This document shows positions 1-64,000 of a stretch of 64,000 nt of DNA, one piece after another (position 1 is the first letter of the stretch; each line of letters begins with the position of its first letter). The position numbers and the translations under genes are program-made. This DNA comes from Sphagnum magellanicum (lineage: Eukaryota > Streptophyta > Sphagnopsida > Sphagnales > Sphagnaceae), in assembly GCA_021904315.1 (NCBI GenBank), contig CM038914.1, forward strand, positions 17,905,065-17,969,064. The letters run 5' to 3'. The notes below the pieces were generated by a model, which saw only the letters and a list, made by a program, of their open reading frames with translations, had not been told where the DNA came from and ran no database searches.

Positions 1-1810
1 TGATTCCTCAAATACATGGAAGGTGGTTAAAGAAGTATTACTATGAAAGACAAAAAGATATTTATTGAAATTTTTGGAGCATTCAACGATTATTGTAGAA
101 TGTAGGAAAAATAACTTTATTTATATTTTCTTACTTAGAGATGGTTGAACACCTTGCATTAGGTGATGTAGGATGGTAATTACTTTATGAAGTTGGTTTT
201 ATAATTCTATAATTTATAATTGTTTTTCCCATGATATAACTACCTAGTTTTGTTGGTTTGCAACTACTTGTTAAACAATAGCTACAACCATGGAAGGTAG
301 CAATAGTGGTGGAAATAATCTCACATTGATGTTCAAGTAATCTATACCTTATGGTACAAGTTACAATACATAAGAAAAGTTTAAGCAAAAAAATAACTAT
401 TTTCTTGCATCACAATGACCATTTTTTGGTTGTATTCTACTTTGTTTCATATTGTTGGCTTTATTTTCTAGATGGTAGTTTTATTTGATGGTAGTAGACT
501 AGACAATAGGCATCTTTTCTTATGTTATTTGTGTTTTCATATTCAACAACCCTACTTGTTCATTTAAGATTACTAGGATTGCAAATATACAACCTTTCCA
601 TGTGGAAATTTTCACTTTAGGCTATCATGGGTGAAGGAGGTTTTAATGTTTTAACAAATGTTAGCAAGTTTTTCATTTAAAAAAAAGCTTTCAATTTGGT
701 TTTGACATTGAATGTTAATTGGTTAGGTTCTTTGAGTGCAAGATTGAGCCTAGTTCTTTACATCTTTAAACCTTCTTCAACTTTGATTTTTTCACATTCA
801 CAAACTTTTGAGCATGGCTCAAAAATTAGGTTTAATTCCATGTTACACAATCTTCAATTGAATAGTGTATGGGTATAGTTTTACAATAAATTAAAAACAA
901 GGATTATATAGATATGGAGTTTAGAATTAATTAAAATTGATCAATTATTTATAACATTTAGCCTAGTTGCAAACTTTTGAGAGAAGTTTGCTTTACATTT
1001 ACCTAAAGAACACAAACCTATTTTCAAAATTATTTTTTCAAGGTTTTGATTATGGTCTTGGCAAAAGAGTACTTCCATAGTTTGGTTCTTCTTGTGGTGG
1101 TTTCACTAAAAGGAGGTTAGTTTAGGTATAGGTCAAGGAACTTGAACCTAAACCCTTTGGTTTAAAATTCCAAATTGGAAAACTTGTCAACATTTGTTTT
1201 AACTTTTACATAATGTCCATTTGGCAAAATGATTTGCTAGTGGAAATTTAGATTGTATGTTTTTTTTTATAAGGTGACACTTGAAGACAAAGATGATTGC
1301 AAAATAAGGACCCACTCAAGGTGCATGAATTAAAAGGCCTTATTTTAAAGAATGCCCTAGTTTAAGGGTGTTACACATCACAAAGATCGAATTTTTGTTT
1401 ACAAATTTTTTCCAATTTTTTTAGTTTATTTTTCCAATTTCCACATAGGTAAAATATGATGAAACAATAAAATAGGAGCAAACCCTAGATCTCCTTCCAT
1501 TTAAAACCCTACACACCAAAATAATCAAGCCCTTGCCCATTATGTTGGGTAAGGGGCCAAGCAAATTGATTGGTGCAAGTTTGGTGACACATTGAACACG
1601 ATGGGCAACTGTGAAACCATTCCATGATGTTAAGGTTTAGGGTGACAAATTCACCAATTTTTTTTAGAATTCATGTTTAGTAAAGATTTTGATCACTATT
1701 ATGAATGCATGATCATCTAGAAGATTATGTCATATAAATTGGTCAAAAAAATGACATAATCTGCCATCTTAGACTTTGATGTGAAGGGAAAGTTTTTTTT
1801 TAAGGCCCTC
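1..1810. other. AT-rich intergenic DNA, no gene seen
   Basis: No reading frame here resembles a known protein, and none is long. The sequence is AT-rich with homopolymer A and T runs and looks like old repeat-derived DNA. A short segment at about 1714-1765 contains a perfect 12-bp inverted repeat (AGATTATGTCAT, then ATGACATAATCT) and resembles a segment near 40608-40660. Confidence 0.6.
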
Positions 1811-1812
1811 AT

Positions 1813-2010
1813 TATGTTTGAAGGTAGATGAATGAAAGCATTAACCTTAGTTTTTTGGTTGGAGAACATAGTGAAAGGGACAAAACTTTGCATATGCCTT
1901 GACTATGTTTGAGGGTAGATGAATGAAAGCATTAACTTGTGTCATTTAATTAGAGAACGTAGTGAATCAAACAAGACTTATTCCCATTGCCTTCATTAGT
2001 TTGAGGGAAA
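1813..2010. repeat. 91-bp direct repeat, about 2.2 copies
   Basis: The motif TATGTTTGA(A/G)GGTAGATGAA begins at 1813 and again at 1904, exactly 91 bp apart. A third, partial and more diverged copy (TTAGTTTGAGGG) follows at about 1995. The first two copies also share GAATGAAAGCATTAAC and a 'GAGAAC(A/G)TAGTGAA' segment. No coding potential is evident. Confidence 0.75.
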
Positions 2011-2111
2011 ATTCTAGGTAATTCATTAAGCATTTTGGCTCAAACCATGTTGATTGACTTAGGTTGGTATTTATATCATGTTTTAAAGAGGTTTCAAAAA
2101 AAAATTGTCTA

Positions 2112-2210
2112 TTTATAATGGAAATAACATTAGTAAAAATATAAATAGACATGTCTTCAACTTGATTTATAATGAAAATAACATTATTAAAAATATAAGT
2201 ACACATGTTT
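2112..2210. repeat. 54-bp tandem duplication
   Basis: TTTATAATG begins at 2112 and again at 2166, 54 bp apart, followed in both copies by AAATAACATTA and AAAATATAA. The small minus-strand frame across it is a by-product of the repeat and is not a gene. Confidence 0.7.
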
Positions 2211-2279
2211 CTAATTTATGTTTTAACTATCGATAGGGTAGAATTGCCCATCATCGATCACTACTTTATCACCGATCAT

Positions 2280-2760
2280 TTCTTTAGATCTTTATCGTCT
2301 ATGTTTCATTTTGAGTGATTTAAAATGTTATTGGGAGTGCTACCTCAAGCTCTAAAAATGATCTTTGAAATGCAAATGAAAAAGAGTAATGAAACAAAAA
2401 CAAGAACAAAAATAAGCTTTCCACCTCACACAATGTGTTTTTTCCCCTTTTTTCTTCTTTTTGGACCCCTTTTATTTTCAAAGCTTCTAACCTTTTCATT
2501 TCTTGTTCATTTTAAACAAATTAAAATGTTATAGGAATGCCACCTTCAATTTTACGAATTGTCTTTCAACTCTTATAACAATAAAACAACATATAAAGAA
2601 TTTTTTGGGTAATTAGGAATTGGTTTTGTAATGTTTGGTGATTTGTTTTTTGAGTTCTTGAGCCCCTCTACTTTTGGGGGGCCATAATTTTTCCAATTCT
2701 AATATCTTTTTGATGATTTTTAATGTGCTAGATGCACCTAGGAGGAGTTAGGTGTTTTTG
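2280..2760 (+). repeat. Dispersed repeat, copy 1 (inverted copy at 55.26-55.76 kb)
   Basis: Several blocks match the reverse complement of 55260-55760 in the same order. They include GTTTCATTTTGA(G/A)TGATTTA followed by a TGTTAT(T)GGGA block, an ATGTTTGGTG(A/G)TTT block and a CCCCT(C/T)TACTTT block. Identity is patchy, at an estimated 75-85 percent within blocks. No terminal repeats or coding region are recognisable, so the class is unknown. Confidence 0.6.
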
Positions 2761-3378
2761 GACACTAGAAATAATGGAACCCTCTCCTTGGATCTAATCT
2801 ACCTTGAATGCTTAAGTGATAATTCATAGGTTGTTCTAGGGTAATGTAGTCAAGCTACTTGCATTAATTTGACATGAGATTTTAATGACTCTTTCTAATA
2901 ACCAAGAATGTAAATAGAACATGTTTTTTGAAAACACCTCACAACCTGGTAGAAATGAATGAGGGTGTTCACATGTGTGCTTAAACTTAAGAACATAAAG
3001 AGAGGGAGGAAGCCTTCGCCAACATAATGCATATTTAAAAAATTGAAAGAGACATTCAGATTGAAATGGAAGAGACATGAGCAATTGTCCAAAGTGCCAT
3101 TTGTAAATTGAAGGAATCACAAGAGTTGCCACATTGCCCATCATGGGTTAGACGTAAGTTAGATAACAAAGGTGGAAATTGTACAATGCGATATGTGAAA
3201 GGTAAAACCCTATGGAGAGAGCATTCTCAAAATAATGGGCCTAGGATGAGACGATAAACAAGTCAAGCCCCACATTTTGGGAATGTTCCCCACCCACGGG
3301 CTTTACTTATTGCAAAGCATGAGACAAAATTTGTCATGAACCAAACCTATGTAGATCACAAAGCCTATGAATGAGATC

Positions 3379-3700
3379 GTTCTTATGCCTACTCCTAAAT
3401 AGTGAGAGGGTTCTTACACCTTCAAGTAGGCATCATTTATCCTTGAATGAGAGGGTTCTTATGCCTACTCCTAAATAGTGGGAGGGTTCTTACACCTACA
3501 AATAGGCATAATTTCCCTGCCATACTTGAACGAGAGGGTTCTTATGCCTACTCCTTAATAGTGGGAGGGTTCTTACACCTACAAGTAGGCATAATTTCCC
3601 TCCCATCCTTGATAGGTAAAGCATAATATCCCTCCCAATTTGTAGGAGGGAAATCAATGGATATAAGGTGCCCTCCACATACACTACAAATTTTCTCCGA
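3379..3700. repeat. Tandem 76/83-bp repeat with conserved downstream block
   Basis: GTTCTTATGCCTACTCC begins at 3379, 3455 and 3538, so the units are 76 and then 83 bp. Each unit also carries GGGTTCTTACACCT followed by AAGTAGGCAT or a close variant. The array is followed by GGATATAAGGTGCCCTCCAC. One unit plus the same downstream block recurs at 51255-51405. The TATA-like GATATAAG and the mixture of tandem units with a unique edge would fit a fragment of an LTR, but no partner LTR or primer site is visible. Confidence 0.7.
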
Positions 3701-3889
3701 GTGCTTTAAGTGTAGGTGTGAGAGAGAAACATTAGCCAGTAGTGTAAAGACCTATGAGAATGACATCCATTTGGATGATAAATATTCAACACACTAAATT
3801 GGAAACACATGGTGGTTAGCATGGTGAAACCTAAGTGGATCCTTCAAGGACCAAGCCCTAAAGCTTACATGAGTTCACACTATCGTCAG

Positions 3890-5341
3890 GCAAGAAGTCG
3901 ATCGGTAGCGGTGTAGCTTTTCTCGCCTGTGCGCAATCATCTGGCACGGATTTGAGCAGAGCTGCGACGGGAATCAAACGGAACATGTTGTGTAGGGACA
4001 TCCTCAACTCATTTCATCTGCTCGGGAGTTGTGCAGCGAGCAGTGAGTAGAGAGAGTCGGCTGATGAAGCTGTTTTTGTTTCCGATACGCTCTGCTCACT
4101 GGTTACTTTGTCATTGAGGCGCCAGAAGTTCCAACACTGTTGGGGAGGTTGGTTGTTTTTTTTTTCGCTTGGTTTGTATCGGCTTCTTCTTCGTGACATG
4201 TCATGGCAGTGCGCCAACAAATCACCCTTGGCTCGCGCCGCCGCTTTGGTCTTATCTTGCGTGAGTGACAGACTTTCCCTCTACTTCTGGTTCTGTTCTT
4301 AGCAATTTTGTTTGTCCCGATGTACCGTATGTGATGTCGACTAGTTCATATTTGAGCAAGGTCTTGAGGTGTTCAGTCGTTTTTCATTATGCGAGTTTTC
4401 CGACTCCTGAAGCAGCATGTAGCTCTAAGGATTTAGTGCGACACTCAGAGTCCTGGTTGGTTCGGCAAGCTTCGCGTCATTCTTCTCTTTCATCATATGT
4501 ACGTATCAATCTATGGCTTGGTAAAGAGTCAAGATCGAGCGATTTCTCTGAAGCATTGGACAATATGAATCGCACGTGACAGGTTCCGGCGACAGGGCCC
4601 TTGCCTCTTGTGATGGAGATGTTGGAACAACTGCAGCAGGTCAGTTCTCAGGCGTTGGATTTTGAATGAATGTCGATGCTAATAAATGCCGAGTAATCTA
4701 GTTATGCAATGTCTTACTTGAACCCTCTCTGGCACAGTCTATATTTATCTGACTCTATGAGATCTGACACAATCCATGCAAGATCTCTCAGAGATGGAAG
4801 AAGCATGGCCTGCATGCATGGAGTGACATCAAACTGAACTGAAATTTTGAAGTAATTTTTTGTCTCCAATTCTGAACATACAAATATTGCACAGATCTTC
4901 ACTAAAAAATATCCATGGGATTGTGCAAATTGGAGGAGGCCATAACAACTGCACTTGCTGAAGCTTTTCGAAATTAAATGCTTGATTGAATTGTAAACTG
5001 ATAGTGTATGTAACAACTGATGGAAGTGCAATCTCCAGCATTGTGGCTCATAGATGAACATAGTAGATGTCATGCTATGATGAAAGTCCATGTGAGGTTG
5101 CATGCATTTGATTGGTTACAGCAGTCTATGCAGGCCAGAGAGAAAAACTTTGGCGGAAATTCTTTTCAGATCCTTCACAGTGGTGGGATAACAGACCAGA
5201 GAAGGTGAATAATTTTTGTCCCAATTTCCTGATGAATGATGTCAATATGGTTTCCTCAGTCCTTACAGCCTGGTCTGCCTGAGCTGTGAGGTAGCCATGG
5301 CTGATTAGCTTGATTTGGATTTTTGGGATTTTTGGTAATAG
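3890..5341 (+). promoter_or_regulatory. CpG-rich leader region of the PPR gene, with possible first exon 4198-4260
   Basis: From about 3890 the base composition changes sharply to CpG-rich, which in this window marks expressed gene 5' ends. A short frame from the ATG at 4198 encodes 21 residues (MSWQCANKS...LVLSC) and stops at a strong donor, TTGC|GTGAGT at 4261. The big PPR frame begins just after a T-rich tract and TAATAG at 5341, which looks like a 3' splice site. Joining 4260 to 5342 keeps the frame (phase 0). A second possible donor, CAGCAG|GTCAGT, lies after a short ATG frame at about 4613-4639. The intron and first exon are inferred. Confidence 0.4.
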
Positions 5342-7909
5342 GTGAATGCAAGGTACCCTGACTTCAAGCATAAAAAGACACAAGAGGCACTCTGGCTTCA
5401 GGACCGACAAAACCCTCCATGGGTAGCAACAGAGATGGTGGCAATAGCACCAGGGACTTTACAATTGGACAGTTTTTCATGGAATAAAAGGCTTGCAAGA
5501 TCTGTCAAGGCTGGTCAATATGAAGACACAATCAAGCTTTTCCAACAGATGCAACAAGAAGGTACTTGTCCTGACAAATTCACTTTTGTTCAAGTACTTA
5601 ATGCATGTGCTAACTTACGAGCACTTGAAGATGGGAGGCATGCTCATGAACAGACCATTCAAAGTGGATGTGTGTCTGATATCTTTGTGGGCAGTAGCCT
5701 AGTTCACATGTATGTCAAATGTGGTTGCATGGAGGATGCTATGAGAGTATTCAGCCAGATGCCCTCACGTGATGTGGTATCATGGACTGTCATGATATTT
5801 GGACACATAAGATGTGGGCAAGGGCAGAAGGCCTTGGAGCTGTTTCAACAAATGCAACAGGAAGGTGTGCAACCAAACTCTGTGACTTTTGTGGGGGTCC
5901 TGAATGCATGTGCAAGTTTGGTGGCACTCAAAGAAGGCAGGTGTGCTCATGAGCAGATCATTCAAAGTGGTTGCGAGTCTGATGTCTCTGTAGGGAATAG
6001 CCTTATTGACATGTATGGGAAATGTGGGAGCATGGAGGATGCACGAAGAGTGTTCAATGAGATGCCCTCACGCAATGTGGTCTCTTGGACTACCATAATA
6101 TTTGGATACGTGAGATCTGGACAGGGGCAAAAGGCATTGGAATTATTTCAACAAATGCAACAGGAAGGTGTGAAACCAAATCTGGTCACTTTTGTGGGGG
6201 TCCTGAATGCCTGTGCGAGTGTACTGGCACTTGACGAGGGCAGACGTGCTCATGAACAGATCATTCAAAATGGTTGGGAATCAGATGTTTCTATAGGAAG
6301 TAGCCTTGTTGACATGTACACCAAATGTGGGAGCATGGAGGATGCTTGGGTAGTATTCAACAAGATGCCATCACGGGATGTAGTCTCTTGGACTGCTATG
6401 ATATTTGGACATGTGAAATATGGGCAAGGACTTAAGGCATTGGAATTATTTCAACAGATGCAACAGGAGGGTGTGCAGCCAAACACTGTGACTTTCATGG
6501 GGGTCCTAAATGCATGTGCTAGTCTAGTGGCACTTGAAGAGGGAAGATGTGCTCATGAGCAGATCATTCAAAGTGGCTGTGAGTCAGATGTATCTGTAGG
6601 GAGTAGCCTCATTGACATGTATGCCAAATGTGGGAGCATGGATGATGCTTGCAGAGTGTTTGACAAGATGGTGTCCCGTGATGTAGTCTCTTGGACTGTC
6701 ATGATGTTGGGGCATGTGAAATGTGGACAAGGACAGAAGGCATTGGGACTATTTCAGCAAATGCAACAGGAAGGTGTGCTACCAAATGCTGTGACTTTCA
6801 TGGTGGTTTTAAATGCATGTGCCAGTGTAGCAGCACTTGAAGAGGGAAAGCGGGTTCATGAACAAATCATTCAAAGTAGTTGTGAATGTGATGTCTTTGT
6901 GGGTAATAGTCTAATTGACATGTATGCCAAATGTGGGAGCATGGAGGATGCCTGGAGAGTGTTTAACACAATGCCGTCACGAGATGTGGTCTCTTGGAAT
7001 GCTATGCTTGGAGGATTTGCATTGCATGGGCATGGAGAGGAAGCTCTGGCACATTTTGAAAGAATGTGTGAAGAAGGTATAGAGGTAGATAATGTCACTT
7101 TTGTTTGTCTTCTGTCTGCTTGTAGTCATGCAGGCCTGTTGTGTGAAGGCCTGCGCTCTTTTGGTTCCATGAGCACAGTTCACAAGATTTCTGCAAAATT
7201 GGAACACTACACCTGCATGGTTGACCTTCTTGGGCGTGCCGGCCATCTGCATGAGGCAGAGGATATGATCAAGATGATGCCCTGTAAACCAGATGTGGCT
7301 GTGTGGATGGCCTTGCTTGGTGCTTGCAGAATTCATGGTAATGTGGAAATGGGAGAACGCATTGCAAAGCACATTCTGGAAGTGGACCCTGGAAATGCTG
7401 CAGGGTATGTACTGCTATCAAACATCTATGCTGCTGCTGGCAAGTGGGATCTGAGTGAGAAAGTTCAATCACAGAGAAAGGAAAGGGGTGTGAAGAAACA
7501 GCCAGGTCGTACCTGGATTGAAGTTAATAATGAGGTGCATACATTTGTAGTAGATGATCAAGATCATCCCCAAATCATAGAAATCCGTGCAGAACTGAAT
7601 CGATTGTACGGGCAGATGCAAGAGGCTGGGTATGTGCCAGATACAAAATTTGTGCTACATGATGTGGAGGAAGAAGAAAAGGTGGTTCATTTGTGTCACC
7701 ATAGTGAGAAACTGGCTATTGCATTTGGGCTCATCAGCACACCTCCTGGTACTACACTCCGGATTTTCAAGAATCTCCGAGTATGTGGGGACTGCCACAC
7801 TTCCACCAAGTTCATTGCAAAAATAGTTGGGAGAACAATCATAGTCAGGGATGCCAATCGCTTCCATCACTTTGAGTGTGGTGTTTGTTCTTGCAGGGAT
7901 TATTGGTGA
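5342..7909 (+). CDS. DYW-class pentatricopeptide repeat protein (organellar RNA editing factor)
   Basis: PLS-class PPR protein with a C-terminal DYW deaminase domain. Such proteins are nuclear-encoded, enter plastids or mitochondria, bind a specific transcript and edit C to U. The open frame is 855 codons from 5342. It begins after a stop, at a probable splice acceptor, and the first in-frame ATG is at 5435 (residue 32). Residues of about 45-600 are PPR triplets. The anchor KCG(S/C)M(E/D)DA recurs at 5717, 6020, 6323, 6626 and 6929, exactly 303 bp (101 residues) apart, matching P 35 + L 35 + S 31. E motifs and the PG box ([11 protein letters not shown]) follow. The DYW domain keeps HSE (787-789), CGDC (815-818), a FHHF...CSC zinc site and terminal DYW. 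No internal stop is present. The ending DYW, not a KP-type variant, argues for C-to-U rather than U-to-C editing. The target transcript is unknown. Confidence 0.95.
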
Positions 7910-10900
7910 TGCCAGCAATCTTTTCTTCAATTGCTTGGTCACATTCCTTCACTTGAGCATGCACAGTTGTATTTGTGCACTGGGATATTTCAACATTTAT
8001 GGTGTCCATGATGGAGACCCTTTGGTAAAGTAGTGCACATTTGTGGTAAGTAGAGGAACTTCAATAGTCTAGAACTAGAAGAAGATTTGAAGACATGAGA
8101 ATATTTGGGAAGTTGATGAGAAGAATTGTCATTGATTCATATTGTTTATGTCAGAGCTTCACTTCCATTTTGATCACACTATGGATGGAGGTTCAATATT
8201 CTATCTTATCAGTGGAATTCTGGGAAATCTGATAGTTCAAATATGACCATGGAAAAAAACTTGTTAATAGTATTTCTTTGATTTGCAATAGAATTCTGTT
8301 GGTTTATGGCAAATGGAAGAATGTCTCTCCTTGCTCTCAATGCCAACAGGTAACATAACTCAGCCAACATCCACAACTGTTTTCAGTGGGAAAGAGAAGT
8401 TAGAATGGCAGCACACACCTTGGGAACGATCTTGAGCTTGAATGCTTTTATCAAATCTTCAGAGCAAGAAATACAAATAGATTCAAGCAGAAGAAGAAAT
8501 ATGAGTACAACAGTGGATGCAGATTTGTACCTAGCATGGTTCTTAAGATTCCTACTGAAAAATATGGCATACCTGCAAGACTCAATACTGATCAAAGTCA
8601 AGCTTTGTGTGGTGTCAATTCTTGCTATGGTAATCTGTACAGTCTGATAGAAACTCCAATATCAGAAGCTGTGACACAAGCCACTGTATTGTGCCTATGA
8701 TGCTAAAGCTTTTGTCACCATGACAATCTGGAATCCACTTTGAGGCACTCCATCGCATTGTTCCCAGTCTCTTTGTTTGCATTTTGGTGTTGTCAGCCAC
8801 CATACTTGTACAGCATGTGATCACACGTGCTCAACTCTTTTTGAAACAATATAGTTGATGAGCTTTCATGAATTCAAAACTTTTAGTAGCCAAAACATAT
8901 ACAGTTTCATCCTCGTTTCATCTTCTGGAGTGGTCTTCTGGAGTGGTGAGGCGTATAATTTCAGTGCTATTGCTTTGTGTTTTAAAACTCATGTCTAGGG
9001 TAGGCATTTGTCAGATGGGTAAGAAAATTGGACTTAAGATTTCCAACATAGCAGCATTACATGTCTATGAGATTGCAGAGAAATCTCCACAACAAAACAT
9101 GTTGAAGCTAACAAGACAGAATGTGTGGTCATAAGCTTTCAGAGTCCTTGCTCACAAAATATCAGACCATCACCTTGATCTTGAAGAGCAGTGATAATCT
9201 CCTATGTTCTACTAACATAGCATTACATTGCTGCAAAGTGCTTATTTGTTCATCTGCAGTCAATTTGGAATTGGAGATGACAGTGGATTCCATGTCAAAC
9301 ACGAGGTTCGACAGTACAATATATGACTGGAGGTATTGGAGATTCTGCACGAGGTTTTGTCCATCCTTCTTTGATGAAAGGTCATTGACGCCTATTTCTT
9401 TTTCTATATTCTACAAGACTTTCCCTCATAGTACGAGGACATGTAACAACCATTTGCTGATGATGGAGAAGACATTAGACAGCTGACTTTCTACATCACC
9501 TAGAAGCAAGCAGTAGGAAGAGCCTACAGCCCTCACACTTTGAGATTTTTAAAGTTGGACGTTCAGTGGTGTTGCTCACAAGCCTCACTGAACTGAACCA
9601 GTACAATTACTGCTGCAAGTTTTTGGGAGAGAACTCGATGAAGCCAAGCTCAGAAGAAGCAAAGATTTCATCTTCCCCGCCCCCTTATGCACGGGTTTTT
9701 TCTTCTTTCAATACCATTTTGTATAACTCAATGCATAGATTTTTTTGGAAAGTTCTTACAAAATAAGTGCACACTTGTTCCATTTGTTTTATTTGAACAA
9801 GTTATGAAAACAAAAGTTCATTTCAAAGTTTGGATATATGTAAGAAGGTCTGAAATGGACTCATGTTTATACTTTTGTGCTTACACAATTTGTCATGATT
9901 TGAAATTCTATTAATTAAGTTGGATAAAGAGTATTGGTCTCGTGGCCATGGAGGTGTGAGGGGTTCAATTCTCTTTTGTGATACCTTATTCATGCCTTCA
10001 TGCTTACATGTATCCTCCATGCCTAAGTGGCGTTATATACAATTACATGCCTAGGGGAGACCCACATACCTACATGTTTAAGGGGGTTACAAAATTAGAT
10101 GCCTAAAAGGTTACATCTTACATTTTGCATCCTCAACTAGCCTCATTGGATAATTGTAATATTTTAATAAATAAATTTTAATTTATAGTCATGAAATGCT
10201 ACCTATTAATCTACATCATCTAGCACCTATGTCAACTTTTAGTCAAAACAAACAAAATAATTTGTTAGTCCACATTAGCTAGCATTATGTCAATTTTTAG
10301 TCAAAATAGACGTGACATGGACACAAGTAATCACTCAACCATATATGATATGATTAAAGTGCTATTTTATGCTTTTTGTAAATGATTGGTTCATATTGAC
10401 AATAGTGTCATCTTATCTAAGGGTTTATTATTGATTAAACTCAATAATAAAAAATTAAAAATAATACACAATTTGTAGTAATGAGTCATTGAACCCTTGA
10501 TGAAGGTTAAACAAACATATTGCCCCACTTATGGGAATTAAAAATTTGCAATCTCTTCAAAGGGAGGTCATAACCTTAGTTAAAATGAAAAGCTAGTTAA
10601 TCATGTTTGGTTGACAAGTTAAATGTTTCCATACATCATTGAACCTCTACATAATTGTGTAAAACAAAAATATCAATCATTATTGTCCTTGTGTGCCAAG
10701 TATGGTATGAAAGTTGTGTTGTTGGTCTATGCCATATACTTGGGTTTAAATATTGCAAACATTTTGTTTCATAAACATAATGTTGGTCATGTCCATCAAT
10801 TAATTTAAAATATCAAAATTACAAAGTAGGTCCTTGCATTGCACAAATATTCAAGCCCAGCCACCTTATGGCTTTCCTCATTACTTTTGAATGCACACAA

Positions 10901-12240
10901 CCACAACCTTTGTATATTTGAAATGTAAGAAGTGGTTATGCTTTCAAATAATTTATCTATTTCAAGTGAAATTAATTAGGTATGGCATGTTTAATATCAC
11001 TTGCATGTTGTCAAGGGGTTTAAATTGTAACAAAACATATGACAAAATAATTGGCATCTTTTAGTGCAAACATTATGTGTTGAATTGTTTGTTCCAACTA
11101 TGGGTTTCTTCATGACAAAAATTGTGATGAAACAATCACATCATTATTTTAGTAAAATCACCTTTCACAAATCAAACATTTGAATTAACAATGTGAATAT
11201 TACATTTTTGTAAGCTTTCGTGGGTAAAAAAGCACCATCATCAATAACCTTGTTTCAACACTTTTTATCTAGATCAAATGTTGTTGCATCACCAAAAAAT
11301 TTCAACTTTTGTCACATTTCTTCCAACAAGCCATTTCAATTTGGAACCACGTTCAACTTTGGATATATAATTTTTCATGAATCAATTCACTTACAAGTTT
11401 AATGAGTTTTTATAGGTGTTTGTTTCAAAAAAATCATTCATGTGTAAGTATTTGTTGTGTTCAACAATGCATTTGACATCATGACAACAACTTTTTTTCA
11501 ACCCCTTATAAGAGACTTGACAAAAAAAGCAATTCTAAAAGATAAAATTGCTTTTCAAAATGCAAGGCAACAAGGACCAAGTATTCAGGTTTTTTATGTC
11601 AATATGTTTATAGATAGCTTGAAAAGAGGTTGAAGAAAGAGTTGAACATATCCTATTTGTTCAACCCTGAGCCAAAATTCCTTTGTTTTTCGGGAGACCT
11701 CCTTAAATGTAATTTCCTACTCCAAGTTTGTGGGAGGAAGTTTCACATAGTTTCCTTGTGGTGGGGATGTTTTGCTAACAAGGAATAATGACTTGTAACA
11801 TAGGTTTATCTTAGATGTAAAACTAATGGAACTCCTTGTTTGTGAAGTAGGGGAAGGTTGTGCTATCAATGCATTTCACCTTGAATGCCTTTGGCCCTAA
11901 GCTTGGACCTTCATTCCTAGGTCATAATACCTTCATAGCAACCCTTCATACATGAAACGCTATTAATGAAAGTTGCAAGATTGATTGATAAATTTAAAAC
12001 ATTTTATAGCAAAGTTTTTTTTTCCCAATTTGGGACGTGTGATGTTTGGAAATCAATGATGTCATGAAAGGATAATGTACACATGCAAGACTTTATTCCC
12101 CCAAAAAAATTAAAAATGAGAGAAATAAAGTTAGAAAAAACAAAAATAGTGAAGAAAAAGGAAAAGATCATGAATGAATGACTAACTTTTACATGTTTAA
12201 ATTATTTAGAGCTCAAAACCTCAACTAGAATACATTTTTT
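7910..12240. other. 3' flank of the PPR gene, then AT-rich intergenic DNA
   Basis: About 7910-9500 has fairly balanced composition and may be 3' untranslated or old transcribed sequence, but no frame in it resembles a protein. From about 9750 on it is AT-rich repeat-like DNA with no gene I can support. Confidence 0.55.
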
Positions 12241-12249
12241 TAGCAATCT

Positions 12250-12811
12250 ACCACATATAAAATGTTCAAAGTTCGGCAAGCATTTGAAGTTGAGAAGTAT
12301 CCAACCCCAATACTATTGCATAACTTAGAATTGTAAAGGTTTGAATCTTTTGAAGAGTTGCTGAAACTTGTTTGAATAAAATTAGTAAAATGAGAATGAT
12401 GGACCTCTCATATCCCATGCATTGGTGGCACAAAGATGTAAGAAATGATTGGGTAGTTTGTATGTGTAAATAAGTAAAGATTTTTATTACTAAGGGAAGG
12501 AAATACTCTCTTAATTTTGATATTTATTATTTTGCTTTTTTTGTTTGGGTTGTCTTTTAAGTTGGAAAACCATGTGTAGAAATTGTGTGAGACAAAAGAT
12601 TTGCATAAGTGGGGTCAACAATGGCTATGTTTGTGAAAATATAGATGCCATCCTTGGAAGGACAATGTAGATGTGTCATTTGGATGTTTGAAGCGTGAAA
12701 GAGAAAAGAACATGTAATTGCTCCCAAACCATGCACGAAAAATGGCTTCTTTTGCAATGGATGCAAAGACATGACATATAACATCATGAGTCCATGTGCA
12801 TTCATTACCAT
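12250..12811 (-). mobile_element. Relic of the C-terminal part of a reverse-transcriptase-type element ORF
   Basis: Two minus-strand stretches in different frames read like one decayed protein. The first (12811 to about 12557) contains HGLGAITCS, SNIQMTHLHC and IFTNIAIVDPT. The second (about 12530 to 12250) contains FLPLVIKIFTYLH, a spacer, then QVSATLQKIQT and SYAIVLG. I associate this order with the C-terminal region of a repetitive, reverse-transcriptase-linked ORF common in plant genomes; that assignment is from memory and not from a search. At least one frameshift separates the two parts. It is not functional. Confidence 0.5.
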
Positions 12812-15257
12812 GGGTGTGTCATAATAAATTGATATCCAATGATGGGTTGAAAAGAAGGCCTATTATTGAACAATGAGACAAGAGAAGCCATATTCATATG
12901 GTGGTTGGAAAGATTGCTTTAATGATGCTAATTGGAACATTGGTATTTTCTTTCACCCTAACCACTACTATATACATGAATAATTTAAACTAACATTTGA
13001 ATTTAGAACATATTATATATATTATTTATACATGAATAATCTAAATTAAGATTTGAATTTAAAGCATATTGTCCACATTTTATGAAATAATTTACCTTTT
13101 ATAACCACTCAGAATTCTTTAGGTTGTAGGTATTTTGGGTATAGCTTCCATTTGTGCTTTATGAATATTTGATCTTTTCAAATTCACACATCCCAAGATT
13201 ATCTTGAACATATGAAAATATGACATTTTTAATGTAAAAAGCTTTTGAACTAGATGGATTCTTAACTTCAAGGAAGTTACTTTTTATATTTGTTGGATAC
13301 CACCTACATTTGAAGAGTATCATTTTGTTACCTATTTATAAATGAAGTGAATGCTCATATATATATCCTTTATTTATCAATAGATGTAGTAATTTTGGTC
13401 ATTGAAAAACATTTAGGCTTATTCATAAATGTAATAAACCCCTTTAATTTATCCCCTTGTTTTTTTCATAAATTTTTATTAAAAAATGTGAATTTTTTTC
13501 CCAAATTTTCCTCTAGGCCAACCCTTTCCAATCATGCATGAACTCCTGTATCAATGTAAAGAAATTCTAATATCATCCTTCACGTTCTAAGGCCAACAAA
13601 ATAAATCTTACTACCCTTACATATAACAATATCATTTGATTTGTACCATGAATGTTTTTTAAAATTTTAGCATGGCAATTGAGAGGTAACTCTTGACATT
13701 CAATTTTCATGATAATTTTTGGTTGGGACTATAGAGACTAAAATATGAAATTTGGAACAAAGAGAAAAAAAAGAAATTTCATGCACAAATAAGATGAACT
13801 AGGAAGAACATATATGGGCATTACAAGCATAAGCATTTTGGTCACACACCCATGGGCCAGATGCTTTCACATGTTGCAACATCCAAATGTATCTTTTGTT
13901 ATTAAATATGAATATAATGCACTTGTTTAAATTTTTTTTCAAATTTATTGTACTTGGGTGAAAGCATGGTAAAATAAACCCAAAATGTAAAATGTTGCAA
14001 CAAAATATTTGGGCCTTTGAATAAAAGGAACAACATATATATGATTTTATAGACATAATATAATTTTTTTGGGTGCATTCTTTTTTCTTCACTATTTTTG
14101 GCATTACTTTTCAGAGCTAAATTGATATAATTATATAGTGGTGTAGGTGGTTATTGGAAATTATTCTAATCTATACACATAAACCTTGAACATCGTTTGG
14201 ACATTGAATGAACTTCAATATTTGTGATGGTTGAAGTTTTGATCTTATGAACTTGATTCTAGAGTGTTGTAATTAGACAACAATCGAAGGTTTATAGTTG
14301 AGAATTGCAATGTTGTCTATACACTAATTTCCATTGTTGACTTTAGCAAGAAAGGAGAAGAATACATATATTTCATGCTATTATTCATTGGGATAATTCC
14401 TTTTTTGAACATGAACAATCATTCAAATAGTATATTAACAAGCATCTCTTGTGAATCAAATTTTGAAATAATCAAAAGAAATTGACATGGAGAAACATGG
14501 CATCTCCAACACTTGAAGGCGAAAATAAGAGTATATCACTATAATATATATGTACCATTACAATGAATATTGAGGCTACATATTCCATAAATGGAAATGT
14601 GTATCATAAAATATAAAAAAAAACCCTTTTTCAATTCACTTTCTTGAGGTCTGTAAGCCCATGTACACTGTAAAAGGGTTGTTGTCATGAGAACAAACCA
14701 AAGAGAATGGTGTTGAGAGAACCAAAGAAAAATCAACTAAGTGCACATTGAGTGAGTTGAAGTGAGCTCTTAAAAAAGCTGGCAGAAAGCTGATGGGGCT
14801 AATGAGCAGTGGTTGAAGTGGTGGTGGAAAACAGACAAAAAAACAAGAAGAAAAGGGCAGACAGACTATGTTATATAATTCTAATAGAAATGGGTCCATG
14901 TTCCAGGGAAGAGAAAAAGAAAGGCACCCTCTTCTTCAGCTGGGCTTTTGAGAGCCACCAAGGGACAATGTCTACAGGGGTAGCTGACTGAATGAATGGG
15001 GCTGCATGCAGTTGCATGTGCAATATACATTGGCTTGTTGGTTTGGTTTATGAGTGTTAGCAAAAACAGAGCTGCAGGGTGCCATGGATAAAATGGCCTT
15101 GGTTGAACTAGCACCTACACTAGTTCACCCTGGCCAAATGCCAGTTGATTTGCAGTCTGAAGGTGTTAGTACAAGGCTAAAAGGCATATAAAGTTTCTCC
15201 TTCCTGCATAGGGTAGAATTCTTTAGTTTTTAGGTTTACTCCAAAGGTGTCCTTATC
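12812..15257. other. AT-rich intergenic DNA, no gene seen
   Basis: Only short frames without recognisable motifs are present. A slightly less AT-rich patch at 14640-15110 contains frames of up to 87 residues that show no domain, signal peptide or splice context worth annotating. Confidence 0.55.
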
Positions 15258-15365
15258 AAGTTCCCAATTTGTTCCCATTAGGTTCTCAAAATGTTCCTCA
15301 AGTTTCCAATTTGTTTTCATTGAATTCTAAAACTGTTCCCCAAGTTCTCAATGTGTTCCCTCACA
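15258..15365. repeat. 42-bp tandem repeat, about 2.5 copies
   Basis: AAGTT(C/T)(C/T)CAAT(T/G)TGTT begins at 15258, 15300 and 15342, exactly 42 bp apart. Because 42 is a multiple of three, the plus-strand frame shows a 14-residue repeat (VPQV.N.F motif), but that frame is short and lies next to a G homopolymer, so I treat it as non-coding. Confidence 0.8.
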
Positions 15366-15444
15366 TATCCCTAATAGCACATCATTTTTTTATCCCATAT
15401 TGTTTGACCATGGTTCAACTTCCATTTTGGGCAAGGGTCGGCAA

Positions 15445-15463
15445 GGGGGGGGGGGGGGGGGGG
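15445..15463 (+). repeat. 19-base G homopolymer
   Basis: An uninterrupted run of 19 G residues in otherwise AT-rich DNA. Its length is likely to be unreliable in an assembly. A shorter, interrupted G tract occurs at about 41452-41470, 3' of the phospholipase D gene. Confidence 0.9.
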
Positions 15464-15826
15464 CAAAGGGAAGTGTGACAAAATATGCTTCTATTTTGGG
15501 GAGAGAAGCATATTTAGGCTTCAATGTTGAGGAGTGCCCCATATTCCAAAAAATTGGTGATGGGGCAATCAAGTGGCTCCTTATGAAACTAAAATAAAAT
15601 TCTAGTGATGATGGTTCATTAGAGTTGGTTTAGGTAGGATAACTTTAGGTTCCATAAGTTGTCATACACTATACAATTCTAAATTGAAATTTACATAGCC
15701 CATTCCCAAGTGAAAAGACATGAAAATGTGTTTTTTCATATTTATGTTTTTTCTTCCAACACCATATTCACATGAAGATTTTTCAATAAATTTTCCAGCA
15801 ATTCACACCTTGTTTATCTTTAAATG

Positions 15827-15889
15827 AACTTGAATTCAATTTAGTTGAATTGGAATTGAATTTTGTTGAATTCAAATTTAATTCAAGTT
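15827..15889. repeat. Imperfect AT-rich palindrome
   Basis: AACTTGAATTCAATTT on the left pairs with AAATTTAATTCAAGTT on the right, with further TTGAATT/AATTCAA pairing between them. It can form a hairpin of about 25 bp. No terminator-like context or flanking duplication is seen. Confidence 0.6.
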
Positions 15890-18800
15890 GCATTGCAATG
15901 TTATTCACACTTCAATTTCATATAAAAATGAATTAATTTATCTTTTGGTCAAAATTCATTTATATATAAGTTATTTCAACAGGTCATGTCATTGACATAT
16001 GAACATGTGTTGTCTAATTAGGCTTCATGTGAATATACTAACATTGTTCAAGAGATTGTTAACAAAGGAACATATGTCAATGTAAAAGGTGAGAATGTAA
16101 AAATATTTTTTTGCATCTAACATGTAGGAACAACCAGGATGGAGTCCTTTTTAATACTAAGTATGGTGTGTAGTTTTCTCTTTACTTTTATTTTTGCTTC
16201 ATAGATCATAAATTATATGAATTTGTGTGATTTTTTGCAATTATGTAAATATTATGTGGGAGTTATATGCACAAAGGGCAAGAGGGAGCAAATGTGAAAG
16301 CACATTATGAATTTGGCAATGATCCAATGAAAATGTGTTTCAAACACAAAACAAGAATGAGGGTAGACCATAAAATTAAAGATATTGGAATTATGTAAAA
16401 TTGTGTTTTTATCACGTAAATTGTGATTGTTGACAATTTGTGACTTTTGCTATGAGTTTTCTATGTTCAAGCATGGACATATTTTTGTCTCCTTCATTGT
16501 GATTTGCATTCACTTAAAATGTTACACAACAAGTGATGTTCACCTCATTATGTGTGCATTATGTGAAAACTAACAATTGAAAGAATTAATAGACCAAAAG
16601 AAGAAAGATGTACTCTTTTCCGCAATTTTTTTCTATGTTTTATTTTGGATTTAGAATTTATTTTGATACATGTTTTGATAATTCGATTAAGTTTTATGCA
16701 TCACATCAATACTATATAACACAATCCATACAATATTAGCCTATTTATACCTTTACAACCATGTTTTAAATGGCATGGGTATTTTTATTTTTTTTTAAAG
16801 AAAAAAACTTACATATTTGTCAAATCGCTTAACCAAGATGAAACAAAAGATAAAATAGTTTGAAAATGCAACAATACAAAAAAATTAATTAAATAATGGC
16901 TAAATGGTAAAAACACAATCAAAGGAATCATCTAAATGAGCAAACATTCCTTAAAATTGCATTTTTGTATGTTTGAAAGATCACAAGGGAAACATAATAA
17001 TTTGGATTATCATAATGTTTTTTGGAATATGTTCCATTAGTTGCAAAGTTTACATGTTCAAAGCTTGACACAAATCAAAAATCTTTTTGCATGTTCAAAA
17101 CACTCAAATCTTGAGAGTGGACAATCCTTGTTTTTTCCAAATGTTTCTTTTTTACCAAATATGCATCAATCCTTTTGAAATTTAGAGAGGATTTTAACAT
17201 TGCTAATTACGATTTGAACTAATGATTTTTTTTAATAACCCATTTAAGCACATTTCACTCAAAAGTTTTTTTGACCCTGAAAATTATGGATTTTGATAAT
17301 GTGGCTTGAACAAAAATTATTCATATTTATGTGATAGAGGGCATGAATGCATAATGTACATGAGATACAAATTCAATTTGTAGTAAAAATGTATTTATAT
17401 TTAAAATGTAGTATTAAATGGGCTATCCAAAATACAAATTTAAAGTTATAAACCAATAAAAAATTGACATGTGTCATGTAAATATGTGGAAAAGGACTTT
17501 TACCTTGGCACCCTTGGCTCCTTTGACTATGTTTTCACCCTAAACAAGAATATTTGTGAATAATATTATTTTTGAAATCCACATTTGACATTTTGTTGTT
17601 ACATAAAATCAAGCTTCAACAAAATTGAATTAAGATTTATGAATGTGTACAAGACATTGTATATGGAAAATGCCATTTGATCATTGTTACAAAATTACAT
17701 AATATGAATAAATAAACTAAATAACTTTATGCATTTCTTGTAACAAAATCAATGGTTATTAATAATCTGTTGGGACAATGACATGTTTAACAATCCAAAT
17801 TTTCCTATCATACATAAATAAAAAGATTTTTGCATGGATCTTGTATTGAATAAAAATGACCCCTCTATGTACTCATGATCGAAGTTTATAATATTTTCAT
17901 TATTGTTTTGGAGATTCATTGATTAAAAACTCAATTTGAATCATCATTATTTATATGGGTAGATGACCAACATTGTTGTCATTATAAATGTCATTAGTTG
18001 ATGATAAATCCTAATAAATTTATGATATTAAAATGAGTGATTTCCTATTAGATGAATTTAAACTATCCTTGCAACTTATGAAAACCCTAATAATTATTAT
18101 TGGCATTACTAAATAAGATAAAAGATGAAAATGTTGTCATAAAACAAGTATGATTCCATCACATGAAATGAATTGTATGTTTTTTAAAACTCATTTGTTA
18201 ATCCTTGTCCATTATGCAAATATGACCTACTAAAAAAAATGATCCAAATCTTGTTTATTGCATAATTTAATGTACATGAATGTCATTTTTATATTTACAT
18301 TTTATTTATTGTTGTAGTACCTTGGCATCTTTAACACTAGTTACATTATTTTTGAGAATTTTATAATTTTCAGATTTAAGTTTTTCAAAGATTTGTTTTT
18401 TGAAAATACATAGTCTTTTGGGATGTTCAAAAATGTTTTATTCTTGACATGAAATTTTCAATTTCATTAATTATTCTACAAACATGTGTTGAAATTACCT
18501 TTGTAGTACATTAATAAAAAATATTTAAGCAATCTTGAAAATATTATGAATGTTCTAAATCATGTGTGTTTTATAGATCCCATGAATATGTCGAAAGGTT
18601 ACAACTTTTTCTCAACATTTGAATTAAATGCATGGGAGGATACATGAGTTGTTGCCATAGAAGCTTTACAAGAAGGAAAAATGAAAGAGAACAAAGTAGG
18701 AAAAGAAAAAGAAAAAAAAAAGTGATATAATTTGTGAGCAATACACCAATACTTACAAATTAGGTGCAAATTGAAATAAGCAAGATTTCAAAAATCATAA

Positions 18801-21800
18801 AAACTGATCACAACAATTTTTAATTTTGTAATTTTAATTTTTCCCTTTTCTTATTTAGTTGAAATATTTTCAAAGTCTAGGTTTTGATTTCAAATTCTAT
18901 ATTACTCACAAATTTAATATTTTGGTTAAATCAATTATAGTTTAATCATAAATCACATGTCTCTCAACTTAATTTCACTATGTATCATACCTTGAAAACC
19001 TTGAGATTGCTTTTTGTATGTTGTTATTTAAAAATGCATGATAAATCATATTCAAATGCATTTGTGTTTCACCTTTTCATTTAACAACTACACTTTTAAA
19101 CTTAGTGACATATTAAATTATAAATAATACATTATTTATGTTTTGAAAGATAAATTATAAATTATAATTATAATTTTTGACTGCCACATCATGATTGCAA
19201 TTTTTTTCAAGTGTTCTAAATATTAACATCTTTTTTTATATGAAAAGAACATGTTTTGGTGTATTTTAAACCATTAAATCACATTCTACATCCATACATT
19301 TCATAATGGATTTGATATGGATTAATTGTCATAATATTCATAATTCCAACAAGCGATAACACTGAATTTAATATGATGATAGCTTTTTGTTTGTATTGAA
19401 ATTAAAATTACAAATAAATAGGTAAGAGATTTCATTTAATTATAACTTTTAAAATTAAATTATTGACATTTTAAACAACTAATATTTTTAAAAATAATTA
19501 TTTAAATAAAAAGGATATTGTAATTTTTATTATGAAATAATATATTAGAATATTAAAAAAAAATTCGATTCAATTTTTCAAAAATCTTTTAATGGACACA
19601 TTTTAATCAAAATTTAAAACAAGTTCAAATCAATAGTGACAATGAAATGTCCATAATAAAATTTTATCAAAGTTGAGAAGCCTACATTTTATTTATTTTT
19701 GATCAATTTTATGTTTATAAAATTATTTATATTTAATATAAATAATTTAAAAGGATAAATTCATTAATATTTAGTTTGAAGTGGCATCTAAGAATCTTTT
19801 AATATCACCTCCATACATGATTTGGGGTGGATATTTTATTTTTCCCTTTCTAACCACCCTTTCTTTGAAATGAATAATATTTTTTCCCCTTCTAATTACT
19901 TTCTGTTATCAAATCAATAAAATATATTTTCCTTTTGAACTTTGATCTTTTTTAGAATTAGTGAAAACTTGAATGTTTTTGGAGCCTTTAAACCACTATG
20001 ATTGTCGCTAAGCCAAGTTCCATCTCAACCTAACAAATGTTTTGAAATCCAATATCCGTAGTTAAAATTCAAATAATTATTGACAAAAAACAACAAAATA
20101 CCAAGAAACAATATGAAGGGTGTAAAAAAACATAGTAGAAATATTAAAGGTGTTAGGTCGGACATGGAAATTTTCTTTTCAAGAAATAAAAGGTACCAAG
20201 AGGTTGAGGGTTGAAGGTCTTGGATACAATGTCAAAGGACATTGAAAAGCACATAGGGGACGTTGCGAGCACTAGGGTCAAAAATATTTAATATTATATA
20301 TATTTTGAACCAATGGTTGTTTGGGAAGCATGGTAGGAAGGACATTGGGGGATGTTGGAAAGGCCCCAAAAACATGGCTTTTGAAGCAACAAAGGCCACC
20401 CAAAAAGACATCATGGGTGCTAAAAATATTAGTGTTTAATAGGTGAAAATTAAATTTCATATTTAAAATTAATGGAAGTGAAAAATGATTTCATGGACAT
20501 TCTATATGATCATATATTATCAATGTATGATAACTAATTTTTTTTAATGATTTATTTAAAGAAATTCTAAATATATTAATATTTTGACTTTATCATCATT
20601 GGTAATGTGAAGCAACACGATGCCCAAGCAAAATAAAAAAGTGGGTGCACCCTTCAATACATAATAGAAGCATGAATAAATAACTCATATTGCCTATACC
20701 CCCTTTTCCTTCCATTAGCCTAGGTCAAAGATGGTGAGAAAGAAATGTAGGAATATAAATTATATCATTTAATGAGGTGATGAAATATGGACCTAAAAAG
20801 CCCATGGTTTTTTTTTTTGGGAGGGTGAGCGGAAAGGGTGTTTTGGATTATTTAGTTTTATGTTATTCTCGATGTTTCCCCCCAAATGTTTTCAATAGCA
20901 CCACACTTTTATCCCCATATGTTTTGCCTTAAATTCTCCTCTTTTCACCTATATAGGTGAGTTGAAATAGAGGTCCTAGTCCATCGTTTAATGTAATTCT
21001 TTTTATTTTGGTAGCTTTCAAATTAATTTTGACTTTAGTTTTTTTTGGTGATGAATTAATCAAATTGGCTCATTGAAAAAACAAAAAAATGAACTTGGGA
21101 GGTACCCCCATTTAGCTTAATTGAAACATGAAAAATGTACCATGATGAGTAATTAATTTTGCTCCACCTAGATCAAAATTAGATTTTTCAAAATGTTGGT
21201 CTTATTATAGTTCCAATCCCATTTAGTAATTAAACCTTACATTTGGTTCTAAAACATAACCAAGTGGAATTAGGGGTTAGAATGAAAGCACATTATGGTG
21301 ACCCCCTTTCGACATTTTTGGGTTTAATATTATAGTACATACAATATAATTGTTTGAAAAGTATGGTGCATTTAATTTTGGGTATCAATTTTGGTTTTTG
21401 AGCTCTACAATTATTATTTTTACAAAATTAATGTTTTAATTTTTTTAAAATAATAAATTTCATTATATATATTGAAAGATCCATGAATATATTTATAGTA
21501 TACACTGGTATAATAAGGTCATTGTCTCACTTTGACTGCACTAATTTTAAGGTTACATTAGTCATTAAAATAATCAATTTTAATGAAATTAAAAAATGGC
21601 CCATCTAACTATGGGTTTCATTTCCATGTGAATGTGATTACTTTTCAAATTTTCAATTTACCACACATTAATTGCATCTTTGTTGAAAGAATTCATTTTT
21701 TGAAATGAAAATTTTCAAATTAATCACATGGTATCCAAACATGGTTCAAATTATGTGAAATGACATGGTTCAATATACCTTCAAATTTCATAAAGATTAA

Positions 21801-21825
21801 AAATAATTTAAATTATATTTTTGTT
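15890..21825. other. Very AT-rich intergenic DNA, no gene seen
   Basis: About 6 kb dominated by A and T runs, with stops in all frames. I found no protein motif, tRNA fold or clear terminal repeat. Confidence 0.6.
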
Positions 21826-21829
21826 GGAG

Positions 21830-22190
21830 TTTATTTATATTATCTACCAACCCACCCACATATCTAAATGTAATACCTACCTATCCCACCCACCCACCTA
21901 CTTACATATTTCCTACCACCTACCTAGTCTTTGTATTACCTACCCACCTATAACCTACCTATGTATTAACTACCTACCTACCTATCCACCCACCTATAAC
22001 CTATTTCCATATTAATTACCTCCCTACCTACCCACACATCTATTTACATATACATGTACTATGTGCCTACATACTCACCAACCTACCTACCTACATACAT
22101 ATTACCTACCCACCCATCTATTTATTTATCTATTCACCCACCACCTACTTACCTACCTATTTACCCACCCACCCACCCTGAAAATAGTTA
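21830..22190. repeat. Degenerate CCTA/CCAC/ACAT tetranucleotide array
   Basis: About 360 bp made almost wholly of CCTA, CCCA, CCAC and TACA steps (for example CCTACCTACCTATCCACC). The complementary TAGG form appears at 23.6-23.85 kb and mixed TAGG/CCTA at 54.84-54.99 kb, so three separate arrays of the same tetranucleotide exist in the window. Confidence 0.85.
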
Positions 22191-23618
22191 AGCATCACCA
22201 TTTGTGATACTGATATTTGAAAATTACCACCTTTAGTTATCACTTGATTGAAACCATTTTAAAAAAATTAGAAAATTCGAAAATCTAAAAACCACCTAAG
22301 GTAATAAAAGATATTTAAGATAGTTTTTTTGTTATAGGGTCCAGGGTTAGGGGTAGTCTAGGGGTAGGTAATCTAAGCAATCCATGTTTATTAGTTGTTT
22401 GTGCATCCTAATGTGAGTGCATTCCAAAGCGCAATGTTTGTTTTTCTTCAATGGGTCACTTTAATTGCCCAATTTTGATTGGCATTATTCTTAACATTCC
22501 CCCAAATAGAAGCTTTTTACTACCAACACAATAACGGGGAGAAGGTTCCTCTTTAATTCAACTATATATAATACAAGCTCACATTTTTGGGCAAAGGATA
22601 TGGAACAAAGGGTATGGGACAAACTATGGTGCAATTAGGGAATATCCCTACACTTTCCCTTTGGACACCAGAGACAAAGAAGCATGATTTGAACAAGGGA
22701 ATGACTTATAAGCCACTAACTCTTCAGTCACCAACCTGCTATAAACCGTCGGTAGAACCAGACCCATCAAACCTGTTTCTGAAGAATGTGAAAATTTCCT
22801 AAACCCCATTATTAATACTCATGAAATCGCACTTTTCTGAAAATAAATGATACGCGGTTCCTTGGACAAGAAATTCTATAACACTTCAATCAGTTTCCTG
22901 GCACGGAGTTGACAAATTTGGCACCCAAGCTGTCAAGAAATCAAGTGAGCTGACAAATCCTGACAAACGCATTCAAGTATACATACCAGTGACTTCGCCA
23001 ATGAAACCGCGAAACGGACTGTCGTGAATCTGAACAAAATTGAATAAGAGATCGGATTATACCGTGTCCCGATGCTCTCAAGAGAGTGGGGGCAAGGCAA
23101 AGGAAATTAATGGCGTTGTTTTCGCTGGTGAGACACGGCAGCAAGTTGCAAGTGAAGCTGACGACAATTAGGCTAGGGACATAAGATCAGTGAACTATAT
23201 CACCCACCAGCTGCGCACCAGGACTCCGTTGAGGACATTCATCCACAACTGATACGACATAACAGACTATCCAGTGGTGGTTGTTACTGGTGGGTTGCTG
23301 GTTCACTGTTGCTGGCAGACTATGAACAGGATAATCTTTTACCGACTGTGCGAATATAACAATGGATCTACAAACGTGGGGTACATACCAAGATATGGAT
23401 TGATCAGTTTGTGTTTGATGAGTTTGGTTTGAAACAGTTGTAGTGGAACTGGTTGGCAACTGAAACAAGTCTGATACTCTAATCAATTACCTAGCCAGGA
23501 TCAAATGGGCTATAGTGAACCAGCACGCACCATCCACTGGATGCCTGATATTACTCAGTTGTGGATGAACCTCAACTGAGTTAGTATATGGTTTCACCTT
23601 GGTAATCAATTCTGTAAG
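22190..23618. other. CpG-richer low-copy region without an identified gene
   Basis: From about 22560 the sequence becomes less AT-rich and gains CpGs. A TATA-like ACTATATATAAT lies at 22561. An open plus-strand frame at 22587-22802 (TTG-initiated; in-frame ATG codons at 22614 and 22626) and a 21-codon plus frame starting at 23110 (MALFSLVRHG...) are present. On the minus strand a donor-like CACTG|GTATGT lies at about 22990. None gives a protein I recognise. It may be the decayed end of a gene. Confidence 0.35.
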
Positions 23619-23750
23619 AAATAGGTCTCACATATAGGTAGATAGGTAGGAAAGTAGATAACAAATAGGTCTCATATATAGGTAGATAGGTAGGAAAATA
23701 GATAACAGATAAGTCTCATATATAGGTAGTTAGGTAAGAAAAAAGGTAAT
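23619..23750. repeat. 44-bp tandem repeat, three copies
   Basis: AAATAGGTCTCACATATAGG and its variants start at 23619, 23663 and 23707, exactly 44 bp apart. Each unit contains a TAGATAGGTAGG core. A further TAGGTAGG/CCTACCTA stretch continues to about 23850, including inverted CCTACCTACTAACAA and TTGTTAGTAGGTAGG-like arms that could pair. Confidence 0.85.
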
Positions 23751-24069
23751 TACTAGGTAAGTAGATGGTTTATACATAGGTAATGGCTGTTTTTATTACC
23801 TACCTACTAACAACCTGCTTGTGGGTTGTTAGTAGGTAGGTAGTTTAAAAAAGCAACTGAGCTAACCACCATGCTTAGCTAAGGAACTGGAACCCAACAG
23901 AAGACTGTTTCCTGACCACTTATCATTCATCCTTCATGGTGCACTGGGTGGGTGCTGGTTCACTGTGGCCGAACAAGTGGGCTAGACTGAAAAGAAATTA
24001 ATGATGTGATAGTCCTAAAATGGCCGACTCTGGTCTACTTGAGAACTTGTATGACGATGCAGCAGCTCA

Positions 24070-24250
24070 GTGTTTTTTCCAGGAAGGTTTTTTTGTTTGT
24101 GGCCAAAGTGAGGATCATCGCCAGGAAGATGTAGAAAAAGTGGCAATCATAGGTAGAAAGATTTAGTCGAAATCTGGCTATAAACCAGAACAGTTCATAC
24201 AAATCTTTAATCCTATTTTATATTTTTGGCTAGTAACACAATGAAAACCA
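24070..24250 (+). repeat. Dispersed 'GGCCAAAGTGA...TGGCTATA' element, copy 1
   Basis: This segment shares ordered blocks with 51440-51610 and with the reverse complement of 60440-60600: GTGGCCAAAGTGA-GATCA, TTTAG-C-AAAT-TGGCTATA, ACCAG, and a final TATTTTTGGCTA block. Coding potential is absent. It appears to be an old non-autonomous repeat. Confidence 0.6.
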
Positions 24251-25072
24251 AATTCATATAACAGTAAACCTGGTGGTTTTTTTAACCTTTTCTCCCCCTC
24301 ACTTTTGGCTACTGAAAACCTCCAAAATCACTTATTTGGCGGAATTAAAAATTGTAATGTCGGTTTTTGGCAAAATCTGGCCAAATTAAAAAAAAAAAAG
24401 AACAAGTTTAGTAGAGTCCTGAAAGCCCTGCTTCAAGCCTCAAGGACTAGTTCAAATACCAGCTCTCCAAGCAGCAGCTGTGTGCATCGTGTGCAAGTTG
24501 CAACGTATACATGAGCTCGTAGAACATCTGTTTGACTCCGTCGTCCCTCAACTTCACTTCCTTCTATTTTTGCAGTTCAGTTGTTACTTCTTAGTGTTCT
24601 ATATCCAGCGCTGCCGGGAGACGACGTCCACAACATGGCAACAACAACAGTCAAGTACGTCGATGCTGCATAACTGGCTGTTTCTATACTATAGCTAGCT
24701 AGTTATCTCCTGCTGTGCACTGTAGCTGCTCGTGATGTTGCTAAGTTGTTGCGCTTGATCGTTGTTCTGTGTTTCTCACACAAGTTTTTTTGACATCAAC
24801 TCATCTCCATGAACTAGGCTTCGAGATTAGTATTTCCCCTAAATACATTTCGATAATGAGCAAACGCTGAAGTACCATAACCAGGGTCCATCTGACTATA
24901 GCTGCCAAACGTGTACGTGCAGAGTAGGGTACTAATGCATTTGTGGCGTTTTGGACAGACAAGTCGATCTGAAACTTGCATAGAGAACGATGACGGTAGT
25001 CCTTGCATGAAATAGATTTCGATTGAAGTTGTCATGGACATTGCATAACTATTAACATTGTAGCTTGACACA

Positions 25073-25078
25073 TATAAG
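25073..25078 (+). promoter_or_regulatory. Candidate TATA box (TATAAG) for the secreted SH3-domain gene
   Basis: CATATAAGACC lies about 210 bp before the chosen ATG at 25285. A start site 25-35 bp downstream would give a leader of roughly 180 nt. It sits in a locally CpG-rich stretch. No other support is available. Confidence 0.4.
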
Positions 25079-25284
25079 ACCGGTGTCACGAGACAAACCA
25101 GCTGTAACCAGCTGCACTCTCAGTAACTGTGATCGTTTCTGTTACATTGTTCGTTTTGAAAATTTTCTTTTCATGTAGCATATTTCAAGCTTTAATCACG
25201 AGTGGTGAGAAATTTCATGTCGCGAATATGAGAGTTGAAGGGTGTTTGATCTTCTGGAAACTAAAAACTAAGGTTGGATATTAT

Positions 25285-25608
25285 ATGTGCAGATCATCAC
25301 TGCCTGCCGGTCTCTTATCGGTTGTCATAGCATTTCTTCTGATGACGACCCCGGCTTTATACGTGACCTGCGACATCGTCACGGCTGACGTGAACGCATT
25401 CGCCTGTCCCTATGACGGCTGTGACTATATCGCCACAATTCCGGAAGGGACACCAGTATTCGTATACTGCATAGCTAACGGCGTAGACGTCAACGGTAAT
25501 TCGCAATGGGATTACGTGGGATTAACTAGCGATGGCACCTTAGTTGGCTATGTGAGTGACTATTACGTCGATTGTGACGGATTAGCTTGTGTTGGTCAGA
25601 GTTGCTAA
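25285..25608 (+). CDS. Secreted cysteine-rich protein with a bacterial-type SH3 domain
   Basis: The open frame runs from 25129, but it only looks coding from the ATG at 25285, giving 107 residues. Residues 1-27 form a classical signal peptide: a short basic start (MCRSSLP), a hydrophobic core (AGLLSVVIAFLLM) and a small-residue end. The rest is one domain resembling the SH3_3/SH3b fold of bacterial wall-associated and secreted proteins, with the family hallmarks GTPVFVYC, NGNSQWDYV and GYVSDYYVDC. Six cysteines in the mature part suggest three disulfides, which fits an apoplastic or secreted product. There is no intron and the coding part is markedly CpG-rich compared with its surroundings. 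Binding partner is unknown; SH3b domains often bind peptidoglycan or peptides. Horizontal acquisition is possible but unproven. Confidence 0.75.
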   Translation: MCRSSLPAGLLSVVIAFLLMTTPALYVTCDIVTADVNAFACPYDGCDYIATIPEGTPVFVYCIANGVDVNGNSQWDYVGLTSDGTLVGYVSDYYVDCDGLACVGQSC

Positions 25609-26146
25609 GGATTGCGCAGTAGATCACTACTACTTGACCTGATGATCACCAACATAAGTACTTCCGCTCATTGCATGTGATTTATAACACCCAATTCCTA
25701 CAGTTCCCAATCTTCTCCCAGTCCTCAAAGATGCTTTGGTGATCAGTTGTTGATCATGATCTGCATGTACCTATCTTCAACTAGTATATTCGTAATTTGT
25801 TTGTTCCAGCACGTCATTTTGCTGATTCTAATGCAGCCCCTTCTTGACGAGTTCTTGATATAATGTTTGTAAGTAATAACTAGTGATGATCAGCTGCAAG
25901 TGTATTAAACTTGTTTCTATAGTGCAGCCAGCTCCAATACGCTCAGTCCATGCCATTGAAATAAAGAGACTGCATGTATCCTGGCATGTGTGATGTTGGA
26001 ACTGCGCCACCAAAGTGTACTACACTCGTTTGCAGACTAAATGTCAAGTGAATTTGTTGTTATGATTTTGTCTTTGATTTCATTATGATTAAGGTGTCTT
26101 TGACGAGAGATATACGAGACTCTAGAAGACGACATCAGTTCACTTA

Positions 26147-26440
26147 GAGCATCTCCTACGCAAAACTGTAAACAACTACTCTACTTAAAAATAAAATAGT
26201 GTTTAATGATCACTGTCCCCACCCACAAACGTGATAAAAGTCCTTTTAAACACTCAATGACCATTTATGTCTTTACATCTGGACGAGTAATAGTCACTGT
26301 ATGTCCAAATCCAAGATTTTAAAGGGGTTGAAATGACCACTGCAAAATGGACATCAATACAGGAGCGCAGCAGGATTTAAGCTATCCTGCTACAAGGTTT
26401 AATGAAAAGGGGTGTTTGCAGGTGTGGGGTGGAGATACTC
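26147..26440. mobile_element. Harbinger/Tourist-like MITE, 294 bp, TSD TTA
   Basis: The ends are inverted: GAGCATCTCC on the left and GGAGATACTC on the right, with diverged similarity continuing inward. Both sides are flanked by TTA (26144-26146 and 26441-26443), the 3-bp duplication expected of PIF/Harbinger-type elements. It has no coding capacity. GAGCATCTCC ends are also seen in the element at 58245. Confidence 0.75.
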
Positions 26441-26528
26441 TTATAACAGCTTATGGTAAATGGGGATTGTATGTGGGTAAAAGGCTAGGGACAGGGTGAA
26501 CCTATGTTGGTACCTTGACCTTTTTGAG

Positions 26529-26930
26529 TGAGGCCTCTTAGGCCAAGTTGGCACTAGGAGTCAGGGTTGATGTTCAACCCAAATCAAGCATTCCTATTGG
26601 TGCAAAAGTTGAAATCGGCCCTAAGGGCTTTTACACTAGGAGTGAAGGCTGAAATAGAAAAAATATTTTCAATCTGCCGCAAGCTACTAATAAATGCTGA
26701 ACTCTATGGCCTTGTATTGGCCCAAAGGCTGAAAGAAAGGATACCATTGAATTTGGGAAGCCAATTTGCAACTCTTGGGCCCAATGTTCCAGCATTTGTT
26801 AATATCTTGAGGTCAATGTTCTAGAATTTATTAGTAACTTGGGGCCAAACAAGAAGTCCAAAATCCTGAAAGCCGGCCCCAAGTTTTTTGGGCCCTGACT
26901 TCTAATGTAAAATGGGCCTTAGTGGCCATA
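26529..26930. mobile_element. Diverged MITE-like element with about 37-bp terminal inverted repeats
   Basis: The left end (26529-26566: GAGGCCTCTTAGGCC ... TAGGAGTCAGGG) pairs with the reverse complement of the right end (26893-26927: GGCCACTAAGGCCC ... TAGAAGTCAGGG). The centre has no protein similarity. No clean target duplication is seen, so the exact ends are uncertain. Confidence 0.55.
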
Positions 26931-26934
26931 TTAA

Positions 26935-28465
26935 GCCCCAAAAATGTTAGATTTGAACTCAGAGATACTGATTTATTCTAAGCAAGGGATATTGGTAATA
27001 TGTCAAAATAATTTAAATGAATTTTGGGATTTTTGCCACAGTACCAATGTGGCCGCTTGTTCACCCAAGGCAAACGCTAGGATGGAGGGAGTCCTAAAAT
27101 AAAGTGCTGTACTGTAGTAACAGTTCTGCACCCCCACATTTTAGGAAAGTCCATCGACCCATGGAATTTACACAGCTAGTAAAGACCTGCTAAAAATGTG
27201 AATTGGTAGAGTGTGCCCAATGGCAGCAGTAAAATTGGCCTTTCCAGTTCTATATGAATGAAAAGTTACAGAAAAACTCCGTGAATTTCTGTTTCTCATT
27301 GGCCATCTACAATGATTGGCCCATGTGGGGAGAGTAAAATAGTCTCTCATCTTTTACAGTCCATGTTCTCAGGTTCATGGCTGGGGAAGGGGGACAAACT
27401 AAACAGGTCACACTGGATGTGCTAAATACTGACAGAGGGTTGCCATCTGAGAGGAGGACAGGTATACATTCAGCAAATTTTTTGTTTCTCCTTCAAGCGT
27501 TCTTCTGTTTTGCGAAGGATCTTCCCTTTTGTGGAGGGATATTCTGATTTTGAAGTGATCTCCTATTTTTGGTGGATTAATTGGTCTGTTTAAAATTTGT
27601 GGCAATATCTTTACCTCGGGTAAGACACTTGGATGAGGGCATTACCAGAAGAGAGACAGCACTTTGATATTTTCCAGTAGTATCCAAATCTCAACAGCCA
27701 AAAAGAATGAACAGGATCGAATTCACTCCATCTCCATTAAGTCCTGTTCACTGCGACACTGAAAATTTAGTGAAATCACTTTGTGTACAGAGACATCTTT
27801 TTGTTTTAGTGAGAATTTGTTGCCTGAATCAGACCATGAACTCATTATTACATTGCAACCTACAACAGCATGCTATTATATGGACAGTGTAAACAACAGA
27901 GCGTATCCATAGGTTTTGCTGAAAAGCATGACATGAATTCAGGCCTAAGCTCTAAAATATTCAAAATTTTCAGAGCTACCAAATGAATTTCAGGATTTAT
28001 GTATTCACTGGAATCATTAATTTCAGCAAAGACTGATTGTGCATCCATAAGATTTGATGAATCCTGATCACTGGTTTTTTTGTGGTGGTGAGTTTTCGCT
28101 ATTTGTGATTTTTTTTGGAAAACTTGTTCATTCAGCAAAAATGTCAGCATTTTTGCGAAATCAAATTGTAAAAAAAAAAGCCACTGGTTCTGATGATGTC
28201 ACAAAGTGGGATAAGAAATGTAGAAGAGATAAGTAAGCCATAAAGGACTCTGTCACTTCTCAGCCCTAGCAGGACGGTTTGAAGTACATCCTTGTAGGCT
28301 ACACATTACTTTGTCATAAATTTCAGTAGGTAAACGAATGGCTCCTTGTAATCCTCTAGTTAAGCTGAGGATTTGGATTTGGATTGGCCTGCATTGGGTG
28401 AGCAGGCATGCATAGCGATACCATGGTAAAACCTGCCATTTGCTTGTAAACATTGTGATAGCCAA
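26935..28465. other. Intergenic DNA of mixed composition, no gene seen
   Basis: Frames of up to 96 residues occur here, but none shows a domain, signal peptide or conserved motif. The composition is less AT-rich than the flanks, so an old gene fragment cannot be excluded. Confidence 0.45.
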
Positions 28466-28471
28466 TAGTAA

Positions 28472-28794
28472 GGGCGACTTTAGACAAAGGTCCAAGGACC
28501 AATGAATTCAAGCAATCTTATTGGTCAAAAGCTTTAAATTGGTCCCAAGGCCTTTAGACGAGAGTCCAAGACCAAAAAGTGGCAAATTGAGGCTAAACCT
28601 ACATGGCACCTGTTTTGGAGGAAAATCAATTGGTTCAGAACAAAAAACAGTGCTAAAAGGAGAGCTCCTGATTTGGAGAACCAAGAATCAGGCTAGGGAC
28701 CAAGGTATAGTCCAACTCAAGGATTCAATTTGCTTAAAATCAGTCTAAATTGGGTCCTAGGAAATTGGACCCTGGACCCTCCTCTAAAGTGGGC
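28472..28794 (+). mobile_element. MITE, 323 bp, TSD TAA; partner of the copy at 52244-52556
   Basis: It starts GGGCGACTTTAGAC and ends CTCTAAAGTGGGC, so the ends are inverted repeats, and TAA lies on both sides (28469-28471, 28795-28797). A second copy lies in opposite orientation at 52244-52556 with about 85 percent identity in the flanking parts by eye. The central block 28622-28669 (AAAATCAATTGG ... GAGCTCCT) is inverted relative to the rest when the two copies are aligned. Non-coding and non-autonomous. Confidence 0.8.
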
Positions 28795-28797
28795 TAA

Positions 28798-30247
28798 GGC
28801 TAAATCAGGGGTCTCCTGTTTTAAATTGTAACAGTTTCCCTGGCTAAATATCTATAGCCACTGAGCAGTCTTACTAAAAAGGTCAAGTTACTGATGTGGG
28901 TGCAGAAAGTTCAACCTGGGTGTAAGCGGAAGTCCTCCATGAGGAAAAAGCTATGGTCCTTGTAACTATGATTTTGAGTTTTGACAAGGAGTTTTGATTT
29001 CCTAAAGCTGTCAAGGTAGGGACCTTAATGTACCTAGAAATATCAGGTACTTCGGACCTAAGGCTTGACCGAGGGTGGGTCTTGTGATGAGTCTTGTTTA
29101 ATGTAGACCTGTTAAGTTCCAGTTCTTAGATTAGAACTGTAACAAAATGCCCAAACCAGCTGATAGTGGCTTGAACCTTATGGATTAAAATAGATGATAT
29201 TCAAACATACATATGTAAAATATCTCTACACATTCGGTTCAATCATGTTTTAAATTTTATGTTACATGTGAAGTAAGTGAGGTAATCTAAAATGCAATTA
29301 TGTTTAAAACTAAGTAAAATTAATGTAAATGTCAAGCATGGACAACGTGTATTCTACACTTTTATTCCACTTGTAAACCTTGAACTATCTCACAAAGACA
29401 ATCAAACCCATGCGGACATTATATGTCCCCTAACACTTTTAAAATTGAACCAAGATGTAGCATTTGTTCAAAAGTAACCTTTTCAAAACTTTATGAACCT
29501 TTACAAAAATAGTTACAATAGGTATGCTTCATACTAGTTTTGGCTAAGGTGTGGAGTTCAGACAAGTGTTGTCACTAAAAAAAATCTTGTTTTTTGTAAT
29601 CAAAAATCGATGATTAAATGTTCTAAACGATTAATAATTGATTATAATAATAAAATATTATTTCAAATTTTACATGTAAAAAGTTGTAATCATATATTAA
29701 TGGTGCATTTGATTAGTAAATGATGACATGGTAACATGAAGAATGATGTCATTTTTTCATTACAAGTTTTTATCCCTATACATTCACGATTGATAACAAA
29801 ATGATGTGAATGTTCAAAATATCATATAAAAATGTGACTAGGATAAAATTATTTCAAATGTAATAAAAGAATGACTATGCAAATGACGTGGACAAAATTA
29901 CGTGTCATTACACACGTAATGTAATCATAAAATTATTTACAATGATTAAAAAATGACTATTTTAGTTTAAACATAATGAATTACAACATGTAGGGAACTA
30001 ATTTCAATTAATATTAAACATAAAAATAATATAAAATTTTTAATTATATGTTTCTTGAACATACCTGATATAGGATGCATTTAGAAATACTTTATACAAG
30101 TAAATTAATTATTATACATTGAAATAAATTTTACTAATAAAAAATTATATACTAAAAATATTTTTTTATATTTTAATTTTAAAAGAAAATAGAAATGTAA
30201 CATGTGGTAAATGTATAATTTATTTTAAAATTAAATTTTTATCATTA

Positions 30248-30289
<42 letters not shown>

Positions 30290-30695
30290 TACAAATAAAT
30301 ATTACACAATTATATTAAAATATATGTGTAAATTGAATAAAATTTATAATATAATGAATTATTCAATATTCAATATTAATTATTATTTTAAATTATAGCT
30401 AAAATATGTAAATTAAATGTATAAATCAACTTAATATGCTTAATATAAAAACATTTTTTATATTTCTAAATTTAAAATTATTAATAAATAAGGATATATT
30501 CGAAAAATTTTGTATAATATAAATTCATAAATCAAATCAAAGTTTAAAATATGAAAAATTTATTTTATTTATTCTTGTATTACCCACAAATCATGTGTTT
30601 GAAATTTTTTTCCAAAGAACGGTCATTGAAACATTATTCAATAACAAAATTCGAATTTTATCTTTTGAAATAATTCACATTTTTACACACACACA

Positions 30696-30734
<39 letters not shown>

Positions 30735-32855
30735 ATAATTTGTGTATATTATTGAAAGAAATTTATGAATAAGATATGAATCATCAAATTTGAAGTTGTG
30801 TGTAATATTGAAATGAAACATGGTCTAAATTAAAAAAACATTAAATTGTTTACACAATAAGTGGGGTGACTTGGTGATAAAAAAGTTTAATTTCATCCTT
30901 GGGGTCTAAGGATCAAACTTCAAAAATGATATTCTTGTGGTCAATGATGGAATATTGATTGAATATTCCATACCTAATTAAACTACCTAGGTTAAATGCT
31001 TAACTAAAAAGATTAAATGGTCTACTTAATCAGTTAAACTAGTTTTTAATCTATTTAGGTGGTGACACATGTCAACAATTGATAGGATTAAAAAACAATC
31101 AAATTAAAAATATTGGAAATAAAAATATATCTTATTATTTAAATTATTATAATATCAATTATTATAACATTTAATAATAAAAGAATAATTACACAACGAT
31201 TAAACTATGTCTAACGAATGAAATGTGCCACATTACTAACATATCATTGTGTCACATCATGTCCTAAACAACTATTGTCCTCAATGATTCATCCAAAATG
31301 ACTTTAAGGTAATTTGTCATTTCAGTTTTTTATGACTCAAATACTAGTCATAAACTTGATCATATATTTGAGAATTTCTTTTAGTGTGTGAAGGTACTGA
31401 ATTTCTATTGTTAAAACCAAGATTCATGGTCATGTTCTTGTCACTTGGACTTGAGCTCACTTCTTTTTCTTAGAACTGGCCCAAGAATCAAATTGTAGAA
31501 TTATTCTTTTGATAGATTTGAACTTGAAATTAAAATCATGAAAAAAACATTCCTAGAAAAAATGGTATGTTTTAAAAATAAACAAGTTGATTCTTTTTTA
31601 AAAAATTAACAAGTAGGTTCAACTTCATAGTTAAATGTTGTTTTCTTATTAATTATTGAGCTTCACATTTATATAAACATGTTTTGAATTTGTTATAAAA
31701 CTTTGTATTTATACAATATTTAACATAGGGGGGAATGTGTAATGTGTACATGCAACCAGACTTGATTTTTGAAGCATGCTTGAAAGTTTTTGAATTTGAA
31801 AAAAAAAAATGTCAAAACTAAAATTGCAACATTTAAAATTGGGAAGAATCAAGCTCAACTTCAGACCTAGAAAATTTCAAATTTTCTTTCAAGAATGAAA
31901 ATTGAGATTGGAAGTTCTCTTTATATAAAAAAACCACACAACATGGTTTAGACTCCACATTTGAAAGAAATTTGGGTCATTTTAGTTTTGACTAAAATCA
32001 AAATTCTTTCTTTTTCATTTGAATTGTAAATATAAGGTCCATCCTTGGATAATTAACGCAAATGTCATTCTTTGGAGCCATATGAACTACGGACCCTTGA
32101 TGCAGTATCACAATGTAAGTTGTCATATTCCTTGCCACCCAAGTACACAAATGTGCTTGATTTATGGTAATGTCAACAAATCTAAAGGATGGTTTATATT
32201 AAAGGGCTTGGGCATGTGAACATTGAAGAGTAAATTTTTTTTACATTTAGTCCAAAATGCAAAAGGTGGTCACTTTGGGTGTACACCAAAGTAGTTTCGA
32301 ACCCAAGCCCAAGCTATTGGCCTTGGATGAATTTGTTTTCTAAATTTTTTACTAATGGAAATAGCTATTAGCCCATGGGATTTGGCAAAATTTTAGATGC
32401 TAATTTATAGCATTTTATTTTCCTTTATTCATTTTTTGAAAGTAAAGTTGGAGGAATTTTTTTTGTGACTCCCCGTCCAAAGTTACTACCCTTAAACCTT
32501 ACACCTAATTTTAAAATGATAAATTATTTAATCATTTTTTTGAAAGTTTTTAAATTTTGAAATTTATCAATAATAATTTCACTAATAATTAATTATGAAC
32601 CTAAGCTAAGCACCTAAGAACCTTCAATAATTTACCTACATTAAGCTAAAAACCTAGCCCACTTAAACATTTAACCCACCAATTTAAAATGCAAATGTGA
32701 AGGTTGGAACCTTTCACCTCCTTTCACTTCCATGTTTAACCATTGACCAATTTTTAATCTTTGGGTCACTATTTAAATGAATGATATTTTTTTGTCATCA
32801 CATATTATTATGCACAATTTTTTTTAATCTTAATATATTCTTGATAATTTTATGG
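28798..32855. other. AT-rich intergenic DNA with TA and CA microsatellites
   Basis: Contains a (TA)n tract at about 30252-30290 and a (CA)n tract at about 30685-30733, each around 40 bp. Otherwise it is highly AT-rich and without recognisable genes. Confidence 0.65.
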
Positions 32856-32859
32856 CAAT

Positions 32860-33545
32860 TTCTATTGTAGGCTGTTTTAAACTATTCTATCATAAGCTAT
32901 TGTTGATTATTCTATTGTAAACTTTTGTTGGCTATTATATTGTAGGCTGTTATTGGCTATTTTAAATTATTTTATTGTAAGCTGTTGTTGGATATTTTAT
33001 TTTAAACTATTCTTGACTATTTTAAACTATTTTACCATAGGTTATTATTGGTTATTTTAAATTATTTACCATAGGCCATTTTTGGTTATTCTATTGTAGG
33101 CTATTATTGAATATTATATCATATGTTATTCTTGATTATTTTAGTTTTTTTTGCTATTTTATTATATGTTATTTTTTGTTATTCTACTTTAAATTATTAT
33201 TGTTTAATTTAGATTATTCTACCTTAGGTTATTCCACCTTAAGTTATTATATGTAATTTCTTAATATGTTATTTTACCTTTAAATCATTCCATTTTATTT
33301 AAGGTTATTTTAAGTTATCATACCTTAGGATAAAATAGCCTATAATAACATATAGTAAAATGACTTTGAATAGCTTACGATAACTTTCAAATAACATATA
33401 ATAACTTAAAATAAAATAACAGAAAGTAGAAATCTTATAATAATTTAAGCTATAATTTAAGGCATAATAACTTATAATAAGTTAAGGTATAAATTAGAAT
33501 AACCTAAGGAAACTTAAAATAACATACTATATTTAAAACAACAAC
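32860..33545. repeat. Degenerate minisatellite with polarity reversal (long imperfect palindrome)
   Basis: From 32860 to about 33320 the plus strand repeats variants of TATTNTANNNTA(G)GNTATT in units of roughly 20-30 bp. After about 33325 the reverse-complement form (ATAAAATAGCCTATAATAAC and variants) repeats to about 33545. The two halves can therefore pair as a long imperfect hairpin, centred near GGTTATTTTAAGTTATCATA. No open frame persists. Confidence 0.75.
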
Positions 33546-36500
33546 ATAAAGATAAATCTATTCACCATAGTAAATTATAATAGTCAATTATGTTAATTGA
33601 CAATGAAACATTAGGTTTACATAATGATTTTATAATGAAATAACTTTAACTGGAGTGAAATCATTAAGGTGTGATGAACCTGCTTCACTTTTAAGGTCCC
33701 ATAATGATTTAGGTTAGTGAATTGCATCCAACTTTTGTACTATTATTAAATTATCAAATTTACCATTTCAAATGGCTATTTTGTTTTATGAAATTTTGGT
33801 TTTAAAAAAAATGTTGGTGAAGTTATGTGTAGGGAATTATCAAACATCAAATGTTCTTGTAAATGATGTTGATGGGATTTAAATTTTTTTATAAAAACTA
33901 TTTCAAAATCTTCAGATCGGACATAATACAAAAATTCAAATTTACAAATCTATGAAGAATTTTTGAAGCTTGAAAAAAAATGATGCCACTTGAATGTAAA
34001 ATTGTCAAAATATAAATAAAAAGTAATCCTTTTCACATTATCATGAGAATCCAATTCCTAATTCAATTAATTATGGCACTAACTATACATCATTTACAAG
34101 GGTTGATTATTGATTGTTTAGCATTTGATTCAAGCGGCATGACAAAATATGGTTTAACATATACTACATTATTGAAGGTTCACTCAAAAGAACATTTGTA
34201 TTTATTTTCTCCAATATTGTATATATTTTTTAAAGTAGATAATCTTTTCCAAGAAAAAATGTTTCAATTAAGAACAAATACACAATACAAACTTTCTATT
34301 TATTTAAAGTCTTATTGTTTAAATTTTTGTCATAAAGTAGGATAGTGCCATGTTCATCATTACATGATAACACATGGAACTTTTGTGATAAAACATTGTA
34401 AATTTTAAAGTTCAAATGAAATTTTTTTTCATTTAAAAAAAATGATATGTTAATAAATTTGGATCCACAAGAATATTTTCAAAATGCAATGTTAAAAAAC
34501 AAGTATTAAGGAATTTTTCTTTGTATTTAGATGTGATACATAAAACCTTTACAAGGACTTTAGTGAACTCCATTATATAAAAGTGCAAAAAAATCAATTA
34601 AACCAAACTAGCAAGATTAATGAAATTAACAAATACAAATAGAATTATAGATGTGATGCTTAATGATGAAACTTTTTTTTATCATGATTGCAAATGCAAA
34701 ATTGTTGCACACAACAATAACAACAAAATGTGTGCAATTGTTTTTTCGTTAGTTATAATTCTATCACAATGTTTGTTCAATGAAAATGTTCACATTCAGT
34801 TGTCTTTTGCCTCATAATGTTTTTCTTTTTAATGATGCCAATGTTAATCTTACCATGTAAAGAAAACATATATTTTTTCTTAACAAAGAAATAATGAAAA
34901 ATAAATTATTTAATTTTTGTTTGATGAATGTTCATTTTGTGTGTTAGTTGTTCAATTATTTCATTTCTTTATCAACATGCATCAATGTTTTCAATTGCAA
35001 AATTTATTATGTGACTGTAATAAATTTAGAAAACACAAGTGGTTCAATATTGCAACTACAATAATCTTGACATTATTAAACACATGTATAAACACATTTA
35101 TGCACATACAAAAAATAACATATACAAATAAATTACACAATAATATATATAGATATATACATACATAAATGCACATCTACAACATCTTATCTATTGGCAA
35201 GGCTAGCATGTTTGTGATGCCTTGTTGTCTTTCACCCTAATGTGGAGGCGACTAAATATGTGCAAAGAATTAAATGCATGACATTGGATAGTATTGACCA
35301 AGATATTTTAAAGTTTTTGTAAAATGAGAAGCTTAAAAATCAATCTATTTCATTTTAGGACCTTGGTTTCCATTGATTTTTCAAACTTGAAGGATAGATG
35401 CTCAAATTTCATGGAGATCAACATTTTACCTATTTCCATCAATCGTTTGTTTGTTCAAAATGCATTTGAATTTCAAGAAATTGCAGAATGGATGAAAATT
35501 CAAAATTGAGGCAAACTTTGTCAAGGAAGGCATCCACATAACATGGCCACCCTACCTTGGGGAAACTGTCCAAATACTAGATACAACGAGGGAAAATATA
35601 AAGAAATTGCATGAACTTCATTAGGGGAAGGCATCCAAAGAAGTTGCACAATGAATGAAAATCCAAGGAATTTGACCATACTCTCAAAAAGAAGGCATTG
35701 TGCAACAAAAGAAAATATGAAGAAATAAGCCCTACTTCAATAACAAAAGCATATGGGGGACTTCGTCACACTTCACTTCACAAAAGTTGCACAATGGATG
35801 AAAACCAAAGAAGTTTGTCCCACTTAGTACCCAAGGAAGGTATTTGAAGAACTTTCCAAAACTTTTAAGCTATTTTACACAAGCTAGCATTTGAAAAAGA
35901 TGGTTTTTAAGAAAATGAATAAGTGATAAAAACAATATCACCATCCAATTTGATTTTGTGTTAAATTCTGGACACCTATCAAGTGTTCCTTGCACCTAGG
36001 AAATAGGGTGTTATTATGTACTTAAGGCTAATGAATTCTTCTTCCAAACCATGGTAAATTTCTATGATTATGGTGGGATATTGTTAAAAGGATCCTTGTT
36101 TATAAAGTTTTAATGAGCATGGTTTGGAGCTTAATATTATATTACAATGATATTAATTTGTTACATAAAAATAATGTTGTTTTTCTATTTGTCCATCCAT
36201 GCCATCCAAACCTACCTCTTCCAAGCCTCAATGTTGCACTCCTTTCCTTCGCACACACACACTTACATGGACATAAGAAAAACACTACGTTTTCATACCC
36301 ATGTTATATATATTAAAATAATCTAATAACTATGTCTTATAATCTTATCTACTTAATCTCTTTCCTTTACAATTTTGAGATCTAACATAAATAATGATGA
36401 ACTATAAAAAACCATATGAAATCATAGGGGGAAAATGGGGAAGGGAACCGTTAGTTCAAATTGGAACCTTGCCCCTGCCCAACACTTGTTTTGATGAAAT

Positions 36501-36955
36501 CACTAACGGTTTTGTGCAATACATCAATGTTGTATCACTATCTTAAGGTGGTCACTCTTTGCATCAATTAGGTGCCCTTTGCGTACTCGGGCATCTTATA
36601 CATAATCATAAACAATAAACAAGATAAATGCCAATATTTATCCTTATTTATTTATACCTATGGTAAATTTTGGCAATTGATAAATAGGCAAACTTATTTA
36701 TAAATAAATCAACATTTTTCACTATGTTCAAAATTCCTTTTTTTGAAACAAGTATTTTCATGAAATATTGTGAGCTTAAATTATTTTCAAGATGTTCATA
36801 AAATTTGCCCCAAATATTTTGAGTTGACATCATTTTTCCATTTTTCCATTTCCACAAAATAAATACTGACTGCATATTGAACTTAACTCAAAATGTGAAA
36901 ACACCCATTTATGGAATTTAAACAGGGCCAGTGATTGTTGGAGTGCAACGGGTTT
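33546..36955. other. AT-rich intergenic DNA, no gene seen
   Basis: Only short frames. A stretch at 35500-35870 repeats degenerate phrases such as 'AAGTTGCACAATG(A/G)ATGAAAA' and 'AAGGCATCCAAAGAA' and may be an old tandem repeat. Nothing else is supportable. Confidence 0.55.
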
Positions 36956-36959
36956 TAGA

Positions 36960-37320
36960 AACTGCACAAAACCCCCGCAGGGTATCAGAGTTGATACTTG
37001 CAGTTACTGATACATCCGGTTATTATACATAATCATGGTTATTGAAAAATCAAATGCCTGGTTATTACATGTAATCATGGTTCTCAACTTTTTTAGAAGT
37101 CAGGTGAGTCCCCAGAAAGCTTCCAGGTCTTTGATGGTTCTTTCATGACACCCGGTGGTTCTTTGAGAGTATTTTTTTTGGACAATACCCAGAACTGCGG
37201 GTGCTTTGGTTCCGACTTTTCAAATACCCAGACCCGACGGTTCTTTGGTTCTGACATTTTCAAATGCCTGCTGGGACAACAGTTCTTTTATTCTGATTTT
37301 TTTTTCAAATATGTGGAACC
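36960..37320. repeat. Region of diverged 40-bp and 47-bp repeats
   Basis: At 37017-37095 a GGTTATTA(T/C)A..TAATCATGGTT unit is duplicated about 47 bp apart. At about 37145-37320 four units of roughly 40 bp follow, each with a TACCCAGA-like core, a GGTTCTTTGGTTCTGA-like phrase and TTTTCAAAT. Two overlapping plus-strand frames of 102-126 residues across it result from this structure and show no protein similarity. Confidence 0.55.
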
Positions 37321-37983
37321 AACAAAAATCGAAGGACCACCTCACAATCGTTATTTATCAATGTTGGGCGGATATCAAAAAATGGCTGAAAATCGGGCAA
37401 AGTTTCAAGCTGGATTTAAGTCGAATACCTCCGAGTATTCCCCAGAGTCATACCCTGTTGGAAACCTGTTTATTGTTAGTGAGAACCGGTCACTTGAAAT
37501 CATGTCTTTACTAATTTATAATTGATACCCTATCAAAGTATTAAAAAATCAGGATCAGGATGTTTTAAATTCTACCGAATATTTTAGTACATTCAGTAAT
37601 CCTTTTAGGTGTTAAGTAAAGATTTAAACTTAGATCTGAAATAATATAAATTTGAAAAATCCATATGTGAAAATTGTCTTTGAATATTGATGAGAGTCTG
37701 AAATGTGTGAGACCCAACACTTTGAAATCCTGATAAAAATATTTTTCTCAAATTGTTGAAACCTTGCTCAAGTCCTTTTGAATTTTTTTTTAAAAAAATT
37801 TTAAAAATTGAGACAGGTCTTACTAAACTCTTCTAGAACCTGGACCCGACGGGTCTTTAAAATCCTTGATAACCGCCCAGCGCTGGTAATTACAAAGCAA
37901 AAAAATCTCCAAATTGGGAAATTCAGGAAATTGAAGAAAATGTCCCCAACGAGGTCCCAATTGGACGTCTCAAAGGATGGCAA

Positions 37984-38050
37984 AAACCCTAACGGAAGCC
38001 CTAACAAAACCCTAAGATGGGCTCTTTGTCTTCTCTCTCTCGTCTTCTGC
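37984..38050 (+). promoter_or_regulatory. Ribosomal-protein promoter: two teloboxes, site II element and pyrimidine tract
   Basis: AAACCCTAA occurs at 37984-37992 and 38007-38015, followed by TGGGCT at 38018-38023 and a long C/T tract (38022-38050). Teloboxes with a nearby TGGGC(C/T) site II element are the known signature of plant ribosomal-protein and other growth-linked promoters, and the pyrimidine tract is the usual start-site context. The start codon is at 38090. The elements are intact although the gene downstream is damaged. Confidence 0.8.
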
Positions 38051-38089
38051 CGCATTGTCGTGTGCTCGCTCCTCCTACCTCAAGCAAGC

Positions 38090-39932
38090 ATGGTACGCTG
38101 ATCTTCTGGTTCTACTGCGCTTATCCATCCCCTTAGGAGCTTTTCTTGTGGAGCCCGAGTGAAGTTTGAGATATTCGCAGTTTTATTCGTTATTCGTCTT
38201 CTGGTATGATAGAAGCTTTCCTCAGCTCAAGGAATGCTACTCGGAATCGTATTCCAGCAACATATTTTGTTTCGGGCTCCTTGTTATCTTTAGTCTTTCG
38301 GTCATCTTTGTAGTATTCGGAGTTTGGAGGCGAAAATTGTTAGAATTTCTCTAACACTTTTTCCGCCTTGTCATGACTCTAAAGGTCCTATTGTCAGTCT
38401 GATAATAATATCACGAAGATAAGGATAGTCGTGGGGAGAGAGATTGTTTCGTAGATATCTCAAAATGGGCTGATTGCTTTTGTCACAAACTCCATGCTTT
38501 GATGAGAAAATTGATAAAATTGATACCCTAGTTTGGAAACCCTACTGTTAATCTTCGTTTCAGGTTCCATGACCATTCCTTCAAGGATTCAGTTTCGATT
38601 GCATTGCTTTACATAAGTACACCTTTTGAAGTCAAGTTGTACGACTGCTTTTTCACCTCTGTAAATCCTAGGTCTTTATGTAGAGTTTCTTTGATTGACT
38701 TCTTTTTGCACCTGATAATTGCTGATGCTTATCATATTCCATTCAGATCCAGTGGACTTATGCCTCTGGAATTTCTTGTCAGCATTTTACCTGACAACAT
38801 GTTGAAATTGTCTCCAGGGTAAAGGGACAGGTAGTTTTGGCAAGCAGTGGAATAAGTCTCATACACTCTGCAGGTGCTGTGGTCATTGCAGTTTTCACAT
38901 CCAGAAAAGCCGGTGCTCAGCTTGTGCTTATCCTGCCACACGAATTCGCTCCTGTAAGTCCCTGAATTTGATGCTTGGTGTCATTACTGAACTATAGTAC
39001 CTGGTCACTACCATCTATGTTCCTGTTGAAGGTCACTGAGCATTGTGTGACTGTTGCTGCTCTTGAAACTGCTCCTCATTTTTTTTCCCCTGGTTTGGAT
39101 TCTCCTCCTTTTCTCCCCTTTGGTGGTATATTGTTGGATCCAAAATCTCTGTGCCCCACCATCTCTCAATTCACATTGACTTAAAACATAAGTATGGAGA
39201 AGGTCACAATTCTTATGAAGATTTAATTTGTTGAACTCTGGAAGAATCCAAAGGTTGTGAATGCTGTGAAGAGCACATTAATGAGTATTCTGTGAAAGGA
39301 CATGTTTTGATTTGGTTAGGGTAGACATTTCTAGAACCATTTGTCTGCTTGCCCCATGATCTTTCCTGAGAAATCATATACTGCCCATGATGTTTGTGGA
39401 GGGCTGTCACCCATCCCCTGTGGGTGTTACACAGAATCTAGTAGTTCATTGTGTTGGGCAAACCTCTTTGTAATTGATAGAAGTATGCTGTCTGCATCTT
39501 GACAGAATTGTCACATTGATTGTGTTATGAAGCACTTTCTGGATGTAGTGGTTTTCACTTAGGTTCTCTCTCTTTTTTGCCTTTGAGCAGACAACTAGAG
39601 TGTGAAGGCCATCCAGAGGAAGACAACAGGAACTGGTCGCATGTGGCATCTGCGTGGCTTGCCCTGCCGGTACAAGAACAATTTCAGAGAAGGTATGTGG
39701 TTTAATATTGATAGAATACCCTGCTGTGCTTGCAGGTCATTTGGAAGTAATATCTGAGTAGGTAGTGCTTGCTGAGAAACTGTGTGTGCTTGTCTTCCTT
39801 CCAATTTATTTGCTCTTCAGAGTGGTATACAATTAAGCAGTGTTTTGAAGCCAATATGCACCTGCACTGAGAAGTTTCTGTACTTTTGCAGGGTCTCAGG
39901 CACCACCAAAGGTCAAAGCAGCTGCCACTTAG
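38090..39932 (+). pseudogene. RPL37: 60S ribosomal protein eL37 (RPL37), intron-containing copy with in-frame stop
   Basis: Zinc-ribbon protein of the large ribosomal subunit. Exons: 38090-38092 (ATG only), 38818-38953, 39591-39692 and 39892-39932, all with GT-AG introns. ATG followed at once by an intron is, as I recall, usual in plant RPL37 genes. The spliced frame is 93 codons plus stop, the family's usual length. Conserved phrases include [31 protein letters not shown] and NNFREG, and the zinc ligands Cys19, 22, 34 and 37 are kept. Codon 49, the Trp of the invariant YNWSVKA segment, is TAG. Against the near-invariant family sequence as I recall it, Arg is lost at 11, 12, 21, 24, 25, 55, 65 and 72 (to Gln, Trp, Cys or His), each explicable by a CGN to TGN or CAN transition. 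Promoter and splice sites look intact. It is most likely a duplicated, decaying copy; a sequence error could explain the stop but not the arginine losses. Confidence 0.85.
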
Positions 39933-41504
39933 GCTTGCCCACTGGATGGTAAGTTTGGCATGTAGGCTTTGGAGCTGATGTGATGATCAAGCAATTTGCC
40001 GGGATAATTCCTGCTTCTGGTTTTGTTGGGTGAATGAAACATTTTTTGAAGGCTAAGGTACTGGCTGTCCAGATCAGTTCTATATTTCAATTGGCCTATA
40101 TCAACCATAATTTTTGTTTATTTATTGCTGGTCCAATTGTGTCTGCTGCTCTTGTTCCTTTGAGAGGTTGCACCTGGTGGTCATGTGCACACAGTATGAT
40201 CATTTCATGAAGTTATATACTTACCCATTATTTTATATAATGCAACTGGAAACAGTGTAATCACAGGCAAACTGCTGCTGAAAAAACTGAGAGTGTGGTG
40301 CTGAACATCTCTGGCCCCCTATGCTGCATGTATGCCAACAACAAGTCCATGTTCCTTTTGGGCTTTTTTGACCTCCAATCGTGTCATAGCTTAGCTATGT
40401 CCCTTGAATGCTGACCAACTGCTCATTTTGTTGATCAACCAGGTGAACACCTTATGGTGGTCTAGGCAATGCACCAAACATAATGCACAAGGGTGAGGCC
40501 ATGCCACAGCATTCTGTGGTAAGGTCTGAGTAGGCAGATTCAACAATTTTTTGACAAACAAATCATCTTCAACAGACATTTTGGTCACTATCCTCAGTGT
40601 ATGATCATTACCAGAAGATTATGTCATATGAAATGGTCAAGAAAATGACAATCTCTGCCAACCCAGACCATAATTTTCAAATGATGGGGCTCCATCTCCT
40701 ACTGTTGTGGAAACTCTCTGGGTTTGCTGGACAAATTTGTGTGGAAGAATCATCAGTTGTCTACCTGGATTATGGTGACGTGTTCGACATACTGTTCTCA
40801 CTTGTAACACATGCACATCCTCCAGCAGCAGCTTTTGATGATGCATACAAACCCTATTTTAGAGCATGGACCAGGTGGCTGCAGATGGTGTGTGATTTCT
40901 GAAGTCCTTGAAATCCATAATTGTTTAACACGGACAACATAATTGCAATTGATGTGACCTCCATTACGAAGAGCTCCAGACACCCACACATTAGCAGCAC
41001 TATGTACACTAGGAACCCAAAGGGCAATGTGACTGAAACAGGCACCCAGCATGCTAATGACCTCGAATTACTTATATAAGAAAAATTAATTATTGATTGG
41101 TTACAGTATTCAATAAAAAAGTTAGTACAAAACCCCCAAAAGTCTTTGTAAATAAACACACAGAAACCATCACATTCTCATGTAGATTTCATTGCCGAAA
41201 TCCACTGCACTAATATGGAAGTGAAATACCTACTCTTATAATAGATAAAATCCTAGCATGCTTGATCTAAAAGCTTGAAGTCCGTGCTGTAGAATACATT
41301 GATCTTGGAGAAGAAACATAAGACCACGATTCCATGAGTGGTACCAGGCCACTATCCAAGACCATAAACACAGGATGGTCAAGCAGAAATTTAGAATGAA
41401 ACATTGAACCTGTGTGCCACACACAATATGGGGTCCCAAAAAGACCAAGGTGGGGGGGGAGGGGGGGGTGGGTTATGTTGAAGGAAAAAAGCGCCAGAGA
41501 TAAA
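39933..41504. other. Intergenic DNA between convergent eL37 and phospholipase D genes
   Basis: No gene is recognised. Near 40608-40660 a roughly 55-bp segment resembles 1714-1765, including GAAGATTATGTCATAT and TGGTCAA. Frames of up to 101 residues around 40600-41160 lack recognisable motifs. A G-rich tract lies at 41452-41470 just beyond the phospholipase D stop codon. Confidence 0.5.
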
Positions 41505-44500
41505 TCAAGATGTCAGGTCATCAGGGAGGTTTGGTTGATTAGTGCCCATGACACTGCCACCCACATCAGGAAATTTCTCATGTCCTGGAAGGGGCATCAC
41601 CAATCCATCCACAGTCACTTGCAAAGGGTAGGGCATGAGATGGCCCTGCATGTCTGTCACCTCACTGGCTGTGTACTGCTGCCAGTTTGCCTCAGCCAGG
41701 GCATTCACCCGGCGCACACACTCTGCACTTTCTGGATCCTCAAAAGTTGGCTCCAATGTTCCAAAATGCTCTGCCCACAGTGACATTCGGTACCCATAAA
41801 CCTAACAAACACACACTCACATATCAGGGATGTTGTGGGTTAATATTCACTTCCATTCCATCGCATCAGAAGTTTCTTTAAGATGTCCAAGATAGGGATA
41901 AACTTTCTGATAAGTGAAGAACCCCCAACCAAAAGCACTCACCTGCCCACGGGGTGGTGCATGCTTAAAACTCCATGTATGATAGGGTTGATAAGCCCCC
42001 ATGGCAATCTCAGTGTCCCGAGACCCATCCATTGACCTTTGATTTATGTTTGCAGAGCCCACTATCACAAACTCATCATCCACTATCATCCCCTTTGCAT
42101 GAACATATATCATGAACCGTCTGTTCTTCTGGGCATGCCACTGAAAACAGACATCGTAACAGAAGAGTCAGGGGAGAAGCTTTCAGTAAGTGCCAAGCTC
42201 TAGCTTAACCATAGAACTCTCACCTAAGATTCCATAATCTTTGACCAAAGACAACTAAATGTGAATGAGAAATGTCCCTGAGAACCAGAAGGCAAAGGCC
42301 AAAACTTGAATTCATCTTACATGTTTTGAGTTCGGTTCTGGCTTTCGTAATGGTTCAGGCTCAAAAGACTTTTTCACCTCTCGATTCCCAAGACAGTAGA
42401 AATTCAAATAATCCCGAGGGTGCCGTTGACCAGTCAGACCACAATCCCTCAATGCTTCCGCAATCAACTTGTACATCATCTTCATTGTTTGTGACTATGT
42501 CCAACAACACCAAACAAACATGCAGATCAATCTAGAGTACATACTGACTCTTTATGCAATGTAGCAAGTGAACCATGCAGGGCTTTGGCACTGTAGACTC
42601 TGATTGGAGATTTTGCTAGTGCGAGCTGAACAGCTGCTTAGTGTGATTGGTTCAAGGAGTCAGTGAGATGGCAAAAGAATTTTACCTGAAAGTAGAGGAT
42701 CTCTTGTACTGCTGCACTCTCAGGTACACCTTCTGGCCACATAGGCACCACAACATACACAGCAAACATCTGACCAGCTCGTATCTTGCTGCAAATCTTC
42801 AAAGCGAGCTCCATTGGGATGAGGTGGTTTGCACCTAGTCCACCAAGTCAAAGACAAATTTTTCAACCACCCAAAAAAAGTGACACCTGCTGTTCTCATT
42901 ACCCTAAAACAGCTGCCTAAAATGCCAAAACTGCATGAAGCCCTCCACCCTCAAAAATAGAAGACAACAGAAGTATACAAGAGATAAAAATCTGAAAACA
43001 TGATTTGCTTTGTTGGAATAAATACCAGCTTTGTCATAGTCAGGCCAGTTGTAAGAAGACCCAAGGAAGTATTGGTTTTCAATGTATATGAAGTGCTGGG
43101 CAGAGCGAATGGCCTTGATGTATGCCATTTGAATGCTTACATCAATAGCAACACTTTTCCCCCATACTAGATGCTGCTCCCAAAAACAAACATCACACTG
43201 GGATATTCAAAATCAAATCTGTGCAACACAGCAATATCTGGTTTCCAAGTCCCCTACTATTGGAAATACATTCAAATCTGCCAATTTTCTCCATGTAATG
43301 ACATCCCCTCTGGCTCTGGACAACATGACATGGCCTTACCTGCTGTTGCACCTCTTCAGCAATCTTTGGGAAGCCTTTCACTGATCCAGAATCAATCGAG
43401 CGGAAGACCTGCACCAGGCTCCCAAAGTAAAAACTCTTATTGTCAGAAGCTGCTCTATGAGTGATCACATGAAAGCCCAAAAGAGTTTGGAAGCATCCAA
43501 ATTTAGAATTTTGATACACCATGACATTAACAGACAGCCTTTCAACTTGAGCTGCACATATCCACTTTTTACTGAGGAGAAATGATGACTAAAGATAGAA
43601 GGTCTGTGATTCCTTGAATTTGAAGGAAACAATGAGCCAGTGACCTCAAAAATTTTGCAGCATTGGGTTGCTTATATTATTTTAAATAGAAAGTAATTGG
43701 CAATAATCTTTTCATGTTGTGATGTTGCACAAGGGAACTTTAAAGTTGAAAATGTAAGAATGGACAATCCACCTGAACATGCCAAGTCTCAGGATCATTT
43801 TCCTTAGTCACATTTAGGGTTGGGTCCCCATCGGGTGGGGCTTGATTTGAAGGAGATAGGATCCTTGGAATGCGGTTGATATCAAGGAGCTCATCATCAT
43901 GTCGGTGGGTGGCCTTTCTCCATCGCTGCTCAAAGTTGGTGAGGACATCATATGCAGCATGGCCATCAATCCTGCAGTGCCAATCATGCCATGGTTCTCT
44001 TGGCCCTCCCCACTCTGCCCCATCCTGTTACACCAGATTCTCTGTCAATTTCCTCCAATTTCCCTTTTTTCCATCAATCAAATTATATGCAGCATCAGCA
44101 TACATGCAGAACCTCCCTGGAACTTGCTTTGACAAGTGCAGAATGAGACATGGGCCAACCCAAATCTTGCAGACATCTTGAACATTGTTGTTCTTGATCT
44201 TGTGAATCAACAAAAGCAAAAACTCACCGTAAAGCTCTTGTTGCGAAAATCACCCTTATGCTCATTTTGAAGACTAGAAAAGAGAAGGTGGGAGGGTGTG
44301 TCCCATCGCCCCCCTGTAAGATCGAGGCCACCGATGAAAGAGGTAAGCTTCCGCATGTTGCTTGGTCCATCTGTGTCCACTATCACTACCTTTTGATGAT
44401 GGGAATATAGTGTTCCAACCACCTGGAGTCAACACATTACTTTAGTGATTACAGCTTCTCCACAGATATTGCCAAAACCCAACCAGGTAGTGACTGAGTG

Positions 44501-47009
44501 TATTAAAAACTGGAAGAGCATAGTGCCAGGAAGACACATTTGAAAATTATTTTGCCAATTTGAAACTCTTTAGATGGTTTTGAGAGTGCACCTTTTGCCT
44601 GACCCAGCTGACCTTGTCATCAGCATAGCGTGGTGCCAGAATACAGCGCACCCCTGTGTTTTTGAAAAACTTCTTTGTTTCTTCATCATGTGTATTCATC
44701 ACCCCATTCTGAAAACAGCAAACATGAAGTTGAGGAACTTAAAACACCTTCACACCTTGAGCCTGGATAAATTCCTTTAAACTTGTGATGACATCACAAA
44801 ACATAGAAAGACTATTCCTTGGTAAAGACACACAAACGTTTCTAGATAGTAGCCAAAATCTAACCTGAAAATAAATTTAAGCACGCAATGAGCTGACAAA
44901 TAGTTGCAGAGCTACTAAGAACATGAAGTCCAAAGGAGATCATTCATACTGTCTTAAGAAGACTGTAATCATTTGAAGTTCTGTCATCCCACTGTAACAG
45001 CAGAACACGGATGCCATCAGCAGACTTCTTCTTCAACAGCTCTCCCAATGTCAAATTCCCACCATCAGGGACTGGCCTGTTGATGTCACGTACAAGCTTA
45101 ATCTTGTCATAAATGGACCACCCTGCTAGATATACCAAGTGATGTGCACCTGCAATGGCAGCACACATTTCCTCCCAACACCGATGATGGTGATACTCAA
45201 CACCACTTTCAAGCCAAATTCGTGGAAGTGTGCTGTCATAGATATGTGTGTCTTGGTAGAGAGTTAAGTCACATCCCTTTCGGAGGGGGAAATATGTGAA
45301 GGGGACCCCAAAAGAGTCTGGCCCCACCCCTTGTGTGTACAAGGGGACCTTTTCAACAGGCTGATAGGATACACGGAGGTGTAACTTTGCACCCGCATGA
45401 CACAGCTTGCCATTACTATTTAGAACTTCAAACCAGTCATCAATGATGTCACCACCTAATAACTGCTCAACTGGAATCTTGATGTCCCCAATATGTTGTG
45501 ACCCCAGCACATCCTGATCTTTGATTGTGAAGACCACCTCATAAACATGATGTGCCACTGGGACTGAAAAATGTTCATTCCATTTGGGGTTTACATTGTT
45601 ACTTATGACTCGAGTGCGTGCCACCCTGGCACCAGCAAGGACAACTATGACATAGGGGTCACTGGTGATCCCTGTCACACTTGCTGCAGCCTCTTTTGCT
45701 TTGGACTTTGCTCTTTGCAGTATGGATGGTAAACTGGATGTGGCTTGCCTAATCTTTTCAGAAAATATGTCCTTGTTGGGCAGGTTTACAGCCTCATAGA
45801 GCACTACATCTAGAGTTCCATGTAATAAGCAGCGCATACTGGAGAAACCAGATCGCCTGGATGACACTGCCATGCGTAGTGAGTCCGATTTTGTGGGGAG
45901 CATCCCTCCAGTAGGACCTGCTATATGCACATGAACACGCCTTTACTCAAAAGCATGAGAAAAAAACCTCTGAGGTACTACTAGCATATAAAAAACCACA
46001 TATTACCATATCAAACCATGAAGATTACAATGGGGATACCTGGATCATTGCTGTAAAGGGGTTGAGAACCATCAAACTGTTGGGACCGGAATGGCGCCTG
46101 TGGCCTTGGCATTACTTGCTCATTCTCAACAAAGGATGAAGCTGCTTAGAATCCAAAGCCAACAAAGTCCCATGGGTTTTGCAGCTGTAGTCAGCTATAC
46201 ATGAATCTAAGAGACACCTCCAGACAGCTGGATCTTGTAACTAAAAGCATGTGAAGTGTTGAAAAATCTTTTAGTCCTAACTCTCAGAGTCCAACATCTT
46301 TCATCTGCTGAGACAGATACATTCATGGTTCAGAAGGTGTGCTTGAGAATCAATTACTGTGTGTCTTGAGGCTGTGTCTGGAAAAGGAAATTTTACAGGT
46401 AGAGAAAGAAATTTGACCTGGTGATAGCCTAGGGTAAGCATCATAGCCCAAACTGTTGGAGCGGAAATCCTGTGCTGGAGCAGACTGACTGCCAATGTGA
46501 AAGCTTCCGCGTGGGGATCCTCCAGTTCGCTGTAAATGTGGTGGCACACCAAACTGGCCTCCTAACCCTCCATCTTCATGAAACCTTGAGTTCCCAGATG
46601 GCAAGGGAGGATATGCCTGGGACTGTTGCATATAATAAGGAGGCACGGGTTCAGTGACCTGGTTATAAGGATATCCTTGAAAATACTGGTTTGATGTGTT
46701 TTCCTGCACATTCACCGGTGGATAAGGTGAAGAGTGCACATCTGGATACATTGAGTTTTCTGGAGATTGTCGAGGCTGATACCCTGCAGGGTTGTAAGAA
46801 TGCACTTTAGGGTACAAAGATCCACTTTCAGATTCCCTTGCTGGTGGATACTGTGCCACATTCGGTACAGGATAACCATAGACATTTTCGAAAAAAGAAT
46901 TGGACCTCAAAGGAGGAGGGTAAGGAGGAGCTGGAGTTTGTGTTCCCCCAGGCCGCATTGGTTGATGCCCCCAGCTTCCTCCACCCCAATTTCCTGAATC
47001 TCCACTCAT
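41505..47009 (-). CDS. PLDB: Phospholipase D, beta/gamma (C2) type, 12 exons
   Basis: Hydrolyses membrane phospholipids to phosphatidic acid, a stress and membrane-trafficking signal; C2-type enzymes need calcium, and beta types PIP2. Exons (descending): 47009-46418, 46141-46040, 45917-44950, 44708-44613, 44422-44228, 44024-43773, 43408-43340, 43173-43026, 42834-42686, 42494-42321, 42140-41943, 41801-41505. All junctions are GT-AG and in phase, giving 1079 residues, close to Arabidopsis PLD beta1. Residues 1-230 are the Pro/Tyr/Gly/Ser-rich extension typical of beta types. The C2 domain spans about 262-410 ([34 protein letters not shown]). The first HKD motif is H595-K597-D602 ([10 protein letters not shown]), the conserved [11 protein letters not shown] follows, and the second is H929-K931-D936 ([10 protein letters not shown]). 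Both catalytic motifs are intact, with no stop or frameshift. Small exons are inferred from splice sites and family alignment. Confidence 0.93.
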
Positions 47010-48140
47010 GCTTCACTCATGGGAAAGCTCGCCCACTCTTACACCCTCTCTGACAAATGCTGATAATAGAAGTCACAACCTCCACCCCTACTACATGGAG
47101 AGCCTGAAACAGAAACTCCTTGATGCCTTCCCAAGATATCGATGCAAATTCTTCCAGCAGCAAAACTCCAATATTTTTTTAAAGAATTCCGTCCACCTGC
47201 TGCAACACCAAGCACTTACAAATTGAAACCAAGACCTCCACACCAATAAAACAGTTCAAAGGACACAAACAGTACTGGACGATTGATTTCAGCTCAAGAA
47301 AGAAGCTGTCGGTCCTCAAACCCTAAAGAGCATAAAGGAAAACCCAATTGCGGAGCCCGCCCAGTTGTAATCAGTTGAGGCTATAACAACAGCCCACGCG
47401 AAGAAGAAGAAGAAGAAAGAGAAAACGAAACAAGAAACCCAATTCCGCAGCAACCCAACAGCCGATCAGTAAGGGATACTCTTAAAAACACAGCGCAGAA
47501 ACCAAAGAAGGGAAAATATTGCGCCTCCAGCATGAACGACTTTTAACTCCGAAGAAAAAGCAAAAGTCTATGGAAACACAAACCCTCACCCCTGTTCCTG
47601 TTTGAAGATTGCGCGATCAAGCTGCGATCAAGCAAGCAGCTGTATACTTGAACTATTTTTCTTTGCGGCAGCAACAACAAACAAGCCAAGTCAAGAGAAG
47701 TGTGAGCTAAAAAGAAAACCATCAGCAACAAAACTGGTTTGGTGACAACACGGAACAAAAGAGGAAAGGAAACGTGGAAAAAGCAAAATGAAACAGAGTC
47801 GGCCTATATCACCCAACATCTTCTTAGGTACCTTCTTCGACACTTCCATTATTGATAGTGTTTTGTTGACAGTGCAACGACGACGACGACGACGACGACT
47901 ACGGCGACTACCAACTTCTCGTGCAACTTCCCAGCGTGCATTCACCGAGATGACATCTTTTGCAGTCTCACCGGCAGCAATCACGGAATGCCATACTCCT
48001 GCTAAGTTCCAGTGTTTCTTTGACTGTCGAAATTTCGCCAAATTTCGACCTGAAAAATATGATTTCGACCTGCACAAAGGATTTTTCATGAAAAAACTGA
48101 CCCAAATTCGCCAGCTTTTGATGAATTTTTTTTCAAATCG
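47010..48140 (-). promoter_or_regulatory. 5' region of the phospholipase D gene, with CT-rich tract and ACG microsatellite
   Basis: Upstream of the PLD start (reading the minus strand) the DNA is CpG-richer than average. A TTCTTCTTCTTCTTC tract (plus-strand GAAGAA repeats at about 47398-47420) resembles a plant 5' leader or pyrimidine patch. An (ACG)n tract lies at 47876-47900. Overlapping frames of 194 (-) and 127 (+) residues cross the ACG tract, which gives each an Arg run. I recognise neither as a protein. The leader may contain an intron that cannot be placed from sequence alone. Confidence 0.4.
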
Positions 48141-48142
48141 CC

Positions 48143-48200
48143 AGATTTTTATGATAAGTTCCAGTAGGTAGCCAAGAATATAGAAGGATTCTGTAGGCAG
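48143..48200 (-). repeat. Dispersed element fragment, near-identical inverted match to 51544-51606
   Basis: The reverse complement reads AGAATCCTTCTATATTCTTG, then GGCTACCTACTGGAACTTAT, then AAAAATCTGG(C/T)GATTT, matching 51544-51606 with only two or three differences over about 55 bp. The similarity stops abruptly at 48198 (CTGTAGGCAGGG), so this is a truncated copy. It is the most recent-looking pair of this family in the window. Confidence 0.75.
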
Positions 48201-51200
48201 GGCAGCATCGGGGCCTCTCAATCCGTCTTTATTACCACGTCCCTTCTCAAAAGCCTCGAGACCAGGGTTTTGCATACGTGTGAATAGTTGTTCAAGTTTG
48301 ACAAATTGGGCATTTAGGTTTTAGTAAAAAGAAATTGTGAAGCCTTTTGATGAGGTGTGAAAGATTGGAGTGGCAAAAATTTGGTGACAAGCTCCTATTT
48401 AGAAATTAAAATTGAAACATCAAGTATAAGAGAAGGGTCTATCAACAGATCCTTTAGGATTTGATATCCTCTAAGGCCAGTAGGCCAAGGGAGGGTCAAA
48501 AATCTGCCTTCTCCTATGTAAAACGTTGTGATAGTGAAACTGCAAAAGGATAGTGTTATAGGGACAATGAAGAGGGACAAGTTGGTGGGTAAGTTTCATT
48601 CAATGGAAGTTATTGTGATAGGTTGGAGAGTATTTTTTGGATTATTTATTACTATTCAGTAAACCCTAAACCCATTGAAGGACCAAAATATACAAAAGAA
48701 AAAATGCAATGGTGTTATGTGTGAAGAAATTGAATTTTTGTTCTAAAATACACTACACACCCAATGATAGCATGTGATCTTGACTTGCAAACCACATATT
48801 AGATTTGATATACAAAAACCATCGAATGTCCCTAGTTAAAAAAAACCTTATCCATAGGTCAAATTAGTCAACATCATGAAAATTGAAGTTGTTAATGTAA
48901 TTTTTTCATAAACTTGCACAACCAAACAACCACAACAATAAGCGTAATGAAACCAAAATGCAAGTTCTAAATGCAATAAACAAATGGAAAGGTCAAAAAG
49001 GGTTAAATTGGATATGATTGAAAATAGTTGTCATGGATTATAATTGTCAAATTGTCAAGAGAATTTATAATAGCAACCATGATTTTTTTAAAAATAATTG
49101 TGCATTTACATAGTATGTATCAAGTTGCAAGTTACAACACTACCACTGAACCAATGATCCAAGTTTTCAAGGCAAAAGACCCTTCCATGTTTTTTCCTTG
49201 GTCCATGTTGTGTTGACACAATTGTAAAGAAAAGTACCAACCATATAGAAAGGTTGTGCATACATATGAACCACCAAATCCAAATGCTCACAAGTGATTC
49301 CAAAGTGTTGTCTTCAAAAAATTCAATGTTAAAAAAATCCTTTCATCTTCCACAAAACTCATAATTTAAACTACAACGAACTTTGCCACCTTCATGAACT
49401 CACTAAAATACCCATGCACATAATAATGTATTAGAAGAAACTTTCTTCAAAAGCTTGCAACAAAGGATTCAAATCCAAGGGTTGGTCCATAGCCCACTAC
49501 ACGTTAGATTTCATTATGATTTTGGAAAAAAATAATTATAGGTACAAAATATCCACATCAATATTTCAAATATCCATGTTTGGTTTGATCCAAGCTTCCT
49601 AAGTTAACAATAAAACTTTTTCAATAAAACCAAATGGATAGGGAAGGTTTCTCACATGTGGATTTTAGTTAATAATATAAACAAACTGGACCTAATGCAC
49701 CCATCACCTCTTGGGTGGGAAATATTTTTTGAAGTTCATCACTAAACTTAGTTGCAACTGCAAAACACTACTTTTGAACATCATTAACAATTTGTAGGAA
49801 GAAAACATGAATCACAAGAACATAAAAAAATGTTCAAAAGCAATGGCAATGCATCATAATGGAAATCCAACAATGTGGAACTATAAGTTTTTCATACCTT
49901 TGTTTAAATTAGATGCCCATTCCTGCACCACCACATTTTATGTCCCATTTAATAAATTCCAATATCCATTAAGAACACATCATTCATCATTTAAGCAAGT
50001 TGGGGATCATTGTACCAAAAATACAAATAGATCTACTTGGCACAACTTTATAATAATTTTTTTAAAAAAAACATTGTTGGGATTGGGAGAACTCAATCAA
50101 CTCATTCAACCTTTCAAGCATTCGTCACATGAAACAAAACAAACCCCAACATTACCTCCAAGTCACAAAAAAGTTGAAGGTTATAGGTAGTTTGCAAATT
50201 TGTGGTAGAATTTTGATGCACCTTCAAAACCAAGGCTCTTTATTCATATAAAATTGTCTTTGCTAGGAATAACATAGAAATCCATCGAATTTTAATGTTC
50301 TAAGAATGCATTGACCATTAATTTCCTTACTATTGGCCAATTCAATAAACTTTTGGGTTCTTTTTGGATTGTGAGAAAAGTAAGCATAAAGACTTTATAA
50401 TACATTCTCAATCTTCCCCATAACGGCCAGTTTTGAAATGTATGTGCTACCAAATTTGTGTGATGATTCATGCAATGTACATCGATTATGAATGGAGCAT
50501 TTTGGTCCTTAAATTAAATTATCGCCCTAGTTCTGACACCCTAAAACACATTAACCACATCAACTCCAAATGTAATAAACTTTCAAGCCCTTGTTTCTTA
50601 AATCAAATCATTGTACAAAACCATGGCATCCACTATAATTTTTTTAAAATTATCTAAAGTGGCCCCATTAACAACTTAATGCAAGGATAACATCAAAGGA
50701 ATTTTTTATCAATTTTTCACTTTTACACCACATATGCAAAGATAGAAAACCAAGACTATTGATCCATGATTGTGACTTTATCACGTGAGAGGGAAACAAA
50801 TTTAACAACCTAAACCAAAGGGTGCAATCATAATCAAACAAGTCGAAAACCATGTTGAACAATTACCAAAACTATTAAATTTATTACACATATTTATGCG
50901 ATGCCACTTTAATGTAATGGTTAGTTGTATTAAATGATTGATATGAATGTTGAGAAATTCAAATAAAAATTCATTTAAATTGATTTTTGGTTTTGGTTTT
51001 AGTAAAAGACTTTTGAACTTGAACAACAAATTTGCTTTAAAAGTAATCAATTTTGCAAAGAACTAAATTAAGGTTTCTCTTAATAAATAAATTTTGATGG
51101 GAAAAAAATTAAATGATAATAATCTACTACCCACATTCTGAAAAATACTCACAATCAAAAAATTACAGAATTTGAGATTTTTAGCAATTCAAAATATGTT

Positions 51201-51254
51201 TCAATTTTTTTAATTTCAAAAGTCATTTGCCACATGTAAATGAAATGCGAATAG
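48201..51254. other. AT-rich intergenic DNA, no gene seen
   Basis: About 3 kb of AT-rich sequence with frames of up to 127 residues (49807-50190, plus) that show no domain, skewed codon pattern or splice context. I report no gene. Confidence 0.5.
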
Positions 51255-51405
51255 GAGAATGAATGGGAGGGTTCTTATTCGTACTCCTCAATAGTAGGAG
51301 GGTTCTTACACCTATAAGTAGGCATAATATCCCTCCCAATTTCTAAAAGGGAAATTCATGGATATAAGGTGCCCTCCACATAGACTACAAATTTTCTGTG
51401 AGTGA
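51255..51405. repeat. Second copy of the 3.4-3.7 kb tandem-repeat element, single unit
   Basis: Contains GGGAGGGTTCTTATTCGTAC, GGGTTCTTACACCTATAAGT, AGGCATAATATCCCTCCCA and GGATATAAGGTGCCCTCCAC in the same order as 3538-3690. It has one unit, not three, in direct orientation relative to the first copy, 47.7 kb away. Confidence 0.8.
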
Positions 51406-51439
51406 ACAGGATATCAATAGCCTATACCTAGTAGCAGGG

Positions 51440-51610
51440 TTTTTTGTAAGGATTTTGTGGTGTAGCCAAAGTGACGATCAATTCACAAAATAATTTAGCC
51501 AAATGTGGCTACATATTAGATATGAAAGTATTAGAAAAAAAAGAACAGAATCCTTCTATATTCTTGGCTACCTACTGGAACTTATCGTAAAAATCTGGTG
51601 ATTTTAAAAA
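51440..51610 (+). repeat. Dispersed 'GCCAAAGTGACGATCA...GGCTA' element, copy 2
   Basis: Ordered block matches to 24070-24250 (same orientation) and 60440-60600 (opposite), plus the near-identical 3' half at 48143-48200. Directly downstream (51610-52240) the DNA is rich in degenerate GGTTCTAGAACC and GGTTCC phrases, which may be part of the same insertion or a separate simple repeat. Confidence 0.65.
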
Positions 51611-52243
51611 ATAATTCTTCTTTTTTTCAAAACCCAGGACTTGCTTTTGGTTTTTTTTAATTTGAGGAGTGGTTTTTGTTCTAGTTCTAGAACCTACGAT
51701 TAAACTTGGCTAGTTCCAGTTTCCGGTTCTAGAACCTACAGTTCTCAGGTTTAAAATTCAAAAAAATCAGAAAAATCATCTAAATTTATTTTTCTTAAAA
51801 TAAAAAATCTCAAAAAATCTGGAAAACTTGGAACATAATCCAGAAAATAAAATAAAAATCGAAATAATCAGAAAGGTAATCCAAAATAATCTGGAAATTT
51901 TTCAGTTAACCGAAAATATATAGAAATAAATAAAACCATCTTGAAGATCAGGAAAATATCAAAAAAATCTGAAAAATGAATGAAATAGTAAATAAAGAAC
52001 AGGGAACTGAATTCTTTTTCAATACTCCAATTCAGTTCCTGTTCTAATATCAATTTGGAACCGAACTGCGGCTCTGGTTCGGGGGTCAATTCTGATTACA
52101 GTCAGGGTCAGAATCAAGGGTGGGTTCCCACCCAGTTCCAAAACCTTTATGTATCAAGTCGGTTCCCGTTTCAGTGGGTTCCAGAATCAAGACCCAGTTT
52201 CGAGTACGTTCTTAAAAACCGAAACTGGAACCGCCAATTCTTA

Positions 52244-52556
52244 GGCCCATAAAGAGCAGGGTCCAGGGTCCAATTTCCTAAGAACCAATTTAGACTAATT
52301 TGAAGCAAATTGAATCCTTGAGTTCCTTGGTCCCTATCCTGATTCTTGGTTCAAAATCAATTGGATCATACCAAGAAAAACAGTGCTGAAAGGAGAGCTC
52401 CTCTAAAACAGGTGCCATGTAGGTTCAGCCTCAATTTGCCACTTTTTGGTCTTGGACCCTCGTCTAAAGGCCTTGGGACCAATTTAAAGCTTTCGATTGA
52501 TAAGATAGTTTGAATTCATTAGTCCCTAGGTCTTGGACCCTTGTCTAAATTCGCCC
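52244..52556 (-). mobile_element. MITE, 313 bp, TSD TTA; inverted partner of 28472-28794
   Basis: Read on the minus strand it begins GGGCGAATTTAGAC and ends GCTCTTTATGGGCC. On the plus strand TTA flanks it on both sides (52241-52243, 52557-52559). Flanking portions match 28472-28794 in reverse complement. The central 52353-52402 block (AAAATCAATTGG ... GAGCTCCT) has the same plus-strand orientation in both copies, so it is flipped relative to its own arms in one of them. Confidence 0.8.
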
Positions 52557-52569
52557 TTAGTTACCAGGG

Positions 52570-54834
52570 ATCTGGGTACGTGCTCAACACTGGTCTTATT
52601 CATGAAATGAGAAAACTCTAAAAGCATTCATAAGACCAGTTTTCTGTTAGAAGGGATACTAGGAACCTAGAGGCGGTCTGCTGGTTCCAGTTCTGAGTCG
52701 TCACCAGTGCACAAGCCGGGTGACGCTTTTGACCAGGCTATGGTAGACCCAGTCGCAGCTGCAACCTAACAACAGGGATCACCACCTTCCTTCCTAGGTG
52801 AATGGACCGTTCCATAGTACGCAACTGGCTGCTTTTGGGTGTCCTATTTGACCAGGACATGGTGGACCTGGTTGCAGTCCCAAATTAGCAGATCACAACC
52901 TTGTTAGGTGGAATGGATCACTCTATAGTAGGATGTCCTATTTAGGCACGTGCAAAGTCTTTGTAGGATTTTTGAAAATGTAAATGGAGGGCCTTTCATT
53001 TGTCACGATTACATCTCATTTTATATAATGGAAGCACTTTAACAAAATGTGTCCTTATATGTCAAGTTATTTCATTAGAATCATTTCATTGGATTCATTT
53101 GAGTGAATTTTAGTAATCCCAATGAAAATGACCTAATGAGGATGTAGTGATTTCACTGATGGAGTGAACATGACGTAATGGGGATGCAATGATTCCATTG
53201 GTTGAATGAACAAGGACTAATGAATTACACTCACATTTTGTAGTTGTGATGCACTAGTAGAAAATGTGGTATAGTTCATTAATCCATTCATTATGGGCTC
53301 TAAACTAAGTCATTACATTCGTATGCCATTTCGCCATGGGCGAATTTTGAATCATTCATGCCCACTTTTAATTAAGCAACTCATTAAAGTAAATAATAAA
53401 TATGTTAAAATAATATCCTAGAATCAATTTCTTACTCTCTGAACTTATCCAAAGTCTATGGTTTCAAGTCATTTCTGACATTATAACATTATTTTGCGCA
53501 TTTTAAGAATGAATTTTTCAAACCTAACAATTTCATTCCTTTCTCCTATTGAACTACATTGGTGGGTGTATTCATGATTGGGGTACCAAAAAGGAATGAC
53601 ATGTATTTAAAGGATTACAAAAGATAATTTTGAATTTTTGTTTATTTTACATTATTATAATTGTAATGGATTGTTATATATTAATATATAAAACAATGTC
53701 TTGTTAAATTAATAAAAATATTTAAAAGTAATTTGAATATTATGTAAATGTCATTTTGAGTCTTCTAAACTAATTATATCAAATGTTTAAATTGCATTTT
53801 TTATTTAAAGTAGTAAAAAGGAATGCATAAAATCATAAAATTGATTTCAATTTTTTTGTACAACAAAAACATACCCCTTTCTATAAAAATACATGTTCAT
53901 TAGATGAACTTGATGAAAAACCAAATTATACAAAAATTTTAAAATTTTAAAATTTTGAAGGCAAGGGTTGTGAAGAAAAAAATTCTTTTTTTTAACCATT
54001 TGACAAAAAAATATGTTCAATGGGTTCAAAATGTTTAGCTTTAGATGTAGGTCACATGTGCAGAAAATAACCTTGTTAAAAAATATGTTTGGTTGTCCAT
54101 TGAAATTCATTTTGGGATTTTTTGAAATTTTATGCGTTTCTACTTATAAACCAAAATATTTATATGCAATTATGTATATATGTGAAAACTCACCATCATC
54201 ACATGAATTATTTTAAATATGACTTTTCAATTTTTCTCATTTAAATTTGTTTCAAGTAAATGTTATTTGCAAAAAATAATCCCACAAAAGTCATGGAGTT
54301 CTTTTTCCTTTTTTTGGAATCCTAACCATGAATAAGCCCAAGTATGGAAAAACATATGAACTTCACCTTTACAACTATTTTTAAATATCATTATGAGAAA
54401 AAAAGTTGTTTTGCAATTGGCCTTGTAATTCATTTTTTAAGTTACAAAGGACACTTGCGACTCGTTATATTTATATGTTGTGAATGCTAATGGACAAATT
54501 ACATGAATTACAAAGTTGCAACTCACTGTATATATGATGTGACTCATTGCAATTCAATTGCAATTCAATCAAAACAACTCATTTTCAACTATTATGCAAT
54601 TCCATTATAATTGCACTCATGATGTCATGCTAACATCATTAATTGTCATCCATCTATTAAAATCTAACATGTGGCATTATAAAAAAAATTGGACATAATT
54701 TTTTTCGAAATATTGATCTCCATCATCCATTATGATTTTTGATGATGGTCCGAGATTATGACACATGGCACAATAAAAAATTACCACATGGCATATTAAT
54801 TATATTTTGGAAAAATAAAAATAAAATTATTTTA
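52570..54834. other. Intergenic DNA, no gene seen
   Basis: 52570-52950 is of mixed composition with a loosely repeated phrase (GACCAGG(C/A)(T/C)ATGGT then GACC(C/T)(A/G)GT(C/T)GCAG) about 120 bp apart. The remainder is AT-rich without recognisable features. Confidence 0.5.
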
Positions 54835-54985
54835 GTAGTTAGGTAGGTCGTACATAACCATAGGTAAGTAGGTTGGTAAATCTTAAAACCTATATACTTA
54901 CATATTTACCTATGACCTACTTAGCTACCTACCTACATAGGTAAGTAGAAAAATAAGACCTACTTACTTACCTTGGTAAGTAAAT
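54835..54985. repeat. TAGG/CCTA tetranucleotide array with inverted arms
   Basis: AGGTAGGTCGTACATAACCA and GGTAAGTAGGTTGGTAAATC on the left face TACCTATGACCTACTTAGCT and CTACCTACATAGGTAAGTAG on the right, so the two halves can pair. Same tetranucleotide as at 21.83 and 23.62 kb. Confidence 0.75.
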
Positions 54986-55259
54986 ACCTAGGAAAACACA
55001 AAATTAAATGCATTAAAAAATAGTGATGAAATTTTATTTCTTATTTAATGTTTTACCTTTAAGTTAAACTTTTTTAAGTTCATCAAAAAATGGCACATGT
55101 ATTTTAATCTGACAACATAAGAGAACAAGCCTTATTTATATAGTTTGTAACATGGGATTTGAAGAAACATATGGGTTAAATCTTTTAGTTGTTCATTAGT
55201 TGCAAATTGAGTTGCAACTGTAACACTTAAGCATTCAAAGCAGGTTAGATCCAAGGGGA

Positions 55260-55760
55260 GGCTCCATTTTTTTTGGTGTTTAATCAAAATTTTAACCCCT
55301 TCAATTGGCGCATTTGGTGCATAAAAAATCATCAAAAATGGAATAATATTGAAAAAGTTATTACCCCTCAAAGTAGAAGGGGTCAAGAATTCAAAAAAAT
55401 AAACCACCAAATGTTACAAAGGCCAGTTCCCAAACACCAATAAAAAATTTTGTATGTTGTTCTATTGTTATTAAAGTTCAAATGTGATTTGTGAAACTTC
55501 ATGTGGCGCTCTTATAACACTTTAAATCGTTTAAAATGAATAAAAAATAAGAAAGTTATGAGGTTTCAAAGTAGGAGGGGTCCAAAGAAAAAAAATTGTT
55601 TTGTAAGTTGGAAAGCTTATTTCTTTTCTTGTTATTTTTTCATTATTCATTTTATTTTACATTTCAAAGCTGATTTTCTAAAATTTGAAGTAACATTCCC
55701 ATAACACTTTAAATCATTCAAAATGAAACACATATGATGAAGATACAAATAACTAATGAA
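55260..55760 (-). repeat. Dispersed repeat, copy 2 (inverted relative to 2280-2760)
   Basis: The reverse complement matches 2280-2760 in order (see that entry). This copy also has an internal duplication: the AACACTTTAAATC block occurs at about 55517 and again at 55702, each followed within about 60 bp by related sequence. Confidence 0.6.
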
Positions 55761-56413
55761 TATGTATCCTTATTAAATTATAAGTAGTTATATTATAGTC
55801 ATAACATAGTTGAACAATAGTACTTTAATAATGGCACATTAATGGCCATAAAAATTGTATCGATGGAAATCATAGTCGAAAACTAATTGCAAATGTATCT
55901 CATAATGGGTGGTGAAAATGTGAACACATGACATGATCACATGTATGCACTGCATCATCACCAATGGCAACAAATGGAAATCCGATATGACAAATGGCTA
56001 CAAGCTTTATTTGAGCTGTCTGTTTTTGGCTACAAAATCAAATTTTTGGGGGTTGAAACTTTTGAGGCGTGTCACACCAAATTTCCTAGAGCCACCACAA
56101 TGTGAAATTTCACCAAAGAAAAAACGGTGATTATGAGCACACTATTTAATATTAAATAGACTGTAATTTTATTTTTTTCATGGAAGTGACCTCCAAGGGA
56201 CCTCACTCCACAAACATTCGGCTAGACAACAAGGAGGGCATCAGATCCGAAATTGGACAAGTGGTCTGGATTTAAGCTAACTATAGCCAACTGTCTGCTT
56301 CAGACCTCAATCAAATCCGACCGTTGGATCAAAACCTTGAGGCCTTCAGTTGGGTCCGGTGCTCCTTAATTGGAAGCCAGATTCATGATGATTTGGGCAG
56401 TTGTAAAACTGCA
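55761..56413. other. 3' flank of the neprosin-family gene
   Basis: AT-rich up to about 56180, then more balanced composition toward the stop codon at 56414, as expected for a 3' untranslated region on the minus strand. No other gene. Confidence 0.5.
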
Positions 56414-57807
56414 CTACAGTTGCTGAGCACAAGCGTCGTTATCGAGTCCTCCCGGGCCACCGAAATAGAAATAGCTTCCTGATGAAGAGCCGGGATTATT
56501 CCCTGCTTCAAGGTTGTAGCAATTGGCATCAGTCACAGCCGCGTAGCTGAAATCGGCATCATAGAACTTGCCAGAGTAGTCGGCGTATGTGACTTGTTTG
56601 TGGTAAGCGGCAACGGGGAACCCATTTTGTGCAAAGGCACCGGATCCCATCCCTGTGGTTGTGTGCCCATTTGTCCTGTCTGACGGAGCTATTTCGCCGC
56701 CCCATTGTAGCTGATCGGCACCCGTTTGTAGAGTGGTGTAAATCGCTGAAGGCCAGTACCCAACCCATTTGCCTTGGACATTCAACCACCAGCCAGGGGT
56801 CTGAGAGTCGTAGACTATCCTAATCCGCACCTCGTATTCGCTGTTTGCATTCTCACCCAGTGTAGTGTATGGCGCCAGGACTCCTCCTAGTACCCAATAA
56901 CGGTTTACCTGAACAAACCCTGCACAATGTAGATTGTAGCAGCCCGTGCCCTGGTATGCATCCATTGTCCAGTAGATGAAGAGATGAGGAGCTAGAGGGA
57001 AGTTGGACGGATGCAAGGCTGGGTATACGTGCCACCCAGTTTCCGCAGTGTTGAGGTCATCATTTGCATAAGAGCCAGCAAGTACCCACACCTGTGAAAG
57101 ACTGAACTCAGAGTCTGGATCTCCAATGATCGGGTCGTTCACGCTGAGAGTTGTTCCCTGTCCTTTGTATGCTCCCACTTCCCTTGCCATTGAGATGATA
57201 GCATATTCATGTGCAGGTGCACCCAAAGTGTCTGGACGTGAATAATCATCTTCCGGCCGGTGGTGTTTTCTGAAAGCAATCTGTTCTGGTTCGCTTCGTT
57301 GCACTGGGATGGAACCTTCAGGACATCCCCCGTGCTCCCTGGCAAAGGCTTGTGGGTGCGGCTGATCATGATCCACCGGTGCTGAAGAAACATCAACTTC
57401 TTGTAAATGCAAAAGGTCGATCGTACCATGTGGATGATGTGATTCTTGAGAGCAGGGTGATGGGCTGCAATTTGATGTTCCACCGGGACGCAATCTACCC
57501 AGCTTCTATCTGATAGTTGGAATGACTTCACAGCAGGGCCATGTCTAGCTGCTGCAGCTGGTCCACTACTGTTGCTGCTCGGGTACAAATAAGGTTGTAA
57601 TCGTTTCGAACCTCGATCATGACGTGGCAGACTTCTCGACGCTTGAGATGACTGTACAAACAGTAGCAGCTGAATAAATGTGATCAATACAGCAACAATC
57701 CAACGTCTATACGCCAAATTTCTCCTTGCAGCTCCAGTGCCACCGGATAATCGACCAGATCTTTTGAAAGTCTCCATGGAAATTCCTTCTCTCGTGATAC
57801 CTTTCAT
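56414..57807 (-). CDS. Neprosin-family protein (putative secreted glutamic peptidase)
   Basis: Frame one (57807 to 57427) encodes a basic start, a hydrophobic signal/anchor (WIVAVLITFIQLLLFV) and the activation-peptide signature (WVDCVPVEHQ ... HHPALKNHIIHM). Frame two (57361 to 56414) encodes the neprosin domain: GGCPEGSIPV, HEYAI, EFSLSQVWVLAG, HLFIYWTMDAYQGTGCYNLH, CAGFVQVNRYW, GWWLNVQGKWVGYWP and WGGEI. The Glu in AETGW and in WGGEI probably correspond to the catalytic pair of Nepenthes neprosin, which cleaves after proline. The frames join exactly if GTACGA...GATCAG (57426-57362, 65 nt) is an intron, giving 442 residues, a normal length. Otherwise a one-base deletion near 57427 breaks the gene. 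Second possible start: ATG at 57777. The CpG-rich coding region and TATA box argue that it is expressed. Confidence 0.82.
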
Positions 57808-57980
57808 CTACGGAGAATGACAGTGGACCTCCCTAGGGTTGCGAATGGAACCAGCTCTCTTCTGAAAACTGTAATCCGACCAGCTACACTACGCTACTCT
57901 CAACTATGCATTCAAGACTCTAAACATCGGTGTCTGCACTGTAATTTGTGGAGAAATTCTGACTGTAATTGCAATGTCGG

Positions 57981-57990
57981 CCTATATAAT
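57981..57990 (-). promoter_or_regulatory. Candidate TATA box for the neprosin-family gene
   Basis: The minus strand reads ATTATATAGG here, 175-180 bp upstream of the ATG at 57807. A start site about 30 bp downstream would leave a leader of roughly 140 nt. Confidence 0.5.
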
Positions 57991-58244
57991 AACGTACTGT
58001 CGATCCACTGCAAGAAGTTAGAACATGATGATCGCCAAAATTCCTTAGCTCTCTCGGCAACTGATCTCGCTCTGGAATTCTGCTACTCTGGAAAGAAAAT
58101 TTTGAACACAACATTTGACAATTCAATGCAATAGTGAACGCTATGATCTCCGAAGCTTTTAGAAATGCCTGCAACTGCATCGATCGACAAACTATATATT
58201 GTAAAAGTGCATGCCACCATGTCATTATATATTGTTATATAAGA

Positions 58245-58605
58245 GCATCTCCAACGACTCTCGGTATGTGACCCTGCAATGGAAATCTTGGATGAGGTTC
58301 AATCGTTGAATCCAGTGAATCCACTTGAAGAGTGCTGCAACTCTGAACAAATATAGAGCGTCCAGAGCCCTGGAAGAGCTCTGGAAAAGTCTAATAAACA
58401 CAGTCAAATCGTATTTATTGACTGCTCCCTGTTTCTGATTGGCTAGATAGTTTGATTGATCCAAGTGGGTTGCTAATAGTAGTCTCCCACCTACTTGCAG
58501 TCCCAATTTCCATTTGATGGGTGGGGTTGGAAAAAAGTTAGTAACTAAAACTTGGATGTGAAACATTTTTTTGCAGGGTCACATACTGAGCGTTGGTGGA
58601 GATGC
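58245..58605. mobile_element. MITE with 35-bp terminal inverted repeats
   Basis: The left end 58245-58279 (GCATCTCCAACG ... GTATGTGACCCTGCAA) matches the reverse complement of 58571-58605 at 31 of 35 positions. The GCATCTCC end resembles the MITE at 26147. Flanks are TA-rich, but a clean target duplication could not be fixed. It lies about 440 bp upstream of the neprosin-family start codon. No coding capacity. Confidence 0.8.
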
Positions 58606-58639
58606 AACTTAGGTCTGAATTGAACATGTCACATTCGAA

Positions 58640-59033
58640 CGCGTGAGAAATCGTTGCCCACAACCGCGTCCCCCTGACAGCATAATTGCGGCTTAGACAG
58701 CAGTTCGCGTCTGCCACACACGGTTTGTCCTACCTTATCTTATTGCACAATCGGTAACACTTCGAGAGGAGAGGCCGGCTCTTGGAAATTCATCATGGCC
58801 AATGAAAATTATTGGTCCTTCATAACCAATAGCAGGGGGCGTCTTGATGACGTGTCGCTTCATGATTGCTACCCACACAACAGTTATATGACATAACCTG
58901 CTGAGCTCATGGATGTGAATCCCGAAATCTGTTGAGCCCATGGATGGAGCCTCGTTTTCTCGGCGCCTTGTAGAAGATGACAAAGGGGATCGTCATCTCA
59001 ATGCCCCCTACTACCGGTTATGTCACAGAACAC
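58640..59033. other. GC- and CpG-rich upstream region
   Basis: Unlike the surroundings this stretch is CpG-rich (CGAACGCGTGAG, GACGTGTCGC, TCTCGGCGCC). It has no recognisable frame. A phrase of the type GAGC(T/C)CATGGATG is repeated at about 58903 and 58933. It may be distal promoter sequence of the neprosin-family gene or part of the neighbouring hairpin element. Confidence 0.4.
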
Positions 59034-59096
59034 GGCTCAAGCAGGCCGGTTACTGGAAAAAGTCTGGCCACTCCTTGTAACTGGCCTGCTCGAGCC
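59034..59096. repeat. Strong GC-rich hairpin, 20-bp arms and 23-nt loop
   Basis: GGCTCAAGCAGGCCGGTTAC (59034-59053) pairs with GTAACTGGCCTGCTCGAGCC (59077-59096) at 18 of 20 positions. The remaining two are an A/C and a G/T type mismatch. It is the most stable short stem in the window and sits at the edge of the CpG-rich region. Confidence 0.85.
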
Positions 59097-60284
59097 GATT
59101 ACATAGTCCAAAAGCAAATCAGCATATGAAGGTTGTACATGCATGGTTTTTTTTCTTTTAGATTGTAATTTCACCCATGCTATGTTATTTTTTCGGGGGA
59201 CACTTAGTGTAAAGTTTGGAATTTACATGTGTCAAATGACCATTTTGAGAGGTATTAGATAATTGTTCAACCTATTTTTTCTCATCTTTTTATTGTTTTA
59301 TTATAAATTATTATTATAAATATATAAATATAAATATTAATTAAATTAATATTTTAATAAAATATAACCTATTTTTAACTAATTAATTATAATTTTTACT
59401 CAAAAATTAAAATATTGCACCTTATATTTTTACTCACATATTTTTAATTATTAGTGTCCTCTCGAGATATTTTATAAATTTTTTATGAATGTTACAAGAT
59501 TTAAATGGAGACTTTTTTTTTTTTGTTAGGGTTTATTTTATCATGCTTTTATTTAGAAAATAATGAAGATTATGTGACTCAACACTCACCAATGCATCAA
59601 TTTGTGTTTCTTTTCTCTTTTCAATTTTATGATTTAACATCAATTGGGAGCATCCTAAAAAAAATCTCACAATAATTAGCGATGAAAAGTAACTAAATCA
59701 TTCATGAGATGTCATATTAAGAGATGTTTTGAAAGGATTTCACTCAAATGGCTCATGAGACACATTGTGTGAGGTAAACTTTGTGATTTCATCCATTTCA
59801 ATGTAAAAAGTAAAGGGAGAAAAGAAGGAAAAGAAAAATCAGATGTATTAAATGGCCTTTTAGTAACTTCTTTGGACCCCAGGGCATTCCCAAACATATA
59901 GGTACTTGGAATACCCAAGGTTGAAAGAATTGGAGAGAGACACAAATTCCTTGGTTGCCATTTGTAAATAAGAGCATCTTCACCAAAAGGTAGAATTGCC
60001 CATAGTAAAAGAATAGCCAAAGAGATTCCTAAATTTTTTTTTTCAACTCTCAGCCATCCAATCTAAATGGAACTAACTATGGAAAATATTTAAAGAACTG
60101 GATGGATGAAATATGTAACAGCGGATATCCAGGACTGCCAAATAATGGATTTCAAACCCTAATTATTTGTAGGGTAATGGCGGAGGCCATGGGCATTATC
60201 AGAAGTGAGGTGGGCCCAATTCTGGTAATACTCATGGCCTCCCATGTTACACAGCATAAAAATCGAAATTATGTCATTTTTATT
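59097..60284. other. AT-rich intergenic DNA, no gene seen
   Basis: 59150-59650 is extremely AT-rich. Frames of up to 102 residues at 59712-60020 (minus) have no recognisable motif. Confidence 0.55.
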
Positions 60285-60670
60285 TTTTTACCATGATACC
60301 CAGTGGGTACCTGCCAGCATCTTTTTTGGGCAAATTTTCTCTGTTTGGCGAAAAAGTTTATCAAAAAAATAATACTGTCAAATGTTCCCTTTTTTCAAAA
60401 AGATCCACCAAAAATTTGAAAAAATCCTAAATTTTTTCCATCTGTCTACACATTGTTCAACCAAGTAGCCAAGACATAGAATGATTTTAATAAATTCCTA
60501 CTTTCATAGCTGGTCTATAGCCAACTGTGGCTAAAATCTCCTTGTCGATGATTGTCAGTGTGACAACATCACAAAATTGGGAAAAAAAACATACAGACAC
60601 ACACTGGTACCCGCCGGGTACCACAGCACATATTTTATAAAAAAAGTAATGCCAAGTACCATGGTAAAAA
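60285..60670. mobile_element. TIR-bounded element, 386 bp, carrying dispersed repeat copy 3
   Basis: TTTTTACCATGATAC (60285-60299) and GTACCATGGTAAAAA (60656-60670) are inverted repeats with 14 of 15 matches. Just inside each end is a small palindrome: ACCC-AGT-GGGT at 60298-60308 and GGTACCC-GCC-GGGTACC at 60606-60622. The reverse complement of 60440-60600 belongs to the family at 24070 and 51440. No coding region is seen. Confidence 0.65.
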
Positions 60671-62016
60671 TTTAAAATCACTCTAACCAACACAAGGATT
60701 CTAAATCTGCAAAGCCTAGTTGAAAATTTCAGCCTTGGCTCTTCTACAGCTTTGTGAGGATTTAGTAGCCTGTGGCCTGCTCAAGAGAGTGGCACAGCTT
60801 TGTCATCATGGTTCTCAGAGCTGGTATGGTAAGAAAGACATAGAAGTCAAGATCAATGAATGGGGTTGCTCCCACTTGGAGATCTTGAACAGGCTTCTTC
60901 TCACTTGCAAACAGCTATCAATCATGCAACCCACACACACCTATTTAACGTCTTTCATCACATTCTGTCCTCTGCATCCAACACCCAGGTATATACTCTT
61001 TCTCCTTCCTTACACCACACTAAAAGTAGGTTATGTCAGCTTCTTACAAGTCTTACATTTCAAGGGCAGGTTCCCCCTCTTCACTCAAGAGCTAGTATCA
61101 ACCACGTCCTTCAACCCGAAGGATCATGTGATTGAGACTTGACCTTCACAAAAATCACAAACACAATCTCAAGATTGATTGACATGTTTGATGTTTTATA
61201 CATTACATATAAGGGTGTCATTCATCAACATATGTAGGTGAATATAACTTGAGTACGTTGAAAATTATGGTTTCAAATCTTGAATCTAGGGCACAGATGT
61301 ATCATTGATTGTCAAAATTACAATCTATCACTATGGCATTAATAGAAACCTTCTTAACGGTGAAACATGTAGAACTCAAAATATGATCCACCTACAACAA
61401 AACAAGCCCCAAAACACAAGAAACTATGCAACCACCCAAAACAAAACACAAAATACTTGTTATACAACTTATGGTTTGGAGTCAAAAAACAATGAGAATG
61501 ATACTCCAAGGTGAACAATGAGAAGATATTGTCAAAAATTGAAGAATCTAAAACCATGTTCAATACACTAAACAAGTTTCACTATCATTTATTTCGATTT
61601 ATTTACTATATTGATATGTAACAACAGAAACATTGTAAAATTCTTGACACCATCCTAATGTATTAACTTAAGTCAATTAATTTCAAATGAAGAATTACCT
61701 ATCTCATCAAGGCTTAAAAAATGAAAATACAAATTCCATGAATATACATTAACAAGATGTTTCTAGACATTAACAATCATAAATAATTAAACATAAGGCA
61801 AATCCAAGATAAAACACCTTGTTATGTGTGGAAAATTTTATTCTCAAATTAAAATCTTATTCTCAAATTAAAATCTTATTATCCATCATGGGGCATGGAG
61901 AAATCAAAGGTAGGGTGGTAGGCAAAAAACACTTGAAAATGAAGCCTTGTTCAATCCATGACATTAAAAGGAGCAGATATGATGACCTTATTGGTTGGGA
62001 TTATTGTTGAAGGTAA
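60671..62016. other. Intergenic DNA with unassigned frames
   Basis: 60720-61142 holds two overlapping plus-strand frames (140 and 91 residues) in a less AT-rich patch. Neither has recognisable domains. A short direct repeat, TTATTCTCAAATTAAAATC, occurs twice in tandem at about 61840-61877. The rest is AT-rich. Confidence 0.45.
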
Positions 62017-62237
62017 AAAATTACCAAAAATTGCTACTCAAAATCACTATTAAGAATTGCTACCAAAAACCATTATTAGAAATCACTACCAAAAACTGCT
62101 ACCAAAAATTGCTAGCAGAAATCATTACCAAAAATTAATACTAGAAACTACTACTAGAAATCATTACTAGAAATTGCTACTAGAAATCACTACCAAAAAT
62201 TATTACTCAAAATTACTATCAAAAACTTATTACCAAT
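62017..62237. repeat. 13-bp minisatellite, about 17 copies
   Basis: Units follow the consensus AT(T/C)(G/A)CTAC(C/T)A(A/G)AA with regular 13-bp spacing, for example ATTGCTACCAAAA, ATCACTACCAAAA, ACTGCTACCAAAA and ATCATTACTAGAA. Units are diverged, but indels are almost absent, so the phase is kept across the array. Because 13 is not a multiple of three, no single frame is repeated. Confidence 0.85.
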
Positions 62238-63123
62238 TTTCGCAATGTATATTTATAGACCAAAAAGTTAGATGATTAGATTGATTTTAAATAAGGATTT
62301 CTAAATAGGATTTACTATGAGTTTTAGAGAGATTTTGGGATTCCCCCTCTTTTGGGATTTCCATTATTTTTGACCCCCTGTAAACGTTTTATGTGGGGAA
62401 ACCTGGGGAGTTGGAAAATGTAACATCATTTGTTGTAATTTTATGATCTTGATTTTGGAGATTTGAAAGAGTATACTTGAAGTCATCTTTTCCACTTGTT
62501 TTTCCATCATGTTTTGAGTTTGAAATTGTATGTCTTTTTGCAAGTTTGAAGTTTTTGCATGATAAAAACATGTAGTGGTTTCATAAACTTTTTGTGACTA
62601 TTTGTCATTTAATGTTGCAAAATTGAAATGTTCATTTTCTACTCCTATTTCATTTAAGTACCTAAAACCTAATAGTTCACTAGATGGCCCTAAAATGTGG
62701 CAAGCATAGTACAGATATTGAATCAAAATTTCTAATTTAATGTTATTATTTTTTGGACAAATATTGGTTAGAACTATTTGATTCTACCAAAATCCTACAA
62801 AATGTAAAACCAAAATTTATGGTTCAATAGCTTTTGTTTTCTCAAGTTCTTTTTTTTTTTTTTTTGGTTTAGTCAGAGCTATTTGTTTTTACTACAAAAA
62901 TAAATATTGTTATATAATTCATTTTGTCTTAACCATTTTGTTTTTGTTAAAGGCAATTGACAACACAAACGAAAACCCAAATATATATATAAAGGTCTTT
63001 TTTTTTTGTTTAATTTTTTTAATATTGTATGACTATAGTGTTGACTAGGAGCATGAAAAGAAAACTAGAAGAAGTTTTGTAAAAAAATTGTTCATGTTGG
63101 ACCATTTGTGTGGTTAAGAAGGA
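62238..63123. other. AT-rich intergenic DNA, no gene seen
   Basis: Contains T homopolymers and no recognisable frame; the sequence just upstream of 63124 could belong to the retrotransposon relic that follows. Confidence 0.5.
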
Positions 63124-63750
63124 ATGGAGGTATTGAAAATTGATTTGGGGGACTTTGCTACATTTCATAATGGTGAGTAGGAGGATTTGGAGACTATTAT
63201 CAACAAATTAGAATTGGAAAATTGGAAAGATATCAGAAACCAACAATTGGAGATGGTTAATATTACATGGCAAAATTAGAAACTTCATAGGAACTTATTT
63301 GAAACCCTACCAAAAAGAAATCTTTTCTATACCATGAAACTATTTTATGCAATGCATGTGCTTGGGAAATCAAAATTGTTTGACTAGAAAGGCGAATAAA
63401 GGAATTGTGGCAATCGATGGAAAAGGGATGCTTCTAAAGATGAACACAACGACCAATATTCTAAGATAAGTTTTGCAAACAAAAATGAATTCTAGCAAGC
63501 AATTCCAGTGATCATTATTTTGAATGTCAAAATTTTCTCTTTTGTCCCACCTTATGTTTTTTGCCATGAGACATGTCATGTGATAAAAAGTTGTCCTTAC
63601 AGGTCTACCCAAATGTTAGTTACTAACCCTTTACCTATTGTTATCCCAAATACCTACCCAATTGTTTTTCAAATCCCAATTCCGACAGTTGTAACACATG
63701 CCCATGCAACTAGTTTGCCACCTAAAATATTGAAACGTTTTGGGAGCTAA
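63124..63750 (+). pseudogene. Retrotransposon gag relic with damaged CCHC zinc knuckle
   Basis: One frame from the ATG at 63124 to the stop at 63748-63750 reads as a hydrophilic gag-like protein interrupted by in-frame TAG and TAA codons, most at places where a TGG, CAG or CAA would have stood one transition ago. Near the end (63553-63594) the spacing C-x2-C-x4-H-x4-C of a zinc knuckle is recognisable, but the first Cys codon is TAT (Tyr). Basic and Asn/Gln-rich flanks fit gag. The window ends before any protease or polymerase region could be seen. Non-functional; the family assignment rests on the knuckle and is moderate. Confidence 0.5.
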
Positions 63751-64000
63751 TTTGTCTTTTCACATTGCCCCTATAACCACTAAATTACCATGGATCAAAC
63801 TTCCATAGTATTGATTTCAAATCCAAGATTTTACCATCCAACCTATGGACCCAATTTGCCAAGTTTAGGAAGTATGACCAACCCATGGTTGATGATGCCT
63901 AGCCCTTACTACGCTATACACACCTCATATGTTCTTCCACACCCATCTATTAGTACGAAGTTGTCTTTTCCAAATCCAATTCCTACTAGAATCACAATGA

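Follow-up and report, generated by a model that had tools for sequence, protein, structure and literature searches.

The cell-wall-binding domain of a fungal muramidase (Moroz et al. 2023, PMC10394673) is an extracellular module that faces the wall and is joined to the catalytic muramidase. According to that paper, Micrococcus cells, but not cellulose, deplete the domain from solution, and the domain binds triglycine in its canonical specificity zone; according to a figure legend, Arg10 of structure 8b2f contacts the triglycine. The disulfides C9-C53 and C33-C72 are given there as conserved in all of the examples that the authors identified, and 8b2f, 8b2g, and 8b2h are listed among the entries of the paper. 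A lone SH3 domain is described for a protein from the lysis cassette of Drexlerviridae phages, for which the authors proposed a role in lysis at bacterial walls (PMC13164509). Standalone SH3 proteins of ~118 amino acids with a signal-like N terminus and one SH3b-type domain are encoded by members of the Bacillaceae (P0002 of Pseudalkalibacillus and loci L008 to L013 of Bacillus and Rossellomorea). The standalone secreted SH3 protein of B. subtilis is named YraI. Other bacterial SH3b modules (L014, L018 to L021, L023, and plasmid loci L002 and L003) belong to the same domain family and have the core cysteine, and the C-terminal tail is present where the fragment reaches it; several are parts of longer proteins, e.g., together with a CHAP or a DD-metalloendopeptidase domain.

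The protein described here is encoded in the nuclear genome of the peat moss Sphagnum magellanicum. Like the fungal domain, it would be an extracellular, wall-facing module, and the two share the motif order GT.V...C..G..V.G...WD...YV.DYYV. The core cysteine of the moss protein matches the fungal site, and its tail cysteine is placed as in the C33-C72 pair reported in the muramidase paper. However, the fungal domain has the C9-C53 pair, whereas both of these positions are occupied by other residues in three moss copies (window, C4, and C8b). The fungal domain also carries the triglycine-contacting arginine and is joined to a muramidase, whereas the moss protein lacks this arginine and is predicted to stand alone, with 111 residues and no catalytic domain. 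Fast divergence of one pair of copies is likewise a feature of the moss proteins, unlike the fungal domain. The Bacillaceae proteins and the moss protein have both the core and the tail cysteines, and identity to the moss protein is 31% to 34% over nearly the entire length in the six Bacillus and Rossellomorea members. The mature part of P0002 has two cysteines, whereas that of the moss protein has seven, and the Bacillaceae genes are intronless and keep the arginine, whereas the moss genes have a predicted intron and no such arginine. The phage protein, by its published description, resembles the moss protein in being a lone SH3 domain.

We analyzed a stretch of 64,000 nucleotides (contig CM038914.1, positions 17,905,065 to 17,969,064), here called the window. 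A preliminary description had reported an open frame at positions 25285 to 25608, encoding without introns a secreted, disulfide-rich protein, and had taken the host for a fern. The frame, with 107 codons and a stop, was confirmed by direct reading, and the host is a peat moss. The frame is best read as containing exon 2 of a two-exon nuclear gene for a small, secreted-type protein, so the gene, as predicted, has an intron after all (Table 1). Exon 1 starts with the ATG at 24635 and ends at the donor caa/GTACGTCG, and the acceptor is TATATGTGCAG/atcatc. Joining the exons keeps the frame and gives the predicted 111-residue protein. The ATG at 25285 would be intronic, because it lies inside a phase-2 intron with an AA/GTA donor whose phase is common to all five family members. 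Of the proposed signal peptide, a hydrophobic, signal-like segment was recovered by hydropathy and not by a dedicated predictor; seven cysteines are located C terminal to it, as the term disulfide-rich had implied.

Table 1. Predicted features of the SH3b-type gene and positions of its family members (window coordinates unless a contig is named)
Feature	Position	Strand	Description
Exon 1	24635..24654	+	20 nt, codes MATTTVK, last codon split, phase 2
Intron	24655..25292	+	GT-AG, 638 nt, phase 2; predicted from sequence
Exon 2	25293..25608	+	Signal-like segment, mature SH3b-type domain, stop
Hydrophobic core, presumed signal peptide (LPAGLLSVVIAFLLM)	25300..25344	+	Hydropathy peak of the N-terminal part (mean 2.49 over 15 residues)
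SH3b-type domain and C-terminal cysteine-rich tail	25387..25605	+	Residues 35 to 107 of the 107-codon frame; hhalign, hmmsearch, phmmer to 8b2f
Duplicated segment near the end of contig C4	22479..26145	+	Two blastn pieces, 87% and 92% identity
C4 copy	C4 at 26.73 Mb (C4:26729274, L006)		Genome search
C8b copy	C8 at 17.38 Mb		Genome search
C16 copy	C16 at 2.63 Mb		Genome search
C15 copy	C15 at 3.71 Mb		Found with the C16 protein, E value of 0.04

Sequence comparisons place the window protein, as a divergent member, in the SH3b superfamily in the wide sense. The resemblance to SH3_3 noted earlier is weak but real, and it stays below the Pfam threshold: for SH3_3 (PF08239), the only family matched by the whole predicted 111-residue protein, the E value was 0.14 and the score 12.8 bits against a cutoff of 27. 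Two of the four paralogues matched SH3_3 at an E value of ≤1 (best, 0.14), none of the 11 genome matches scored above the cutoff (best, 17.1 bits), and the C15 protein matched no Pfam family. In NCBIfam, the best match of the window protein had an E value of 0.013 and 14.9 bits against a cutoff of 240. Among the PDB entries, phmmer matched the window protein to 8b2f, 8b2g, and 8b2h (E values of 0.0017, 0.0024, and 0.0031, respectively), and the top 4 of 17 matches were all fungal, being either SH3-like cell-wall-binding domains or a muramidase that carries such a domain. When four moss members were combined into a profile, it retrieved the same four fungal entries alone at an E value of ≤1 (best, 0.0015). 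The PDB matches are the more independent test of homology, since moss rows were part of the alignment used to collect the bacterial ones; with that reservation, hhalign gave a probability of 95.7 between the moss profile and the bacterial and fungal profile, and hmmsearch with the latter profile scored C8b, the window protein, and C4 at 30.9, 29.8, and 27.9 bits, respectively (best of 2,000 shuffled moss sequences, 9.1). C16 was not among the 12 best rows of this search, and in a smaller search with a bacterial and fungal profile, C15 and C16 scored weakly (11.8 and 5.1 bits). Neither protein had a PDB match by sequence at an E value of ≤1, and both are assigned to the SH3b family through their likeness to the other moss copies. 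Single-sequence AlphaFold modeling gave four strands in residues 46 to 91 at a poor mean pLDDT of 52.

Bacterial counterparts were also retrieved. In a tblastn search of plasmids, one record was retrieved, the 118-amino-acid SH3 protein P0002 (30.9% identity; E value, 0.7), which has a signal-like start and itself matches the fungal domains with an E value of 2.5e-8. An alignment led by P0002 yielded 16 bacterial loci from 41 pattern matches, L014 and L015 being identical in sequence. Ten of the 16 entered the alignments and the tree (L009, L010, L012, L013, L015, and L022 were left out). None of the 201 pattern matches in the first scan of genome contigs, made with P0001, and none of the 97 in viral contigs was confirmed. 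Five phage records (tblastn; E values of 4 to 9) and three plasmid records retrieved with the C16 domain (E values of 0.7 to 3) were taken as chance matches. L023, from a Propionibacteriaceae metagenome-assembled genome, has a long open frame with several SH3b-like repeats; one of these shares 40% identity with the window domain over a length of 52 residues, the top identity over at least 50 residues in that comparison.

The core cysteine is present in all 20 aligned rows (12 bacterial, 3 fungal, and 5 moss rows). The tail cysteine is found in all five moss rows and in all 11 bacterial rows that are long enough; it lies beyond the ends of the three fungal fragments and of the L023 row. The arginine equivalent to the triglycine-contacting residue of 8b2f is present in 15 of 15 bacterial and fungal rows and in none of the 5 moss rows, so the ligand or the binding face must differ in the moss proteins.

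A search of the genome (438,994,042 bases in 31 contigs) identified at least five family members: the window gene (C8a) and the C4, C8b, C16, and C15 copies, five being a lower bound. With a profile built from the other four members, the C15 protein scored 28.2 bits, and the best of 2,000 shuffles scored 10.7. A predicted phase-2 intron with an AA/GTA donor is common to all five (638, 638, 233, 567, and 148 nt). Four of the five have TTTVK at the end of exon 1, in a 23-nt version in C8b and C16, and C15 has an exon 1 of other sequence, yet with the phase and donor of the rest. A degenerate pattern covering exon 1 in its 23-nt form and the donor matched twice in 439 Mb, once each at C8b and C16, and the reversed pattern used as a control matched nowhere; the forward pattern was derived from the copies themselves and cannot match the 20-nt form. 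The shared intron phase and donor in at least four further genes argue that the SH3b-type genes make up an established nuclear moss family. The C4 copy lies ~9.3 kb from the contig end, the last 3 kb of which contain 50 telomere-like TTTAGGG units. Two weak genome matches with internal stops (C15:15055815 and C1:29479265) were dropped, since their translations look like retroelement.

The CpG-rich DNA mentioned in the preliminary description was found in exon 2, where the observed/expected CpG ratio is 1.30 (mean over 316-bp stretches of the window, 0.29), but the enrichment extends to the 70 bp at the 5' end (1.00) and the intron (0.85). Raised CpG is therefore a trait of the entire gene and not of an inserted bacterial ORF. 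The ratio is 0.21 in a PPR gene, 0.24 to 0.27 in two phospholipase-region ORFs, and 0.63 in a neprosin ORF of the same window, so raised CpG is not confined to the SH3b-type gene. The PPR gene (positions 5342 to 7909, plus strand) is an open 855-codon frame with an E motif and a DYW deaminase domain. The neprosin-domain ORF (PF03080; E value, 6e-59) is at positions 56414 to 57493 on the minus strand, and a C2-domain ORF (positions 44944 to 47009, minus strand), together with a proline-rich ORF upstream, looks like a phospholipase D gene. A PPR-related stretch was also seen ~4 kb from the C8b copy, perhaps by chance, as the PPR family is large.

Where the family came from was addressed with an unrooted tree of 19 rows and 94 columns, in which the moss is represented by four members, without C15. 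The four moss rows form one clade (97/99) beside the bacteria and fungi; the fungal rows are placed, with weak support, among actinobacterial ones, and C16 and L023 are among the long branches. The moss proteins were thus not nested within bacteria, the placement proposed earlier as a check on horizontal acquisition, nor within fungi; this and the predicted intron in all five copies speak against a recent bacterial transfer. Any transfer would probably be ancient, given that the five copies are divergent and have an intron in common. An old transfer from bacteria or fungi to the moss lineage, followed by gain of the intron and with a donor-like function such as peptidoglycan targeting, has in our estimate slightly less than an even chance. 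It agrees with the relatives found outside the moss genome, which are bacterial and fungal in collections that comprise no other plant genomes, and with the transfers to bryophytes with possible defense roles that are reported in PMC12890914, whereas the lack of nesting in the 19-row tree counts against it. This is a question of origin and is compatible with either reading of the function discussed below. That the frame is a chance ORF or microbial contamination of the assembly is, by comparison, extremely improbable, and we reject it: the protein is short and misses the Pfam cutoff, but five copies with introns, conserved in splice sites and phase, reside on four contigs of 18 to 27 Mb, and the window also contains plant-type genes (PPR-DYW and neprosin).

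The window and C4 copies are a duplicate pair in which the mature exon is the most diverged of the regions compared within the duplicated segment. Differences number 22 of 346 in the upstream 350 bp, none of 20 in exon 1, which is identical, 24 of 638 in the intron, 3 of 67 in the signal part of exon 2, 47 of 249 in the mature part, and 10 of 297 in the 3' flank, corresponding to 3.8% for the intron and 18.9% for the mature exon. The codon alignment shows 33 replaced residues out of 84. The mature part has 42.67 nonsynonymous and 5.33 synonymous changes (dN, 0.269; dS, 0.090; Fisher P = 0.0055), and its nonsynonymous rate exceeds the intron rate at a P value of 3e-14. Under neutral simulation (kappa of 1, 2, and 4), the probabilities were 0.00025 to 0.011 for the ratio and 0.00175 to 0.027 for the synonymous count. 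A 9-nt indel retains the frame, and both copies have intact frames and all seven mature cysteines. Replaced residues were fewer in residues 73 to 97 (5 of 25) than in the rest (28 of 59; P = 0.027), a post hoc contrast that is not used as evidence. The dN/dS values against the older C8b copy are 0.38 and 0.40, pointing to long-term constraint, and fast change was seen only for the window and C4 pair. We interpret these rates as diversifying selection that has probably acted on the mature part of this one gene pair while the cysteines were kept. PMC9946827 reports thousands of Sphagnum genes with a positive-selection signal in a branch-site test, and positive selection is therefore not rare in the genus. 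An excess across the entire domain, as seen in this one young pair, would be a stronger form of such a signal.

The searches described above support the earlier view of a standalone SH3b-type plant protein that is rich in cysteines and probably secreted. Our preferred explanation, which we hold tentatively, at somewhat below even confidence, is that this small, disulfide-stabilized protein is an apoplastic binder of a variable, probably microbial ligand. The protein would be exported to the apoplast, where a disulfide linking the core cysteine with the C-terminal tail may stabilize its SH3b barrel. The loops of the protein would bind a variable nonself ligand, for which a surface component of bacteria or fungi is the most likely candidate, and the copies may diversify in an arms race, acting as a sensor, decoy, or antimicrobial binder. 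A microbial surface ligand is the first guess because of the Micrococcus depletion and triglycine binding of the fungal relative, and the selection signal, which is suggestive of a contest with microbes, strengthens the case for an apoplastic role towards them. In the main rival reading, the ligand belongs to the plant itself and is perhaps reproductive. Plant reproductive proteins that are secreted and rich in cysteines typically change fast as well, and the moss rows lack the arginine that the compared SH3b domains have in common, as might be expected if the protein served gamete or archegonium recognition, wall binding, or a reproductive or developmental conflict. Nevertheless, we regard such a use as rather unlikely: the relatives that the searches returned belong to bacteria and fungi, several form part of wall-degrading enzymes, and the sequence evidence contains no pointer to reproductive tissue.

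Both of these readings assume that the replacement excess is genuine. It comes from one pair alone, and dS (0.090) is higher, though not significantly, than the intron divergence (0.039; P = 0.17), as could arise from relaxed constraint in one copy or from exon exchange with an unseen paralogue. An artefact of this kind seems to us quite improbable. Relaxation would bring dN near dS and not to three times dS, and neither frames nor mature cysteines have decayed in either copy. A donor exon bringing 33 replacements would be expected to carry high dS, and the window and C4 changes are interleaved: of the nucleotide states shared with C8b, 27 are in the window copy and 15 in C4, with 6 in neither, which argues against a converted block. 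Exon exchange was rejected as the source of the divergence on account of the low dS and the interleaved states. A fuller history that joins the microbial-ligand reading to an ancient origin is possible but doubtful: peat mosses would have acquired, in the distant past, a wall-binding SH3b module of microbes and added an intron and a plant secretion signal, and the resulting arginine-less, seven-cysteine domain would now be a fast-diversifying apoplastic recognition or antimicrobial protein, with one copy less than 10 kb from a chromosome end.

Among the best-listed titles and abstract beginnings of open-licence papers, there was none on a moss or fern SH3b protein, and in the open-licence literature searched we found no description of an SH3b-type domain used in a plant. 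Sphagnum builds peat amid dense microbial communities. With its signal-like N terminus, a domain type that binds microbial walls, and a young pair that appears to be diversifying, the family is a concrete candidate for the moss-microbe interface, and the window and C4 duplicates make the idea of an arms race directly testable.
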